From contig VCMS01000182.1 of NCBI GenBank assembly GCA_022539475.1, positions 164,419 through 228,418 of the forward strand: a stretch of DNA of 64,000 nucleotides. The letters run 5' to 3'. Source of the DNA: Gracilaria domingensis (taxonomy: Eukaryota; Rhodophyta; Florideophyceae; Gracilariales; Gracilariaceae). The notes beneath the pieces are model-generated. The model was not told the origin of the DNA and made no database searches. It saw only the letters and a program-made list of their open reading frames with translations. Shown piece by piece: positions 1-64,000 of the stretch (position 1 is the first letter of the stretch; every line of letters starts with the position of its first letter). The translations under genes and the position numbers were made by a program.

Positions 1-2481
1 AGACACCTGACGAATATAGTAGAACTTGGGTATGCGTTTACCAGCATCCTGATGGACGAAGAGGAACTGCATAGACTGCAGGTAAACAAAAAGAAGCGAA
101 CTCGTAAGAAGAAGGCTGTTCCTGACGAAACAGGGCCAGTCGCAGAGAAGGACGACGAAGAAGAACAGCTGCAAAGGGAAAAAGACAGTGAAAAGGAGAC
201 TGCATCACCTGTTGCCGACGCCGGGAACGCGACGCCAAGTCCTGGTCAGAAAACAAAGAAGAAGAAACGAATCATTGACAATTCGGATGACGAAGAAGAA
301 CCAACAGGTACCGATGCAGTGAACAGTGCACAAATGGGTCGCGAGAAGGAGAAGGAAGAAGAGTCAGCGGTGGGGCATGAACAAGGTGAGAACCCACAAA
401 ATGAAACTCACCCGGATACGGTCGCTGGTGACCGTGAAGAACATAGCACAGCGACTATTGGTGCGGAAACCTCAAAGTGGGACGGGGATATTCAATGTTG
501 TGACCGTGAAGAGGGGTTGGTGACGGAAGCCGATTCACGCCCATCATGTACGGTAGAAAATGTTGAAAAGCCGGACGGCACCAGTCAAGGCCACGAGCCA
601 ACCGTCGTTGAGGAGCACAAGAGTGATATTCATCAGATGCTAGAGGAGGATGCAGATGAGGAAACTGAGAATGGACCACATAGCAAACGAACCAAGACTC
701 CAGACAACAAACTTTCCAAGATCCAGGATATGCTTCGTGCTGACGCACAAGCAGAAGCAAAGGCGAAATCAAAGGAGAAGACGGAGAAGGCCAAACGTAT
801 GCTCATGGCGGACGTTGAGAATGAGGGAAAGACGCTGCAAGCGAAGTTTGTAACGACGCTCAACGAGGCGATTTCTGAGGGGACCTCACTTGGAGGGGGA
901 GGAGAACTAGAAGCCGGAAGCAGCAATCCGGCTGAAGGAAACGCCGAAGAGGGAAGTGGGGAAAGTGACGAGGAGCCAGAACTCAGAGAAATGGAAAGTA
1001 TGGGAATCATACGGCGTTTTGCGCACATCAGAGCAATCCATACATTCATGCTTCCTATCAGAGCTATGATGTGCAGCTCAGTGGCGCTCTCCGGAGAATC
1101 ATATCCAATTCCTGACGGCGCTAAGGTGCTCTTGTCTCCAGTTGTGGTTGCCAAGAGTGCACATCTACTGGCATCAATATGGAAAGTGGCCAAACTTCGT
1201 GAGAGAGGGTCGCTGTGCGGTCAGTTCTTCACACTTGGGAACATGCATTTCATGGAAATCATGTTGAATGCCCCACAGCATGGTAATGTGAAGCAGTTTT
1301 CCGTCCTGGGCAGCCTTGGAACGCTTGCACGAGAGGTAACGAGGACATTCTTCGAATGGTTAAGCATAAACCCCGGTCTAACTCTTGACATGGTGTTTGG
1401 AATGGACAAAGGTAGTTGTCAGATGTACACATCGTACATTCGTCAGAAGACTACCCGAGAAGCTCGGAAGAACGATGATAATGATTCTGGAAACGACTCG
1501 GATATTTCGCAGCTTGGCATAGCCCCGCCTCCTGGGCGTAACTATATTAATGGGAGTGCAACTAGGTCGAGAAGGGAAAGAGGTTCAGCATCTCGCAGAA
1601 AGAGCGCTGCTCGGCGAAGGCAAATGCTTGAAAGACCGAAGTTTGAGTCAGATGAGGATGTCGATGATCTGGACAATCTAAAGATAGGCGTAATGGATTC
1701 TGATGATGACGACCCGAACAATGACGACCGGGCTCCAGAGACCAAAGCTCAAAAGTCCAACGGCAGGCATGGGTCGGATTCTTTGGTGGAACCATCTGAG
1801 GAACATGGAGGTGATGAACTCAGAAACATTCGCCCAAAACGAAGAAGCTCTCGAAAGCAGAGAAAGAAAGCTGCTGGGTTCCGGCGCAGACAAGAGGTAG
1901 AGAGGCGTCATTTGGTAGAGGATGAGGACGTAGATGACTTGGACAACTTAAAGTTTGGAGTCACCGACTCCGAGGATGGATGCGCGGCAAGATCATTGCC
2001 CGTTGAAGATAAGTCCTCCGACGACAACCTGCAACCAGGTCGTAAGCGAAGAAAGGGAGCGACTACGGTTTCTGCCAAACAGAAAAAGAGAAGAAAGGCA
2101 GAAATGGATGGCAGCAGGAATAAGCTAAGGATTGGCTCAGATATATCAGTTGATTGCCCATCTAGCGACGATGAAGCACTGATTGTTAGGCTTCAAAAGC
2201 TCCGAGAGGAGGGTAAGGGTTCCCGCAGGAAGCCGAAGAAAGTTGTGAACCTGGAAGATGATTTAGAGGATGCCGACGAGTACAGCCGCAGATGTTTCAG
2301 CCCAGGAATTACCAGTGAAGAGGAAACCAGGGCTCTCAAAGTACGAAGGAAAAAGGTCCAGAAAGGGAAGGAAAAGCACGTACAGCTATCCAGAAAAGAT
2401 GACGAAAAGACTGAGCGTATGCAGTTTTCCAGCTCGGATGAATATAGCGGCGTGGACAACACGTTTGATTTCTCGGATTAG
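1..2481 (+). CDS. TIMELESS/Tof1/Swi1-like replication fork protection protein, 3' part
   Basis: The frame is open from base 1, so the gene starts before the window; the ATG at 52 is probably internal. Just before it the sequence reads NIVELGYAFTSIL, then a basic VNKKKRTRKKK stretch, as in the middle of TIMELESS proteins. At about residues 310-460 (from the ATG) comes an IIRRFAHIRAIHTFMLPIRAM segment, later FTLGNMHFMEI and LAREVTRTFFEWLSINPGL, matching the TIMELESS C-terminal core in order and spacing. The rest is low-complexity and highly charged, including two copies of a roughly 35-residue unit containing EDVDDLDNLK (residues about 535 and 625). Family role: with TIPIN it stabilises stalled replication forks in the nucleus. 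The assignment rests on pattern recall and could not be checked by search; a generic charged nuclear protein is the alternative. Confidence 0.6.
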   Translation, partial: RHLTNIVELGYAFTSILMDEEELHRLQVNKKKRTRKKKAVPDETGPVAEKDDEEEQLQREKDSEKETASPVADAGNATPSPGQKTKKKKRIIDNSDDEEEPTGTDAVNSAQMGREKEKEEESAVGHEQGENPQNETHPDTVAGDREEHSTATIGAETSKWDGDIQCCDREEGLVTEADSRPSCTVENVEKPDGTSQGHEPTVVEEHKSDIHQMLEEDADEETENGPHSKRTKTPDNKLSKIQDMLRADAQAEAKAKSKEKTEKAKRMLMADVENEGKTLQAKFVTTLNEAISEGTSLGGGGELEAGSSNPAEGNAEEGSGESDEEPELREMESMGIIRRFAHIRAIHTFMLPIRAMMCSSVALSGESYPIPDGAKVLLSPVVVAKSAHLLASIWKVAKLRERGSLCGQFFTLGNMHFMEIMLNAPQHGNVKQFSVLGSLGTLAREVTRTFFEWLSINPGLTLDMVFGMDKGSCQMYTSYIRQKTTREARKNDDNDSGNDSDISQLGIAPPPGRNYINGSATRSRRERGSASRRKSAARRRQMLERPKFESDEDVDDLDNLKIGVMDSDDDDPNNDDRAPETKAQKSNGRHGSDSLVEPSEEHGGDELRNIRPKRRSSRKQRKKAAGFRRRQEVERRHLVEDEDVDDLDNLKFGVTDSEDGCAARSLPVEDKSSDDNLQPGRKRRKGATTVSAKQKKRRKAEMDGSRNKLRIGSDISVDCPSSDDEALIVRLQKLREEGKGSRRKPKKVVNLEDDLEDADEYSRRCFSPGITSEEETRALKVRRKKVQKGKEKHVQLSRKDDEKTERMQFSSSDEYSGVDNTFDFSD

Positions 2482-2834
2482 GCGTATCGACGGCAATTGA
2501 TGAAGTGCGTTAGGTGGCGCTATTGGCGATTAAGACTGCTCAAATATGCCAATGCAAAACGCACTTGTCATTTCGAAGACCATGGATACTTGCATGCATT
2601 GGTGTATGTATAGATCGATACAACAATGAGTTTGCGAACAACGGTCGGGACCCACCCAGCCCGTCCTAAATAAAGCCAACATCATCATCAACAACTTAGA
2701 TTGCCCACACGACGCACTAACGTAAGGATAACTGTTAGAACTACGATTGGCAATCCGATAAATAGCTTGCAGTAGATTGCGAACAGTGTTGCTCTTGTTG
2801 AAGAAGTTCGATTAGTTCGCTGAGTGAACCAGAA
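2482..2834. other. Intergenic region with a polyadenylation-like signal
   Basis: No gene is recognised. An AATAAA hexamer at 2669-2674 could serve the upstream plus-strand gene. It is followed by a short CATCATCATCAACAAC run. Confidence 0.5.
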
Positions 2835-3650
2835 ATGAAATCAGACGGAACTGTTGCAATCTACTCTGAGCTGCACGAGCTCTTTCACCCCTCACTCTAT
2901 GGAATCGACTCACTGTTCACCTCTGCACCAGGTGTGCACATTCCGCTAAGGACGACCTTCGTCAAATTACCAAATGGTGAACTGCTGGTCTACTCTCCGA
3001 CAAACCCGGATTTGTTTGACATCCAAAAAGTCCGGAAACTGGGAGACGTAGTCGCCATTATCGTCCCCAATAGCGTGCATATGACATATGCTCAACGCAT
3101 GCATGAAGCCTTCCCGTCAGCCACAATGTACTGCTCACCCTCTGTACCAGAGAAAGACCCCAATGGTAGTTGGGGTGTCGTCGTCAAGGAACTAATCCAG
3201 GTATCGAATGACGTGCTGCTGTTCTGCATTTCGGATATGACGCCTTTTCGGGAAGTGGTTGCCCTTCATATTCCTTCCCGGACATTACTGGTGGCTGACT
3301 TGGCTGGTAACATGACACCTAAAACGCTTGAACACGCAGGAATTGGTGCCAAGATATTCTGTCGACTTGTGAGGGGATTCGGAGCAATGGAGAACGGAAT
3401 GCACGTAATGCTCATAATGTGGCGATTTTGTCATAAAGCTCGTCAGCAGTATGAGGAGCTGTATTCCATGCCTTGGGAGAACGTCGTACCCTGTCATGGG
3501 GATGTACTCCAGAAGAATGGAAAGCTTGCTTTCCGAGGCGGAGTTTACCGGTTCATTTGTAGCCCATCAAAGCAACTGGCGCTTCGTATGATGCCTTATT
3601 TTGCTGCTCTTGCTTTTCTGGTCTCCCTCTCCCTATATATAAGCGCATAA
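2835..3650 (+). CDS. DUF4336 family protein with C-terminal membrane anchor (copy 1)
   Basis: A 271-residue protein resembling the DUF4336 family, a metallo-beta-lactamase-like fold widespread in algae and cyanobacteria. Visible family features are an N-terminal L-HELFHPSLYGIDSLF segment, PLRTTFVKLPNGELLVYSPTNP (first strands), a LGDVVAIIVPNSVHMTY segment where a histidine follows the strand, and a late WENVVPCHGDVL motif supplying H and D. Residues 250-271 are hydrophobic (FAALAFLVSLSLYISA) and end the protein, so it is probably tail-anchored. The biochemical function of the family is unknown. The ATG at 2835 is the first in frame. A second copy follows 1 kb downstream on the same strand, indicating tandem duplication with substantial divergence. 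Confidence 0.75.
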   Translation: MKSDGTVAIYSELHELFHPSLYGIDSLFTSAPGVHIPLRTTFVKLPNGELLVYSPTNPDLFDIQKVRKLGDVVAIIVPNSVHMTYAQRMHEAFPSATMYCSPSVPEKDPNGSWGVVVKELIQVSNDVLLFCISDMTPFREVVALHIPSRTLLVADLAGNMTPKTLEHAGIGAKIFCRLVRGFGAMENGMHVMLIMWRFCHKARQQYEELYSMPWENVVPCHGDVLQKNGKLAFRGGVYRFICSPSKQLALRMMPYFAALAFLVSLSLYISA

Positions 3651-4647
3651 ACCTTATTTCGACCTAAGGCGGAACGCTTGTCTTGAAAGCATGAGGTGTA
3701 TGCCTCCGATGGAGACTCGACTGCAAATCCGTTTCTCTTCGTCGTAACAGAAGAGAAGTCCGGCACTCTACGGAAAGGCGGAATGCGTGTGCCCTCTTCT
3801 GGTAATATCGTCCGCCTGGTGTTAGTGGGCGGGGGGGTCAACGTCAATGAACAAGGGATCGATTGATCCAGTTTTAGCAAAATGTGCTCCAATAAGCTTT
3901 GTACGACTAGATACGGGAGTCTTGAAATCCCAGATTCTTGACTTGGATCAAGAATCTCGACTCTGAAGAAGTACGTTAACTCTTGTGATCTTCAGAAAGG
4001 CGAAGGGCGATAGGTTCATTTAGCGTAGAAGCAGATGTATACTGCAGCGATAGCATTGCATTGATGAAGAGCGAGGCAACACTGAGTGCTTCGTGTACGA
4101 GATGGAGGGATAGAGAAATCAATTCTCAGCCAGGAGATTGTGAGACGGCGCCGCGTTGTTCTGGGAGCATCAGAACAAATTTTAACCACGCGTTACGTGC
4201 ACTATTTGTCTAAAGCTCGTCTTTATCCTAGTAGGTCGCGTTCGAATCCCCTTCATATTTGCAGTGGTAGAGCTCGTCTTTTCTTCCGGTTACGCAGCAA
4301 AATTGTTGCTTCCGGATGGGAAACAAACCACCCTTGGGTACGACGGTATCTGTGCTGAAATGCTAACGTCACATGCACGGGCAGTGGTGATACGCAGGAC
4401 CCTCCGAAACATCTGTTTGGAACATTTTGGGAACGTTTTCGTAGCCACGCCAAACATGCAAAATTGCAAACCCACCTGAACGAACAGAGGCGGGCCCGGA
4501 ATCCTCCTACAAGGAGTCTACGCTCACAAAGCGTATGATGGATCATTTTGACTGCCTACTCCATTCCGTCAACGCCGTTGACTCGTCTCCTATTCGATCA
4601 CGACCGTCCCCTTTCTCGTTCTAGCACAGCTTGGCGCAACATACACC
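3651..4647. other. Intergenic region between the two DUF4336 genes
   Basis: About 1 kb with no supported gene. It contains isolated tRNA-like words (a TTCGAAT at about 4230 and GTGGTAGAGC at about 4262) that do not fold into a tRNA. GATTCTTGACTTGGATCAAGAATC-like inverted sequence lies at about 3930-3957. Confidence 0.5.
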
Positions 4648-5487
4648 ATGAGCAACACGGCAAAGAAATCTGATGGCACGGTGGTTGTGGACCCCGGGCT
4701 GCACGAACTTCACAATCCTTGTCTGTATGCTGTCCATACGCTGTTTACCGTACTTCCTGGTCTCCACTTTCCGCTGCGAACCGTTTTTATCAAGTTACCA
4801 GATAACAAACTTCTCGTGTATTCACCGACAAATCCAGATCTGCTTGACCTGGAGGCCGTTCAGGCTTTGGGTGAAGTAACTGTGATTATTGCTCCTAGTA
4901 GCGTGCATTCCACGTATGTCCAACGCACGAAGGAGGCGTTCCCAAACGCTACGCTGTATAGCTCGCCCGCATTGAAAGGTCGCTTCCCGGAGCGGGACTG
5001 GGGCACAATTGTGGATTCTACTTTAGCGCTCTCTGACGATGTGATCCTGTTCTGTTTGTCGGAAATGGTACCAATTCAAGAGATTGCGTTAGTTCACGTT
5101 CCGTCTCGTACACTAGTCATTTCGGACACGGCGTTCAACATTTCGAGAACGACTCTTCGAGGCGCTGGCATTGGCGTGAATACATATGTGCGAATTGGAA
5201 GAGGTATGGGTCCGATGCAAACTAGTATTCCACTGATGTTGATGATGTGGGGGTTTTGTGCAAAGTCTAAACGGCAGTACGAGGAGCTTTTATCCATGCC
5301 ATGGGACAACGTTGTGCCGTGTCATGGAGACGTAATAGAAGGCACCGGCAAAGAAGCATTTCGGAAAGGCATTTACAAGTTCATTTCTTCGCCAGCGTCG
5401 CAAATCGTGGCGCGCATGGGACCATACTTTGTACTGGCGGCGATAGCGTTAATAGCGACATTTGCATACACACGACTTTGGAAATGA
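4648..5487 (+). CDS. DUF4336 family protein with C-terminal membrane anchor (copy 2)
   Basis: A 279-residue paralogue of the gene at 2835. Shared blocks in the same order are SDGTV near the N terminus, LHELHNP, PLRTVFIKLPDNKLLVYSPTNPD, LGEVTVIIAPSSVHSTYVQR and MPWDNVVPCHGDVI. It ends in a hydrophobic segment (FVLAAIALIATFAYT) followed by RLWK, a typical tail anchor. The two copies differ throughout, so both have probably been under selection for some time. The ATG at 4648 lies in a good context (CACCATG) and aligns with the start of copy 1. Function is unknown; a metallo-hydrolase-like fold at a membrane surface is inferred. Confidence 0.78.
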   Translation: MSNTAKKSDGTVVVDPGLHELHNPCLYAVHTLFTVLPGLHFPLRTVFIKLPDNKLLVYSPTNPDLLDLEAVQALGEVTVIIAPSSVHSTYVQRTKEAFPNATLYSSPALKGRFPERDWGTIVDSTLALSDDVILFCLSEMVPIQEIALVHVPSRTLVISDTAFNISRTTLRGAGIGVNTYVRIGRGMGPMQTSIPLMLMMWGFCAKSKRQYEELLSMPWDNVVPCHGDVIEGTGKEAFRKGIYKFISSPASQIVARMGPYFVLAAIALIATFAYTRLWK

Positions 5488-5592
5488 CGCAGTTGTGGCT
5501 CCGAAAGGTGGAGCGTGCCAGCCCGCTGAAGCACTTTATCAACAATTATGGACGGCGCACAGCTACTACTACTCACCAAACATACTTGGTTT

Positions 5593-6272
5593 TCATGCGA
5601 CAGTCTCTCGTTGCGGTTTATCGTACATTTTACTGCGAGCGCAGACCAATCTGGACTCTCTAACGTTCGGGCGTGCGCGGCCATCTTCGATGAGTTGGTC
5701 CGATTCGACGGAAAGGTCCGCAGCGGCAAGAGCATCTTCAAAGTCTTGCTGGTAGGTGACGTGGCCAAAGTCAATGGTGGTGATTGACATAAGCTTTGGT
5801 TTGATCCATTCTAGCCAAGTATTCTTCTGCAGTTCAAAGGTTTGTGTGAAGAAGATTCGGCCGTCCTGGCGATCAACCAGAAGCTGGATCATCTTCGTGA
5901 GAACGTTGACTTGATCGGGAATGATCATGAAGCTGCCACTGAAGTAAATGTGAGTGTACAGTCTTTGATCAGGTGGCTCAAAGTGTCTGATGTCTGCTTG
6001 GACGACGGACACAAGGCTGCTTAACTGCGCTGTATGTTTTGTTTGCAGGCGTTGACGTAGGCTTGGTCGTAGTCGACGCCGAGAACGGTGATGTTCTTGG
6101 CACGAATGATGTTTGCATTGGCGATTAGCGCGGCGCCGGTGCCGATGCCGACGTCCAAGATGTGGCTGTTTTCCGGGACGCGCTCTAGTACCAGTCTGTA
6201 CCACGTCGCCGTGAACGACACAATAGACTTGTCGTAAAGCAGAGAGCGGGCGCGGTCCCACACAGTCGTCAT
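5593..6272 (-). CDS. Class I SAM-dependent methyltransferase, interrupted by a frameshift
   Basis: Reading from the ATG at 6270-6272, the N-terminal part contains WDRARSLLYDKSIVSF and the SAM-binding motif I HILDVGIGTGAAL, then VLGVDYDQAYV (motif II acidic residue). This frame ends in TAA at about 6021. The rest of the fold continues immediately in another frame: SVVQADIRHF (motif III), YFSGSFMIIPDQ, RIFFTQTF and TTIDFGHVTY, ending at 5593. The join lies within about 6015-6040, so one base is missing or extra. The family is found in algae, but its substrate is unknown. The break may be a sequencing error, a recent mutation or (less likely) programmed. The C-terminal 20-25 residues are low confidence. 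The gene is divergent from psbQ'. Confidence 0.7.
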
Positions 6273-6495
6273 TCCGTCCCACAGCGAGACTGCCGCTGCG
6301 ACCTGCCCGCCGCCGATGATCGCGGATGATCGCCTCTTTGTGCAACCAAGGGGGGAGGCTGTAAGCAGAAGCCCGCTGCTTACACAAGCACGTGCGGTGA
6401 TGCGCTGGCGAGCCTCCCGTCCGAGCTCACAGCTCACACGCACGATCCGCGTCGCGACGCCGAGCGCGGCCGCTTCCGACGCGCTGCGCCCCGAC
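6273..6495. promoter_or_regulatory. Shared divergent promoter region (methyltransferase / PsbQ')
   Basis: The two genes point away from each other and share this 220-bp stretch. GC content rises sharply toward the PsbQ' start. No TATA box was recognised. Upstream in-frame ATGs at 6316 and 6400 are alternative PsbQ' starts, so the true size of the spacer is uncertain. Confidence 0.35.
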
Positions 6496-7143
6496 ATGAC
6501 GCCGCCCCCGCCGCCGCCCGCGCCCGCCTTCTGCGCGAGCGCCGCCGCGCCGCGCCGCGCGTCACCGCCTTCAAGGAGGCCGCCAACAAGTCGCGCGTCG
6601 TCCGAATCGCCGCGCGCGCCCGCCATCTCGCGTCGCCGCCTGCTGCGCGCGCTGCCGCTGCTGCCGCTGGCCGCGCTGCCGCCCGGCGCGCGCGCCGCGC
6701 CCGCGCTCGAGCAGTCCGTGGCGCCCATTCTCATGTGCCGCAAGATCATGACGCCCGTGAAGCGCTACATTGACGAGGGCGCTTGGGATAAGGGGCGCAC
6801 CAACGTCAACTACTGCACGCGCGTGCTGGCGCTGCGGAAGAACATGAAGGTTGTGGCGGAGCAGTTGCGCGGCGATGCTTATTATGACGCGCTTGATATT
6901 GCCGCCGATTTAGATAATACCATGACGCAGCTAGATGCTAGCCTGTACACCCCGCTTTTCATTCCTGCTGATGAGGGCGTTAGCGTAGAACAAAGAAAGT
7001 ATCAACAGCAAGCTTCGCTCTATTACGCGGATGCAGTCAATTACATAGAGACCTTTTTGACCAAGGTGCCTACCGACGTTCTCGACCGTGCTCGCGGAAA
7101 GGCGGCCGCCGCGAGGTACGAAATCTCTTTTGAGGATGAGTAA
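6496..7143 (+). CDS. psbQ: Extrinsic photosystem II protein PsbQ (red algal PsbQ' type), precursor
   Basis: From the ATG at 6496 this is 215 residues. The first ~35 are rich in A, P, S and R with no acidic residues, like a plastid transit peptide. Then comes a twin-arginine lumenal signal (ISRRRLLRALPLLPLAALPP) ending in an ARA-type cleavage site. The mature part, about 145 residues, has conserved MTPVKRYIDEGAWDKGRTNVNYCTR and DALDIAADLDNTMTQLD segments and is predicted all-helical, as in PsbQ four-helix bundles. It would act on the lumenal face of photosystem II, supporting oxygen evolution. I prefer the 6496 start because the upstream extensions (ATG at 6400 or 6316) contain acidic residues unusual in a transit peptide. 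The 5' half is far richer in GC than the 3' half. Confidence 0.72.
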   Translation: MTPPPPPPAPAFCASAAAPRRASPPSRRPPTSRASSESPRAPAISRRRLLRALPLLPLAALPPGARAAPALEQSVAPILMCRKIMTPVKRYIDEGAWDKGRTNVNYCTRVLALRKNMKVVAEQLRGDAYYDALDIAADLDNTMTQLDASLYTPLFIPADEGVSVEQRKYQQQASLYYADAVNYIETFLTKVPTDVLDRARGKAAAARYEISFEDE

Positions 7144-7988
7144 ACTGTATCTTCTGAGGGAGAGAGGACCGAGGTTCCTCAAACTTTACACGTATAGGTT
7201 GTACCAAGGGTAGCAAAAAAGTTACAGTAAGGATACACGTGCTTCTGTTTTTGATCGCATGTGCGTCTATACGCAACCTTGCTAATGTGTCCGCGCTCGG
7301 CGTGGTAGCCTCCTACCGTTGGTACCGACGGCATAATGATAGCCTTCTTGGCACAAACTGCGCTTGGCGTAGTGCATGCCAACTTGGCACGTACTACGCC
7401 GAAGTAGGTGATGCCACCCTTGAACGAGGGAACGACCGTGATCAAAGTTCACTCCAACTTTAGTTTATCGACGCCGTCAACATCAGACAAAACTCACCAT
7501 GACAACCAGCATAAAGCAATGTACTCCAGTAGAAGCCGAATACCAAATACATCCTTTTGTTTCCTAGAGAACGCTACACAGCTGGCATCGATAGGAGACT
7601 TGTCGACATCGGCATCTGCTTATCTTGTCAATTGGGGAACTATATATCTTGCCGTGTAGGGTAATTCTTTGTGCTGTATATAATAACCAAGCGAATTTGG
7701 GCAGTGTACCAAGATTGCAAAACCAGAAAAACGAACCAAGACTACCTGATAGTTCCTTTGAAACTATCCCCCTCCCTGGTGCTGATAAAGAGCTTATAAA
7801 GTCCGGCCGTGCCTTTATTAAGTGAGCTGCACTTAAACCTGTGACGTACAGTATATCTACTCACAGCTCGGAAGGAACCGAACACAGCTTCGCCCTTCTT
7901 CTCTTCAGTGTCATCAGCCTCATCAAACCTATTGAAAACATTCTCTTCTCCAAGCAGCGACCAAAGTTTGAAGCAGTTGATTGCCGAA
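7144..7988. other. Intergenic region upstream of the dynamin gene
   Basis: No supported gene. A pyrimidine-rich tract ending in CTTCAG at about 7890-7907 resembles a splice acceptor, so an untranslated or short coding 5' exon of the dynamin gene may lie here. Reading from 7908 would add 27 residues but begins with GTG. Confidence 0.4.
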
Positions 7989-10577
7989 ATGCCAGTGCGA
8001 AGCATACAGCAAGAGATGCGAAGTGGTTATATTGGCAATGTTCTAAACGCCATCAACAACACCGAAGCACAGATAGGTCGACAGCAGATATCCTTCCCTC
8101 GAATTGCTGTGTTCGGCGATGAAAGCACCGGAAAGAGCTCACTCCTCGAGTCAATATGCAAGATTCCGTTTCCGCGAGGAAGCAAGGTTACTACCAAATG
8201 CCCAACGCAAGTCCGTCTGCAGCACAAACATGGTCAGCCATTTTCTGGTTCAATCTGGAGCGCAGGTGTTGAAGGTCAGAAGCAGAGGAACAGGAGAGAA
8301 TTCCAAAACCCGGAGGATATCACCGCTCTCATAAGCGAAATTCAGCAACTTGAACTTCAGTTAGCAAGTAAGAAGACGCCTGGAGTAAAAGCTGCTTTCA
8401 CAGACGTCCCAATTACTATCAGCATCGAGGGAGACGACGTAGTAGATCTTACTCTTGTAGATCTTCCTGGCTTTATTCTACGCGAAAGGTTGAACCAGGG
8501 TCGCGAGTCGAAGGATATGGAACGTGTTCAGAATACTTTGATTGACTACATGGACGATCCTCGTACTATCCTTCTCGTTGTCGTACCAGCAAACTCAAAC
8601 CTGAAGAACGCTAATATTGTTGATCTGTTAGTGAAATATGAGGAAGAGCTCACTAAAGAAGAGGTCGAATCTTTTCGGGCTAGAATCATCTACTGCTTGA
8701 CAAAGGTATGTTCAATTTCGTCCTTCTTTTGTTAATAGCCGAGTTCGGAACATTTTGTTAACAACCTGCTCTTGAATTGAATCTTTTTCAGTGTGACCTT
8801 GTTGGCGACGGTCCGAAGGACGAGAAGGCACCTCAAGATATAGAAGAGATTCTGAAGAATGAAGGACCATTTCAGGCATTCCCTCATGGCTGGTACGCAA
8901 TCGTAAGTAACGGGAGCAAGTCTACCGATAAAGACTTTAGGCGTCGACTTCAACTTGACCGCGAAAGCGAAATGAACTACTTCAGGGATCACATGCCTTA
9001 CTGCAAACCAGATATTCTCAAACGCTGTGGGACACACAACTTGGTTATGAAACTTTCAAAGTAAGTGTCAATACATATGAGCATATTGAGTCAGGTTTGT
9101 CTAACAGAAGCATCTAATGATTATCTCTGCGGCGCTTCTTCTTAACCATTGGTTTGTTCGACAATTGAAGATTGTTGGCACAAGAGATCATAAAAAGATC
9201 TACGGTAATGCTTTCCGAAACCGACAAAGCGTTTCATAGTGCAAAGATGGAAATGAAAGCCCTCGGCCCAGCTCCGAAGGAGGAAAACGTCTCAAAAGAG
9301 TTTGATTACATCATTCAAGTACGTTTTATTGCGGAAGAATATGGGAAGTTAACATAGATACGCACAAGACTTTCAGCACGCTAACATAATTTGACAACCG
9401 TTTTGCCGGTTTGTTCCCTACTGAACAGGATATCAAAAGATACTACGAGGACGCAACCGAAGGTGAGTACCACGATCTTGAACATGAAGCAATGAACGTC
9501 TGTCCGTATACGACGCCCGTAGACATGAACATGTGCAAGCTTGGTTACCGAAGGAAATTGCGTAAGGATCATTTTCTCAAACAAATCAGGTTGTCAACGT
9601 CGGATTTCAGTTCCGAATCGCAACTTCTTCAGCTGCAGAAGAGAATTGAGGAGGGCGTGAATGGAAAAATGGAAGCGTAAGTACAACGTTTCACTCTGTG
9701 CGCATTCGCCGCAGTACGTTGACATCAACTTAATTTCTTTGATACAGAACCATTCCCAACCCCGCAGTGCTCTTTGAAGAAATGCAGAGATGCATTGAAA
9801 GATGGAAAGCATTCGCTGAAACATTTTGCGAGGATATGGCTTCTGCTGGTTCGTTAATTCGTCTCCTTCATTTCCACTTCAACTGGTACCGTTTCTTTCC
9901 TGACATATTGTCTTTCTTGCATTCGGGCAGCTGTTGTTTGTTTGAATTCCATCGTAGATATAAGGACCAGTAAGTACGAAACCTTACCGGTGTTACTGAA
10001 GGACTACTTCGCAAAGATGATTGAAGAACAGACGGGAACAGCGAGGAACAGGTTGGAATGGTATTACGTCGACGAAGTTCTGCGTCCTGACACGATGAAC
10101 GCGGAATTCAAGAAAATCTACCGGTCTCAGAAGAAAGTGCCCGGCATGGGAGCAGATAACGAAAAGACGCGCGAGACCTTTGTTGCTAACTTGAAGTCTT
10201 ATCTACCAGTCGCTCAGGCGAGGTACATTGACAACGTTGTGAGAACGGTAACTACGCATATATTTGATGTCCCAATAGGAAAACAGAGAGCCAGAGTAAG
10301 CCCAGAACATGAGCTCCAGAAGTACCCGTTCTTGGCTTCTCAGATTCTTGGCGGCAGAACCATAAGAGACATTATGAAATTACGTGATGACGTATACGAG
10401 AAAAGAGAGACGGTGAAGAAAAAAATCATCGCGCTGAAGAGCCTCCGTGAAGCATTGCTGATACACCATGCTGATGTGAGGGCTAATGCCAATGATCATG
10501 ATGATTTTCAAATTAGCCACAGTGAACAGTTGACTCCCACCGAGTCTGGGAGCGAGAATGGATGGTCTGGCGTGTAG
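7989..10577 (+). CDS. Dynamin-related large GTPase, six exons
   Basis: Exons inferred from GT-AG borders that keep the frame: 7989-8705, 8792-9060, 9171-9318, 9429-9676, 9748-9848, 9931-10577, giving 709 residues. GTPase motifs: P-loop GDESTGKSS (usually GDQSSGKS), switch threonine in TKCPT, DLPG, and TKCD, which is completed exactly across the first splice junction. Exons 2-5 encode the middle/stalk region, and the last exon carries a GED-like helical region (LPVLLKDYFAKMIEE) and an acidic, Ser-rich tail. No PH or proline-rich domain is present. Family role: membrane constriction or fission in organelle division or vesicle traffic. The specific subfamily cannot be fixed. Introns are 70-110 bp; the fifth has a weak GTTCGT donor. 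Confidence 0.85.
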
Positions 10578-11860
10578 AATGCAGGCCTGATAGAATGCTT
10601 TACCTGAAGATCTCTGTTTATGGTTGACAAGATCTGCAGTAGACGTGAATATTGTCAAAGAAAAATAGTTGTAAGCTTCTGAGTTGAAGAATCAAACGTT
10701 CAAAAGCCTCGGTTCTCGTGACACATATCTTGATTTGTGGAAAACGGTATTCAGCTGCGCTTTCCGACATTATGGCGACATCGCGGGGACCGTACACAAA
10801 CGCGCTCGACGCAATAGACTGGCCGTTTCAGAGATTCCAGGTCATTTGTGGATTACACAGATCCCAAGGGACGCACACTTCTCGGTCTAAACAATTGTTA
10901 TAATAATCATCTTATAATAGAACATTTTGGTTCAGAATAAATTTCCCTCTCAGAAGGGAAGGCAGCACCATCTCATACGACGAGGGATAAAGGCAACCAT
11001 CAACAGCACCACGTTATGAGCGACGCGCGTCCAGGCAGAGAACGAAGACGGCTATCACAAAGAAACGGTCTGCACGGTCTATGCAACCTGTGGGGGGTAT
11101 GCCAGGTACTCTGCCATTCTGCCAGAGTAGCCTTTTATGGAAGACCCCATTATGATGTGCTATTGAAGTCCAACTTCGTAAATCTTCCAATTAGACAACT
11201 AGAGAAAATGAACCAACGCAAGTCTTGTTTCTTGAGGACGGCAGGTCTTGTGGGTGGTGTCCATTTTGCATCGAAAAGGTGTGCAGGTTTGAACAGATCG
11301 GCAGTTTCTAACGTACAGCTGTAAGAGACATCCTAAGTTTCGTAACAGTACAGAGATTGCTCTTCGAGAGAGACTCTTAAACAGTTGCAGTTCATGTGGA
11401 GTCTAAGTGTAACGCAGTTTTTACACCTGTAAGTGCACAGACTTTTTCCAACACTCTCCAACATCGCAATATCATGGCACCGATGAGCAAATCTGTACAA
11501 TAATAAACGCATGCAACACGGTGAGATAGATATGTACGTTGTTGAAAACCGAAACAATTCCTTGCAACTCTTTTTCTTTTCTGCACGTCGTACTGCAGAC
11601 GATCATGGGTCATAACTCCGAACTCAGCTACATGAGAAAAGATCTGCGCTGCCTTCGGGCACCCCCCCCCGTGTGTGACATCATGTCCGATGATCGCTGT
11701 GTTACTGACTGGTTCTGTTTCAAAAGCGGTTGGTCTTATGTCGGCAAGGACAAATATGTGATAGAACCCGCGTCTCGAAACCAGCACACGAATACATCTA
11801 CCCTCGGTGGCGATGCCAACTAAGCTGTGACAATTTGCCACCCGCACCGCCGGCCGACAA
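10578..11860. other. Intergenic region, no recognised gene
   Basis: About 1.3 kb. Open frames are short, lack recognisable domains and have no convincing codon pattern. A C8 run is present at about 11662-11669. The sequence is AT-rich around 10890-10945. Confidence 0.5.
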
Positions 11861-12811
11861 ATGGACAGCCCTACATTCGTTCAAGAAGGTGAGAATTGCT
11901 GTGCCTCTTGCAAGAGCCGACTTCGAGAAGGCGACGAAGTACGGCGACTGCCTCCCTGTGAGCACTTTGTGCACGAAGACTGCTTTCCTATTGAAGCGGG
12001 GCGCTGCTTGATCGACGGACAATTTCTAGACCTAGCAAATCTCGCCGAAAACCAATCCTTTCCATTCTCGGAACCAGAGTATTCCCGCTACGACCGTCTT
12101 GTTGATGGTCAGTCTCTATCACAAAACTGTCGGAACATCGCGTGGATTCATTCGCATGAGCTTCAAAACTATAAAGAAGCGGTAAGATGGCTTCGAAAGG
12201 CGCTTCGCAAGCAGCCCAACAACGCGAATGCTATGATGGATCTTGCAGAGTACTTCGAAAAAGGGCAAGGCGTTCCAAGTAACAGCGAAAAAGCCAGAGA
12301 GCTTCGAGAGCGTGCCACTACCATCGCTAACAACATCATCCTTCAAAATGAGACGTTTATGCGGTTGCACCTGCAGCCAAATCTTGGCAACACGGCGCGT
12401 ACTTTGAATACATCACAATCGGTAGATATAACTGCAGACGTGGACAAACGAAACAACAGGAATGAGAGTGTACACGATCGTCAAGAAGAAGAAGAACATG
12501 AGGAAGAACAAGAAGAACGAATGTCGTTTTTGCGTGAGAGTCAGGAGGATGAACAAGAGCCGGCGGAGGTTACCGTCTTCAATGCTTCAAAACTTCGGGA
12601 TGAAGCAGGCGATTCATGTAAACACGAGGAGCATCTTGGCAAAGTCAACATTCCCAGAGTCGCGCAGGATCCAGAAGACAGACGTTCTTCTTCTTCGGAT
12701 TCCAATATTAGGTCGAATGACATACGCACCCAGCCGAAGCTCAGCTCGCCGTCAGAGGCGAATACTGGTCGAAGCAGATTCCTGAAACGGTCGCGATGGT
12801 GGCGGAGGTGA
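11861..12811 (+). CDS. RING-like zinc finger protein with Sel1/TPR repeats
   Basis: A 316-residue protein. Residues 13-55 hold a RING-H2-like pattern: CASC, then LPPCEHFVHEDCF (C-H-x2-H-x2-C), then GRCLIDG in place of the usual CP-x-C pair, so the last metal site is incomplete. Residues ~85-150 contain a Sel1-type unit (AVRWLRKALRKQPNNANAMM followed by DLAEYFEKGQGVPSN). The remainder is acidic and low-complexity with an RESQED motif and a basic end. This suggests an E3-ligase-like or scaffold protein, but no partner is indicated. A degenerate tandem copy follows at 13.0-13.9 kb. Confidence 0.6.
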   Translation: MDSPTFVQEGENCCASCKSRLREGDEVRRLPPCEHFVHEDCFPIEAGRCLIDGQFLDLANLAENQSFPFSEPEYSRYDRLVDGQSLSQNCRNIAWIHSHELQNYKEAVRWLRKALRKQPNNANAMMDLAEYFEKGQGVPSNSEKARELRERATTIANNIILQNETFMRLHLQPNLGNTARTLNTSQSVDITADVDKRNNRNESVHDRQEEEEHEEEQEERMSFLRESQEDEQEPAEVTVFNASKLRDEAGDSCKHEEHLGKVNIPRVAQDPEDRRSSSSDSNIRSNDIRTQPKLSSPSEANTGRSRFLKRSRWWRR

Positions 12812-13024
12812 ACAATATTCGTATTCAGCTAAAATCAGTCCCATGAAGTTGTCCAAGCAACTTCTCTGCAACAGAGTGAATCTCTACATTTAGTAGCTCA
12901 CATGCGAATGACATGCGGGCATGCAATGTATTGCAGGGTTATCTTTCTGGCACAGTATTTCGAAGTATGATAATGAACTGATCCTACGAAGGTACCTCTC
13001 CTGAAAGATTATCTCTTATTGATG

Positions 13025-13870
13025 ACGCAGGTAAACCCAAGATTGAGTGCCTTTCATGCGCATATGCAGATGCTGTAAGATTACGTAAGGTTAAAACACC
13101 ATTCATTTATGACTTTCAACAGTTTTCGAAGAATCCGAGTGTCAAAGTGAATACCAGGGGTATCAGGATACGAGCGCCATTGCAATTATCCAAAAGAAAG
13201 CCAAGCAAGATTTATGGTAGCCCTCTACCCTTGGTATGCCAAAATTTGCGGGAAGGCGTTCGTGGCGATACCTGTAGCCGACGAAGCTCCGAGGAGCTGC
13301 CACTCCAATCATAGCGATATCAAGGTTCAAAGCGCGACGTTTTTGCGCTTGCACCCACAATCACCTCTTGGCAGCACGGTGAGCGGATTAAAAGCAACGC
13401 CATCGCAAGACATCCCCACCGAACCGCATGAGATGATTTGCGAAGGTCCCCTACATGGACAAGAAAGAGAGGAAGGACGAATATTGATCTCACGTGAGAG
13501 TCAAAGAGATACGCAAAAGCTGATACAGGTTGGGAACAAAGATGCTCCAGTGCCTATGACAAAAGAACAGGCTGCAAAAGAGCGAATATCGTTCTTGCGT
13601 GAGAGTCAAGAGGATAAGTCAAGAGGATGTGCAAGGGCTGATACAGGTTGGGAACACAGATGCTCCAGAACCTGTGAAACAAGTCAGCGACTCGGAGGAA
13701 CGCGACGGAAATCTCCCTGTCAACGTGAATAACACCATCTCCAGTGTGGCGCAAGAAACAGACGACGGAAGTTCTACTTGTTCGGATTATGATACTGCGC
13801 CAATTAACATATTCCCTTCGGTAGCAAAACGCCCGCGGTCGGAAACATCTAAGATATATAATATTTCTCA
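13025..13870 (+). pseudogene. Degenerate tandem copy of the RING/Sel1 gene
   Basis: Segments matching the upstream gene appear in order but in different frames. At about 13036-13090 is IECLSCAYADAVRLRK, like the RING start CASCKSRLREGDEVRRL. At 13325-13400 is ATFLRLHPQSPLGST, like ETFMRLHLQPNLGNT. At 13580-13612 is ERISFLRESQED, like ERMSFLRESQED. At 13735-13800 is an SVAQETDDGSSTCSD block, like RVAQDPEDRRSSSSD. The Sel1 region is poorly kept. A unit of LIQVGNxDAP occurs twice, giving an internal repeat absent from the parent. A 13-bp tandem duplication shifts the frame. The copy therefore looks non-functional, although an undetected spliced product is possible. Confidence 0.6.
13604..13629 (+). 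repeat. 13-bp tandem duplication causing a frameshift
   Basis: AGTCAAGAGGATA at 13604-13616 is followed directly by AGTCAAGAGGATG at 13617-13629. Thirteen is not a multiple of three. The protein frame open from 13214 runs on past it into unrelated sequence, while the matching frame continues from the second copy. Confidence 0.8.
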
Positions 13871-14483
13871 TCGTAGTCCAGTAAGTGTAGTACGGCTACG
13901 CAGTTTTTTGTTGTCGGCGAGCTCGACGGACACATATGCACGCCGCCTTGTCGCCCTCATGCGCTGTCGAGCCTCGCCAACGTCATCGCAGCTCTGCTCT
14001 CGCCGCGTCTTTAGTCCGACAAACTCCTTCCCATTCCCACCCGGGCAGCAGGCCCGTTTTACGAAAACGGGTTCTGTGCGGGACTAGCAGGGGGAAGTAC
14101 CGCGACGGCAGAGCTTCTGTTTCGTCATCGCCGTTTCTTCCCAAACCCAAAGATCTATCCGCTGCTACGCGATCAGCGATAACGACACTTTGTCCGGTGC
14201 TCAAGATCATCTAGATTTTTCTTTCGGAAGTTCCCAGTTCGAGACGGACCCCAGCGTCCTCGCTTACGTGAATGACAGAGCCACGCGCAGATACTGACTC
14301 ATTTTTAGTGAACTCTTGCATTGTTCGCAGTACGTGTAGCCTCAAAAGTTGTTTCATGAACGCCGATATCCATTCTATCAGAGCCGAGCACGTACCTTCA
14401 CTTGAGTCAGATACGGCTGATGAAATTGATAGTGCATCAAAACATTTCAGATCAATTCAATCCATTCGCGATCCGCAAAGATA
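13871..14483. other. Intergenic region downstream of the phycobilin lyase gene
   Basis: No gene recognised. A short inverted pair, CCCGTTTTACG and CGAAAACGGG, lies around 14050-14070 and could form a hairpin. Confidence 0.45.
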
Positions 14484-16046
14484 CTAATCTTGTTCCTCAA
14501 GCGATGTATCCAAGTGTTTGAAATCCAAATCACAGCCTGCTCGTGCGCGAATAAGCCAGTCTTCATCACCCTTGAACATCTCCCGCATTCTCCCTGCATC
14601 GCCCAATCGTTCAGATGCAATAAGACACGCATATTTGAGTTCCCAGATTTGCGTCTTCTCCGCGACCTGCGCTATTGTGTCTATGGCATCGGGATTGCCA
14701 AGCTCTGCAAGCGCCGTCACGGCACCCGCTTGGTGATTGAAGAAACGAGGCGGTAAGCTGGCGGCATTTTCGAGCAGCAGTGAGTACGCCGGTGCATACT
14801 TCAACCAACCAAGCGTCTTGTACACATGGTAAGCTCCAAAATAATCGAAGTATTCCAGGTCGTTATACGACTTTACAACGGCCGCACCGATGTCTCCATT
14901 TGCAGCGTCGCGAAAGTCCTCCATCAGAGTGCGGCTGGCCAAATACGCCTCTAGTGCGTCGTTCTTGTACAGCTGCCGGATGTTGCGGTCTGGGGCGCGC
15001 GCTCTCTTGGTATCCTTGGTCTTTCCCAACAAATCAAGCTGCTTGGGGTTGTCCCAGATGAGACGATCGAGCAAGCGCGCCGTACCTTCATCCATCGGCT
15101 GCTGCTGTTCGCCTTGGGCGTTCCCAACTGAGAAGCGCTGTTCAAGCAACACCCTCGCAGTGCGCGCGCGCAGCACCAACGAGTTGGGACACACACAAAC
15201 AGAAGGCAAAGCCGGGGCGTACCGCGACAAGGTAATGTCCTCAATGGCAGAGCGACGAACGTTAAGCTGCGAGCTTTTCAACAGCTCAAGCACGGGTTGC
15301 ATCGCGTCGTCATCCGACTGCAAAACAGCGCAGGCTGCACGCGCGGCGCTGGCGGTGGGCAGGTGGTCATCGTGCACAAAGGGGCGCACCGCAGGCAGCG
15401 CCGGTTGAAAGCGCGCGCGCAACAAGGTATGAATGGCCACGCGCCTCGCAGACGACGAGCCGGACGGAAGCACGCTTGCCACTGCCTCCATGGCGCTTTC
15501 GTCGTTGACGCCCAGCTCGGCCAGCCCCCAGATGGCGACCTCCGCCATGTAAGGGTCTGGATCGGTCAACGCCGCCAGCAACAACTGCACGACCTCTTCT
15601 CGCAGATGCTGGCCCTTGTGGCGCGCAAGCGACTCGAGCGCCTTCCGTCGCGATACGCGATCCTCCGTGCCGTACGAGTCCAAGGCGGCCACATCAAAGC
15701 GGCCGACAAAGCGAATTATAGCGCGCGCCGACTTCTCGCTCGGAAAGAACTTGAGCCGCTCGGCGGCGATGAAGCGGTCGTCGCGCTGCGACAGAGAGCC
15801 CAGCTCGGCGTCCAGCAGCGCGATGGCCGCGTCCTCGTCCAACGCGTTGAAGAACAAGTCGCGCCCAGCGTCCGCGGCAAACACGTCCTCCGTCCTGGGC
15901 GCGGCGCGCGCGCGGCGCGGAGCGCCGTCGCCGGCCAGCGCGCAGCGCGGCGCGCGCGCGCCGGCGCGCGACGTCGCCGCGTCGTCGCCGCCGCGACGCA
16001 GCGGCGCGCGCGCGGCCAGCGGCGGCGGAACGTAAGCGGCGCGCAT
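14484..16046 (-). CDS. CpeY-like phycobilin lyase (HEAT repeats), plastid-targeted
   Basis: A 520-residue protein. The first ~50 residues (MRAAYVPPPLAARAPLRR...) are basic and alanine-rich, like a transit peptide. The core begins with ALDEDAAIALLDAELGSLSQ and RFIAAERLKFFPSEKSARAI, the signature of CpcE/CpeY-type lyases. Several HEAT repeats follow (RRKALESLARHKGQHLREEV; VAIWGLAELGVNDESAMEAV; PALPAVRPFVHDDHLPTAS; RRSAIEDITLSRY). The C-terminal GAYHVYKTLGWLKYAPAYSLL and ELKYACLIASERLG segments also match CpeY. Such proteins attach phycoerythrobilin to phycoerythrin subunits; in cyanobacteria CpeY often works with CpeZ. This is the main evidence that the host has phycobilisomes. Exact bilin and target are inferred. 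The transit-peptide region is extremely GC-rich. Confidence 0.78.
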   Translation of the reverse strand: MRAAYVPPPLAARAPLRRGGDDAATSRAGARAPRCALAGDGAPRRARAAPRTEDVFAADAGRDLFFNALDEDAAIALLDAELGSLSQRDDRFIAAERLKFFPSEKSARAIIRFVGRFDVAALDSYGTEDRVSRRKALESLARHKGQHLREEVVQLLLAALTDPDPYMAEVAIWGLAELGVNDESAMEAVASVLPSGSSSARRVAIHTLLRARFQPALPAVRPFVHDDHLPTASAARAACAVLQSDDDAMQPVLELLKSSQLNVRRSAIEDITLSRYAPALPSVCVCPNSLVLRARTARVLLEQRFSVGNAQGEQQQPMDEGTARLLDRLIWDNPKQLDLLGKTKDTKRARAPDRNIRQLYKNDALEAYLASRTLMEDFRDAANGDIGAAVVKSYNDLEYFDYFGAYHVYKTLGWLKYAPAYSLLLENAASLPPRFFNHQAGAVTALAELGNPDAIDTIAQVAEKTQIWELKYACLIASERLGDAGRMREMFKGDEDWLIRARAGCDLDFKHLDTSLEEQD

Positions 16047-16361
16047 GGCGAGCGGCAGCGCGGTCGACGTCGCGTGAGCTCAGCGGGACGAGCGCGGCGC
16101 GCCGAGGGTATCCTTCCCCTCTAAACCGTCGGGTTTTACGAGCCGCTTTGAAGCCGCCTTTCCGTACCGCAATATTGCAGTGCGCCGTTCCTGAATCACC
16201 TAAAAGTGGCGTGAGACAGACAACGTCTTTGTTTGCACGGCGGCGACTCCCGTTTTCAGAAAATTCTGCAAGCAGCGCTGCGACCTTCACCCGGAACATT
16301 TCTGTGAGGCATGAGAACATCATGTTCGAGATGACATGATGATCATGTCATCCGAAGCTCG
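16047..16361. other. Divergent intergenic region between lyase and AAA ATPase genes
   Basis: The 5' flanks of two divergent genes. GC content falls abruptly from the lyase start toward 16300. A short palindromic ATCATGTTCGAGATGACATGATGATCATG-like area at 16319-16347 contains several ATCATG words. Confidence 0.4.
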
Positions 16362-18761
16362 ATGATAGGCCGCACGGTACGCTCTAAGGAACAGCATTCT
16401 GCAGATCCCTCTAAAGCGATGAAAGAAGCCGCTTTTCCAGGGGAATCGCAGCCACACTCGGCCTTTCAGCCATTCTGTCTTGGTAAATTGATCAACTATG
16501 CCCGAAATGCGAAGGGTATCCCACCTGAGTCCCTGAGAAGGCTTGGGGTAGCTTGCTTGCATCCGGACGAGATGCAACGCAATGGATGCAAAGTCATGGA
16601 TATTGGCGTTCTGAAAGATCTCAAGAGCTCAAATTATGTAGTAGCCTCCTTATGGCCCTTAGAAGTTGTCGACAAGGGTTTCATAGCACTTGACGACCGT
16701 TCCACGCTAGCTCTCGGACTTGATTGAAGCGACGGCCTGATACGTATGCCAAGCATGCAAGCCTCGAAGAAGAAGCCCAAAAACAGAAAAGGGAAGCGAG
16801 GAACTCGTGCACGCAAGGCTGGCCACGATCAAGGCCGGTTTCGCCACATGGATCCCGAGAGAGAAGACCAGACTGAAGCTAAATCCAGCTCTGAACACCC
16901 GCAAATGCTTAGCTTGGATCGGGTAATAAGCAGAGGTCCAGTCTTGGAGGCCCGACGCGTTCACCTAACTTGTGACGCCGACTTCGACTTTTTGTCATCA
17001 GATGAATGCACAACTATGCTTCATGCTCATTTGCTTGGCAGGGCCTTGATGCCGGGAATGACAGTTCCAGTTAATCTACTTGGCGATAATATACTGTTCA
17101 GCGTTGTGAAGGTTAATGATGATTTCGATAATCAGGAAAGGGACGGACCAGGTCCAACTGGCAAAGGGGTATACCTTTGTTCAAAGCAAACTATAGTGGA
17201 GGTCGTTTTGGGTTCACATACTCACTGCACTAAGGGCCAACGAACTTCGTATGATCTCGTAAGTTTAGCTGGACTGGACCGTCAGGTACAAGCAGCCCGG
17301 TCTATAGTAGAAGCTGTCATTTCTACCAAAACGACCGACAACGTCTTTGCACTGGAACATTCGCTGTTAACTAAGAAACCACATGGGCTTCTCATTCATG
17401 GCCCATCCGGGACTGGTAAGATTATGATGGCATGTGCGTTGGCAGCCAGCTACAGGTTGAACTTGGAAATGATCTCAGGCCCAGGGGTCGTGGGTAAGTC
17501 AACATCTGACGCTTTGCGAACATTGGAGAACTGCTTTAAGCGAGCCCGACGGAAAAGCCCAAGTTTGGTCCTGCTGGATGAGGTTGACGCGCTTGCACCA
17601 CGCAGAGATTTGCCCACTCTTGACGACGTACAGAGAAAGTTGACAGCTGCCTTATTGACAATTATGGACAATCAAGGTGGTTCAGAACTCCAAAATATTG
17701 TGGTCGTAGGGACCACAAACAGACCTGACGTCATTGATGCTGCGATGCGAAGACCCGGACGCTTCGACCGTGAAATTGAGACTATTGTGCCTAACACCCT
17801 TGCACGAGTGCAGATCCTAAGGAATTTAGTTACTGAAGCAACTGCAGAAACAATTCTAGATGAGCTTGAAAAGATTGCAGTTCTTTGTTACGGTTATGTC
17901 GGTGCGGATATCGTGTCCCCGTGGCGCGAAGCAGTGAGTTCGGCTTACGATCGAGATTCCAAGCCAACCATTTCAGTGGTCGACTTCAAGGAAGCGCTCA
18001 GAAAAGTTCGCCCAAGTGCTCTTCGAGAGATTGCTGTTGAGATTCCAAGTACAACATGGAATGATGTCGGAGGGAAGGAAGAGGCGAAACAAAGACTGAA
18101 GGAAGCAGTGGAATGGCCGTTGAGCGAGAACGGCGCACAAACATTTTTGTCTTTTGGAGTTACTCCACCTCGTGGTATTCTTCTCTACGGTCCACCAGGT
18201 TGCAGTAAAACGCTCCTAGCGAGAGCCGTCGCAACTGAATCGAAAGCAAACTTCATTTCCGTAAACGGAGCAGAACTGCTATCCAAGTGGGTCGGAGAAA
18301 GTGAGAAAGCTGTACGCAACATTTTTCGCAGGGCACGACAGGCGGCGCCCTGTGTTATCTTCTTTGATGAGATCGATGCCCTGGCCACATCGCGAAGTTT
18401 TGTAGCAGGCGCATCGGCACAGGCTCGAGTAGTGGCTCAGCTCTTGTCCGAGATGGACGGGATTGATACTGAGCGGAGCAATCGCGTTGTGGTTATCGCA
18501 GCAACTAATCGTCCGGATTGCCTAGACTCTGCCTTCCTACGACCTGGTCGGATAGATGTACAGATATATGTCGGACTCCCTGATCATAGCGAGCGGTTAT
18601 CAATACTGAACGTGCATACAAGAAAAGTACCGCTCGCAGAAGATGTGAATCTACTTGAAGTAGCCAGTTGCACAGATGGTTATTCTGGCGCAGAGCTCGC
18701 TGCCGTTGTTCGTGGAGCCGCCCTGTGTGCGAGCCATCTCAAAGCACGTCAAGAGTACTAA
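16362..18761 (+). CDS. AFG2/SPATA5-type AAA ATPase with an in-frame TGA after the N domain
   Basis: Two segments in the same frame are separated by one TGA at 16725-16727. The first (16362-16724) has CDC48 N-domain features: [18 protein letters not shown] and [20 protein letters not shown]. The second (ATG 16746) continues with the rest of the N domain, then D1 and D2. D1 Walker A reads GPSGTGKI, with Ile (codon 17421-17423) where Ser/Thr normally binds Mg-ATP; its Walker B ([11 protein letters not shown]) and RRPGRFDRE are intact. D2 has [10 protein letters not shown], the variant typical of AFG2/Drg1/SPATA5, and [10 protein letters not shown]. Family role: AAA ATPase releasing shuttling factors from pre-60S ribosomes. 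The stop may be an error, an unseen intron, or a mutation that leaves only the downstream product. Confidence 0.75.
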
Positions 18762-18842
18762 GGCGCCGTAACTCTCCCACGTTGAGAGCGATCCGCTTTC
18801 GCCCTGCACATACACAGAGTGATCAAAAAATTCCTTCGCACT

Positions 18843-19820
18843 CTATGTTGATTTCTCTTGAGTTTGCTTGAGTTCTTGTTTCCATGCCGCATATGACCGG
18901 AATCCTACATATTCTTCAAGACGGTCTGCAAGCAGCGTTTTTTCGTCCTCATCGAGTGAGAAGCGGTTGAAACCGTTTCGATCGGCAGGTAGTACTGTCT
19001 TCGCGCCCTCTAGGCCCATCACTCTTCCTACAGAGCGGCAGTCGAAGCGCTTATCGCCTAGCATGGCCTCTCTCGTGCAGCGCGCCGCGACGCGAGTCAC
19101 ATCCTCCTCCGAGAGCACTGCGCCAACGAACGCCGCCAGCTTTCGCGTCGCGCGCGGCAGGTCTTCTACGACGTCCTCGTAGAACAACACCAGCACATTA
19201 TCCCGCGGCGTCTGCGTCCAGCTGCTCAGCATCTGTAGCCAATGGGGGTAATTTCGTGGTGCATATCTGAATATGTTCTCATCAGGTAGCACGGGCAAGC
19301 CAAGTAGCTCATGTCGCACGTACAAATGAAACACACGCTCATGTACGGCAGCATCAATCACGGTACCACCCGTCGCGAAGTCGAACAGGAAGTCGAGCAG
19401 GCTACCGACAAAACGGTTAGGATCACGCGCGCAGAACACGAAGCGCCCGACAGTCAGATCAAACATGGACGCGACGCTATGTGTCTTGAACAAGCGGGGG
19501 GATGATTCACAGCTGAGCGTGCCTGTTTGCGGCCCGTAATCGACAAACGGCGCCACGTCGTTAATCTCGTCAAACTGGGTACCATCCGGGTCGAAATCTG
19601 GTGCACCGCCAGCTGCTACAACTATCTGATAGAGCATATGCTGAAGAAGCGTGGTGCCTGCTTTGGGATTCGTCGCAATAATCACGTCGGTTGGGCGCGG
19701 TTTGTACGACTGCAGACCCGTTGCGATGGGAAAGTTTGCGCGCATGCGGTTGAAGGCGTATAACGCGTCGAGAGCGGCACGGTGCACTTGCTCGTTTCGG
19801 CGGACGGCGCGTTGACCCAT
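18843..19820 (-). CDS. Sulfotransferase family protein
   Basis: A 325-residue protein from the ATG at 19820; an in-frame ATG at 19889 would add 23 residues including a weakly hydrophobic stretch. The PAPS-binding 5'-phosphosulfate loop reads VIIATNPKAGTTLLQHML, and the 3'-phosphate-binding region is FVFCARDPNRFVGSLLDF (the family's YVxRNPKDVAVS position). Also typical are LFKTHS, where the histidine is the expected catalytic base, and DNVLVLFYEDVVEDL. It would transfer sulfate from PAPS to a small molecule or a sugar; red algae make sulfated polysaccharides, but no substrate can be read from the sequence. No strong signal peptide is seen at the shorter start. It is convergent with the AAA gene, 80 bp apart. 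Confidence 0.8.
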   Translation of the reverse strand: MGQRAVRRNEQVHRAALDALYAFNRMRANFPIATGLQSYKPRPTDVIIATNPKAGTTLLQHMLYQIVVAAGGAPDFDPDGTQFDEINDVAPFVDYGPQTGTLSCESSPRLFKTHSVASMFDLTVGRFVFCARDPNRFVGSLLDFLFDFATGGTVIDAAVHERVFHLYVRHELLGLPVLPDENIFRYAPRNYPHWLQMLSSWTQTPRDNVLVLFYEDVVEDLPRATRKLAAFVGAVLSEEDVTRVAARCTREAMLGDKRFDCRSVGRVMGLEGAKTVLPADRNGFNRFSLDEDEKTLLADRLEEYVGFRSYAAWKQELKQTQEKST

Positions 19821-20192
19821 CACGATGTGATTGTCAATGTGGGGCAGAGTATGAAGCGAATATAGAGTCGTGACTGCTGCACAAAACAAATCTCAACAGG
19901 TTAGACGCTAACCACAACAGGTGAACCGGGTACCGTCGGTACCGTCGGTGCAAAGTATTGTATACCAATCGGAACATGTTCGAATTGAAGCGATGTAAAC
20001 CGCGAATGCACTCTTTCACTTTCGCCGAAAGAGTATCCTCGTAGCCCAAGCCTGGCTCGGGCGCGCACGTGGCACGGCGTGCGAGATCAAGCGGCGCTCA
20101 AAACGGATGCGGCGCGCCGCGCGGCGCGCGCGCCGCGCCGCCGCTCACCGCCCGCAGTGCCGTCGGCCTGTCCCGCCGTCCGCGCCGCCGCC
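19821..20192. promoter_or_regulatory. Divergent region between sulfotransferase and photolyase-RUS genes
   Basis: Contains a directly repeated GTACCGTCGGTACCGTCGGT at about 19928-19948. GC content rises steeply from about 20050 toward the RUS gene. The latter's frame is open from 20079 with a GTG, but the first ATG, in a strong GCCGCCATG context, is at 20193. Confidence 0.4.
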
Positions 20193-22415
20193 ATGCGCCT
20201 GCCGTCGCCGCACGCCGCACGCGTCGTCGATCCCGTCGCCCACTCGTCCGATCCGCCTCGCGCCGCCTTTGCGCCGTCGCTGCCGTCGCTGCCGTCGCTG
20301 CCGTCATTGCGTAGCAGCGTCGCGCAGCGTTCCGCGCCGCATCGCTCGCCGCGCGCCGCGCGCGGCGCGCCCGCGTCGCAGCCGGGGCTGCTGGCGCGGA
20401 TATGGCGCCCGATGCCGGCCGCGCCGCGGTGCGGCGTGCTGTGGTTGCGCTGCGGGCAGCTGCGGCTCTCGGACAATCCGGCCGCGCACGCGGCTTCCGT
20501 GGCCAACGGCTTTCTGCTCGCGCTCGTCACGTTGCCGGATAAGCCGCTGGCGCCCATCGTCGCTTCGGCGGTGGCCGAGTTGGCGCGCTTGCTGCGGCTG
20601 GCGCGCCGGCCGTTGTTGGTGCGCGTGGCGGCCGATCAGGTGGCGGCCGCCGTAGCTGTGGCGCGTTCCGTGCGTGCCACCAGCTTGTACACTATTGCGC
20701 CGTGCGCGCGCGCGAGCCAGGCGTTGCGCGCGGCTGGTGTGCAGTTGAGGGCGTTTGCGCAGCCGTTGACGCTTAGTGAATCGCCGAGCGTGTGGCCGCC
20801 TCCACCGCCGGCCGCGGCCTCACTGCCGTCGGACATGTCGTTCAATCCATCTTTGACGCCGGCGGGTGAGACGCTGGCGCGACGCTCTCTAACCCACATG
20901 TTGAACCAAGCTAACATCACTTTGCCCATGCTGCTGGCCCGATTCCGCCATCATGTTCAAATCGGAACGCTAGCGCAACTGCGCATTCGCATTCAATTCC
21001 GTCTTGCTCGCGCTCCGCTTCCGAGGCTGGCCACCAATTCATGGCACAATCGGATCTCTTCTGCGCTTTCTTCGTTTTTCGCTCGGCTTCGACCTCCGCC
21101 GGCACTTGCCGCCCTGAGCATTGCAGCCTATGATGTCAATGGCGGTGATCGGCGAGGTGTGGAATGGGATGAAGCCGCTCAAAGCTTCGTGCTTAAAGAA
21201 TGGGAACATCAAGAAACGGAACGCCAAATGCTTCCGGAACAGCGTCTGCGTGAGTTCATGCGCCGCCGTCGCAATTTCTTTCACCGATCCTTCTTCCCAG
21301 ATGACGTCACCCCGGATTATTACTCTTTTACAGCCTGGCGCTTTGCTCAACGTTGTTTCAGCGCTACTGTCGGTGTCTTCGGTACCTCCTCCTTGCTTTT
21401 TGCTCTTGGCATCCGGTCCGGTAGGATCGGACAAGCTGCGGTCATTTCGTGGGTGTTGAAGGATGGTCTGGGTCGCGTTGGCAAGATGCTTTGGGCTGGT
21501 AGTATGGGCAAGGACTTTGATGTCGATCCCAAACGCTGGCGCTTTCGTTCGGCACTCTTGTACGTGTCTGGCAGTGGGCTTGAAATCGTCACTCAGATCT
21601 TCCCGGCATCCTTTCTTCTGTTCGCCACTGCGGCCAACACCATGAAGCAAGTTTCTATGCTCACTGCGTCGGCGACTCGTAACGCCATGTATCGGAGCTT
21701 TGGTGAGCGATCGCAGAATATTGCCAACATCACGGCAAAGGGAGAGGCTCAGATCGTTGTTGCTGACCTAATTGGCATGGGCACTGGTATTCAACTCAGC
21801 AAGATTGTTACTTCGAAAGCGCATGTTCTGGCCACATACGCTGTCCTGACTGTGATGGACATTATCGGAATCTATATGGAGCTGCGCCAGGTTGTTTTCC
21901 GTACCTTGAATGCTGAACGATCCAGTATCGTCCTCAATCACTATGTGCGCAAGGGTGAGTGTCTCTCGCCCTCACAGGTGTCTCCAAAAGAAAGAATATT
22001 CCTCAAGGAGAAGTACAAAAGCCGCATACGCCTGTCCAGCATTGCCAAAGCTGCAAATAATCCAGATGAACTGCAGTTGCTGTTGACTGTGTTTCGGCGA
22101 GAGCACTTCATCGTCACATTGCCACGTGCTGCAGACGGCGGCGCCTGTCGCCTTGTGTTGCGCAAAGATGCCTCCAATGAGGACGTTCTGCGAGCAATGC
22201 TGATGGCGGAGTACGTACATCAGGCTGTCAAGAAGAAAAATGGCAAAAAGGCGACACTCAGCAGGGAGGACAAAGAATCCATCCTCAGAAATGCTCGTAA
22301 GTCTGCGAAGCGCATGTTTCCTTCGTTCATTCGCAGTGCGAAGGGAGCCGGGTGGAACACGGATAACTTGCTGTTCAGTACGTTGAAGAGGAGAGGCTAT
22401 TGGCGACACAAGTAG
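20193..22415 (+). CDS. Photolyase N-terminal-like domain fused to a RUS (DUF647) domain
   Basis: A 740-residue protein. The start is a presequence-like region rich in A, S, P and R (residues 1-~75). Residues ~80-200 resemble the alpha/beta antenna domain of photolyases and cryptochromes: VLWLRCGQLRLSDNPAAHAA (family: W-R-x-LR-x-x-DNPAL), FLLALVTLPDK, RPLLVRVAADQVAAAVAVAR, SLYTIAPCARASQALRAAGV and QLRAFAQPLTL. No FAD domain follows. Residues ~370-640 are a clear RUS domain: FPDDVTPDYYSFTAWRF, VGVFGTSSLLFALGI, VISWVLKDGLGRVGKM, KRWRFRSALLY and AKGEAQIVVADLIGMG. RUS1/RUS2 of plants act in early seedling UV-B/light responses and plastid-linked membrane functions. The fusion suggests a flavin- or pterin-linked light input, but chromophore binding is inference only. 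The 5' half is extremely GC-rich; there is a (CCGTCGCTG)n repeat near 20277. Confidence 0.8.
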   Translation: MRLPSPHAARVVDPVAHSSDPPRAAFAPSLPSLPSLPSLRSSVAQRSAPHRSPRAARGAPASQPGLLARIWRPMPAAPRCGVLWLRCGQLRLSDNPAAHAASVANGFLLALVTLPDKPLAPIVASAVAELARLLRLARRPLLVRVAADQVAAAVAVARSVRATSLYTIAPCARASQALRAAGVQLRAFAQPLTLSESPSVWPPPPPAAASLPSDMSFNPSLTPAGETLARRSLTHMLNQANITLPMLLARFRHHVQIGTLAQLRIRIQFRLARAPLPRLATNSWHNRISSALSSFFARLRPPPALAALSIAAYDVNGGDRRGVEWDEAAQSFVLKEWEHQETERQMLPEQRLREFMRRRRNFFHRSFFPDDVTPDYYSFTAWRFAQRCFSATVGVFGTSSLLFALGIRSGRIGQAAVISWVLKDGLGRVGKMLWAGSMGKDFDVDPKRWRFRSALLYVSGSGLEIVTQIFPASFLLFATAANTMKQVSMLTASATRNAMYRSFGERSQNIANITAKGEAQIVVADLIGMGTGIQLSKIVTSKAHVLATYAVLTVMDIIGIYMELRQVVFRTLNAERSSIVLNHYVRKGECLSPSQVSPKERIFLKEKYKSRIRLSSIAKAANNPDELQLLLTVFRREHFIVTLPRAADGGACRLVLRKDASNEDVLRAMLMAEYVHQAVKKKNGKKATLSREDKESILRNARKSAKRMFPSFIRSAKGAGWNTDNLLFSTLKRRGYWRHK

Positions 22416-22630
22416 CGATCTTCGTGGACACTGGAATTGGCTGCTTTCGTTGCCAGCCTTTACTTCTTCTTCTTTAATGCGGACAACATCCTCCAGCCTT
22501 TACAATGTAGAGATATCGGATAAAGAGTTATGCGGTATTATTCGCAACAGTTTTGCAGATCTTCTCTAGATAGATACTCGGAATCTTCTTATAAACTGTT
22601 AACAACTTCAAGTCACAATCAGAAAGCGAG

Positions 22631-24397
22631 TTACATGGCTGAGATTTCGACGCCTGTCGTCTCTGCCTTTGTTTGGGCGTTCGCTTCTTGGGTCTTCCGC
22701 CTGTATAATCGCATGTTGAGTCCATTCTTTGTATGGATTGTAGCGCCAGTCGTCATCTGTACCTCCTGCGATGGATTGGCAAACTCGAAATCAAAACGAC
22801 GAATGATCATTGCTAGAGCAACGACAGACTCCAGGATTGCAAAATGATCCCCAACGCACTTACGGCTCCCTCCCCCAAACGGAAGGAAGGCAAAATCGGC
22901 GTGAACCTCCGTGGGGTATAGTGGACTACCATCTTCCAAACCTGACGCTGGGTTGTAGCCACGCCAGCCTTTGACGCCCGGATTTTGCTTCGGTCTGAGC
23001 CAGCGATCGGGGTCGAAGGTCTCGGGGTTGTCCCACAAATCCGGCGATCTATGTAGCGAATAAACGTTGATGAAAACGTCAGTGCCACGTCTCAGTGGCG
23101 TCTCTTTCGTAGCTGCACCTTTCGGCAATGTGGTATCTGCTAACAGTCGGCGTATGAGAAGCGGTGGAGCAGGATACAGACGCAAGCTTTCCGCCACAAG
23201 GCGACGTAGGTACGATAATCGCTGCACGTGCTCGTATGTGGGGTGACCATCGCCTACCACAGCGTCGATTTCCTCGCGAGCTTTCCGAACCATTTCAGGG
23301 TGCTTGGCCAGCTCGACAGTGGTCCACGTGAGGACGGCGGCAGTTGTCTCGTGGCCCGCAATTAGAAGCGTCATCAAGTCATCCCGGAGCTGTTGGTTGG
23401 TGGTCTGTTCACCACGCAACTCGACAAGGAAACGTAGCAAGGAAGGGTCAGTGACGTTCTCATAGTCGCGGTTCTCCAATTCGGTGAGGTCCTGCGCAGT
23501 GGCAGTACGTTTTGCGCTTAGAATAAGTGTATTAAGCGTCTCGTTGATGAGCTTCATGTCGCTATAAAACGCACGTAAACGCGGCACGACGACTTTTGCT
23601 CCGGGGATTTTCCAATAGGGAATTAAACTCATGCTGCGATGCTCGGTTTCTTTGAGCGTGCGGTACACGGCTTTGATGATGGGGCTCTCGGAGGTGATGC
23701 TGTTGAATTCAAAATTGAAGACGGCCTTGCCGATGATATCGAGGGCGAGACTGCTATACTCGGTCTCCATGTCGAGAACATGGGCGCCGTTAATACGTTG
23801 AAGCTTGTCGCATAGCGTTTGCGTGCAGGAGCCGAACATGGACGTCATGTGCTTCAACCACATGGCATGGAAGCCAGGCACAATTGCGCGTCGGCGGATC
23901 TTCCATGTGGCATAGTCCGCAGGAATGAGCCCCTTGCCCATGATTTCGTCCAGCACCTCCGCCAACACACCCTTGTCATACAAGATGTTGTTCTCCTTCA
24001 GAATGCTGCGGGCAATAATGGGGTCCTGCACGACGTAGAAGACCTTGGGCCCGAAACAGAGCTTGTAGATGGGGCCATATGCCAGAAAGGATCGATGCAA
24101 AGCGACGAAGAACGGCTCGCCGCCGATGAAAAAGGTGGTGTCGCCCTCGGCAGACGGGGCGTCATTGATGCAGGGGCGATGCCCGTAGGTCTGCAGAATG
24201 TTGTCGACCCAGAGATCGAAGGTATCGCGCAAGGTGAGCGGGGCAGGCGGCTCCAAGGCGCGGTGCGCCGGCGAAGGCGGATCCACCAGCGCGGCGGAAA
24301 CGCGCTGTCGGCGACGGGCGCGCGCATCACAAAGCGGCGGCGAGCGCTGGCGCGCAGCAACGCGCGCCGGGAAGGCGGCGGGAACAAAGGCAGCCAT
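22631..24397 (-). CDS. Cytochrome P450, CYP97-like carotenoid ring hydroxylase, plastid-targeted
   Basis: From ATG 24397 this is 588 residues, beginning MAAFVPAAFPARVAARQRSP, a credible transit peptide. The P450 core matches the CYP97 family: GPIYKLCFGPKVFYVVQDP, GLIPADYATWKIRRRAIVPG, helix-I AGHETTAAVLTW (oxygen-activation threonine), helix-K ESLRLYP (ExxR), and the haem loop FLPFGGGSRKCVGDHFA with the cysteine ligand. CYP97 enzymes hydroxylate the rings of alpha- or beta-carotene to make lutein or zeaxanthin, and some in red algae act on zeaxanthin precursors. Which ring is used cannot be told here. The frame is open upstream to 24601, but those residues look untranslated. It is convergent with the RUS gene, 215 bp apart. 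Confidence 0.88.
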   Translation of the reverse strand: MAAFVPAAFPARVAARQRSPPLCDARARRRQRVSAALVDPPSPAHRALEPPAPLTLRDTFDLWVDNILQTYGHRPCINDAPSAEGDTTFFIGGEPFFVALHRSFLAYGPIYKLCFGPKVFYVVQDPIIARSILKENNILYDKGVLAEVLDEIMGKGLIPADYATWKIRRRAIVPGFHAMWLKHMTSMFGSCTQTLCDKLQRINGAHVLDMETEYSSLALDIIGKAVFNFEFNSITSESPIIKAVYRTLKETEHRSMSLIPYWKIPGAKVVVPRLRAFYSDMKLINETLNTLILSAKRTATAQDLTELENRDYENVTDPSLLRFLVELRGEQTTNQQLRDDLMTLLIAGHETTAAVLTWTTVELAKHPEMVRKAREEIDAVVGDGHPTYEHVQRLSYLRRLVAESLRLYPAPPLLIRRLLADTTLPKGAATKETPLRRGTDVFINVYSLHRSPDLWDNPETFDPDRWLRPKQNPGVKGWRGYNPASGLEDGSPLYPTEVHADFAFLPFGGGSRKCVGDHFAILESVVALAMIIRRFDFEFANPSQEVQMTTGATIHTKNGLNMRLYRRKTQEANAQTKAETTGVEISAM

Positions 24398-25347
24398 GGC
24401 GGCGGTGGGCGAGAAGGGGCGGCGAGGGCAGGAGCGCGGCGGGGGCGAACGGGGCGGGCGGCCGGAGGGGGAGGCAGGGGCGATCTGGGCGCCATTTGAG
24501 TGGACGGCGCCATTGAGCGCGCAGATACGCAAATCAAGGCGCGTGGCGCGAGGTGCGGTGGCGTTTCGCGACCACGTCGGTTCGGTAATGAGCCGCCACA
24601 CGCGCGCGCTTGCCGCGCGCGCACCTCGCGCCGCACCTGTTCATTCGTTCCGCGCGCCATTCGCGTGCCGTCGCCGTGATCTCGGCAACCCTGCGCCTGC
24701 CACGGAGCACACGTTCACACACAATCACGCGGATGAACTGCTACGTGTCGCCCGCGGATGCGCGCTTGCGTTTCAAGCGGCGCTCCATGCGCTACTAGAG
24801 ATGTCCTCAACAATTCTGTCGCAGCCCTGAAGAGAAGAGTGGGATCGTATTTTGATACTGTACCTTTGTACACAACGAACAGAACGTCCGCTCCTTATCT
24901 TTCTAACAGAAATGGATCTGAGCGCCTCTTCGCTGGCTTTGACGCAACACAAAAGTTGCGGCTCGGAGGCTAATCCGTCTAGCACTCTTCTTTGAAGCAC
25001 AAGACGAAACGGTTTGTTTGCACTTGCTTCTTCTTCAGTCAAGACTGCACCATTAGATGCAGGAAGAGTTCCACAATACATTATGGTCAACCCGTCTTCG
25101 GAACGACATAAGTAAAGTCTACTGCCGTGCGCTTCACAATACGTTTTGCTGGACTGATCAGCTGATCGAAGACATTCGGTATAGTTTTTGCTGACAGAAT
25201 GAACATTCGCAAGTTCTTTCGAACAAATAGTTCACCACAAGAGAACCGTCAAGGACCAAACTGCAAACACTCAAAGAGGCCGAGATTTTGTCGCCATCAC
25301 CGCAGACAAATTAGTGCATGCTTCGGCTTCAAGCGATCCAATCAACC
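24398..25347. other. Intergenic region upstream of CYP97
   Basis: GC-rich to about 24700 (promoter side of CYP97), then AT-rich. No gene is recognised. It ends at an A8 run (25348-25355) where the interspersed repeat begins. Confidence 0.45.
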
Positions 25348-26070
25348 AAAAAAAAGGTACGATCTTATTGTGACGAGGAGCATTAAGCTACCGGGGGTCG
25401 CCACTCCCCGGTGCTCTTTGGGCCGTAGCCCGGGACTAGGGTCATCACTCCCCATCCCCCTTCTGGCGGCAATCACCTCCCCAGGGACTCAAGCTTCCAT
25501 GGATCGGTTGAGGCCCTTCCCAGTAGCCGCCCTACCCGCCCCTAGGCCACGGCTACGGGCATGGCCCGCCCCGTCCGGGTGCTGGGGGCTCTATACCCCA
25601 GCATCCCCTTCCAGACCCGAGCCCAGGGCCGATCGGGAGGTATCTCCCGGCAGTGTAGGTAATCCTACAATCGCTGCTCGGGAAACTCCGCCACGATCGG
25701 GGTTTCCGGAGGTGCTACTCCCCAGACTCGCCTACCCCCGGGCCCTGACCTGGGATACCCACCCCTGTCCCACATTGTTCCGGTGATTGTTTGTTTTTTG
25801 TCAGCTTGTTTCAATTCAGTTTATTGTCTATTGGTTCTAATTCATTTTTATTGTTCTACTTGCTTCGATTCAGTTTATTGTGTTGCTTCCGTGTTCGATT
25901 CCGATGTCTCCTGGTTGAATTCCATTTCTGATTCCCACTCGGCCAGTTGCACCGGGACGTCACCCCCGGCGCCGGCAAAGTTGGGGCGAAGCACTCAATT
26001 TAAAGCGTAGGATTGCTGCAATTGACTCTGTTGTTTGGCTCAACTTGATCTTGTGTGGTAATGAGCAAAT
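25348..26070 (+). repeat. Interspersed hairpin-rich repeat, copy A
   Basis: Nearly identical to 30725-31452, starting at an A8 run. The first ~430 bp contain many small perfect hairpins: ACCGGGG/CCCCGGT at about 25391-25413, GGGC/GCCC at about 25420-25432, TGCTGGGG/CCCCAGCA at about 25580-25603, CGGGAG/CTCCCG at about 25634-25650 and TGTAGG/CCTACA at about 25655-25670. A frame of about 138 residues (starting MTRSIKLPGV) is open in both copies, but the identity continues just as strongly through the following AT-rich non-coding part, so conservation does not by itself argue for coding. No transposase or polymerase is present. It could be a non-autonomous mobile element, a solo LTR or a structured RNA gene. 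Confidence 0.75.
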
Positions 26071-26890
26071 TGGTTGGCACTATTGTGAATGCTCACTTCA
26101 AATGTAGAATTACTGCGCACAGCATCTGACGGCATATGCTGGAGCGTGTGCTTAATTTTCTGTTGTGCATGGGAGAGAAATGTTTCGACTATGCGGCGCA
26201 AACTCTACTGCTGACAATCTAGCTAGTTCAGCATAGCTTTCGTGGCAGGAGAAATGTTGACACAGTTTAATGGCGATTGGTGAAGAATGGTGCTACCAGT
26301 GGCGCTCAACTTGCGAGCTTGCCGAGCGTGCAGATGTCAAGTGCAGGTGAAGGTAAAGCGCGTTGAGGTACGAGTAAATGCTTGACGTGTACGCGTGGCT
26401 TACTTTGCCAGAATAAAATCGCATTTGCACTGTGCAGTTCTCGTCGAGCAGATCTCGAATCAAAGCGCAGCCCCATTCCCGACCCCCCCAAAACCCTGCA
26501 ATTGGAACAATCGCGGCGCGCCTAGGAACTATACAGAGAACATACAAACGCTCCATTGACGGCTACTTCAGCTGGACATCCGCCGACCTCGACTGAACGC
26601 CCATGCAGGCGGTGCACGTCTCCTCGCAAACGGCTACGTCGTGCGGACCTCACACGCCAGCGCACATTTTGCGATACGCACCGACGCTTAGCACATCATG
26701 GGCGCGTTTCGAGCGTCGTCGCCGTCGCCCACCGTCTTCAGAATGAGCCCAGAAGAGGTATCGTGCTAGTTGAAAAGGTGATCCGGGTTGGTTTCCTGGG
26801 CGATATAATACCGTTTGAACCGGAATCTCTGCTGGAGGCAGAGCATGGTGGAATGCGGTTGAATTTCAACCACATGAACTGTAGAAAAAT
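26040..26890 (+). pseudogene. Decayed copy of the PhyH dioxygenase 5' region and first coding part
   Basis: Bases ~26040-26440 match, at roughly three quarters identity by eye, the reverse complement of the flank upstream of the PhyH gene (about 51425-51780). Shared words include GAATTACTGCG, ACAGCATC, TGGGAGAGAAATGTTT and GACGTGTACGCGTGGC. From 26555 the coding part follows: DGYFSWTSADLD then a TGA, and in the next frame LLANGYVVRTSHASA and HIMGAF, matching EGYFSWTGGDRD, FHENGYVVLTSHASA and LIMDAF of the parent. Stops and frame changes make it non-functional. It is inverted relative to the parent, 25 kb away. The copy is much poorer in GC than the parent. Confidence 0.75.
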
Positions 26891-28265
26891 AACTCATTCA
26901 AGCAGCTTGTAGCTCACCAAGTTGTTTATTCTGTCTACGAGCTATTACTTTATATCTCTAGCTTCCAGCAACTACCTCACACAAAATACAAACATTTGTA
27001 TTTTGTGTTCCTGTTCCTAACTTTGTTAGTAACAGTCCGTTTGGAACGCACAGAGAGCAGCTGCAACGCCTCGCAAATCTTCCACGCGGACGTTGCAGTG
27101 CTCTGAAATGTTCATTGTGCCAAACTCCGTGCCGCACTAACGATCAGTTATTCCACATGAACAATGAGCAGTCGAAATCAGGTGTAGACTCTTTTACCTG
27201 AACAAGCCCTTCAATTTGAGACCACTTTGTGTGTGAAGTGCCAAAATGATTCAAAATGTTGGCACCGCCAGCTTCCCGGAGGCTGGTAGAAGTAGCTAGG
27301 GAATCGTTTGAGCAGTTGTTCGACTGTAACGTTCCATCATCTGTACTTGTTACTGCTAGTATATGTAGTGGATCTTTGGATACTGGTGAAAGGTAAGATT
27401 ACGCTGGGTATGAAATGCATGAATGGGGCTTACACGTCGAGGACAAGAAAACGATGTCTCCTCTTTTCAGGCATAAATCTGTTCGCAGGCGGGGAGCATA
27501 TTCATACTATCAGGATTTGGTAGAGGAAGGTTTGCGTTCTGTCAATGTTGTCCTGTCAAATATCTCGTTCCATGTTAGACCCTAGGCGACATCTACAGTG
27601 AAGAAAATGGATGCACGTCATCTGTCGCTGTTAACGCGCGGTATTTGATTCAGAAGTATGCAAATCACGTATTGGAACATGCATAGATCCGAATTTGGTT
27701 TGACTGAAACGACTCGTTGGTTTATTGAGTGATTCAGGCCGAGGTCGATGTGCTGATGGGTATCTTCGTTCTGCTCATCACGCTTTTCAGACGCTCATTC
27801 AAAGGAAAGCATGCTGACTTTCCCTAGTCGACTTTCCGGCTTGTGTTCCCGAGCAAGAAAATCACGAAGGGACACCCACAGTAAGATGCTTCGTACGACC
27901 TTCGGTATCATAGAGAATGTGGCAAATCAAGCCCTAGAACACCGATACGGCACCGAAGAAGAGAGTGTCAGCGGGCTCTCTGCCTCCTCTCTGACCTCCT
28001 CCAGATCGCGAATCTCCGTGATCAGGTGCCTTTATGGCAGTCTCAGGCTGCCGCTTAGGCCAAGCCAGTTCTAATTAAACCGTTCCGTAGCTCCATAGTT
28101 TCTAATTAAACCTAACTCTACGCTTTCTATTGTAACAGGGCAGTTTCGACATTTTTGCGGGTGAAAGAATCTGGTTGAAGTGAGGAGAGGGTTTGAATGT
28201 GAATGCGAGAACAAGGGCATCGAAGATCTACCAAAACAGAGTGATTCATATGCGGTATGAGTTAT
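26891..28265. other. AT-rich intergenic region with a 13-bp perfect hairpin
   Basis: No gene recognised in 1.4 kb. A perfect inverted repeat, arms 26980-26992 and 26997-27009 with a four-base loop, is the clearest structure (ACACAAAATACAA pairing with TTGTATTTTGTGT). Confidence 0.55.
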
Positions 28266-28440
28266 AATTGCCAGAAGAGTACACAATTGCGCGGAAGAAG
28301 TCGTCGTTACTTTCTTTTTGGTTGCAACCCAACCTGCTATTACGTATGCCACTAGCGACGATGATGGCGATGTGGTCGTGACAGTCGCGCAGGAAGAAGC
28401 AACGCCCGACTTCAGCATTCTTTGGTGTCGGTGGGCTACT
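28266..28440 (+). pseudogene. EBP2 gene fragment 1 (5' leader joined to internal coding)
   Basis: Bases about 28270-28345 match the leader of the EBP2 gene at about 35035-35105 (shared GCGCGGAAGAAGTCG and TTACACGTAT-like words). They are joined directly to a segment matching 35350-35430, read as TSDDDGDVVVTVAQEEATPDFS (parent TSDDDGDAVVKAAQEEATPDFS). About 245 bp of the parent, including the start codon, is missing. It cannot produce a functional protein. Confidence 0.8.
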
Positions 28441-28712
28441 CACAACGGAATACAAGGTACAAAGGTACATGCAGATATCGTTCGTCTGGAAATGCTCGGG
28501 AGAAGCAGGATTCATTCTAAATTAGTTGCATCATCGTACACGTATGCCAGGGAGTGTCCGGTTTTTCCGTGCGAGCACACCACTTTACAGAGCGTCAACC
28601 GACGCCAACCGACGCAACTGCCACGCCAGCGGCGGTTGCATGCGCGTTTGCTTACAGCGAGCATTCCAAGGAGCGCCCACATGCGCTCTCCCTCATCCTC
28701 CCTCATCCTCCC

Positions 28713-28970
28713 TCACTCCTCCTCGTCGGAATGGTCGCGCTCGCAGCGCCCACACAGCTGCGAGCGCCGGTTGAACACGAGCTTGAACCTGCAGCGTTTG
28801 CGCACGCCGTTGCGCCCGCACCGGTGCAGCTCGCGGTCGCACCGGATGACGCGGTGCTCCAACAGGCCCATGCCGCACACCACGCACTTGCCGCCCACAA
28901 ACACGCGCAGCCCGGTGCGTTGGTCGGGCTCCGTGATGAAGATCTGCAACGGACGGTACTTCTTTCCCAT
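28713..28970 (-). CDS. Small cysteine-rich, zinc-ribbon-like basic protein, hypothetical
   Basis: From ATG 28970, 85 residues. After MGKKYRPLQIFITEPDQRTG comes a cysteine-rich core: KCVVCGMG (CxxC), then single cysteines in VIRCDRELHRCGRNGVRKRC and a final LCGRC (CxxC), ending in an acidic tail DHSDEEE. The spacing suggests one or two zinc sites, and the arginine-rich core suggests nucleic-acid binding. I do not recognise the family. Favouring a real gene: the ATG, the ordered CxxC pairs and a short acidic end. Against it: the gene sits in a pseudogene-rich stretch and overlaps GC-rich sequence open in other frames. An ATG at 29042 would add 24 residues. A TATAAT-like word lies just upstream at about 29046. 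Confidence 0.45.
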   Translation of the reverse strand: MGKKYRPLQIFITEPDQRTGLRVFVGGKCVVCGMGLLEHRVIRCDRELHRCGRNGVRKRCRFKLVFNRRSQLCGRCERDHSDEEE

Positions 28971-29334
28971 TGCGTCGCTACGTCTGCGGTAGTGCGCGCT
29001 TCTGGATGTCTGTGAAGGCAGTGTCATGGCGCGGCAGCGCACGCCATTATATGCCGCCGCTTTGCCGCGCTGTGGCGGCGTCGGGCGTGGCGCGGCGCCG
29101 CTGGTGCGCGGTTGCAGCTGCGGTGGTCATTGCGGCGTGCGCAGGGCGCTGTCAAAGTCATAACTGGTCTGGCACTGCGTCTGGCGGTAGAAGCGTTTAT
29201 GAAATGAATGCGCACCCGTTCACGCCGCCACGCTGCTCGTTTTCGCACCACCACACCAGTGCGCTCGAAACCCGTCCGAATCTACTCATAAACACGAAAG
29301 CTGCCATTCTACAGAAAGGAGCCAGAACCAAGTG

Positions 29335-29512
29335 CAGGAGCGAGCAAAACAATTTTGCGCTCCTGCCGCTCTCTCTGGTGCGATAGTGCGTCGTCGGACC
29401 GCAGGCATCAGTGATCCGCCAACTCTCTTCACACACAAAATGACCAAGCGAAAACAGAACCACGGGCGCAAGGCGTCTTCAGGAGCCCGCTCGAGCAACA
29501 ACAGTTGCAAGC
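29335..29512 (+). pseudogene. EBP2 gene fragment 2 (leader and first codons)
   Basis: Matches about 35125-35275, including GATCCGCCAACTCTC and the start region. It reads MTKRKQNHGRKASSGAR against the parent MAKRKRKHGRKASVEAP. The match ends inside CAACAACAGT, where POT1-derived sequence begins. It contains exactly the part deleted from fragment 1, plus overlap with neither. Confidence 0.8.
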
Positions 29513-30035
29513 GCGATGTCGATATGGGTACCATATCGGCGGGAACCCAACTCTGAGAATGGATTTCGATACTGCATCTTCTGGGATAGGTTCTCCTGTA
29601 ACCGCGTCGATTGGAATCGTGTTCATAGCTGGTGAGAAAATGTTCTCAACTCTGTTTCCAGAGCAAGACCTATCATACCTGAACATTTTGAGGTTTCTAG
29701 ATAACGAATCCGAATGTGCGTTGATTCTGGGTGGCTTTCGAGTGTATGGCAGTGCACTTGGTGCTCTAACGATAATTCATGAGATAGGAAGGTTGTGCTA
29801 TGCGCTTAGTTGTCGCGCAACCCTTCTTTCTCTCGCTACTCGCACATCTCGGGCATTATGTGCGTTCCAGATAAGGGTTGAAGTCTTGCCACTGATGGTG
29901 AGTTGTATTTCTCTGCGATTTCCGTTTCGCACAACGCGAGCGTGGCGAATGAGCAACTGAGAGCCGTTTGTGGGATGAAAGCTCCACGATGGGCAAATAT
30001 CGAAGAACAAGAACATGCCAGAAATTCTACGAGCT
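29513..30035 (+). pseudogene. POT1 gene fragment (antisense to the plus strand)
   Basis: Matches about 37055-37575 of the POT1 locus, same relative orientation as EBP2-POT1 at the parent locus. Words shared include GTGAGTTGTATTTCTCTGCG and CAAGACCTATCATACCTG. On the minus strand, YDRSCSGNRVENIF corresponds to YDRSCSANGVENIF in POT1. Frames are broken (for example PEDAVSKSILRVG runs into unrelated sequence). It lacks the first OB fold. Confidence 0.82.
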
Positions 30036-30724
30036 TTATTGAACTGTTGGAAGTAAGACGCTGCCCAAGGCGTCTATTCGTTGGCAAGAATAGACTCTTG
30101 GACAGCAAGGGCCAAGAGGGCAAGAGCCTCAGCTGGTTGAATGCGTAATTTGAATGCAATTCATTTTGCTACCAGCAACCCCAGGGTAGGGCACGGGTGG
30201 GTAAGAAGAAATCCTTAGCTGCAAAGGAAGTTGTCTGACCAAGAAGGGCGGTCGAGATGAAACAGGCAGACGAAAAACCAGGATGCAAAAGCCGGAAAGG
30301 GTACACCTTCAATGAAATACTTTTGCTTTCCTTCCAGGAAATTGTCAGCAGCATTAGCATTGTCAATCACGGCGCGTGTGCTTCACTGCTCTCTAGGTGC
30401 CACTGTCTGCCAAAACTAACAGACAGTCGCATCCATGGCGGACAGCCGTCTCCGTTACGTCACCATCCCGCCGAGCATGATAAAACCTCTTCTTCGTGCC
30501 TTGAAACGTCCATTTCACGAGAATCCATAGCAGTTCCATTTGGCTATTGCAGATAGGTGCCTATTGAAATTGAACATAGTCCTTACCTAAACATTCGACA
30601 GTAAGTTATTTGATTGTTTTCCTCTACAGTTTACGTCAAACGTTTGATCTTCGTGAGCATCACTGTAGACAGTTTCATGCAGTACAACCATATTCCTTTT
30701 TATAATACAAACATCTAACATCAG
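30036..30724. other. Intergenic region between POT1 fragment and repeat copy B
   Basis: No gene recognised. A CTATTC/GAATAG hairpin lies at about 30077-30096. The sequence becomes AT-rich before the A8 run that opens repeat B. Confidence 0.45.
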
Positions 30725-31452
30725 AAAAAAAAGGGTACCGATGTTATTGTGACGAGGAGCATTAAGCTACCGGGGGTCGCCACTCCCCGGTGCTCTTTGG
30801 GCCGTAGCCCGGGACTAGGGGCACCACTCCCCATCCCCCTTCTGGTGGCAATCACCTCCCCAGGGACTCAAGCTTCCATGGATCGGTTGAGGCCCTTCCC
30901 AGTAGCCGCCCTACCCGCCCCTAGGCCACGGCTACGGGCATGGCCCGCCCCGTCCGGGTGCTGGGGGCTCTATACCCCAGCATCCCCTTCCAGACCCGAG
31001 CCCAGGGCCGATCGGGAGGTATCTCCCGGCAGTGTAGGTAATCCTACAATCGCTGCTCGGGAAACTCCGCCACGATCGGGGTTTCCGGGGGTGCTACTCC
31101 CCAGACTCGCCTACCCCCGGGCCCTGACCTGGGGTACCCACCCCTGTCCCACATTGTTCCGGTGATTGTTTTTCGTTTTGTTAGCTTGTTTCAATTCAGT
31201 TTATTGTCTATTGGTTCTAATTCATTTTTATTGTTCTACTTGCTTCGATTCAGTTTATTGTGTTGCTTCCGTGTTCGATTCCGATGTCTCCTGGTTGAAT
31301 TCCATTTCTGATTCCCACTCGGCCAGTTGCACCGGGACGTCACCCCCGGCGCCGGCAAAGTTGGGGTGAAGCACTCAATTTAAAGCGTAGATTGCTGCAA
31401 TTGACTCTATCGTTTGGCTCAACTTGATCTTGTGTGGTAATGAGCAAATTGT
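30725..31452 (+). repeat. Interspersed hairpin-rich repeat, copy B
   Basis: Second copy of the repeat at 25348-26070, same orientation, 5.4 kb away. By eye it differs at only a handful of positions (for example GGCACCACTCCCC here against GTCATCACTCCCC in copy A). The change in copy B lengthens one small stem to GGGG/CCCC. All main hairpins and the ~138-residue frame are retained. Confidence 0.75.
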
Positions 31453-31866
31453 TTGGCACGATTATTAATGCTAATTGCAAATCTTCAATTACTGCGTACA
31501 GCATCTGACGGCTACCTGAATGATGATGCTGGAGCGGTTGCTCAAGTTTCTGTTGTGCATGGGATAAAAACTGTTGGGAACCCTCTACCTAGAAACCGCT
31601 CGACCATGCGTGTGCAAACACTAACGCTAACAACCTAGCTCGCTCAGCAACGCTTTTTGGCTTGCAGGAGAAGAAATGTGCGAACACAGTCTAATGGCCA
31701 GTGAAGACGAATGGTGGTGGTACCAATGGCGCGCTCAAGTTGCAAGCTTGCAGGGCGTGCAAATGTGAAGCACAGGTGAAGGTAAGGTGCGTTGAGGTAC
31801 AAGTCGACGTGTACGCGTGGCGCACTTTGGCAGATTCACTGAAGGTACTGTGACAGCGCAGTTCGC
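31420..31866 (+). pseudogene. Second decayed copy of the PhyH upstream flank
   Basis: Follows repeat B as the first PhyH copy follows repeat A. It matches the reverse complement of 51400-51780, with TCTGACGGC, TGTTGTGCATGGGA and a well-kept GACGTGTACGCGTGGCGCA. It stops near GCGCAGTTCGC, where the parent has a short GCGCAGT repeat, and no PhyH coding sequence was found beyond it. Similarity to copy A in this part is clearly lower than in the repeat itself. Confidence 0.7.
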
Positions 31867-31918
31867 ATCAGTTGACGGCAGTTGACCGCATCAGTTGACC
31901 TCATCAGTTGACCTCATT
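31866..31918 (+). repeat. Short tandem repeat of CATCAGTTGAC
   Basis: Four to five imperfect copies of an 11-13-bp unit (CATCAGTTGAC, GGCAGTTGAC, CGCATCAGTTGAC, CTCATCAGTTGAC). It sits where the parental PhyH leader has tandem GCGCAGT words. Confidence 0.75.
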
Positions 31919-33408
31919 GTCATGCGCCGTGTCCAGGCGCACGCATCCCACCGCCGATTTATCACAGCCCGATTTCCCCGTACAAGCTTAGCCGACGCCG
32001 CCGTCCCCGCCCTGTAGGCGGTCCATTGCCGCCTTGCGTACGCGCCTTAGTGTTCCGCCCCCACCACGACGTCTTCCCATAAGCCTTTCGAAGCCGGCAG
32101 CGGTGCCGCTCTGCGTGCCGTCACCGTCTCGCTCCCAGTGCTCGCGCACTTGCATTGTCGGGTTGTGATGCAGTTGGCATTCTCGCGTTTCTTTGCTTGA
32201 CTGCTCAGTCCGTCACACTTGTGCTTGCCAAGAAGGCCGTCTTCTCCCAACCACTCTCTGTCTATCCTTGCCTTATCATAGCTGCAAGGAGCCTCATACA
32301 CGACACAAATTTCAAACATTCTGCTTCCTTCGGTGCTCTTCCGACTCTACCATAATTCTAACACCAGATCCATGCGCTTTATCTCGTTGCCGGCTTTCAC
32401 AGTAGGCAAGCGTTTGGCCCCCCTCGGTGACACTACTGTCGAGAGAGTTCCCTTCGTCAATCGATTCCCAGCGGTGTTTATGTTGCTATGGCTCTTTCTA
32501 TACTGGCCAATGTAGTTTATGTTTGACTCTGCGAGCGCTATTTCCGAAACCTCTCTTCTAGGGTACGTGTGGTCATGCGTCAACGTTTCCACGCACATCT
32601 TCGACGGGCTAAGTCTACGCTACTGCGCTGGAACCCCTTCTGACCGCTCCTACCCTTCGCTTTATCCACATAAACAACTTACATTCTCACGTTGCCTAAC
32701 TTGTTAGTTCTGACATATGTTTTCCCAAAGTACACGCTCTGTTCCTTTACAAACGAAAGATACAATCGCAGGAAAGCCAATACGGATGATCTTTTCGTGC
32801 TCATACTTGGCTTTGCTCGCGTGCATGTTGTACACAGTAAATTATATGACCTGTCAGTGTGACACTCCATCCACGTTATTTACATCGATATCGATTTCTT
32901 CGTTGGTGACGTTGTATTTCGTTTTCGCTTGAGCCAGCCAGGCGCAGCACAAACCGCCTCTCCGCGACAAGATCACCGCCCTGCTGCCGCCATGAGGCGC
33001 CCGTCTCCGCACCGCGCAACGCCCCGTCGCCACCGCCCACACGCTCCTCTCAGCATTTCTTCCTCCGAACCGTCGCCCAACACACGCCCATCGCCGTCAT
33101 GACCATCTTCAACTCTCCACCCTCACACCCGCACCCCCTTGCGCTGCGCCGCCTCCACAAGCCCCGCCGCACGCGAAATGTGCTGCCCGCCACTGCAGCC
33201 GCTGCGCGCCTCCGCCAGGCGTCGCGAAGCGCGTCAGTCGCTGCCTGTGCAACCGCCGGTGGCTCTGCTATCGCCTTCAGAGCCGCGAGCGTCGTCGCAT
33301 CCCGATACCCCGCCGCCGAAATCGCAGCGCCGTTGAGGCTATCGGGAACGCCGTCGCCGTCGCAGTCCCCACCGACGACACCCGTCGAACATTGGATCTA
33401 GCAGCTGA
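31919..33408. other. Intergenic region, pyrimidine-rich, with a GC-rich island
   Basis: No gene could be supported in 1.5 kb. From about 32940 to 33390 the sequence is GC-rich, and both strands have open stretches of 60-130 residues (for example DGDGVPDSLNGAA on the minus strand). No domain and no clean start were found, so it may be another decayed gene. Confidence 0.45.
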
Positions 33409-34452
33409 TTAGTTGTCTAGACCAAAACAAGCAGCACTAGCAGGGCTGCGCCATGAGTTATGCCCCGGCGTGCAGTATGGAGCATCGCAGTCTATTTCTC
33501 TAGGATTACGGTCCTCTCGCATTGTGGCCGCATCCAGAACAAAATTTCCATCCTCACTGTTTCTGAAGTCGTCCCAGTACGCACATCCACCCGCGCAGAA
33601 GTCCGTACCACTGTTTGGAATCAGCGCCTGCCAGAATTTTCCACCTGTGCAACCTCGATGGTATGCACCATGAGCAATCTTTCCGATATACACCACAGCC
33701 CGACTTCCGTGCATCTCTGCTCCTCTTCCAGGTTCTCTGAAATAGTAGCCGTTGTGCTGATTGTATCTCACTCGTGCAACTGGACCAGATGCCCCTAGCG
33801 TCCAGATCTGAACATATTCATTGTCGTCTCCATGACGACCACCGCCAACAAGTTGGTTGACACAACCTTTCTGCCACCCGTACCACAGGTTGAACTGATA
33901 CACAGTGTACTGACCACACGTCTTTGAGTGTACGAATACTGGAGCGCTGCGATCGAATATGTCGTTACAGATTCCATCTCGTGACGGGGTTGCTTCCTTG
34001 TCGTCGGGGAAGCACCACCCGTCAGCATCGTCGTCAAACCGAAAGATGGGAAGATACGGTCTGGCGTCGGCCAGAGGATCATGAGGGGTCATACCAAACG
34101 AATCCTGCCCATTCGCAGTAAGGAGACTGCGGAGTATACCACACACTGCACCAGGGTGCGAATTAGGAATAGCAGATGATTGTGAGACGCTTCGGCCAGT
34201 CTTAAACCAGCATGTACCGCCATTGTAACGAGTCCAAGCAAAGTGCGAACAGTCGCTCCTAAGGTCACAAGCTCGGGAACAGTCTTCACCGTGCATCTGG
34301 GCAGAGCCGACATCATTCCCTCGAAAGTCACAGTTCATGGCCCATACTGCATCGGATGAGGTTTGCCACTCGAACCCGTTCGAAAGTTGAGCGATAGAAG
34401 CAAGGGCCAACGTCAATAGAGGAAACGAGATGATGGGACGAATGCGAATCAT
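33409..34452 (-). CDS. Secreted protein with PAN/Apple-like domain and a beta-rich C-terminal domain
   Basis: From ATG 34452, 347 residues. A clear signal peptide (MIRIRPIISFPLLTLALASI) is followed by a PAN/Apple-like segment: NCDFRGNDVGSAQMHGEDCS, RACDLRSDCSHFAWTRYNGG and TCWFKTG with paired cysteines. From residue ~125 comes a second domain: PYLPIFRFDDDADGWCFPDD, VYQFNLWYGWQKGC, GGGRHGDDNEYVQIW and VARVRYNQHNGYY, resembling secreted Vps62/DUF946-like or NLP-like folds in which a histidine and acidic residues form a metal site. The resemblance is loose and I make no functional claim. It is probably extracellular, binding carbohydrate or protein through the PAN domain. An in-frame ATG at 34518 would hide the signal peptide, so 34452 is preferred. 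Confidence 0.65.
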   Translation of the reverse strand: MIRIRPIISFPLLTLALASIAQLSNGFEWQTSSDAVWAMNCDFRGNDVGSAQMHGEDCSRACDLRSDCSHFAWTRYNGGTCWFKTGRSVSQSSAIPNSHPGAVCGILRSLLTANGQDSFGMTPHDPLADARPYLPIFRFDDDADGWCFPDDKEATPSRDGICNDIFDRSAPVFVHSKTCGQYTVYQFNLWYGWQKGCVNQLVGGGRHGDDNEYVQIWTLGASGPVARVRYNQHNGYYFREPGRGAEMHGSRAVVYIGKIAHGAYHRGCTGGKFWQALIPNSGTDFCAGGCAYWDDFRNSEDGNFVLDAATMREDRNPREIDCDAPYCTPGHNSWRSPASAACFGLDN

Positions 34453-35209
34453 TGTGGTTCTTTGGAGAAGATGGTGAGTGCTGCTAACCTGCTCGGGATA
34501 CCAAAAGACATTGCTCAAATAGCCGTTTTCGTTTGCTTGCCAACTCAGTTAGGAAGCAACTCTGAGAGTAGCGAAAATACATTTGCGAGCATGCTGATGG
34601 CTCGGCTGGCTGAAAAAAGCTACTTCGGGAGAAGCCTAGATCCCCGTGTGAAAACTGTTGCTTGCCTTGCTGCCTTGCGTGTAATTTCAAATTGTTGGGA
34701 CGAACATCCGTTTTGGTGCAGACTATGCAGACTTCTATGTCCAACAATCTGCAGTTTTGCTTTTCGAACACTGCGATTGCCAGAACGCTCACAAGTGAGT
34801 CTTTTGCTTCATCCTTGGTACTCAAGAAGTGGCGGCGAAAGGCTTTTCGCGCTGACCGAAGACGTTTGGTCCCCTCCAATAGTAAGAAGTTCCACGTTGT
34901 TCACAGTACCGTACTACGATGCAGGAGAAGGCTGGTTGCCTCCCAGTTCCAGGCGTCCTGGACGTACCCTTGTATGGGTTGTATGATACGCAAAATATGC
35001 GATTGGCGAATTGGTATTTCTGGAGATGCCCACTTGTCAGAGTGCGCAAGTGCGCGGAAGAAGTCGGCGTTACGGTTAAATTCGTAGCAACCTATTACAC
35101 GTATACCACGGGGTTGTTTGTTTTGACCCTTTCGCTCTCTCGCCTGTGCGAAAGTGCGCCGTCGGGCCGCAGGCTCATCATTGATCCGCCAACTCTCCTC
35201 ACCCACAAC
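34453..35209. other. Divergent region between the PAN protein and EBP2
   Basis: No gene recognised. The last ~170 bp are the EBP2 leader and are the source of fragments found at 28.3 and 29.4 kb. The frame of EBP2 is open upstream from about 34919, but the ATG at 35210 gives the conserved start. Confidence 0.5.
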
Positions 35210-36265
35210 ATGGCGAAGCGAAAACGGAAGCACGGACGCAAGGCGTCTGTAGAAGCCCCGCTCGAGCAACAACAGTCTGTCAACGACGTTGAAATGGTTT
35301 CGATGGACCCGCAACAAAACGAGGTACCGCATGTGCCTGCGGATGAGTCCCCCACTAGCGACGATGATGGCGATGCGGTCGTGAAAGCTGCGCAGGAAGA
35401 AGCAACGCCCGACTTCAGCAATCTCGTCGGAGTTGGCGACCACTCTGATGAAAGCGATGATGATGCTCCGCTGGAAGCCGTAGCCATATCGAAGCTTCCG
35501 TCGGAAACTATCAAAATGGTGGCCAATGACGAGGCCGCTCTTGAGAAGAAGCTTTGTGAGATTGCGATCTTTAGTGATGTTGGAGGAAAGAAGCCGCTTC
35601 CTTTTGAACAATCCCTTGTCGTTACAATGTCGAATGAACAGAAACTCAGCGATAAGCTTGCGTTGGAAGACCTTGAACGCGAAAAGAAGTTTGCGGAGCT
35701 TACAACCGGCGCCGTACATTTAGCACTTGACAAACTTAGGAATAGCAAGGTCAAGTTCCGTCGGCCTGCTGACTACTTTGCGGAAATGGTCAAGTCGGAT
35801 GCTCAGATGGCTAAGATAAAGACTCATGTGCTGCAACAGAAGGAGAGAATTGAAGATGCAGAGAAGCGACGCAACAACAGAGACATAAAGAAGAGCAGAA
35901 AGAAGCTACGCGGCGAGCAACTGGAAAGAGAACAGGAGAAGAAGCGAAAAGCGAAGGAGGAAATTCAGACCTACAGTCGCTTACGAAAGCAACGGTTGAA
36001 GGAGCGAGAACAAGCTGCTGAGGACGATGGTGGGGACGATGGTGAGGACGAGTTTCCAATTGATCTACTTGACGTCGAACAACTTGATAGTGATAATCAC
36101 TTCCAAAAGCATGCTGACATTGTGTCTGGGAAGAAGAAACCGTGGCGCCCGACGGCACGACAAGGAGACAGAAATAAAACTCCACATGCAAATGGAGGAG
36201 TGAAAAAACCGAGAGGGAAGAAGAAGAGACTGGGCAAAAGTCGCCGCATGGCGAAGAAGTCATGA
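35210..36265 (+). CDS. EBP2: rRNA-processing protein EBP2
   Basis: A 351-residue nucleolar protein. The N terminus is basic (MAKRKRKHGRKA) and then acidic. The diagnostic EBP2 region is at residues ~150-270: KFRRPADYFAEMVKSDAQMA, KIKTHVLQQKERIEDAEKRR, NRDIKKSRKKLRGEQ and EEIQTYSRLRKQR. It ends in a lysine-rich tail (KKPRGKKKRLGKSRRMAKKS). EBP2 works in assembly of the 60S subunit, in 27S pre-rRNA processing, with partners such as RRS1 and NOP7 in yeast. No intron is evident. The gene is convergent with POT1, 168 bp apart. Pieces of this EBP2-POT1 locus occur as pseudogene fragments at 28-30 kb. Confidence 0.9.
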   Translation: MAKRKRKHGRKASVEAPLEQQQSVNDVEMVSMDPQQNEVPHVPADESPTSDDDGDAVVKAAQEEATPDFSNLVGVGDHSDESDDDAPLEAVAISKLPSETIKMVANDEAALEKKLCEIAIFSDVGGKKPLPFEQSLVVTMSNEQKLSDKLALEDLEREKKFAELTTGAVHLALDKLRNSKVKFRRPADYFAEMVKSDAQMAKIKTHVLQQKERIEDAEKRRNNRDIKKSRKKLRGEQLEREQEKKRKAKEEIQTYSRLRKQRLKEREQAAEDDGGDDGEDEFPIDLLDVEQLDSDNHFQKHADIVSGKKKPWRPTARQGDRNKTPHANGGVKKPRGKKKRLGKSRRMAKKS

Positions 36266-36433
36266 CTTTCACTTGGCTTGCTGTTTAACGTATTGGCTTC
36301 TTCCAATATCTTCAGACCGCCTTGGAAGCATAAACAGGTTTCAGCATCATGGGGCAGGAGCATGAATCTCAATCCATAACCACCCGCTGCTCGCTGCGTA
36401 GTTTCATGGACGTAGTTGTGCTGCTCGTTGCAG

Positions 36434-38290
36434 TTAGGGAAGCAGTCGGGTTCCCTTCAGAACACATGCAACTCTGTGTAGGCCCACGTCATCTTCGTAT
36501 TCATAGGGAACCACTAAACAGTCCACCACGCTTATTGCTGCGTGAAGGGTCCGAAGTTTGCGCTTTAGCACATCACATTTGCTGTCGTTGAGGCGAAGGT
36601 CTGACGCTTGCAGTCCAAGCAATCGCTCCGCATCTTTTCCTATGACCCAGCTCTCTATTGAGGCTCCGGGAGACCGTTCCTCCAGAACAAGTCTCAGCAC
36701 AAACTGCCACAGTTTTCTGTCCGATCCGCAGTCATTACAATTACTCCCTAGCATCAAAACCCCGTTCTCGCACCTTCCACAAATGGGACGACATGCGTGC
36801 CGCAAGTCCTTGGGCCAGACGATGCCACGAGCCCAAACTGCTAACCTAAACAGCTTCTCACCGGAACCATGTCGGAATGCTTGAACCATATCACTAATTC
36901 GCCATACTTTTTGATCGGCACGATTGTGCACAGTGACGATCCTATCATGAGGCGCAAGCTCTATGCCCTGATGCGGGTTCTTCTTCACACCATAAGGTTC
37001 AGGGACTATATCAAGATGGTAATCACATTTTAGCGTGTCGTTTGGTATAGCAGGGGGTGCAAGCGCGGCGTCGATATGGTTCCCAACTCTGGGAGTGGAC
37101 TTGGATACTGCATCCTCTGGGATGGGCAGTGGTCCTTCAACCGTGTTGTTTGGAACCGTGTTCATAGCTTGTAAGAAAATGTTCTCAACTCCGTTTGCGG
37201 AACAAGACCTATCATACCTGGACACTTTAAGGTTTCTATATAACGAATCCGAATTTGCGTTGATTCTGCGTCGCTTTCGAGTGCATGGCAATGGACTTGG
37301 TGCTCTAACGATACCTCGTGGGATAGGAAGGTTGTGCTGTGGGTTTAGTTGTCGCGCAACTCTTCTTTCTCTCGCTAGTCGCACATCTGGGGCATTGTGC
37401 GCGTTCCATATAAGGGTTGATGTCCTGCCACTGACGGTGAGTTGTATTTCTCTGCGATTTCCGTTTTGCACAACGCGAGCGTCGCGAACGAGCAACCAAG
37501 AGCCGCTGGTGGGATGAAAACTCCACGATGGGCAGAAGTCGAAGAAGGAGAACATGCGAGGAATTCCACGTGTTTTCCAAGGCTCTTGACTGGAGATTAG
37601 TATTCTGTTTGCGGAGGAGCCAGCTCCATCAGTAGCAGTCAGGACCAAGTTGCTGTCGCGATCTGAACGTGGATACTGATGTATGTAACATATTAAATCA
37701 AAGCTCTTTGACAAGAATATGGCACCACAGGGGGCGTTGAGTATTTCTGGGACGGTTCGTAGATATTGGCGTTGACTCTTGTATTGAGCGAAGAAGAAGT
37801 CATTGGTCCACTTTCTTAGCGCTGTGATTTTAAATTTGTCTTGGGTATCAACAGGATCCGGAGAAGGGCCTCGTGCGAGCGAATCACCTTGAGCTTGGCA
37901 ATGTTGTAAATAAGGCGTAAAGCCAGTTGCCTCATGCTTCCACAAAAGAAGAGTGGAATAGAACTTCAATCGTCCCTGCCTGACTGCTGGTTTTCCAAAG
38001 CTGGAGTAACTGATAAGCGCGGCACGGTGGATTCGAACGATATCGCCGAGCTGTCTAAACGGGATTGCGTCAGATGGCTTGGCGACAAACCTATGCACGA
38101 AGATCTTTTTGAGGTCTCCATCGGGAAGAACACATGATTCATCGGCTAAGGCAATCTCGCAACGAAGATCTGTGCCATTGGTGGTGCAGGGAGCGCGACA
38201 GTCGACTACAACGCCGAACAGGTTGACGGTCCTTTTGCTGTCGGCGGCAGGGGTGAGGGCGGTGGCTATGTCGACATATTGATGCACCAT
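36434..38290 (-). CDS. POT1: POT1-like telomere end-binding protein
   Basis: From ATG 38290, 618 residues (an ATG at 38416 would add 42). Residues ~15-120 form the POT1/TEBP first OB fold: TVNLFGVVVDCRAPCTTNGTD, LRCEIALADES, FVHRFVAKPSDAIPF and LGDIVRIHRAALISY, the family's typical G-D-I-x-R-x-H-R signature. A second OB-like segment includes FFDFCPSWSFHPTSGSWLLV and REIQLTVSGRTS. The C-terminal third has cysteine pairs (CRPICGRCENG ... LGSNCNDCGSDRK), suggesting a zinc-containing OB domain as in POT1 C-terminal regions. The protein would bind the single-stranded telomeric overhang and protect chromosome ends. No introns are apparent. A partial copy lies at 29.5-30.0 kb. Confidence 0.83.
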   Translation of the reverse strand: MVHQYVDIATALTPAADSKRTVNLFGVVVDCRAPCTTNGTDLRCEIALADESCVLPDGDLKKIFVHRFVAKPSDAIPFRQLGDIVRIHRAALISYSSFGKPAVRQGRLKFYSTLLLWKHEATGFTPYLQHCQAQGDSLARGPSPDPVDTQDKFKITALRKWTNDFFFAQYKSQRQYLRTVPEILNAPCGAIFLSKSFDLICYIHQYPRSDRDSNLVLTATDGAGSSANRILISSQEPWKTRGIPRMFSFFDFCPSWSFHPTSGSWLLVRDARVVQNGNRREIQLTVSGRTSTLIWNAHNAPDVRLARERRVARQLNPQHNLPIPRGIVRAPSPLPCTRKRRRINANSDSLYRNLKVSRYDRSCSANGVENIFLQAMNTVPNNTVEGPLPIPEDAVSKSTPRVGNHIDAALAPPAIPNDTLKCDYHLDIVPEPYGVKKNPHQGIELAPHDRIVTVHNRADQKVWRISDMVQAFRHGSGEKLFRLAVWARGIVWPKDLRHACRPICGRCENGVLMLGSNCNDCGSDRKLWQFVLRLVLEERSPGASIESWVIGKDAERLLGLQASDLRLNDSKCDVLKRKLRTLHAAISVVDCLVVPYEYEDDVGLHRVACVLKGTRLLP

Positions 38291-38750
38291 GCCCGCATGT
38301 GAGTGCTTCGCGCGGTTATCCTTACCCTTGATAACAACGGTACATACACATTCGCAGCAACCTGTTTGTACTCCTGAGATACCGAGGGGATCTTCTCCCG
38401 ACGAGGAATATCGCACAATGTGGACGTTTGGCCGTCAAAATAAAAAAGAAAAGGGCGGGATTTATCGCTTACTGTATATGCAAAGGTACCAAAGGTACAC
38501 ACAGTCCTTCACGTAAAAAAACGCATGAACCATATTTTTCAACCGACAAGCAAGGACCTCTCTGTCGACCTCCCCAGAGTCACTGTGGTTCAAGTATCTT
38601 GCCGGCAACGACTGAAGTTTAGTCATTGAACGCCGGCCGTGTAAGAACCGAGTGCCTGAGATTTCCCCATTGGTACCTGTGTCCCGTCTTCTTTGTCAAC
38701 CTTAGAACACATCTAATTCGAGTCTTTGAATCATCGCAACAGCCGACATC
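38291..38750. promoter_or_regulatory. Divergent region between POT1 and SF1
   Basis: A 460-bp spacer between two divergent genes, both presumably transcribed outward. It contains an A/T-rich stretch at 38437-38455 and an A7 run at 38515. No specific element was recognised. Confidence 0.4.
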
Positions 38751-39968
38751 ATGTTCGAGAAGCCCGAAAGAAAGCGTCGCCGCCGCACTCGCTGGGAGCC
38801 CATAGACCTTGACGCCGTGGAAAAGGCTCAGTTCCAAGCTCGACTGGATCTTCTCTCCCAATGCATCAACAACCATCACACCATTCCAGTGCACGACATT
38901 TGTCGTTCCCCATCTCCAGAGCCACAGTATGATTCGCGTGGAAAGCGAGTCAACACTCGTTTTGACCGAGCTGTAGAGAAACTCGAGGCCGAACGATTTC
39001 GCATTTGCTCTCGCCTCAAGCAATTAGACCCCAACTTCCGTCCCCCGCGAAATATGCGTCCGCCCAAATTCGTCGACAAACTGTATATCCCGAAGGAAAA
39101 GGAGGGCACTCTCAACTTTATTGGACTTATTCTGGGACCAAGAGGTAATACGCAGAAGCGTCTGGAGAAGGATTATGAGTGTAAGGTCGCCATTCGAGGC
39201 AAGGGAAGTGTCAAGGATGGCCGAGCACGAGGTCCAGCTCAAATGGAAGATACCGAGCCTTTACATGTTATCATCACTGCAGAAGGATTTGATGGTAAAC
39301 AGCGTATTGAACAGTGTAAGCGAAAGATAATGGACATCATCACGCCCAGAGAAGACAACGATAATGATCACAAGCAGGCGCAACTCAGGGAATTAGCGCA
39401 ACTGAACGGCACTCTGCGAGAGCAAGACCGCGATTATCGCGGTCCACGTCCGTTCGACAAGTCTATTAGATGTGCAAACTGCAATGATACTTCCCATCCC
39501 ACAGCCGACTGCCCCAAAAAGACCGACGGCGGCGAACTCGATGCTGACTTCCAGTCGTTCATGGCCCAGGTTGACGGGAAAAAGGATCCCGAACAAGATC
39601 AGGAAAACAAGGTCGCGCCGTGGCTCATGGAGGGCGCATTTGCCACTAGACCAGCCCCACCACCACCAGGCTGGAATCCCGCCACCCCTGTTCCCCAGCA
39701 CGACGTTGTACCGCCTTCATTTGTTCCACATGGCACTTACCGACAACAGAATCATCGAATGCCGCCGCAATATGCTTATGCTGGCGCTCAGTATCCACCT
39801 CCTCCTTCGCATCCGGTGCAGCAGCATCCTTTACCTGCGATGGGAATCCCGCCGCCGCCGCCGCCCCCCAGCGACATGGCACCACCACCGCCACCACCGC
39901 CTGGGGACATCCCGCCACCGCCGCCGCTTGACATGGTGCCGCCTCCGCCACCCTCTGCTCCAAGCTGA
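38751..39968 (+). CDS. SF1: Splicing factor 1 / branchpoint-binding protein
   Basis: A 405-residue protein with the full SF1/BBP layout. The basic N terminus includes KRRRRTRWEP, the U2AF-ligand motif with its tryptophan. The SF1 helix-hairpin follows (SPEPQYDSRGKRVNTR). The KH-QUA2 domain spans about residues 95-225: NFIGLILGPRGNTQKRLE (GxxG loop in GPRG), CKVAIRGKGSVKDG and EPLHVIITAEG. A single CCHC zinc knuckle is CANCNDTSHPTADC, and the tail is rich in proline (repeated PPPPPP). It recognises the intron branch point during early spliceosome assembly. The proline tail is encoded by CCG/CCA repeats. Together with GEMIN2 nearby this shows a working splicing system despite few introns. Confidence 0.93.
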   Translation: MFEKPERKRRRRTRWEPIDLDAVEKAQFQARLDLLSQCINNHHTIPVHDICRSPSPEPQYDSRGKRVNTRFDRAVEKLEAERFRICSRLKQLDPNFRPPRNMRPPKFVDKLYIPKEKEGTLNFIGLILGPRGNTQKRLEKDYECKVAIRGKGSVKDGRARGPAQMEDTEPLHVIITAEGFDGKQRIEQCKRKIMDIITPREDNDNDHKQAQLRELAQLNGTLREQDRDYRGPRPFDKSIRCANCNDTSHPTADCPKKTDGGELDADFQSFMAQVDGKKDPEQDQENKVAPWLMEGAFATRPAPPPPGWNPATPVPQHDVVPPSFVPHGTYRQQNHRMPPQYAYAGAQYPPPPSHPVQQHPLPAMGIPPPPPPPSDMAPPPPPPPGDIPPPPPLDMVPPPPPSAPS

Positions 39969-40218
39969 GTGGAACGCCCGAGGGTCGTTGTATTCACGGA
40001 ACGTGTGTATACTACGAAATAAATACTCCGCTACTACCACCCAACGTTATGTTCGACTGCTACAGCTGCATCCCTATACGTACCGTGCTCTGCCTCGGAA
40101 GCATAGACCAGTTGGGTATGGTGATAAGAGGCAAAGGAGTGTTTGTCCATGGAGTGAAACGGTTGAACAATGTTGCGTGGATTTATTCCAGTTAGTAAGA
40201 ACAAGACGTGTTGCGCGA

Positions 40219-41337
40219 TCAGTACGGAAGCCGCTTTCTTTGCAACGAACGTCCTCTCAGCCCGTTCCAAAAACTTGCTGCGTCCATCATTCTCTTCCCT
40301 GGCGGTTGCACCTCAAGCAATCCGAGACGACTGCCGTCACCACAAGTAATAACTAAGTTCTCCTTTTGTGAATCAAAGTCGACGTTATGTATTCCAAGAC
40401 AAACCCCGCCCTCCCTTCGAAGAACGACGGTCTTGCCAATCTTCAGTCGAATTTGTTCGGCATCATCGCCGTCACCTAAGATGAAATCAGCCCACGTTCC
40501 CGGCCAACCAGCGAAGGCACGCACTTTGTTGTGAATTAAAACCGCATTCTCCGTAAAGCTCAGTCTCGCTTCTTCTTTGGACAGTTTTGCCGCATGGCTC
40601 ACTCGACCCTCGTCTTGCTCAATCATGTTCGCAGTCCTATCCCACACACTCGGCAGAATTTGCAACAGCGCTTCCACACCAGAGTCGAATAGCTCCTCCA
40701 GCAGTTCTGGCGCTTGCTCATCACCATTAAGAGGTCTTTCTTTGATGGCAACAACTGGGCCAGCATCCATCTTCAGGACAGTGTACAGGATCGAAACTCC
40801 TGTCTTCTGTACGCCAGCTTCTAAAGCACGTGGAACCGGAGCCGCACCACGAAACTCAGGTAGTAGGCTGGGGTGGATGTTGAGAGTACCAAACTTGGGG
40901 ACGTCCAAAAACTGTTGCGGTAAGAAATTTCCATACGCGGCTGTGATACATAAGTCAGGTTTAATCGCAGATAGCGCCTCGAGAAATGGCTGTTCGCTTG
41001 CACGGACCGGCGTTAGAATGGGTGATAAGCCGATTTGTTCTGCTAAGGCGTGGACTGGGGATTTAGTCAAAACGCGCTTGCGACCTTGCGGTGACGGTGG
41101 CTGAGTGACAACCGCGCTTACTTCATACTTTGGTTGACTGCCGCCAGATGCGTCATGCAGCCTCTTCAATACTTTGGCCGCGATTTGGGGAGTTCCTAGG
41201 AAGACCACTCGTCTCGGTGCAGATTGCGATGCGGTGATGGTACATCTCGAGCGCCTCGAAGAAAGACTTGAAAGTTTTGGCAATCGTCCTACGGAGCGTG
41301 AGAAGGTGTTGTATCGAAGGCCAAATGCGAGCGACAT
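40219..41337 (-). CDS. fmt: Methionyl-tRNA formyltransferase, organellar
   Basis: A 372-residue protein. Residues 1-~40 (MSLAFGLRYNTFSRSVGRLP) form a basic, serine-rich targeting sequence. The Rossmann domain starts at RVVFLGTPQIAAKVL. Catalytic residues are visible in AAYGNFLPQQFL, TLNIHPSLLPEFRGAAP (Asn and His of the N-x-H motif and the SLLPxxRGAAP loop), and LKMDAGPV (catalytic Asp). The C-terminal OB-like domain contains VRAFAGWPGTW. It formylates initiator Met-tRNA using 10-formyl-tetrahydrofolate for mitochondrial and/or plastid translation. It is convergent with SF1 (250 bp) and divergent from fabZ. Confidence 0.93.
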   Translation of the reverse strand: MSLAFGLRYNTFSRSVGRLPKLSSLSSRRSRCTITASQSAPRRVVFLGTPQIAAKVLKRLHDASGGSQPKYEVSAVVTQPPSPQGRKRVLTKSPVHALAEQIGLSPILTPVRASEQPFLEALSAIKPDLCITAAYGNFLPQQFLDVPKFGTLNIHPSLLPEFRGAAPVPRALEAGVQKTGVSILYTVLKMDAGPVVAIKERPLNGDEQAPELLEELFDSGVEALLQILPSVWDRTANMIEQDEGRVSHAAKLSKEEARLSFTENAVLIHNKVRAFAGWPGTWADFILGDGDDAEQIRLKIGKTVVLRREGGVCLGIHNVDFDSQKENLVITCGDGSRLGLLEVQPPGKRMMDAASFWNGLRGRSLQRKRLPY

Positions 41338-41722
41338 GTTACAGCGTGTTCAGGTCATTCGTTCGGGAAAATGAGAACCCTTGATCGCTCTTGATAATAA
41401 CGGTGCGCAATGGCGTTTAAGGTTTTTTGGAACGACAGAGGAAGAAGAAGAACTAGATTGCAACGACCATGGAAGGACCTCAGATGGGGAAGATAAGGTT
41501 GAGATCGGTTACCGTTGGTGGATCAAAAAAGGTTAGCGCTCATTGCGAGAAGGTATCTGTCAATTGGCTTTACAGTATCTAAGACATTGCGATGATCGCT
41601 GCGATCGCATCATAGGTGCGAGCTCGCAGCAGTTAATGCAGCGTCTGGCCAGAGACTCTCTTTTACATAAACATAAGTGTCATCAACTTTTCACACGTTC
41701 TCCAGCGGTGTCATAAATCATC
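41338..41722. promoter_or_regulatory. Divergent region between fmt and fabZ
   Basis: A 385-bp spacer with no gene. A GCGATGATCGCTGCGATCGC-rich stretch at about 41589-41610 contains overlapping short palindromes. Confidence 0.4.
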
Positions 41723-42488
41723 ATGATCTCCGCGTTTATTGGGGCAGCGCCTTGCGCACTACCGACTTCCAAACGCCCTGACAAACTCTGTTCGAAACGA
41801 ACCACGCGTTCGATTCAGCCGCCGAAATGGCGCGCCTCCGTTGAAACCAAAGATGAGAAAGAAGTCGGCTCTGACACATGGGTACCGGCTAGCGAGCTTT
41901 CAAACCCTACGCAGTGGGAGACCGTCATGTCAATAGAAGAGATCATGAAAGTTCTTCCTCATCGCTTTCCATTCCTTCTCATCGATCGTGTGATCGCGTT
42001 CGAACCTGGAAAACGCGCGATTGCGGTAAAGAATGTTTCTATGAATGAACCATTCTTCCCGGGGCATTTTCCGGATCGACCCATCATGCCGGGTGTGATG
42101 CAAGTGGAAGCATTGGCTCAGGTTGGTGGAATAGTGATGCTTCAACAACCTGTATCCGATGGAAAGGGCGACTTCTTTTTTGGCGGCGTGGATAACGTAA
42201 AGTGGAAGAAGCCGGTATTGCCGGGCGATACTTTGGTGCTGGAAATGACGCTGGATAAGTTTAGACCGCGATTCGGAATCGCCAAAATGATAGGAAAGTA
42301 AGTTGCGACCACTGCGTATTCGGTACTAGTATTATGCGTTGCGATGTTTTGAACGTGTACTGACCATTGACTGCTCCTGTGTACCGTTGGCTGGTTTTGA
42401 CGATTGTGCTCCTTGTAGGGGTTACGTGAACGGGAATCTAGTGGTGGAGGGACTGTTCACATTGGTGATGGTGGTTGACAAAAAGTAA
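41723..42488 (+). CDS. fabZ: 3-hydroxyacyl-ACP dehydratase FabZ, plastid-targeted, two exons
   Basis: Exons 41723-42297 and 42419-42488 (GTAAGT donor, TAG acceptor) give 214 residues. The first ~50 residues are a transit peptide. The hot-dog core reads IMKVLPHRFPFLLIDRVIAF, where the H is the catalytic histidine, then FFPGHFPDRPIMPGVMQVEA carrying the catalytic glutamate, then VKWKKPVLPGDTLVLEM. The second exon supplies GYVNGNLVVEGLFTLVMVV, the expected last strand, which confirms the intron. It dehydrates beta-hydroxyacyl-ACP in plastid type II fatty-acid synthesis. The sequence without the intron would stop early at 42301. Confidence 0.95.
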
Positions 42489-42764
42489 ACAAGCAGATAC
42501 ATTTGCACAGAAAAGGAATGTTAGCTGGCATCATGCTGACCGAAACGCTGAGCAAGAATAGTTGTAAGCACGTTGAGCCTCGCAAGACGATGATCTTCAG
42601 GGTCAGACTAGAGAAAAAGAAAATTATGATGACATCCATTCTCGTTTTCAGGTTAGTTGCGTGTTTATGAGCTTGTCCGCGTACATGATAATTTTGCATA
42701 GCTTACAACTCCGTATCGGGCATACGCTGCTTTTCGTAGAATGGAGCGCAAAACGGATGCAATG

Positions 42765-43608
42765 TCACGGGATAACGGTCTGTCTCGCACATGAGTGACA
42801 CCACACGGCACAAACTAAACAGGTCAGCAATAAGGCTTGGTATAAGAACGGTGAAATCGAGGAGGTGATGCGAAGTACAACATACGGTTGTACAAGAGTG
42901 AAGAGGGAAAACAGCCATTGATCCCGGTTTTGAACAAAGAAAGACTCTAGCAGTTGGGAAGCAATTTGATGATGGCGTTGGTCTTGCAAATCATGACTCT
43001 CGGGAACTTGTTCTAGTTGATCATCTATTAGCCTTAACAAACAGAGCATGCGTAAAAAGTCCAAGCGAAGAATGAGGGATAGCAAAGGCCCGTCTGAAGA
43101 GCGATTCAACCAGTTCTGCATACCACTGATATCATTCGCGTCCGGTAGTTTGACGGTGCCTTTCTGATGATGTCGCTCTTTCGCTTGTAACACATGTGTT
43201 TGAAGAGCGCCAAAGAAGTGAATGAAACGGGCACACCATGACTGAGGAATGGGTGATAACCATGGAGGATACGATACAATGCGATGCCTGTCCAGCAACG
43301 AAGTCTTGTTGTTATCGGTAGCTGTGTTCTTCTGTACGGAGGAAGACGCCACAAACGTATTCGGCAGCTTTGAGGCCTCTGTTCGAACACGACGTAGATA
43401 CTGCTCGGCCGTTACCGGCGGAGCTGATAGGGAATCCGTGGACGAAGACGCTGAACTCTCTGGCAGCGGCAAAGCCTGGCGCAGACAATATACAAAAAAA
43501 AAGATGTTTAGCATCCAGCACCAGTGTAAAAGAAAGGAGCAACTACGCTTCGGCACAGCCTGTGAAGATGGAACTTACCACTGCTTGTTCGCGCTCCGAG
43601 TCCGACAT
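42765..43608 (-). CDS. GEMIN2/SIP1-like SMN-complex protein, two exons
   Basis: Exon 1 is 43579-43608, ten codons ending at a GTAAGT donor. Exon 2 is 43475-42765, starting after a polypyrimidine tract and CAG. The junction is in phase and yields 246 residues, starting MSDSEREQAV. Family features are APPVTAEQYLRRVRTEASKL (GEMIN2: PxTPEEYLRRVQIEA) and later helical blocks LILRLDFLRMLCLLRLIDDQ and DQWLFSLFTLVQPYVVLR, matching the C-terminal helical domain. GEMIN2 holds Sm proteins during snRNP assembly in the cytoplasm. No SMN partner is in the window. Reading through the unspliced region would give a false hydrophobic N terminus (LLHWCWMLNIFFF). It is convergent with fabZ. Confidence 0.7.
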
Positions 43609-43696
43609 GGCTCCGTCACCATCGGCACGCTACCGTCGGTACGACCATCGCGCTCAGTGAGCTGCTCAGTGAGCAGTGCAAGTTGAAACGTGCAGG

Positions 43697-44052
43697 ATGG
43701 AGTGGATCACGCGCAGTGGGCGTCTCCTCATTGAGGAGTCCTCACAGGCACAAATCGCCAACGAATATTTTGAAGCGCTTGAGCGTTTGTGTTCTGCAGT
43801 TGGTTCCAAAAATCGAGGGTGCGCCAGTCCAACTATCACAAGCTCTCAGACAGTCTCAACGCTTTGTCAAGACTCCTCCAGGAGTATGCAGAGTTGCCCA
43901 TTCCCAAATGTCCGTCCGGACACAACATGTTTGCCACCGCTCTCCGCCTCTCCGATTTCTTTGCAGTCTTTTGCGACGCTTTGTTGTCCCCTGCAGCTAT
44001 TTCTGCAGCGAAACAGAGCATCAGCGTTTCGCTCGACGCTCAGAAAGCATGA
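43697..44052 (+). CDS. Possible small helical protein, interrupted by a frameshift
   Basis: I do not recognise this gene. From ATG 43697 the frame reads MEWITRSGRLLIEESSQAQI and NEYFEALERLCSAVGSKN. Protein-like sequence then continues in the -1 frame: YHKLSDSLNALSRLLQEYAE, then CPSGHNMFATALRLSDFFAV and AAISAAKQSISVSLDAQKA, ending at 44052. Both parts look like amphipathic helices, which supports a single ~115-residue protein with a one-base shift near an A5 run at about 43808-43812. It is divergent from GEMIN2, 88 bp apart. It may be a real gene with a sequencing error, or chance. Confidence 0.35.
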
Positions 44053-44228
44053 GCAACGCATCCTTTACTACTCGTTTCACAAAGTGTGCCTATAGTAGTA
44101 GAGCGCTTGTAGGTCTAGTCGAAATGCGATTGACTTGTTTTGGGAACCGGCGAGATTGTGTCTTTTTCGTGCGCTATCTATGCGGTTGGGGGGAAACACG
44201 CAAGAGAAAACGTGTGTTTGTGCAGCGT

Positions 44229-44460
44229 GCACAAACGCTTCGATCGTCTCCGTACGTCGACTAAAAGCAAGGACGGGGTGAGCAAAAACGCTTCGATCGT
44301 CTCCGTACGTCGACTAAAAGCAAGGACGGGGTGGGCAAAAACGCTTCGATCGTCTCCGTACGTCGAGCAAAAGCAAGGACATGAGGTGTGCACAAACGCT
44401 TCGATCGTCTACGTAGTACGGAGCCAAGAGTCCGTTCGTCGAGCAAAAGCAAGGACCCAT
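44229..44460 (+). repeat. 53-bp minisatellite, about four copies
   Basis: The word CTTCGATCGTCT begins at 44238, 44291, 44344 and 44399, giving periods of 53, 53 and 55. Each unit contains CGTACGTCGA followed by AAAAGCAAGGAC. Copies 1-3 are nearly identical, and copy 4 is divergent with a partial internal duplication of the CGTACG part. The repeat is read through by several open frames without stops, probably a result of its composition. Confidence 0.92.
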
Positions 44461-44797
44461 GTCACGCAAAATGCTCAAATCGAATAAGCGGTCTAGTTAT
44501 AGTTCTACGAAGGTACTGTAGTATTTTCAGGAGAACTGATCACGAAGGCGCCCAGGGCCCCTGGGCATGTTGACGCGCCGTCACGCGGTCAATCACATTG
44601 CTGTTCTGTGCGCTTGCGGAGCGCCACCTGGCACGCGTCGCACCAGTCGCTGCCGCAGTTTACATTTTGCTGCTAACGGAGATGCCGCTTAAAAAGGTGC
44701 CGCCGTCGTCTTTATCCTCACCATTCTCGCCCCCATTCAACTCCCGTCAGCCGCACCAACACGCAAGAACAACGGAGAAGGCAAGAAGTTGATTCCA
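44461..44797. other. Leader region of the dehydratase gene
   Basis: No gene supported. An ATG at 44682 opens a 36-codon frame (MPLKKVPPSSLSS) that ends at 44792, just before the gene's own ATG in another frame; it could be a small upstream reading frame or a remnant transit peptide in the wrong frame. Confidence 0.4.
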
Positions 44798-45691
44798 ATG
44801 GCGCCGAAGACGTTAAGAGTTTCATATCAAGGAGCGCCCGGAGCTTTTTCGGAAGAAGCCTCGTTACAATTCTTCACCGCAAGAAACCATGAAGTTGAGT
44901 TTCACCCGTGCCCAAGCTTCGATGATGCGTTTGCCGCGCTTGCGAATGACGCTGTTGACCGCGCTGTGATTCCCATTCAAAACTCTCTCGCAGGCCCAAT
45001 ATACGCCATTTACGACTTGTTGTTACGTCACAGCAACATCACAATTGTGGGAGAACTCGATCTCCGCATCCGTCACTGTTTGATTGCAGCTCCCGGCGTC
45101 CCGCTCAAAGAGATTCGAGTGGTGCGAAGTCATCACATGGCACTAGCGCAATGTAAAGAATACTTACAACGCAATCAGCTCGTGAGCGAGGTGGGCTTCG
45201 ATACCGGCGGCTGCGCCAAAGCATTGAGCAAAGACCCAACAAGCAAAGACGCCGTAATTGCAAGTCGAAGGGCCGCTCTACTTTACGACCTCAACATCGT
45301 TGAACAAGGAATAGAAGATCACAAAGCCAATTACACGCGCTTTCTAATTCTCTCCAAGAAAAAGTTCGAATATGTGCCCGAGGTACCGTGCAAGACAAGC
45401 CTTGTGTTCTCGCTGGAAAACGGACCTGGAGCGTTGTGGAAAGCACTTTCGGCCTTTGCAATAACCAATATCGATCTCACAAACATTGCCTGCCGACAGC
45501 TTCATACGTTGCGAGAGGTAGCCACCTTTGAACAGTTTGAAGACAGCTCTGTGGAGAAGCGATGGGGCTATGTGTTCTACATTGACATTTGCGGCCATGC
45601 TGATGCGCCGTTTGTCGAAAAGGCACTGGCGCACTTTCAACAGATCACCCCGTTCTACCGCGTGCTCGGCGCATATCCGCGCCACGAGTAG
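44798..45691 (+). CDS. Prephenate/arogenate dehydratase with ACT domain
   Basis: A 297-residue protein from ATG 44798. The catalytic domain starts RVSYQGAPGAFSEEASLQFF and includes DRAVIPIQNSLAGPI and NYTRFLIL, the family's TRF motif with its catalytic threonine. The C-terminal ACT domain begins KTSLVFSLENGPGALWKALS and would bind phenylalanine for feedback control. The usual ESRP motif is replaced by CRQLHTL, so effector response may differ. It removes water and CO2 from prephenate or arogenate in phenylalanine synthesis. No transit peptide is in frame. A stretch that could be one lies just upstream in a different frame (44682-44792), so the true N terminus deserves attention. Confidence 0.9.
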   Translation: MAPKTLRVSYQGAPGAFSEEASLQFFTARNHEVEFHPCPSFDDAFAALANDAVDRAVIPIQNSLAGPIYAIYDLLLRHSNITIVGELDLRIRHCLIAAPGVPLKEIRVVRSHHMALAQCKEYLQRNQLVSEVGFDTGGCAKALSKDPTSKDAVIASRRAALLYDLNIVEQGIEDHKANYTRFLILSKKKFEYVPEVPCKTSLVFSLENGPGALWKALSAFAITNIDLTNIACRQLHTLREVATFEQFEDSSVEKRWGYVFYIDICGHADAPFVEKALAHFQQITPFYRVLGAYPRHE

Positions 45692-46124
45692 ATGAGAGCA
45701 GTTTCCATCGACCACATCAACCTGCAGCTGGTGTGTGGTTTACTCGTTTCCGCGTCTAACTCCAACTCCCGGGGGGTATTTGTGACACCAAGCGCGCGCC
45801 AAGAAACATGAAACTCAGTGACCAAATCTGTTTTTACGTAAATCTAAGCCGCGTCACATGTCAGCGCCCTCACAAATCGTTTTAGCAATCGCACAACAAC
45901 AGGTAAAAAAGGGGCAAACATGGCGTCATCCGCACCATAAAACGGACAACACGAAGCAGCGCTACAAGAAGTAAACACAGAAACTATAACTGCAACAACC
46001 CCACTCCTTCCTGATTCCCCCAGAATCACTCCCTTACAAAGCCCGCTGCCCGCTGCCAGTACGCGCTCCGCAACACGTACCACGCCGACCCGACCGACCG
46101 ACCGACCGACCGACAGACCACCAT
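45692..46124. other. Convergent intergenic region with a GACC microsatellite
   Basis: The 3' flanks of two convergent genes. (GACC)n with about seven copies lies at 46087-46115. No gene is seen. Confidence 0.6.
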
Positions 46125-47722
46125 CTAGTAGAATGTCTGATATGACGGCGAGAACGCCGGCACACTAGGATTGAGCACTCTATGTGCGCCCTTTCCAGAT
46201 TTGGTGGGAGACGAGTCGCTACTATCACTCTTCTCCAAACAGCTCCCATCAGCATCAGTTTCACTGTCACCGTCCTGACTGTTCTCGTCCGCTTCACTGT
46301 GCGGTTTAGACTCACTGGCGTCAGCGTGATCACTCGCGCTGTCGTCATTCTCGTTCGGCGCGTCCAGATCGCCTTGTTGCTTCTCACGCAGTTCCATACG
46401 CGCCGTAAAGCCCACAGTGCCGTCAGGTCCCTTCGGCTTTCGCGGCGGCACATAGGTCTTGAAAGTGGGCGCACGAATGCCGGACGAGCCATTTTCAGCG
46501 TCACCGTCCGCATTCATAGCCGACCTGGGCTTGAACCAGTTGATGCCCTGCAGTTCCTCCTGACTGGGCGGCACAGCGTTGGGGTCAGTATTCTTGTCCA
46601 GGTTGAGCGTGTTATCGCGCGCTTTTCTCTTGTGCTCCATGGCGAGCTTCCTGGCGTCGGCTTTTGCTTCCATGGCTTCCTTGTGCCACTCGGCGGCGCG
46701 CTCCGGGTCCTTTGTGACGTGCAGCAGGCGGCTGCCGGATGGGTCGAAGCGACTGATGTGGCCGAGGTTCAAGCTCTCGCAGATGTTGTGCACCATCTTG
46801 CGTTCGTACGAGGTGAGGCTGGCGTCGAAGACCACGTCCTTGCCCTTGCTGTCCTTGAGCTCGTCGTTGGCGTACTGGGTGAGCAAGGCGCGGAACTGGG
46901 CGTCCCTGAGCTTGTCCTTCTCGGTCTTGAGCTCGAACTTGTTGTTGTTGTTGTTGTTGTTGTTGCTGCTGTTATTGTTGAGGACGTGGTTGGCGTTTTG
47001 CTGGGCGTCCTTCTTGACGGTGTCGCGCTTGGCGAAGAAGGCGACCCTCTTGTCGACGGCGACGCCGTTGGCGTCGACCTGCGGCTGCACGTCCTTTTCA
47101 AAGGTTTGGCGCTGGTTGTAGTTGTAGTTGTCGTACTTTTTGAAGCGGCGCACGTGGTCCTTCTTCTCGCCCGGGCGCAGGCGGCGGTACTCGGCAATGA
47201 CGCGGCGGTCGTTGATGACCATCTTGCTGAGCTCGGCCAGCGCGGCGGTGGCGTCGCGCGTGGTGTGGAAGTTGACAAAGGCCATGCCGCGAAACTGGCC
47301 GGTGTGCTTGTCGTCGATGAGGGTGATGCTGACAAAGTGGTTCTGCGCGTCTGTGACACGACGCACGACGGTCTCCAGGATGGACTGCGTGATGCTGTAG
47401 TCCAGGTTCTTGAGCACGACGCAGTTGGTGGGCGGCGGCGGCGGCTGGTGCTTCCACTTGGCGCCCTTGTTGTTGTTGTTGTTGTTGTTGTTATGATGGT
47501 GGTGGTGGTGGTGGTGGTTATGATGGTGGTGATGGTGCGGGCTGTGCTGGTGCGGGTGCTGGTGGGCGTGGTGCGGCGCGAGCGGGCTGCTCGGCGCGGC
47601 GGCGTCCGCCACGCCGTTGGACACGGCGGCCGGGCTGAGCGGCGGCTGCGGCAGGCGCAGCGGCGGCGCGCGCGGCGCGTCGGCGCGCGGCGCAGGCGGC
47701 GCGGGCGCGGCACACACGTCGC

Positions 47723-47757
<35 letters not shown>

Positions 47758-47796
47758 CGGGGGGTCGGGGAGCGCGTCGGCGAGGCCGCTGGCCAT
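46125..47796 (-). CDS. RRM and R3H domain RNA-binding protein, with a probable indel in a C6 run
   Basis: The best start is ATG 47796 (MASGLADALPD). That frame fails a few codons later, but the main frame takes over at once as RAPAPAPAPAPARDV if one base is removed from the C6 run at 47759-47764. This suggests a sequencing indel. The protein would be ~555 residues: a proline/alanine-rich start, histidine and asparagine runs, an RRM (NCVVLKNLDYSIT as RNP2, QFRGMAFVNFHTT as RNP1), then FKKYDNYNYNQ, an R3H domain (YERKMVHNICESLNLGHISR, with S-R-L-L-H-V) and an acidic C terminus. RRM plus R3H is found in proteins of mRNA fate in fungi and algae. The exact role is unknown. Homopolymer codons come from GTT, GTG and GGC repeats. 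Confidence 0.75.
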
Positions 47797-47881
47797 GGCG
47801 GGTTTGGGGTGGGGGGGGGAAGGAGCGGAAGGAGGGGGCGGGCGCGGCAGGGCGGCCGGAGGCGGCGGTGCGGAGCGGCGG

Positions 47882-47913
<32 letters not shown>

Positions 47914-47972
47914 GCTTGGCGCGGCGCGGACGCGGGCGCGCTGCGCGCGCGCAGCGCGGCAGCCGTTTTAAG

Positions 47973-47996
47973 GCGCGCGCGCGCGCGCGCGCGCGC
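47973..47996. repeat. (GC)12 dinucleotide run in a divergent promoter
   Basis: Twelve uninterrupted GC dinucleotides between the divergent RRM-R3H and HscB genes, immediately after a TTTTAAGG stretch. Alternating GC tracts can adopt Z-DNA; any regulatory role is inference. Confidence 0.9.
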
Positions 47997-48099
47997 AACT
48001 GTCGCGCACCGAACGTTTGCGCGCGCACGCCGCCGCGCGCTGGCCACGTGGGCGCGCCGCTGGCCGCGCGCGCGCCGATGCGATGAGACAAACCGCTCG

Positions 48100-48366
48100 G
48101 CGGCGGCGGCGGCGGCGGCGCGCTCCCCGCAGCGCGCGACCACGATGCAGCGGCAGCAGCAGCACGCGCTGGCGCGGCTGCGCGCGGCGGCGGCGGCGGC
48201 GGCGCGCTCCCCGCAGCGCGCGACCACGATGCAGCGGCAGCAGCAGCACGCGCTGGCGCGGCTGCGCGCGGCGGCGGCGGCGGCGGCGCGCTCCCCGCAG
48301 CGCGCGACCACGATGCAGCAGCAGCAGCAGCAGCAGCAGCAGCACTCGCTGGCGCGGCTGCGCGCG
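48100..48366 (+). repeat. 84-bp tandem repeat, three copies, each with its own ATG
   Basis: Copies of (GCG)n - CGCTCCCCGCAGCGCGCGAC - CACGATGCAG - CAG run - CTGGCGCGGCTGCGC repeat with a strict 84-bp period. The ATGs fall at 48145, 48229 and 48313. Because 84 is 28 codons, all three are in the hscB frame. The third copy has a longer CAG run and an altered end. Confidence 0.93.
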
Positions 48367-48630
48367 CCGGCGGCGCGCGCGCTGTGCTCGCAGCCGCCGC
48401 GCAGCCTGTTCGGCGTGCTGGGCGTGGCGGAGCGCTTCGCGCTGGACGACGCGCAGCTGTCGGCGCGCTTCCGCCAGCTGCAGCGCCGCTGGCACCCCGA
48501 CCGCTTCCACGCCGCCGGCGCCGCCGAGCAGGCCGCCGCGCGCGCCATGTCCGCCGCGCTCAACGACGCGTACGCCACGCTGCGCGCGCCGCACGCGCGC
48601 GCGCGCCACCTGCTGGCGCTGCGCGCGCCG

Positions 48631-48677
<47 letters not shown>

Positions 48678-48915
48678 GCCGCCGCCGCCGTTCCTGGCGT
48701 GGGTGCTGGCGTTCCGCGAGCAGGTGGCCGCCGCGCGCGGCGACGCGCCGCGCCTGCGCGCGCTGTCGGCCGCGCTGGCGCGCCGCGCGGACGAGTGCGT
48801 GCGCCGCACCGCCGCCGCCTTCGAGCGCGACGAGCTGCGCGCCGCCGCGCGCCACACCGCCGAGCTGCAGTACTACCACCGCCTGCGCGCCGCGCTGCAC
48901 GACGCCGCCGCCTAG
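48145..48915 (+). CDS. hscB: Iron-sulfur cluster co-chaperone HscB (J protein)
   Basis: From the first ATG this is 256 residues; starting at the third (48313) gives 200. Each start begins with MQ, a glutamine run and LARLR, followed by a basic, alanine-rich presequence typical of mitochondria. The J domain has SLFGVLGVAERFALDDAQLS and LQRRWHPDRFHAAG with the HPD tripeptide, then AALNDAYATLRAPHARARHL as in HscB (the family's A-L-N-x-A-Y-x-T-L-x-x-P). A polyalanine insert follows, and then the C-terminal three-helix domain (FLAWVLAFREQVAAARGDAP ... FERDELRAAARHTAELQYY). It delivers the ISCU scaffold to mitochondrial HSP70. GC content is extreme throughout. The gene is convergent with VTA1, 38 bp apart. 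Confidence 0.9.
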
Positions 48916-48953
48916 CAACCGCAACAAGACGCGTTTACCACAAAACAGCGCGC

Positions 48954-49333
48954 TCACGGCGCGCCCTTGAGCAGCCGCAGCGCGCGCTCCAGGTTGCCCA
49001 CCGCCGTCTTCATGTCCTCAAAGTCCAGCGCGCTGGCCGCGTACTTGCACAGCCGCTGCGCCTCCTGCGTCTGCTGCACGCTGGGCCGGTACGCGCGCGC
49101 CGCGCCGCGCGCGCCGGCCGCCGTGTGCGCCGTCGCCACGGGCGACGCCGGCGTCTTTGGCGGCGCGCGCTTCGGCGCGCGCAGCGCCACGCGCGCCTCG
49201 CCGCGCGCCGCGCGCCGCACCGGCTGCGCGCGCCGGTACAGCGCGTGCGCGCGCGCGCCCGCGTCGCCGGGCAGCACCAGCGACGGGATGGGCGGCGCCG
49301 TCGCCTTTGGCGCGTCTTGCGCCGCCGCTTCTG

Positions 49334-49386
<53 letters not shown>

Positions 49387-50249
49387 GCGTGCTGTGCGCG
49401 CGGGTACAGCGGCGACACGTCGTCGCTCGACGGGTACGGCGGCGCCTCTAGCGGCAGTGCCGCCGGCGCCTCCGCCTCCGCCTCCGCCTCCGCCTCCGCC
49501 TCCGCCGGCGGCGGCTCGCGCGCGAACGGCATGGGCGGCGGCGGCGGCGCCGACGGCTCCAACTCGCCGCGCTGCGAGTCGTACTCGCGCAGCGGCGGCG
49601 CCGGCGGCACGGGCGAGCGCCGCTGCGCGCGCGGGTACAGCGGCTGGCGTGCCGGCGGCGCCGGCGGCGACGGCGACGGCGCGCGCGGCGCGTCGGGCGG
49701 CGGCGTGGCGGCGCCGGCGGCGCCGGCGGCGGCGGGCGGCGACGCGGCTGGGCGCGGCGACGGCGCAAGCGCCTCGCCGGGCGCGCCCGGCGTGGGGCGG
49801 CGCCCCTCGCGCAGCGCCTTGATGATGTCGGCGGCCTTCCACTTGGCGTAGCGCAGCTTCTCCTCCAGGTCGTCCGGCAGCGTGCCGAACACGGCGCACA
49901 CCTGCAGGAAGCACATGGCGGCGTAGAAGGTGGTGGCGGTGTGGCGCGTGGCGCTGCCGGCGCGGTCCTGCTCGTCGGCGCTGTAAAAAGTGTTGAGCGC
50001 GTGCTCCTCCAGCTGCGCGCGGTGCGTGCCGTCGTCAAAGCCCAGCGCGCTCTTCTCGGCCTCGCACTTCTCCAGCAGGCTGGTCACGAACAGGTTGGCC
50101 GACGGGTCGGACGAGTCGCGCAGCTCGATGGCGCGCAGCAGCGAGTAGTAGCGGCAGTAGTACGACACGAGCGGGTTGCTGCTGTGCACCTCCTTGGCGC
50201 GCGCCAGGTACTTGCCGATGGGCTTGAGGCTCGGCGGCCAGTCGGCCAT
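48954..50249 (-). CDS. VTA1: VTA1/LIP5, ESCRT-associated activator of VPS4
   Basis: From ATG 50249, 431 residues. The N-terminal tandem MIT-like domain is clear: PPSLKPIGKYLARAKEVHSS, NPLVSYYCRYYSLLRAIELR, FVTSLLEKCEAEKSAL and YAAMCFLQVCAVFGTLPDDL, then LRYAKWKAADIIKALREGR. A long proline/alanine/acidic linker follows, with (EA)n and a D13 run encoded by simple repeats. The C-terminal segment QTQEAQRLCKYAASALDFED plus MKTAVGNLERALRLLKG is the VTA1 homology domain that dimerises and binds VPS4. It works in multivesicular body sorting at endosomes. The linker contains repeated LYPRAQ motifs (four or more), unusual and possibly MIT-interacting-like. Confidence 0.93.
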
Positions 50250-50274
50250 GGCGGCGCGGCGGGGAAGGCGGGAA

Positions 50275-50294
50275 GGGGGGGGGGGGGGGGGGGG
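50275..50294. repeat. G20 homopolymer in the VTA1 leader
   Basis: Twenty consecutive G on the plus strand (C20 in the VTA1 transcript), 26 bp before its start codon. Such a run could form intermolecular quadruplexes in DNA or affect translation; its length may be inaccurate. Confidence 0.85.
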
Positions 50295-50415
50295 AAAGCG
50301 AGGCGGCGCTGCGGAGCGCTCAAGCGCGACGACGGCGGCGGCGGCGGTAGATGCGAAGGTAGATATGCAAGAGGGAGAAAAAGCGGCGCGCTCCAGCAAT
50401 GGCAGCAGATACGAG

Positions 50416-50673
50416 TCACAGCGCGGCGAACGGCGCGCCCGCCGCGCCGGCGGCCAGCCAGCAGTCGTCCGCCAGCGCGCCGCGCACGGCGTGCAGCGAG
50501 AACGCGTGGCGGCTGCGCGCGCTGCCGTTGCGCGCGCTGCGGTGCAGCAGCGCGCCGTGCAGCGCCACCACGTCGCCCACGCCCATCTCCAGCGCCACGT
50601 ACTCCGCGTCGCCGCGCGCCTCGTCCGCGCCCTGCAGCGCCGCGCGCCCGTCCGCCCCCACCGCCAGCCGCCG

Positions 50674-50726
<53 letters not shown>

Positions 50727-51324
50727 GGTGGCTGCGCGGCGCCACCCACAGGCAGCCGTTCTCCACCGTCGCCGGCTGCAGCGCCCACCACAGCCCCAGG
50801 CAGTCGCCCGCGCGCCCCGAGCGCGCGCGCACGAACGTCGCGTCGCGGTGCGCCTGCACCGCGCCGCCGCCGCGCGCGCCCTTCACGATGTACATGCTCT
50901 GCGCCACCAGCGCGCGCGAGAAGCCCAGCGCGCCGGCCAGCCGCCGCGTGGCCGCGCCGTGCGAGAACGCCGCGAACGGCGCGCGGTGCACGTGCAGCGC
51001 GTGCCCGATCTTGTTGACGGCGGCGCGCGCGCCCGCCGCCTGCTGCTCCTCCAGGAAGCAGCGCACCTCGGCCGCGGAGCGCAGGAAGTACTCCTCCTGC
51101 ACCACGCGCTTCTGCGTGCGCTCGTCCGTGCTGAACACGCACGCGGCCGGCGGCGCCGCGTGGAACGCGTCCATGATGAGCTGCGCGTCGGCGCGCAGCG
51201 CCGCCGCCTGCTGCGCGCTGGCGTGCGAGGTCAGCACCACGTACCCGTTCTCGTGGAAGAAGCGCGCCGCCTGCCGGAGCGTCTCGTCGCGGTCGCCGCC
51301 CGTCCAGCTAAAGTAGCCCTCCAT
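50416..51324 (-). CDS. Phytanoyl-CoA dioxygenase (PhyH) family protein
   Basis: From ATG 51324, 302 residues, starting MEGYFSWTGGDRDETLRQA. The Fe(II)/2-oxoglutarate fold is visible: FHENGYVVLTSH at the start, VNKIGHALHVHRAPF, AVQAHRDATFV (HxD metal pair), CLGLWWALQPATVENGCLWV, and LLHRSARNGSARSRHAFSLH (distal histidine and 2-oxoglutarate-binding arginine). It resembles PHYHD1-type enzymes. The substrate is not known; family members hydroxylate phytanoyl-CoA or other small molecules. A (GA)n dipeptide insert comes from a GCGCCC repeat at about 50676-50723. The frame is open upstream to 51477. Degraded copies of the first ~100 codons and the upstream flank occur at 26 and 31.4 kb. Confidence 0.85.
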
Positions 51325-51919
51325 GGCGCGTGCGTGACGTCTTCCCGACCCGTCGCCGCGCCGCCGCCGCCTTGATTCGAGATGTGCGCATTGCGCACTG
51401 CGCACTGCGCAGTCACCTTGCGTGGCTGAATTTGCCAAGCTGCGCCACGCGTACACGTCGCGCGCCTTCACCTTCATCTGTGCTTCACATTTGCTGTGCT
51501 ACCAATGCTACTGTACCATGTCTACCACCCCTTCCTCATCACTCGTCCCCAGATGAAGCGATGCTCAATCAGCTCCTTTGTCTGCAGTAGTGTTTGCGCC
51601 GCCTAGCCCAAACATTTCTCTCCCATCAACAACACAAAATTAACCAAACGCTCTAGCAGCACCAGTCATGTCGCCGTCAGAATCTGATGCTGTACGCAGT
51701 AATTCCAACTTTGACAACCAATTGGCTCATTACCACTAGGCCCGAACACATGACTGACTAACTAATGAGCAACAAGGGGTAAAGGGTTATATATGACTAA
51801 CTAATGAAAGAAAAAGGACTTAGTCATCAATACTGCTGCGTGTACACGACTGACACGTTACACAACTGTTCCACAAAGCTACGAAAAAGGCGCCAATACT
51901 CTTGAGATAAATCAACAAG
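51325..51919. promoter_or_regulatory. PhyH upstream region, parent of the copies at 26 and 31.4 kb
   Basis: GC falls from very high at the PhyH start to AT-rich by 51600. On the minus strand it holds a short GCGCAGT tandem word near 51385-51410 and CTAACTAATGA twice near 51757 and 51798. The hairpin repeat found next to both copies is absent here. Confidence 0.55.
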
Positions 51920-53184
51920 ATGTCGACATCAAGTGGCCCCAATACTTGCTTAAGCTCTACACCCACAAACTTGACGACACCCTCAGACACCACGACAGCA
52001 TCTACGACTCTCTCTGCCGCTTTGGTAATAAAAAAGCACTCTGAACAACAGCTCAAACGCCGTGGTTCTAGCAATGGAAAGAGATCCAGCAAAAACATTT
52101 TAACCTAGAGTACTATTGCCGCAACCATTATCAAACATGATCAAACACCACAATTGAATTGTGCTTTTTGCGGAGTAGTGCGCCGCATTAACAAATCTTA
52201 TTCCAATAGTAGCATTGTGTTGAACTATCAAACACATTACGTACTTGCTTTTGAAAAGCTTTGTAAATGTATAGCACAAAAAAAACTGAAACCGAGATGA
52301 AAGCAGTCATTCAACGTTTCAAAAAGGCACATGGCATGCACACACAGTCCTCCGCCTTTACTTCCTTTGGCTTTAAGCCCACAACAGTTATTGGCGATAG
52401 GTGTATACCTCTCAAAGCTATTCACAGCGTTGAGATACTTATGTTTGCATGTCAGAGTCAAATTCCGCTAGATGGAATAGGGACTCCAGTTCTTTAAAGT
52501 CTGGTTGATATTATGAGTGAACTAGTCCAGTGTTCCTGCAAAAGATCGCTAGAAGCGCATTTTGTATATAGATACAAGGCTGTCTGCTCTGTAATGAAGA
52601 CATGAGTAGCAAAGGCAAAGATTGATTCCTTAACTTTTGATGGATGGAGTGCTGCGCTTGGTGCCTCCATTATGGGTGTAACATGGCACTCCATTGAGGA
52701 GCAGTGAAAATTGTGGTCTGTACCGGTGACAACATTGAAATTGGGGAACCTTCTGAAAACCGCTCAGCAAATCAGAGAGGTGTTGGAGGAAATTGTTTCT
52801 AGAAACCTAATTGTTGGCACTGATGGAGTGTTTTTCTCTACTGTGACGACGGACAATGAGGCGGCTACTGCTAAGGCTTTTGATCTGCTCACCAATGAAT
52901 TCGGGAGTGTGCGATGCATTGTTCACACTTTGGCGTTAGTTGTTAATGATATATTCCAGGAAGGTACCCCATGGCAGCAGTATATGGATCATGTGAGCAA
53001 TGTAACATCTTATTTCAGCTATCATTGTAGTGCAACGCAATTTGCGGTATGCGCTCGCTTTTGCGGTGAAGTCACTGCGCCTGCAGGGCAGTGGAGGTCA
53101 GTGACGTCGAACGGGTTGGCAAAGCATTGCTGGATGGTGAAACACGTGTATGGACGGTTGGCGCCCAACTTTGGGATATTTTAG
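51920..53184 (+). pseudogene. Decayed hAT-family transposase
   Basis: Pieces appear in order. A Ser/Thr-rich start (MSTSSGPNTCLSSTPTN) runs into an in-frame TAG at 52106, then a BED-like finger (NCAFCGVVRRINKSYSN ... NYQTHYV). A frame change follows at the A8 run near 52276, then IPLDGIGTPVL, TAA at 52495, FVYRYKAVCSVMK, TGA, and SLTFDGWSAALGASIMGVTW. Finally comes WSVPVTTLKLGNLLKTAQQI with TTDNEAATAKAFDLL and RCIVHTLALVVND, the core hAT motif with the second catalytic Asp region and C/H-x-LNLVV. The C-terminal dimerisation domain is missing. At least three stops and one frameshift make it inactive. Terminal inverted repeats were not found. Confidence 0.82.
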
Positions 53185-53888
53185 ATATTATTATTTATTT
53201 TATTTTAGCTCGGTTGCACCACTTGACAGTGACATAGCTAGACTACTTAGTAGGTTGAGCTGCACCCATTGCTGGGGAAGTAAACGGAGCAACCGAGTGT
53301 TCGGCTCTAACTTACCACCCTCGGTGTGTGATAGCCTCCTTGCGGAGAGTCGCCACCGTGTGTCGGGTTCGTTATCCGCCTCGCGGCATCATCAACACCA
53401 CTACCGCTTTCGCGTGTTCACTATGTGTGTGTTTTCTTTATTTCTGTCCCTGTTATACAGGTAGCACTACTTGGTGTACCGGTGCATACCGTTCGTGGCT
53501 CGACACACTCGCGTGGGCTATTACTGCTCTCGCGTGTCATCATCACACTCGTGGGTACCGCGTACTACGCACGTGACGCTACTGCCGACTTGTGTCGTGT
53601 GTTCTCTACCGCTGGACGCGTCTTCTTCGCCGCTTAGCTTCCTCCATTACTTGGGAAGGGTCGACCCCGGTCTTACACCCGGAATTGCCGTGTCGTACCT
53701 GTGAGAGCGCTCTACTGCTGTGCTCGTCTCTTGAGAGAGGGTCTGAACCGCCTTTGCGTGTCTTTCCCCATCGCTGGGTGTGGAGCAACGGCTTTCCGCT
53801 ATCGGATGCATCACGGTTCTCATAATGAGATGGTACTGATGGCCGGTGACGTGGCTAAGTTATGAAAACTCCCCTTAATTTTGGGTAT
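53185..53888 (+). other. Unassigned region, possibly a truncated LTR/leader remnant
   Basis: It begins with an AT-rich TATTATTATTTATTTTATTTTAG stretch right where the hAT homology stops. The word GGTCTTACACCCGG (about 53670) recurs at about 54632 within the retrotransposon leader, and the ~60 bp after each are loosely similar. This may be the remains of a related element. No gene is seen. Confidence 0.35.
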
Positions 53889-54091
53889 TGTTGGGATGGT
53901 TTGGTTGGACCCTTAATAGGTAGACCCTGCATGGGAAGTGCCTAGTGGGTGTGATAGTAGGCCACGTGGTGGAGTTGGCTAGTTAGATATTTGTGCCACG
54001 CCCGTTGGGGAATACCCCACACCCTGACAGTGGGTCGTCCACGTGTATGACCCTCGGGAGGTGTGCATTGTAGATACCGTAGTAGTAATAG

Positions 54092-54099
54092 TATATATA
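54092..54099 (+). promoter_or_regulatory. TATA box of the putative 5' LTR
   Basis: TATATATA within an AT-rich patch, about 890 bp before gag and ~200 bp after the proposed LTR start. It is followed by GATCTCACCC and GCCGACGAGTAA. Position and motif fit an LTR U3/R promoter, but no transcript evidence is available. Confidence 0.5.
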
Positions 54100-54985
54100 C
54101 TCGGGTGATCTCACCCTGGAGCCGACGAGTAAATGGACAACTGAGTCGCGTCCTGTTCAGGATCGGGCTATAGTAGACAGCTGCCTACGTAGGTTTACCA
54201 CTCCCCTCGGAGAGTAACCACGATTGGTTTCGGCACTACTACCCCTCAGGGTCACTTAGGAAGCTTGCATCTTGCCATCTCTGGAACCTTTGTTTTATCT
54301 ACCGTTGTATCGGTCCCTTGTTGTTGTCATTGTATTTTGTTGTTCATTTTCGTGGCTGTTGTTGTCACCCGTTCACCTGGTTCAGGTATTGCTTCCGCCC
54401 CAGTATTGGGTATATTTTTGGCACGCCCTTGTGCGTCGCTCCGCTATCGGACCTGTTTCCGCCGGTTGGCACGGTCCGTAGCTTCGCTCCGGTGGGTTGC
54501 ACCGTGAGCTCCCCCCCCATTGACACGGTCCCCTTTTTCTCCATCTCTCCAGGTTCGGATCACACTTCACCTCTGGATCTACACCGTTCTTTGCATCTCA
54601 CCTCTGTAGGTATATCCAGTCACCGTCTCCGGTCTTACACCCGGCTTGTCTCGCGACTCGAGCACGGACAGAGGGTTCTGCCGCTGTTTCTATCTCATCC
54701 AGGGAGTAGGACTCGGACATCCTAGTGGAGATTCCCCATCGCGCCTAGCGCAGGGTTTTGCTCTACATTTTGGTCTCTCGACCTAGAACGGTGGAGGACC
54801 ATAACTGGGTTTGTTGTGTCGCTTGGAATCTGGACACTTGGAATTCCCTTTTTGGGAGATTGAAGGTCGCGGCCACGTTCACCTGGTTGTGATACGAGAT
54901 CTCTCACCCCTTTTTTCTGGCTGCAGTTTGGAAGTCTCGCATTTGTTCGCGTAATAGCCCCCGAGTTCGGTTGGCAAGCTGCAGT

Positions 54986-57097
54986 ATGCCACGCCGAGCT
55001 ACCTCCTCGAAAGGAAGGTCGGTTACCTCGAATGCCCCTGCGCGGTCAGGTGGTACCCGCTCGAGAATATCGGTCCCTGGATCGGGAAGTAATCGCGACA
55101 ACTCCGAGAACCGGAATGCATCAGTTGATGGACAGGAGATTATAGAACTCCCTCCGCAGGCAGTACCACAACCTGAAGAGGAAGTTCCAGTCGTGGAGAC
55201 ACCCTCTGCCGCACCGCCGGAAAGACTTGACTCTCAGGAGTACAGTAATCTGGGCACTCGCCTTAGTATTGCTAACGCTGCTCACATATCCCTCATTGAG
55301 TCAGTCGAGGAACTCCGTCGACAGGTTTATAAACTCCTAGATAAGGACGTCTCAGGAGAGGTGCGTATCCTGAGGCAGGAGATGAATTCACTCATGGAGT
55401 GCTTCGGCTCCCCAAGGGCTTATGTGGAGGAAAACCGCCTCGTACGAGAGGATACTCAAGCCGCCGTGGAACGGATCCACGCACGCTTGGACACCCTCGA
55501 AGCCACCATTCGGATGGACGAGGAAGCAGAAGCCGCCGGGCGGAATAGTTCGGAGGACGAAAGTTCAGTTCGCCAATCCACTAGGAGAAGCCGTCGTAGG
55601 TCCATGAAGGATTCCCGTAATTACTCGGATGTGTCTGACTCCGACTCCGGAAGTAGTTCGGACAGTTCGTCCTCGTCGTCGTCCTCCGACTCTTCGGATG
55701 ATAGCCGACGTCGGCGTCCCCGTTCATCGAAGTCACGGTCCAAGGCTACTTTTACCTCTCAGGGAGCAATCCGCACCCGGGAGAAGGGGAAGAAGCACCC
55801 TGGCTTGAAGGAGTTGAAGCCATCTAATCCGCTGTATCGGAAGTTGCTTTCATATCGCTATTATCGACTTAAGGATACCTCCGAAGTTCGGACCTCAAGG
55901 GGAACCGGAAAGGTCCGGGACTACATCCGAAAACTCGGCGTTACTCTGAATAAGAGAGAGTTTGCAGGAGAGGACCCTATCCTGGTCCTGGACTTCCTCG
56001 CAAGGTTTGTGCAAGAAGCTGATATACTCGGAATGAGCGAGGGCCAGGCGTACGTAGCCCTCCCGTATTACCTCAAAGGTTTGGCAGAAGATCAGTTTAA
56101 TTCCGTCCGCGGATCGTCAAGAGCCTCGGAAGGGGGAGTTACATGTTGGCCCGAAGCGGTACACTACCTCCTAAGGTCATATGCTACTGGTCATGCCATC
56201 CAAAAGGCGACTTCCGCCTTAAGGGATACGAAGCAACGTCCGGGAGAAACGGAAACAGCTTATTCAACGCGCCTGAATAAGGCTTTCCACCGCTGCGGTA
56301 ATGTACATTCCTCGGGAGAGAGATGTTCCCTGTTCGTGGATGGGTTGGATTCCCAAATACGGGCACTTGTCGCCCGACATCGGGAGAATAATAGGAAGAT
56401 GACCTACCTGGAATTAGTACAGTATGCCCAAGCCGAAGGTGAAACGCTCCGAGCTAGGCGTCCCTCTAGAACCAAACCTCGTAAGGTACTCTTCGCCGAA
56501 GAATCGGATTATTCTTCTGCCCAGGTTGATGGGAATGGTTCCAATCTGGATCACGATAACGTTAACCTCGTGGGTAGCAACCCCGACTCTATGGGTACTT
56601 CTGACCTCCCGTCCACCTCTGTCCCGTCTTCGGAAACGGATCCCGCATTCTATGCGCAAGGACACCGGGTTCCGGCAGCGCCAATCCCCTATGGAGGTCG
56701 TGGCATGAGGTTTACTCGCCCAGGATGGAGGGATAACACCCCGCAGAGTCGTGTGGATAGAGGTCCACAGGACTATTCGACCCCAGTTATCTGTTATGAA
56801 TGTTACCAATATGGGCATATCTCAACGCAGTGTACGCTCCCTTCGCGGGAAAGGTCGAAAATCATCGCTCAGTTCGAATCTCTCTCCCCAGAGAACCAAG
56901 CTCGTGTGCCGAGAACTTCCTACGAAGGCGCAAAGTACGCAATGGCAGTTCATTTGAGTGGTGGATCTATGGCGACTCAAGCCGCTCCTGTGGTAGGCCA
57001 GAATATGGAAGGAAGAGTCGAACCCGCGAACGGTCATCAAGTTGGTGCCCAGGACGGGAATCGGCCACGACAGGCTGGTCCTGCTCCGAAAAACTAG
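54986..57097 (+). CDS. gag: Retrotransposon Gag polyprotein
   Basis: About 703 residues from ATG 54986. The N-terminal part is proline/serine-rich, then a coiled-coil-like stretch (VEELRRQVYKLLDKDVSGEV; VERIHARLDTLEATIRMDEE), a serine/arginine tract, and the capsid-like region (ILVLDFLARFVQEADILGMS; EAVHYLLRSYATGHAIQKAT; TAYSTRLNKAFHRCG), typical of the Retrotrans_gag family. A CCHC zinc knuckle reads CYECYQYGHISTQC. The frame ends with PAPKN and TAG at 57095-57097, directly after a slippery heptamer. Gag would form the cytoplasmic particle and package element RNA. It is larger than most Ty3/Gypsy Gags because of the disordered N-terminal half. Confidence 0.92.
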   Translation: MPRRATSSKGRSVTSNAPARSGGTRSRISVPGSGSNRDNSENRNASVDGQEIIELPPQAVPQPEEEVPVVETPSAAPPERLDSQEYSNLGTRLSIANAAHISLIESVEELRRQVYKLLDKDVSGEVRILRQEMNSLMECFGSPRAYVEENRLVREDTQAAVERIHARLDTLEATIRMDEEAEAAGRNSSEDESSVRQSTRRSRRRSMKDSRNYSDVSDSDSGSSSDSSSSSSSSDSSDDSRRRRPRSSKSRSKATFTSQGAIRTREKGKKHPGLKELKPSNPLYRKLLSYRYYRLKDTSEVRTSRGTGKVRDYIRKLGVTLNKREFAGEDPILVLDFLARFVQEADILGMSEGQAYVALPYYLKGLAEDQFNSVRGSSRASEGGVTCWPEAVHYLLRSYATGHAIQKATSALRDTKQRPGETETAYSTRLNKAFHRCGNVHSSGERCSLFVDGLDSQIRALVARHRENNRKMTYLELVQYAQAEGETLRARRPSRTKPRKVLFAEESDYSSAQVDGNGSNLDHDNVNLVGSNPDSMGTSDLPSTSVPSSETDPAFYAQGHRVPAAPIPYGGRGMRFTRPGWRDNTPQSRVDRGPQDYSTPVICYECYQYGHISTQCTLPSRERSKIIAQFESLSPENQARVPRTSYEGAKYAMAVHLSGGSMATQAAPVVGQNMEGRVEPANGHQVGAQDGNRPRQAGPAPKN

Positions 57098-57153
57098 ACT
57101 TGGGAGTCTCCCCAACGGGAGGGGCGTCTTCTGAGCCGAAGCTGAAGACGCCC
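57088..57153 (+). promoter_or_regulatory. Programmed -1 ribosomal frameshift signal between gag and pol
   Basis: The last gag codons are G-AAA-AAC (57088-57094) followed by the TAG. Slipping back one base opens the pol frame (E-K-L-D-L-G...). Five bases later a hairpin begins: 57100-57105 pairs with 57109-57115 with one bulged C and a three-base loop. A second perfect 10-bp stem, 57122-57131 with 57144-57153 (GGGCGTCTTC/GAAGACGCCC), follows. Slippery heptamer, short spacer and stable structure are the three parts expected of such a signal. Confidence 0.75.
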
Positions 57154-58416
57154 GAGGCGCCTCCGCTTCACTCCCCGGCTGTTAGAATCCTAACAAGGAA
57201 GATGGCTGCCACTGACGTAGATTCGGAACACTGTGGTGTTCTTTGTCGCCCGTGGGTACGGTCCCGAAATTTCCGTGCTCCGGATAGAATCCTGGTAATG
57301 GCCAAGAGGAACTACAAGGTGTATGCCGACCTTGGCCTGTCCACCCAATTCATGGTTAGGCAATTAGCTGTCCTGGATACAGGAGCTGCCCCCAACTTGA
57401 TCAACAAGAAGCTAATCCCGCCCACTCTTCGGGAGACAATCCGTTTCGGCCCTGCTCTAAATCTCGCCGATGCGAACAATAATCCGTTGAGAACGGCTGG
57501 TTATATTACACTCCTTGTACGATTAGGAAATTGTTTGGTACAACTTGATTTTGTCGTCTGTGACTCATTGGCTGCACCGATTATTTTCGGTTGTGACTTC
57601 TGCGATCGGTTCGTGGAAGCCATCCGTCCGCGGAAACGCCAAGTGGAAATGGAAGACGGGTCAATACTGCCGATTGTTCGGAAACCGTTGCGAGCTGCTA
57701 CGCGGAAGCACGTACCGCTGCCGGCCGCGCAACAAGCCTCCAACGATGGCATGGGGTCGACAAAACTACACGTCACGAAGTCCGTGCAGTTGCCCCCAGA
57801 ATCCCAGGTATGGGTCGACGTCAACACCAAACAATGGGGCCTCCACACGATACAACCGTTACCGGCTTTATATGAACAGCGCCAAATCGCTCTCGCTAAT
57901 GGAGTGGTCACTATCCAACCAGATCAACCCTTCAAGGTCATGGTCGCCAACTTGGGAAAATCCACTCAGTGGCTGGTAAAGAACCAAGTGATTGGTACTG
58001 TGCTGCCACACCCGACTGCGGTCGTTCCGACGAAAATACCTATCGCCAAGGTTCTCGGAGTGTCTGACTCTAAGGACGGGGAAGAGAGCGCCGAACCGCA
58101 AGTTGTTGAAGCCGTGAATACGGAAGAAGCCCAAGAAGACTCGGGTTCAGACAATCCGAGACCTCTAGAGGTTAGTCCTGTGCCACCTGGCAGTGATTTG
58201 AAGGATCCTGTTGAGGAATTGATGAAGCTTGATTTGGAGCATGTACCGGAATCCCATCGGGAGAAGCTTCGCGAGAGGCTGCGGGAATTCACTCCCATGT
58301 GGGACGGAACTCTAGGAACGATTGGAATAACTGAGCATTGCATTGACTTGCTTCCGAACACTCGGCCGATTGCACAACACCCCTATCGGGCCGGACCGAA
58401 GGCTCGGGAGGAATAG
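57088..58416 (+). CDS. pol: Pol, first part: aspartic protease and linker (ends at an in-frame TAG)
   Basis: In the -1 frame relative to gag. After SPTGGASSEPKLKTPEAPPL comes the retroviral-type aspartic protease: VYADLGLSTQFMVRQLAVLD and then TGAAPNLI, with the catalytic DTG at 57376-57384, and later APIIFGCDFCDRF, the fold's second conserved glycine region. A ~200-residue linker follows (acidic in its second half), then CIDLLPNTRPIAQHPYRAGP, which is the usual lead-in to the Ty3/Gypsy RT. The frame stops at TAG 58414-58416, and the RT resumes in the same frame on the next codon. The protease would cut Gag and Pol in the particle. Confidence 0.85.
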   Translation, partial: EKLDLGVSPTGGASSEPKLKTPEAPPLHSPAVRILTRKMAATDVDSEHCGVLCRPWVRSRNFRAPDRILVMAKRNYKVYADLGLSTQFMVRQLAVLDTGAAPNLINKKLIPPTLRETIRFGPALNLADANNNPLRTAGYITLLVRLGNCLVQLDFVVCDSLAAPIIFGCDFCDRFVEAIRPRKRQVEMEDGSILPIVRKPLRAATRKHVPLPAAQQASNDGMGSTKLHVTKSVQLPPESQVWVDVNTKQWGLHTIQPLPALYEQRQIALANGVVTIQPDQPFKVMVANLGKSTQWLVKNQVIGTVLPHPTAVVPTKIPIAKVLGVSDSKDGEESAEPQVVEAVNTEEAQEDSGSDNPRPLEVSPVPPGSDLKDPVEELMKLDLEHVPESHREKLRERLREFTPMWDGTLGTIGITEHCIDLLPNTRPIAQHPYRAGPKAREE

Positions 58417-61281
58417 AAGTCTCAAGTTGAGAAGATGTTGCGGGCTGGCGTTATTGAGGCCGCTCAATCCCCTTGGGCGTCACCAGTAGTGCTAGTTCCG
58501 AAACCGGATGGATCTTGGAGATTTTGTATCGATTACCGAAAGTTGAATGCGGTGACAGTGAAAGATGTATATCCGATACCCCGGATGGACGAATATATCG
58601 ATTCTCTTGGGAGCGCGAACGTGTTCACCACCCTTGACGCTAACTGGGGATACTGGCAGGTTCCCATTAGGGAGAAAGACCGGGATAAGACGGCGTTCGT
58701 ATGCCATCAAGGCCTATACCGTTTCCGGAGAATGCCCTTTGGGTTAACTAATGCACCCGCTACATTCCAGCGTGCGGTCGATATCTTACTGGCGCGATTT
58801 AAGTGGACCACATGTTTGGTGTATCTGGACGATATCGTCGTTTTTTCCAACAATCTGGATGATCATCTGACCCATGTGCGGGACGTTATGAGAGTACTGC
58901 GTGACGCAGGGATAAAATTGAAACTCAAGAAGTGCGAGTTCTTCACCGAATCGGTCAAGTATCTGGGTCACATAATCCGTCCCGGAAAGCTTTCAGTCGA
59001 TGAAGTGCGGGTCAAATCCTTGAAGGAGGCGAAACACCCGAGAACTCAAACAGAGCTGCGATCCTTCTTAGGACTGTGTAACGTATACCGACGTTTCGTT
59101 CCGAACTTCGCGGACATTGCTTCACCGTTGAACAAGCTCCTTACGAAAGGAAAACCTGTTGAATTGCACCCCTTTGGAGGCGAAGAGGCCTACGCGTTCG
59201 CGGCATTGGTTGAAGCCGTGACGTCTCCGCCAATTCTGGCTCTCCCCAAACCTGGGTTACCCTATGAGGTCGACACTTACGCTAGCGCAAACCAGGTTGG
59301 GTGCGCTTTGTTTCAAACCGATGAGACCGGGGAACGACACCCTATTGGGTACTGGTCGAGATCGCTAAACGTTCATGAGCGGAATTACTCAGTTTCCGAG
59401 AAGGAATGTCTTGCCGTAGTCTGGGCATTGTCGACACTCAGACCATATTTGATGGGGACCCACTTTCGTGTACACACCGACCACAAATGCCTTCGCTGGC
59501 TGATGGAAATCACCGAACCATCGGGACGCCTGATGCGGTGGAGACTCCGACTGTCGGAATTCGACTTCGAAGTAGTGTACAAGAAAGGCTCCCTTAACCT
59601 CCAGGCGGACGCCCTATCCCGTTTGGGCACATCAGCTGAAGCCGAGCCTACCGAGGACGCCGACATCCCATGTTTTATGGTTGGCGACCTCGAAGGGAGT
59701 ATGGAAATTGTGACGGATGACGTTTGTGACGATATACTTGTCACACGACCCACTGAACCGGGTACCGGGTCATTTATACCCATCACGCCCGAGGAGATGA
59801 TACGGGAACAGCAGATGGACCCCTTCTGTACACAGGTACGAGCCCGTCTGAACGGTGGATACCACTTGCCCTTTCAGGTGAATAATCAAGGCTACTTAAT
59901 AAGAAAGGTGTCACCGAACCCACAAATAGTGGTGCCGCACTTCTTACAGAGTCGGGTTCTTCACCTCTCTCACTATGTGAAGCTGGGAGCCCATCCGGGA
60001 GGAAGAAAGTTGTATCTCACATTGAGAAAGGATTTTTACTGGCCTGCAATGGCATTCGACTGCTATGCAGTACGTCGATCCTGTCAGGAATGTGCCAAAA
60101 ACGACATCAAGCTGAGGAAGCATTCAAAGAAGTTGAAGTTATTCCCTGCAAGGGCGCCGCTAGAGTCTGTCGCCATTGACATTCTTGGCGAATTGATCAA
60201 AACCTCGCAAGGGAATCAATACCTCTTGGTGATCACCGATCGCTTCTCAAAGCTGGTACGGACTGTGCCGCTCAAGCGGATAACTGCTGCTGCTGTGGCT
60301 CAGGCGTTTGTTACCCACTGGGTCTTTGTCTATGGACCACCGGTACACGTGCTCTCCGACAACGGCTCCCAGTTCACGTCGAAATTCTTCCAAGACGTTT
60401 GTCGCATCCTCGACATTAGGAACCTGTTCACAACAACGTATCACCCCCAAACTAATGGTCAGGCAGAGAGATTTAATCGAACCATTCTTGGTGCATTGAG
60501 ATCCTACGTTGCGGAACACCCCAAGACTTGGGATTTGTACACAGACGCCATTACATACGCGTACAACACCCAGGTACATCGGGTAACGTCGTTGTCCCCT
60601 TTCGAGTTAGTCCTGTCAAGGAGACCACCTCCTCTTGCCATTGAGGCACAGCCAACCATGGACGAGTACTCGACACCGAGGCTACACCGCGAAGCGTGGA
60701 AGAAATGGTTAACCACGATGGTGCCTATTGCTAAGCGCTCTATGGAGAAAGCTCAACTCGCCTACAAGCGCAATTTCGATAGCCGAATCCGTAGGCCGCT
60801 ACCGCAGCTTCGGGTTGATGATTATGTGTTCCTCAGGAAGGAGTACTACAATCCTGAGAAGGAGAAGCGCCATAAGCTCTCTCCAATCGCCAGTGGCCCC
60901 TATCGGGTTGTATCCATACAGGAGACTACCGTCGTGCTTGATATCGATAATCAGCACGAGCGGGTATCGCGAGATCGAGTATATCGCGCACCGAGCCCTA
61001 TACAGGAAGTTATCGCCGCGCCGGATACCGGAAACGGTCCATCGTCGCATCAAGTTACCGAACAGACGGGTACTGCAGCAAACCGTCCATCAGTTTTGCC
61101 CCACCCGCAGCGCGGTCTCGCTGACTTGCCTGAAACAACAGAGTTGCTCAAGGATAACCCCGGACTCTCACGGGTTACACCTACACCCTCTACTGAGTTA
61201 CATGAGATTCACCCCTCGTCTACGGTATTGGCGCGAAATGCGGAAGCCGTATCGCACCCTAAGGAGGGGAGGACAGTGTAA
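58417..61281 (+). CDS. pol: Pol, second part: reverse transcriptase, RNase H, integrase
   Basis: Same frame as the preceding part. RT: MLRAGVIEAAQSPWASPVVL, RFCIDYRKLNAVTVKDVYPI, FTTLDANWGYWQVPI, MPFGLTNAPATFQRAVD and the catalytic VYLDDIVVFS (58822-58833). RNase H: EVDTYASANQVGCALFQ, where the first catalytic Asp is expected at the Tyr codon 59278-59280; the other acidic residues (SEKECLAVVWAL, VHTDHKCLRWLM) are present. Integrase: H-H...CQEC zinc domain, then D (60178), D (60358) and E (60466) with 35 residues between the last two. A GPYRV motif follows. The ending is Pro/Ser-rich and stops at TAA. No chromodomain is attached. Confidence 0.95.
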   Translation, partial: KSQVEKMLRAGVIEAAQSPWASPVVLVPKPDGSWRFCIDYRKLNAVTVKDVYPIPRMDEYIDSLGSANVFTTLDANWGYWQVPIREKDRDKTAFVCHQGLYRFRRMPFGLTNAPATFQRAVDILLARFKWTTCLVYLDDIVVFSNNLDDHLTHVRDVMRVLRDAGIKLKLKKCEFFTESVKYLGHIIRPGKLSVDEVRVKSLKEAKHPRTQTELRSFLGLCNVYRRFVPNFADIASPLNKLLTKGKPVELHPFGGEEAYAFAALVEAVTSPPILALPKPGLPYEVDTYASANQVGCALFQTDETGERHPIGYWSRSLNVHERNYSVSEKECLAVVWALSTLRPYLMGTHFRVHTDHKCLRWLMEITEPSGRLMRWRLRLSEFDFEVVYKKGSLNLQADALSRLGTSAEAEPTEDADIPCFMVGDLEGSMEIVTDDVCDDILVTRPTEPGTGSFIPITPEEMIREQQMDPFCTQVRARLNGGYHLPFQVNNQGYLIRKVSPNPQIVVPHFLQSRVLHLSHYVKLGAHPGGRKLYLTLRKDFYWPAMAFDCYAVRRSCQECAKNDIKLRKHSKKLKLFPARAPLESVAIDILGELIKTSQGNQYLLVITDRFSKLVRTVPLKRITAAAVAQAFVTHWVFVYGPPVHVLSDNGSQFTSKFFQDVCRILDIRNLFTTTYHPQTNGQAERFNRTILGALRSYVAEHPKTWDLYTDAITYAYNTQVHRVTSLSPFELVLSRRPPPLAIEAQPTMDEYSTPRLHREAWKKWLTTMVPIAKRSMEKAQLAYKRNFDSRIRRPLPQLRVDDYVFLRKEYYNPEKEKRHKLSPIASGPYRVVSIQETTVVLDIDNQHERVSRDRVYRAPSPIQEVIAAPDTGNGPSSHQVTEQTGTAANRPSVLPHPQRGLADLPETTELLKDNPGLSRVTPTPSTELHEIHPSSTVLARNAEAVSHPKEGRTV

Positions 61282-61583
61282 ATCGCGCTCCGGTTGCTCC
61301 GGCATCCGCTGGACCTACCCGAGGTGCTGAGTCTCAGAGTGAGATGGAATCCCCCACTGGGAACGATCGCGCTGGCGCTACGTCGCGTGATTCCGAAACC
61401 TCGGCGAGGAACGAAGTCAGAAGAAGTGAAGAATCCCCTGCTGGGAGTGCTGCTGCTAAGGATGTTAGTGGCCTCGTTGGGATGCAATCCAAGTCGCTGG
61501 AACGCGCTGTAACTCGCTCGCGCGAACGTGCAGTATCCGCTGACCCCTTCGCGGGACGAAGCGGCATGGAAAGTGACGCATAG
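61281..61583 (+). CDS. Open frame after pol in the -1 frame, retrotransposon
   Basis: Directly overlapping the pol stop, the -1 frame is open and protein-like: RAPVAPASAGPTRGAESQSE then MESPTGNDRAGATSRDSETS, ending MESDA and TAG at 61581. The composition (A, S, E, R) is like a linker between integrase and chromodomain. Translation is unproven. It may be the relic of a fused integrase tail. Confidence 0.35.
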   Translation, partial: NRAPVAPASAGPTRGAESQSEMESPTGNDRAGATSRDSETSARNEVRRSEESPAGSAAAKDVSGLVGMQSKSLERAVTRSRERAVSADPFAGRSGMESDA

Positions 61584-62279
61584 CCCACCTGGGAATGGCC
61601 CGCAGTGGGAGAGTTAAGAAGACAAGAATCCTTGTGGATTGTGCTGGAAAGCCTTGGTCAGGAAGTGGAGAAGTCCCATGAAGGGCGCTGCTTAGCAGAC
61701 GGAACGCTATAGTGCGTCGGACCCGGAATTACGGTAAATGGCACCGCGCGCATGCGCAGCCCTATGGCGGGAGATTCGAGATTGAATACTGTAATCCCAT
61801 GCCATTGCTGGAGAGTGGTGCCCGCCGCTTAGCGACCGCTTGCCGGAAACTGACACTGTAGATACCGTTCACGGGATGTGTGGCACACACGCGCGCGCCA
61901 CCATCCAATGAAAATGGAGTGCACGGCCGGATATGCGCCGTGGCCCAGCGTTCCGCCGCCCTGCACAGGGAGTGCTGTAGGCTACTTCTCCGTCGCAACG
62001 GCTCTCCTGCGACCAAAGTGAAAGTGGTTCCGCAAAACGGACGCTACCGTTCGTCGGTTGGCCGCCCGTTTGGGAAAGAAAGGAGCTCGCCGGACTCCGG
62101 AGATCGAGAGTTTTCGGTTGAACTCACTTGTGAGGCAATTGGACGCCCGTTCGGGAGTTAGCGCACTCCGTCAGGACGGCTTGAGAAGACCGAAGTCCAC
62201 CTGTCCACCGCCCCGAAGATCGGTTCAACGCCTCCAAGGACCACTAACCCGCGTGGGTACCACTGGACATCACTGCCCA
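61584..62279 (+). other. Retrotransposon spacer with broken coding-like sequence
   Basis: In the same frame as the chromodomain there are protein-like stretches (WPAVGELRRQESLWIVLESL) interrupted by TAG at 61710 and 61830, then TGA stops. From about 62040 the frame is open into the chromodomain. It looks like a decayed linker. Confidence 0.4.
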
Positions 62280-62528
62280 ATGTCGGGAGAAGCACCAGGA
62301 GATGCCAAGGATGGCGTATACCCACAGGAATTCGTGGTAGATCGTATCGTGGAACACGAGAAAAGCCCCGAAGGGAAGCTACTGTATAGAGTCCGTTGGT
62401 ACGGCTATTCCCCAGAGGAGGACACTTGGGAGCCAATTGAACACCTCCCTAGGTCCAAGGTCTTGTCGTATCATCGCCGGTCTCGGACACCATTGCCTCC
62501 AACGTTGGACAATGCGATGGTGGGGTAG
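62280..62528 (+). CDS. Chromodomain protein of the retrotransposon
   Basis: From ATG 62280, 82 residues; the frame is open from about 62040, giving up to ~160. The chromodomain is unmistakable: EFVVDRIVEHEKSPEGKLLY, RVRWYGYSPEEDTWEPIEHL, with the aromatic cage positions (V-D-R-I start, W and Y-S-P-E-E-D-T-W-E-P). Chromodomains bind methylated histone H3 and in chromoviruses steer integration to heterochromatin, normally fused to the integrase C terminus. Here it is ~1 kb away and in a different frame, so it is either a separate protein, made through recoding, or disconnected by mutation. Confidence 0.85.
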   Translation: MSGEAPGDAKDGVYPQEFVVDRIVEHEKSPEGKLLYRVRWYGYSPEEDTWEPIEHLPRSKVLSYHRRSRTPLPPTLDNAMVG

Positions 62529-62961
62529 CCCGTTAACCGGTGCAGTTTACAGTTCTCGTGCCCGCTCTGCGGTTTGAAGAAGAGAAGAGTGACGCTCGAG
62601 AAGAGAAGATGAAGTCAAGAAGTAGGAAGAGATCCTCTGTATAATAGGAGAGAAGTGTTAGTAGTAGTAACCACCGAATTATCGGGACAATGCCGCATTG
62701 CGGAAAAGTAGAAAATGCCTAAAAAGGAGAAAGAAGATATCTACGCCGAGAAGCCATGGAAGGGAAGAGAAGAAGGATGCTGAGAATCCTATGGAAGGAA
62801 GAAGGAGAAGGTCCTGAAGAAGGAAGAGGAAGAAGTAAGAAGAAGAAGCTCGTCGCCGAGAAGCATACCTCGACGAGGGTAAGGGAAAACTTGCCACTAG
62901 CTGGCTTTAATTGGAAACTATCACAAGACACTCTAAGATTGGAGGAAGACCTCATGAGGGG
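62529..62961 (+). other. Purine-rich stretch after the chromodomain
   Basis: A strongly A/G-rich region (many GAAGAAG and GAGAAG words, about 62570-62850). A polypurine tract for plus-strand priming could lie here, but without the 3' LTR it cannot be placed. No gene on the plus strand is credible. Confidence 0.45.
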
Positions 62962-63796
62962 CTAACCGCCAGTGGAGGGAGCACCGCTTCCCGCGTTGGG
63001 ATTCTGTGAGAAGTACTCGCTCGCGAGGGCCGCTAGCCCTGCGATGGTGTTCACGCCCGGAGGGATTGGCACGCCATGAGCCTGGAGATCGGCCCGAAGG
63101 GAAGCCACGCTTCCGGCCCAATTTGCCGGTTGTGCGGTGGGAGCTATCAAGGACATCCCTCAGGGCAGGAGCGCCCTCCGTTGGGACCGCAGTTGCGTTC
63201 GGGTCCGTATTCGGAATGCCAGTGAGTTGGCCTGTTCCGGCAACGACGGCGATCTCATCATTATCCACCATTGGATCAGGGACATCCGAGGGCACGGCAT
63301 AGTCCTCAGGGAACACAAACCCAACTGGGTGACCTACCGGCATAGCGCGGGGAAGTGCGGCCATCGCGTTCGCTTGCTCTTGAGAGATGAGCTGGCGCTC
63401 CCATGGGTCGTAGTACACCCAGACCCCGGAACGGGTGGAAATTCGCCCCGGTGATCGGTCGCGGAAACGCTGTCGCCTGTCAGGCTGCCAAGCTACCGGA
63501 ACTCGGTCCCAATCGACCCTGTCGATTACATCCAACAACTCCCCAACCTCTTCCTGGTTAGCCTCGGAACCCAAGGGGGTAACGAGATCAATCCTTCGAA
63601 GGAGCCACCTCAAATTTGGAGGAAGATACCACAAGCGGAAGTGATCATAGACATCCCACAGGAGGTGAACCGCGACGCGGGCAGCCCACTCGGCGAGTAC
63701 CAACGACCAATAGCCCGAGTCGGGATTGTCTATCAACCGCGAGCCGATATAGTAGATGCTCGGCGGGAGTTCAGCAAAACACCCCCGCAGGGACCT
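62962..63796 (-). CDS. Antisense reading frame with one frameshift, unknown protein
   Basis: On the minus strand a protein-like frame opens after a TAG at about 63797-63799: GCFAELPPSIYYIGSRLIDN, WSLVLAEWAARVAVHLLWDV, LWYLPPNLRWLLRRIDLVTP, GVWVYYDPWERQLISQEQAN. After EGAPALR it continues in another frame (SLIAPTAQPANWAGSVASLR, LQAHGVPIPPGVNTIAGLAA, LASEYFSQNP) and stops at TAG 62962-62964. The shift sits at a GGG run near 63155, probably an indel. I do not recognise the family; the composition resembles retroelement Gag-like or accessory proteins. It may be an antisense gene of this element or part of a second element in opposite orientation running past 64000. Confidence 0.5.
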
Positions 63797-63839
63797 CTAC
63801 CCGACTCCACCACGATGGAAGCGGCCACGTATCGGGACG

Positions 63840-63960
63840 GTAAGGCCTTCCCCGGGAAAAAGCGGGGGCCCCCCCCAAAAAACGAATTTTTTTTTTTTTT
63901 CGGAACCCTTCCCCCCCCCAAAATTTTTGGGACAACCACCGGGGGGAAAATCAAAGTCCC
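63840..63960. other. Homopolymer-rich, probably unreliable sequence
   Basis: Runs of C8, A6, T15, C9-10, A4, T5 and G6 follow each other within 110 bases, unlike anything else in the window. It looks like low-coverage or low-quality assembly rather than biology. Reading frames through it should not be trusted. Confidence 0.7.
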
Positions 63961-64000
63961 CGACTGGGAGCGCGCATTCCGCTCAACCGACCCGCCTCTC

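Follow-up and report, generated by a model that had tools for sequence, protein, structure and literature searches.

Why would a red alga carry the front half of a photolyase at the head of a RUS (DUF647) protein, and what might that half do there? The question is raised by one gene of Gracilaria domingensis in the window, the 64,000-nucleotide stretch of DNA analysed here, which lies on contig C182 of the 77.9-Mb genome G000. The original prediction placed a photolyase-type domain ahead of an intact RUS part in one reading frame, and Pfam, profile comparisons, structure and relatives all bear this out: the gene encodes an in-frame fusion of the two. The entire coding frame (20193..22415, + strand) runs for 740 codons without a stop, giving a protein of 740 aa plus the stop codon, and the relative P0002 (81% identity, 100% of the query covered) begins with the same MRL as the window protein.

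All parts of the protein are encoded on the + strand. A disordered leader (aa 1-75; 20193..20417), with pLDDT mostly below 50 for aa 1-74, is followed by the photolyase-type alpha/beta domain (aa ~76-190; 20418..20762) and then by a PxxxPxxP connector with the first photolyase FAD-domain helices (aa ~191-281; 20763..21035), whose pattern is GE...L...G-x-(L/I)-(S/A)-x-x-R. A variable linker (aa 282-312; 21036..21128), with pLDDT below 50 in 278-286 and 296-310, leads to the beta-rich start of the RUS part, GVEWDE...F.L (aa 313-350; 21129..21242; predicted strands 313-316, 319-326 and 331-334), and a similar stretch occurs in P0065, a relative that has no photolyase module. The chain is completed by the RUS/DUF647 core with its long helices (PF04884, E 7.9e-63; aa 351-587; 21243..21953) and the RUS C-terminal domain (PF24160, E 2.5e-14; aa 590-728; 21960..22376). 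Both domains are certain in Pfam and place the protein in the RUS/DUF647 family, and phmmer matches it to the solved 'RUS family member 1' structure 9sdh at E 2.2e-33. In the predicted model, a series of long helices occupies aa 374-566 of the RUS part, while a pTM of 0.56 leaves the position of the module relative to the RUS part uncertain. The neighbouring frames, judged by eye, are a two-domain AAA ATPase (16746-18761, +), a sulfotransferase-like frame (18843-19889, -) and a cytochrome P450-like frame (22631-24601, -), with no evident connection to the fusion gene. Elsewhere in the window, a frame that appears by eye to be HSC20/J-domain-like (47617-48915) has an 84-bp (28-aa) unit that occurs in frame about three times, and ends in a stretch of 80% GC.

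The photolyase-type part is matched by Pfam only below the cut-off: PF00875, which had been expected in residues 70-210, gives a weak match over aa 82-175. This match is backed by a profile comparison of the alpha/beta domain with photolyases (P 9e-17) and by a structure comparison, in which the modelled module has the photolyase/cryptochrome fold over residues 1 to about 280 (e.g. 1np7, 2j07 and 1qnf). The profile and structure comparisons rule out a chance match behind the weak Pfam score, and the LRxxD(N) signature in the N-terminal alpha/beta domain assigns the origin of the module to the photolyase/cryptochrome superfamily. The helical stretch (aa 205-310) compared alone gives P 2e-6, ruling out that the feature is an N domain by itself, and the VIA-align structure matches stop at model aa 274-281 (50 rows). 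The protein had been predicted to have no FAD domain, which holds insofar as the FAD-binding domain PF03441 gives no match at E <= 10 in the window protein and a complete domain with TSxLS is missing, and fails insofar as the first helices of that domain are present.

To place the fusion among its relatives, 72 proteins (P0001-P0072) were fetched: 56 contain the module region, the window protein included, five (P0065-P0069) have no module region, and 11 are too short or lack part of the N end (P0005, P0032, P0039, P0040, P0041, P0047, P0048, P0058 and P0070-P0072). Alignment A1 holds 61 proteins, and the counts on 56 given below omit P0039, P0040, P0041, P0058 and P0065 from it. All 61 aligned proteins match PF04884. 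PF00875 is found at E <= 1 in 51 of them when each is scanned singly (best 6.6e-12) and is absent from 10 at that threshold; P0061, P0063 and P0064 give no match at E <= 10. The profile test nevertheless detects the module in P0061 and in P0062, which is grouped with P0063 and P0064. The 22 matches of a genome search with PF00875 do not include the window gene, so a search of this type misses copies of this kind.

The database search with the window protein returned 68 relatives, and precomputed annotation assigns both PF00875 and PF04884 to 25 of them. The same fusion, sought in other red algae, was found there: relatives with a named source come from Gracilariopsis, Agarophyton, Chondrus, Galdieria (three entries, one of them recognised by its code), Pyropia, Porphyridium, Rhodosorus and Cyanidiococcus, and the nearest named relatives come from Agarophyton chilense (88% identity over 70%) and Gracilariopsis chorda (72% over 97%). 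The whole layout lies in one open frame in P0002, P0025 and P0057, which we take from their record names to be transcriptome-derived, and this argues for one protein rather than two separate genes. That two adjacent genes or a missed intron were read as a single protein is accordingly close to negligible in probability, given 740 codons without a stop and 55 other proteins with the identical order of parts, among them these three with transcriptome-style names. With aa 74-330 alone as query, 8 proteins matched at E <= 1, none of them new; with the diverse alignment A2, 69 proteins matched, and the three additions (P0070-P0072) lack PF00875. Both searches scored only the ~7995 candidates with the most shared words, so they do not show that the fusion is missing outside red algae. 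The layout is already visible in databases, though not in the literature searched, and a UniRef entry of Galdieria partita is already named photolyase/cryptochrome alpha/beta.

The age of the fusion was examined by scoring each of several modules against a profile built without its own group. The modules of Galdieria P0051 (P 6e-22), Porphyridium P0061 (2e-14), P0062 (2e-10; placed with Cyanidiococcus) and Rhodosorus P0057 (9e-22) were all recognised, and they represent Galdieriales, Porphyridiales, Cyanidiales and the class Stylonematophyceae. Because held-out modules were found in four deep red groups, the fusion probably predates the divergence of the living red algae. A single origin is also probable. 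In a module tree that sampled 19 of the 56 fused proteins, 8 frames of the G. domingensis genome and 26 of 72 bacterial or archaeal loci, the 19 fused proteins form one clade with 100% support. In the RUS-core tree the fused proteins also stand together, except that the module-less P0065 (552 aa) is nested inside them with support of 95 and 89 at the nearest nodes. The alga that carries P0065 may have inherited a red RUS gene and later lost the module; by eye, its leader resembles that of a secondary red plastid.

No single donor class was picked out by the module tree or the AU test, neither of which included any plant PHR2. In the maximum-likelihood tree, the fused clade lies between DASH/PHR2 on one side and the remaining classes on the other, a position that has middling support. 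Among seven constrained topologies, the AU test rejected class II alone (p 0.002), and grouping the fused module with two PHR2-like frames (p 0.25), with L016 (p 0.18) or with class I/III/CRY-like proteins (p 0.56) was not rejected. L006, L010 and L016 are open frames of the genome that we label PHR2-like on the basis of their truncation. L016 (G000:C6:392928-393389) is a half photolyase whose loop after strand 2 is short, as in most fused modules, which makes it a candidate relative of the module donor, although the tree does not single it out. The genome also holds eight loci with closely related cryptochrome-like frames (L007, L008, L009, L011, L012, L013, L018 and L019), 58-98% identical over the aligned parts in the reported pairs and in several cases shortened or interrupted by stops; they stem from one cryptochrome gene that was amplified, perhaps as cargo of a mobile element.

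Three further RUS genes (L002, L003 and L004) were found in the G. domingensis genome. In the RUS-core tree, L003 branches closest to the fused group, though the support is only 56, whereas by genome search score L002 is closer to the window gene than L003 (E 4e-55 vs 9.6e-44). Against 9sdh, L002 scores best (E 3.1e-41), followed by the window gene at 2.2e-33 and L004 at 2.7e-23, and the automatic names of the relatives conflict among RUS1, RUS2 and RUS6. The N part of L003 shows a weak and doubtful resemblance to that of the module (P 0.0006; 0.0011 against a longer profile; 0 of 100 shuffles each), and L003 gives P 0.0019 and L004 P 0.012 against the whole module (0 of 40 shuffles each), while the score of the L003 N part against photolyases was equalled by 3 of 100 shuffles. 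The module profile gave P 0.11 or more against L002 and P0065-P0069. L003:622-2523 is possibly a second, decayed fusion.

The sequences show what the module has lost and kept. In the window protein, the photolyase part breaks off with most of the FAD pocket still missing. TSxLS contacts FAD in photolyases through its TS, which just 1 of the 56 proteins retains, and the second serine is present in 10. By comparison, R91, D94 and E226 are invariant (56/56), and P202 (55/56), G258 (55/56) and R264 (52/56) are nearly so. For the superfamily as a whole, an Arg and a Ser have been described as the two conserved residues (PMC4564169), and R91 may or may not be that Arg. The stretch after strand 2 (columns of residues 113-126) has 14 residues in 30 of 56 proteins, P0001 among them, 6-15 in 51 and 19-30 in the other 5; counted by hand, it has about 28 residues in L006 and L010, 22-23 in L007 and L014, and 13 in L016. 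Pairwise identity (1540 pairs for each part) has a median of 27% in the alpha/beta part and 25% in the helical part vs 77% in the RUS core. Over one shared set of trimmed columns, the median identity is 25% for 19 fused modules vs 41.6% for 23 DASH/PHR2 proteins (20 bacterial or archaeal), a yardstick that was fetched via conserved peptide patterns and is therefore biased to well-conserved members. With that bias in mind, the sequences indicate that the module evolves faster than the photolyases compared: its fold is kept while its sequence drifts.

These results bear on the original proposal that the fusion couples light or folate/flavin sensing to RUS function, and they speak against it: the FAD pocket is mostly missing, TS survives in a single protein, the loop is short in most members and evolution is faster. 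A version in which the N domain still holds an antenna chromophore and relays light to the RUS part is therefore doubtful, since the FAD site is lost, the loop is shortened in most members and sequence constraint is weaker than in the DASH/PHR2 photolyases compared. A light-independent alternative is somewhat less improbable, though still unlikely: the Rossmann-like half could keep a site for a small molecule (a nucleotide, a cofactor, perhaps a form of vitamin B6 or flavin) and report its level to the RUS part. The Rossmann-like alpha/beta fold, the three invariant residues and the tie of RUS1/RUS2 to vitamin B6 homeostasis (PMC8146622) are compatible with this, but the stretch after strand 2 is short in 51 of 56 (although 5 proteins retain longer ones), most positions of the module vary freely, and the invariant residues may be structural. 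The module could alternatively be a relic captured upstream of RUS and tolerated as a spacer with no specific role, as its low conservation and the module-less P0065 inside the red group of the tree might suggest; we consider this improbable, because three residues are invariant in 56 of 56 proteins and modules from four deep groups are still recognised at P <= 2e-10 when held out. Drift with a retained fold points to a structural or docking role, while it would equally fit a domain under weak selection.

With moderate confidence, we favour the explanation that the front half of a photolyase/cryptochrome was joined to RUS in an ancient fusion, vertically inherited in red algae, and that this half is a flavin-less soluble docking domain on a plastid membrane RUS protein. 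The protein would be imported into the plastid, as suggested by the leader together with the localisation of plant RUS proteins: F occurs within residues 2-12 in 36 of 55 M-starting proteins, where chance at 4% F would give about a third, which is only suggestive of the leader being a candidate transit peptide. The RUS helices would be seated in a membrane, and the half-photolyase, now free of flavin and light chemistry, would hold a partner (another RUS protein or an enzyme served by RUS) beside the membrane part, the features kept being the alpha/beta and helical surfaces that cryptochromes use for protein contacts. A plastid membrane protein is proposed because four membrane helices and a likeness to transporters are predicted for the DUF647 of Chlamydomonas RUS1 (PMC13115044) and because the model of the window protein has long helices. 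Chlamydomonas requires RUS1, in a light-dependent manner, to grow in the cold (PMC13115044). In Arabidopsis, RUS1 and RUS2 are described as working together and influencing auxin and vitamin B6, their mutants arrest in a UV-B-dependent manner, and early plant development requires RUS1, RUS2 and RUS6 (PMC8146622).

Several points temper the docking role. Rapid drift would also be expected of a relaxed domain that is little used, the invariant R91, D94 and E226 could serve a ligand site, and a half photolyase need not be dead, as Chlamydomonas PHR2, which belongs to a family described as having a short FAD domain, is reported to repair DNA (PMC4564169, PMC9498864). The same report weighs against a Rosetta-stone reading, a long shot in our view, in which PHR2-type half photolyases and RUS proteins form one plastid complex, red algae built one half photolyase into the RUS chain, and PHR2 of green plants would bind RUS1/RUS2 and set their activity; the tree, moreover, does not tie the module to PHR2. 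A fused domain kept across red algae gives a rare handle on RUS partners. A photolyase half that persists for so long without a flavin site also bears on how the plant half photolyase PHR2 may work.

No description of a photolyase-RUS fusion was found in the literature, where our search was thin on subscription journals, and RUS is unmentioned in the main text of a photolyase survey that found unassigned red algal members (PMC9498864) and in that of a Gracilariopsis cryptochrome study (PMC10853006). The claim that no protein of this layout had been described is thus upheld for the literature and not for databases, where the G. partita name and the 25 doubly annotated relatives already record it. 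PHR2 and PPL show a truncation of the same type as the fused module, a photolyase N domain with a short FAD part, though the module is cut shorter than L006, L010 and L016; the FAD part in plant PHR2 is about 95 aa and has been termed an unexplained incomplete domain (PMC4564169); Arabidopsis PHR2 reportedly does not repair DNA in the chloroplast (PMC4564169). PHR2 is said to be absent from non-green algae (PMC4564169), while PPL was found in some red algae (PMC9498864), and the three PHR2-like frames of G. domingensis agree with the latter and contrast with the former. In these frames (L006, L010 and L016) the FAD part is longer, reaching WR(D/E)F/L-x-R, and no RUS fusion is seen in the open frames. 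CRY-DASH and other photolyases/cryptochromes (1np7, 2j07 and 1qnf) share LRxxD and G-x-L-S-x-x-R with the fused module, which lacks the remainder of their FAD domain, the TS of TSxLS and mostly their longer loop after strand 2. On the RUS side, Arabidopsis RUS1-RUS6 and RUSF1 (9sdh) resemble the window protein in PF04884, PF24160 and the series of long helices, and Chlamydomonas RUS1 has an extra domain of another kind, located C-terminally (PMC13115044).
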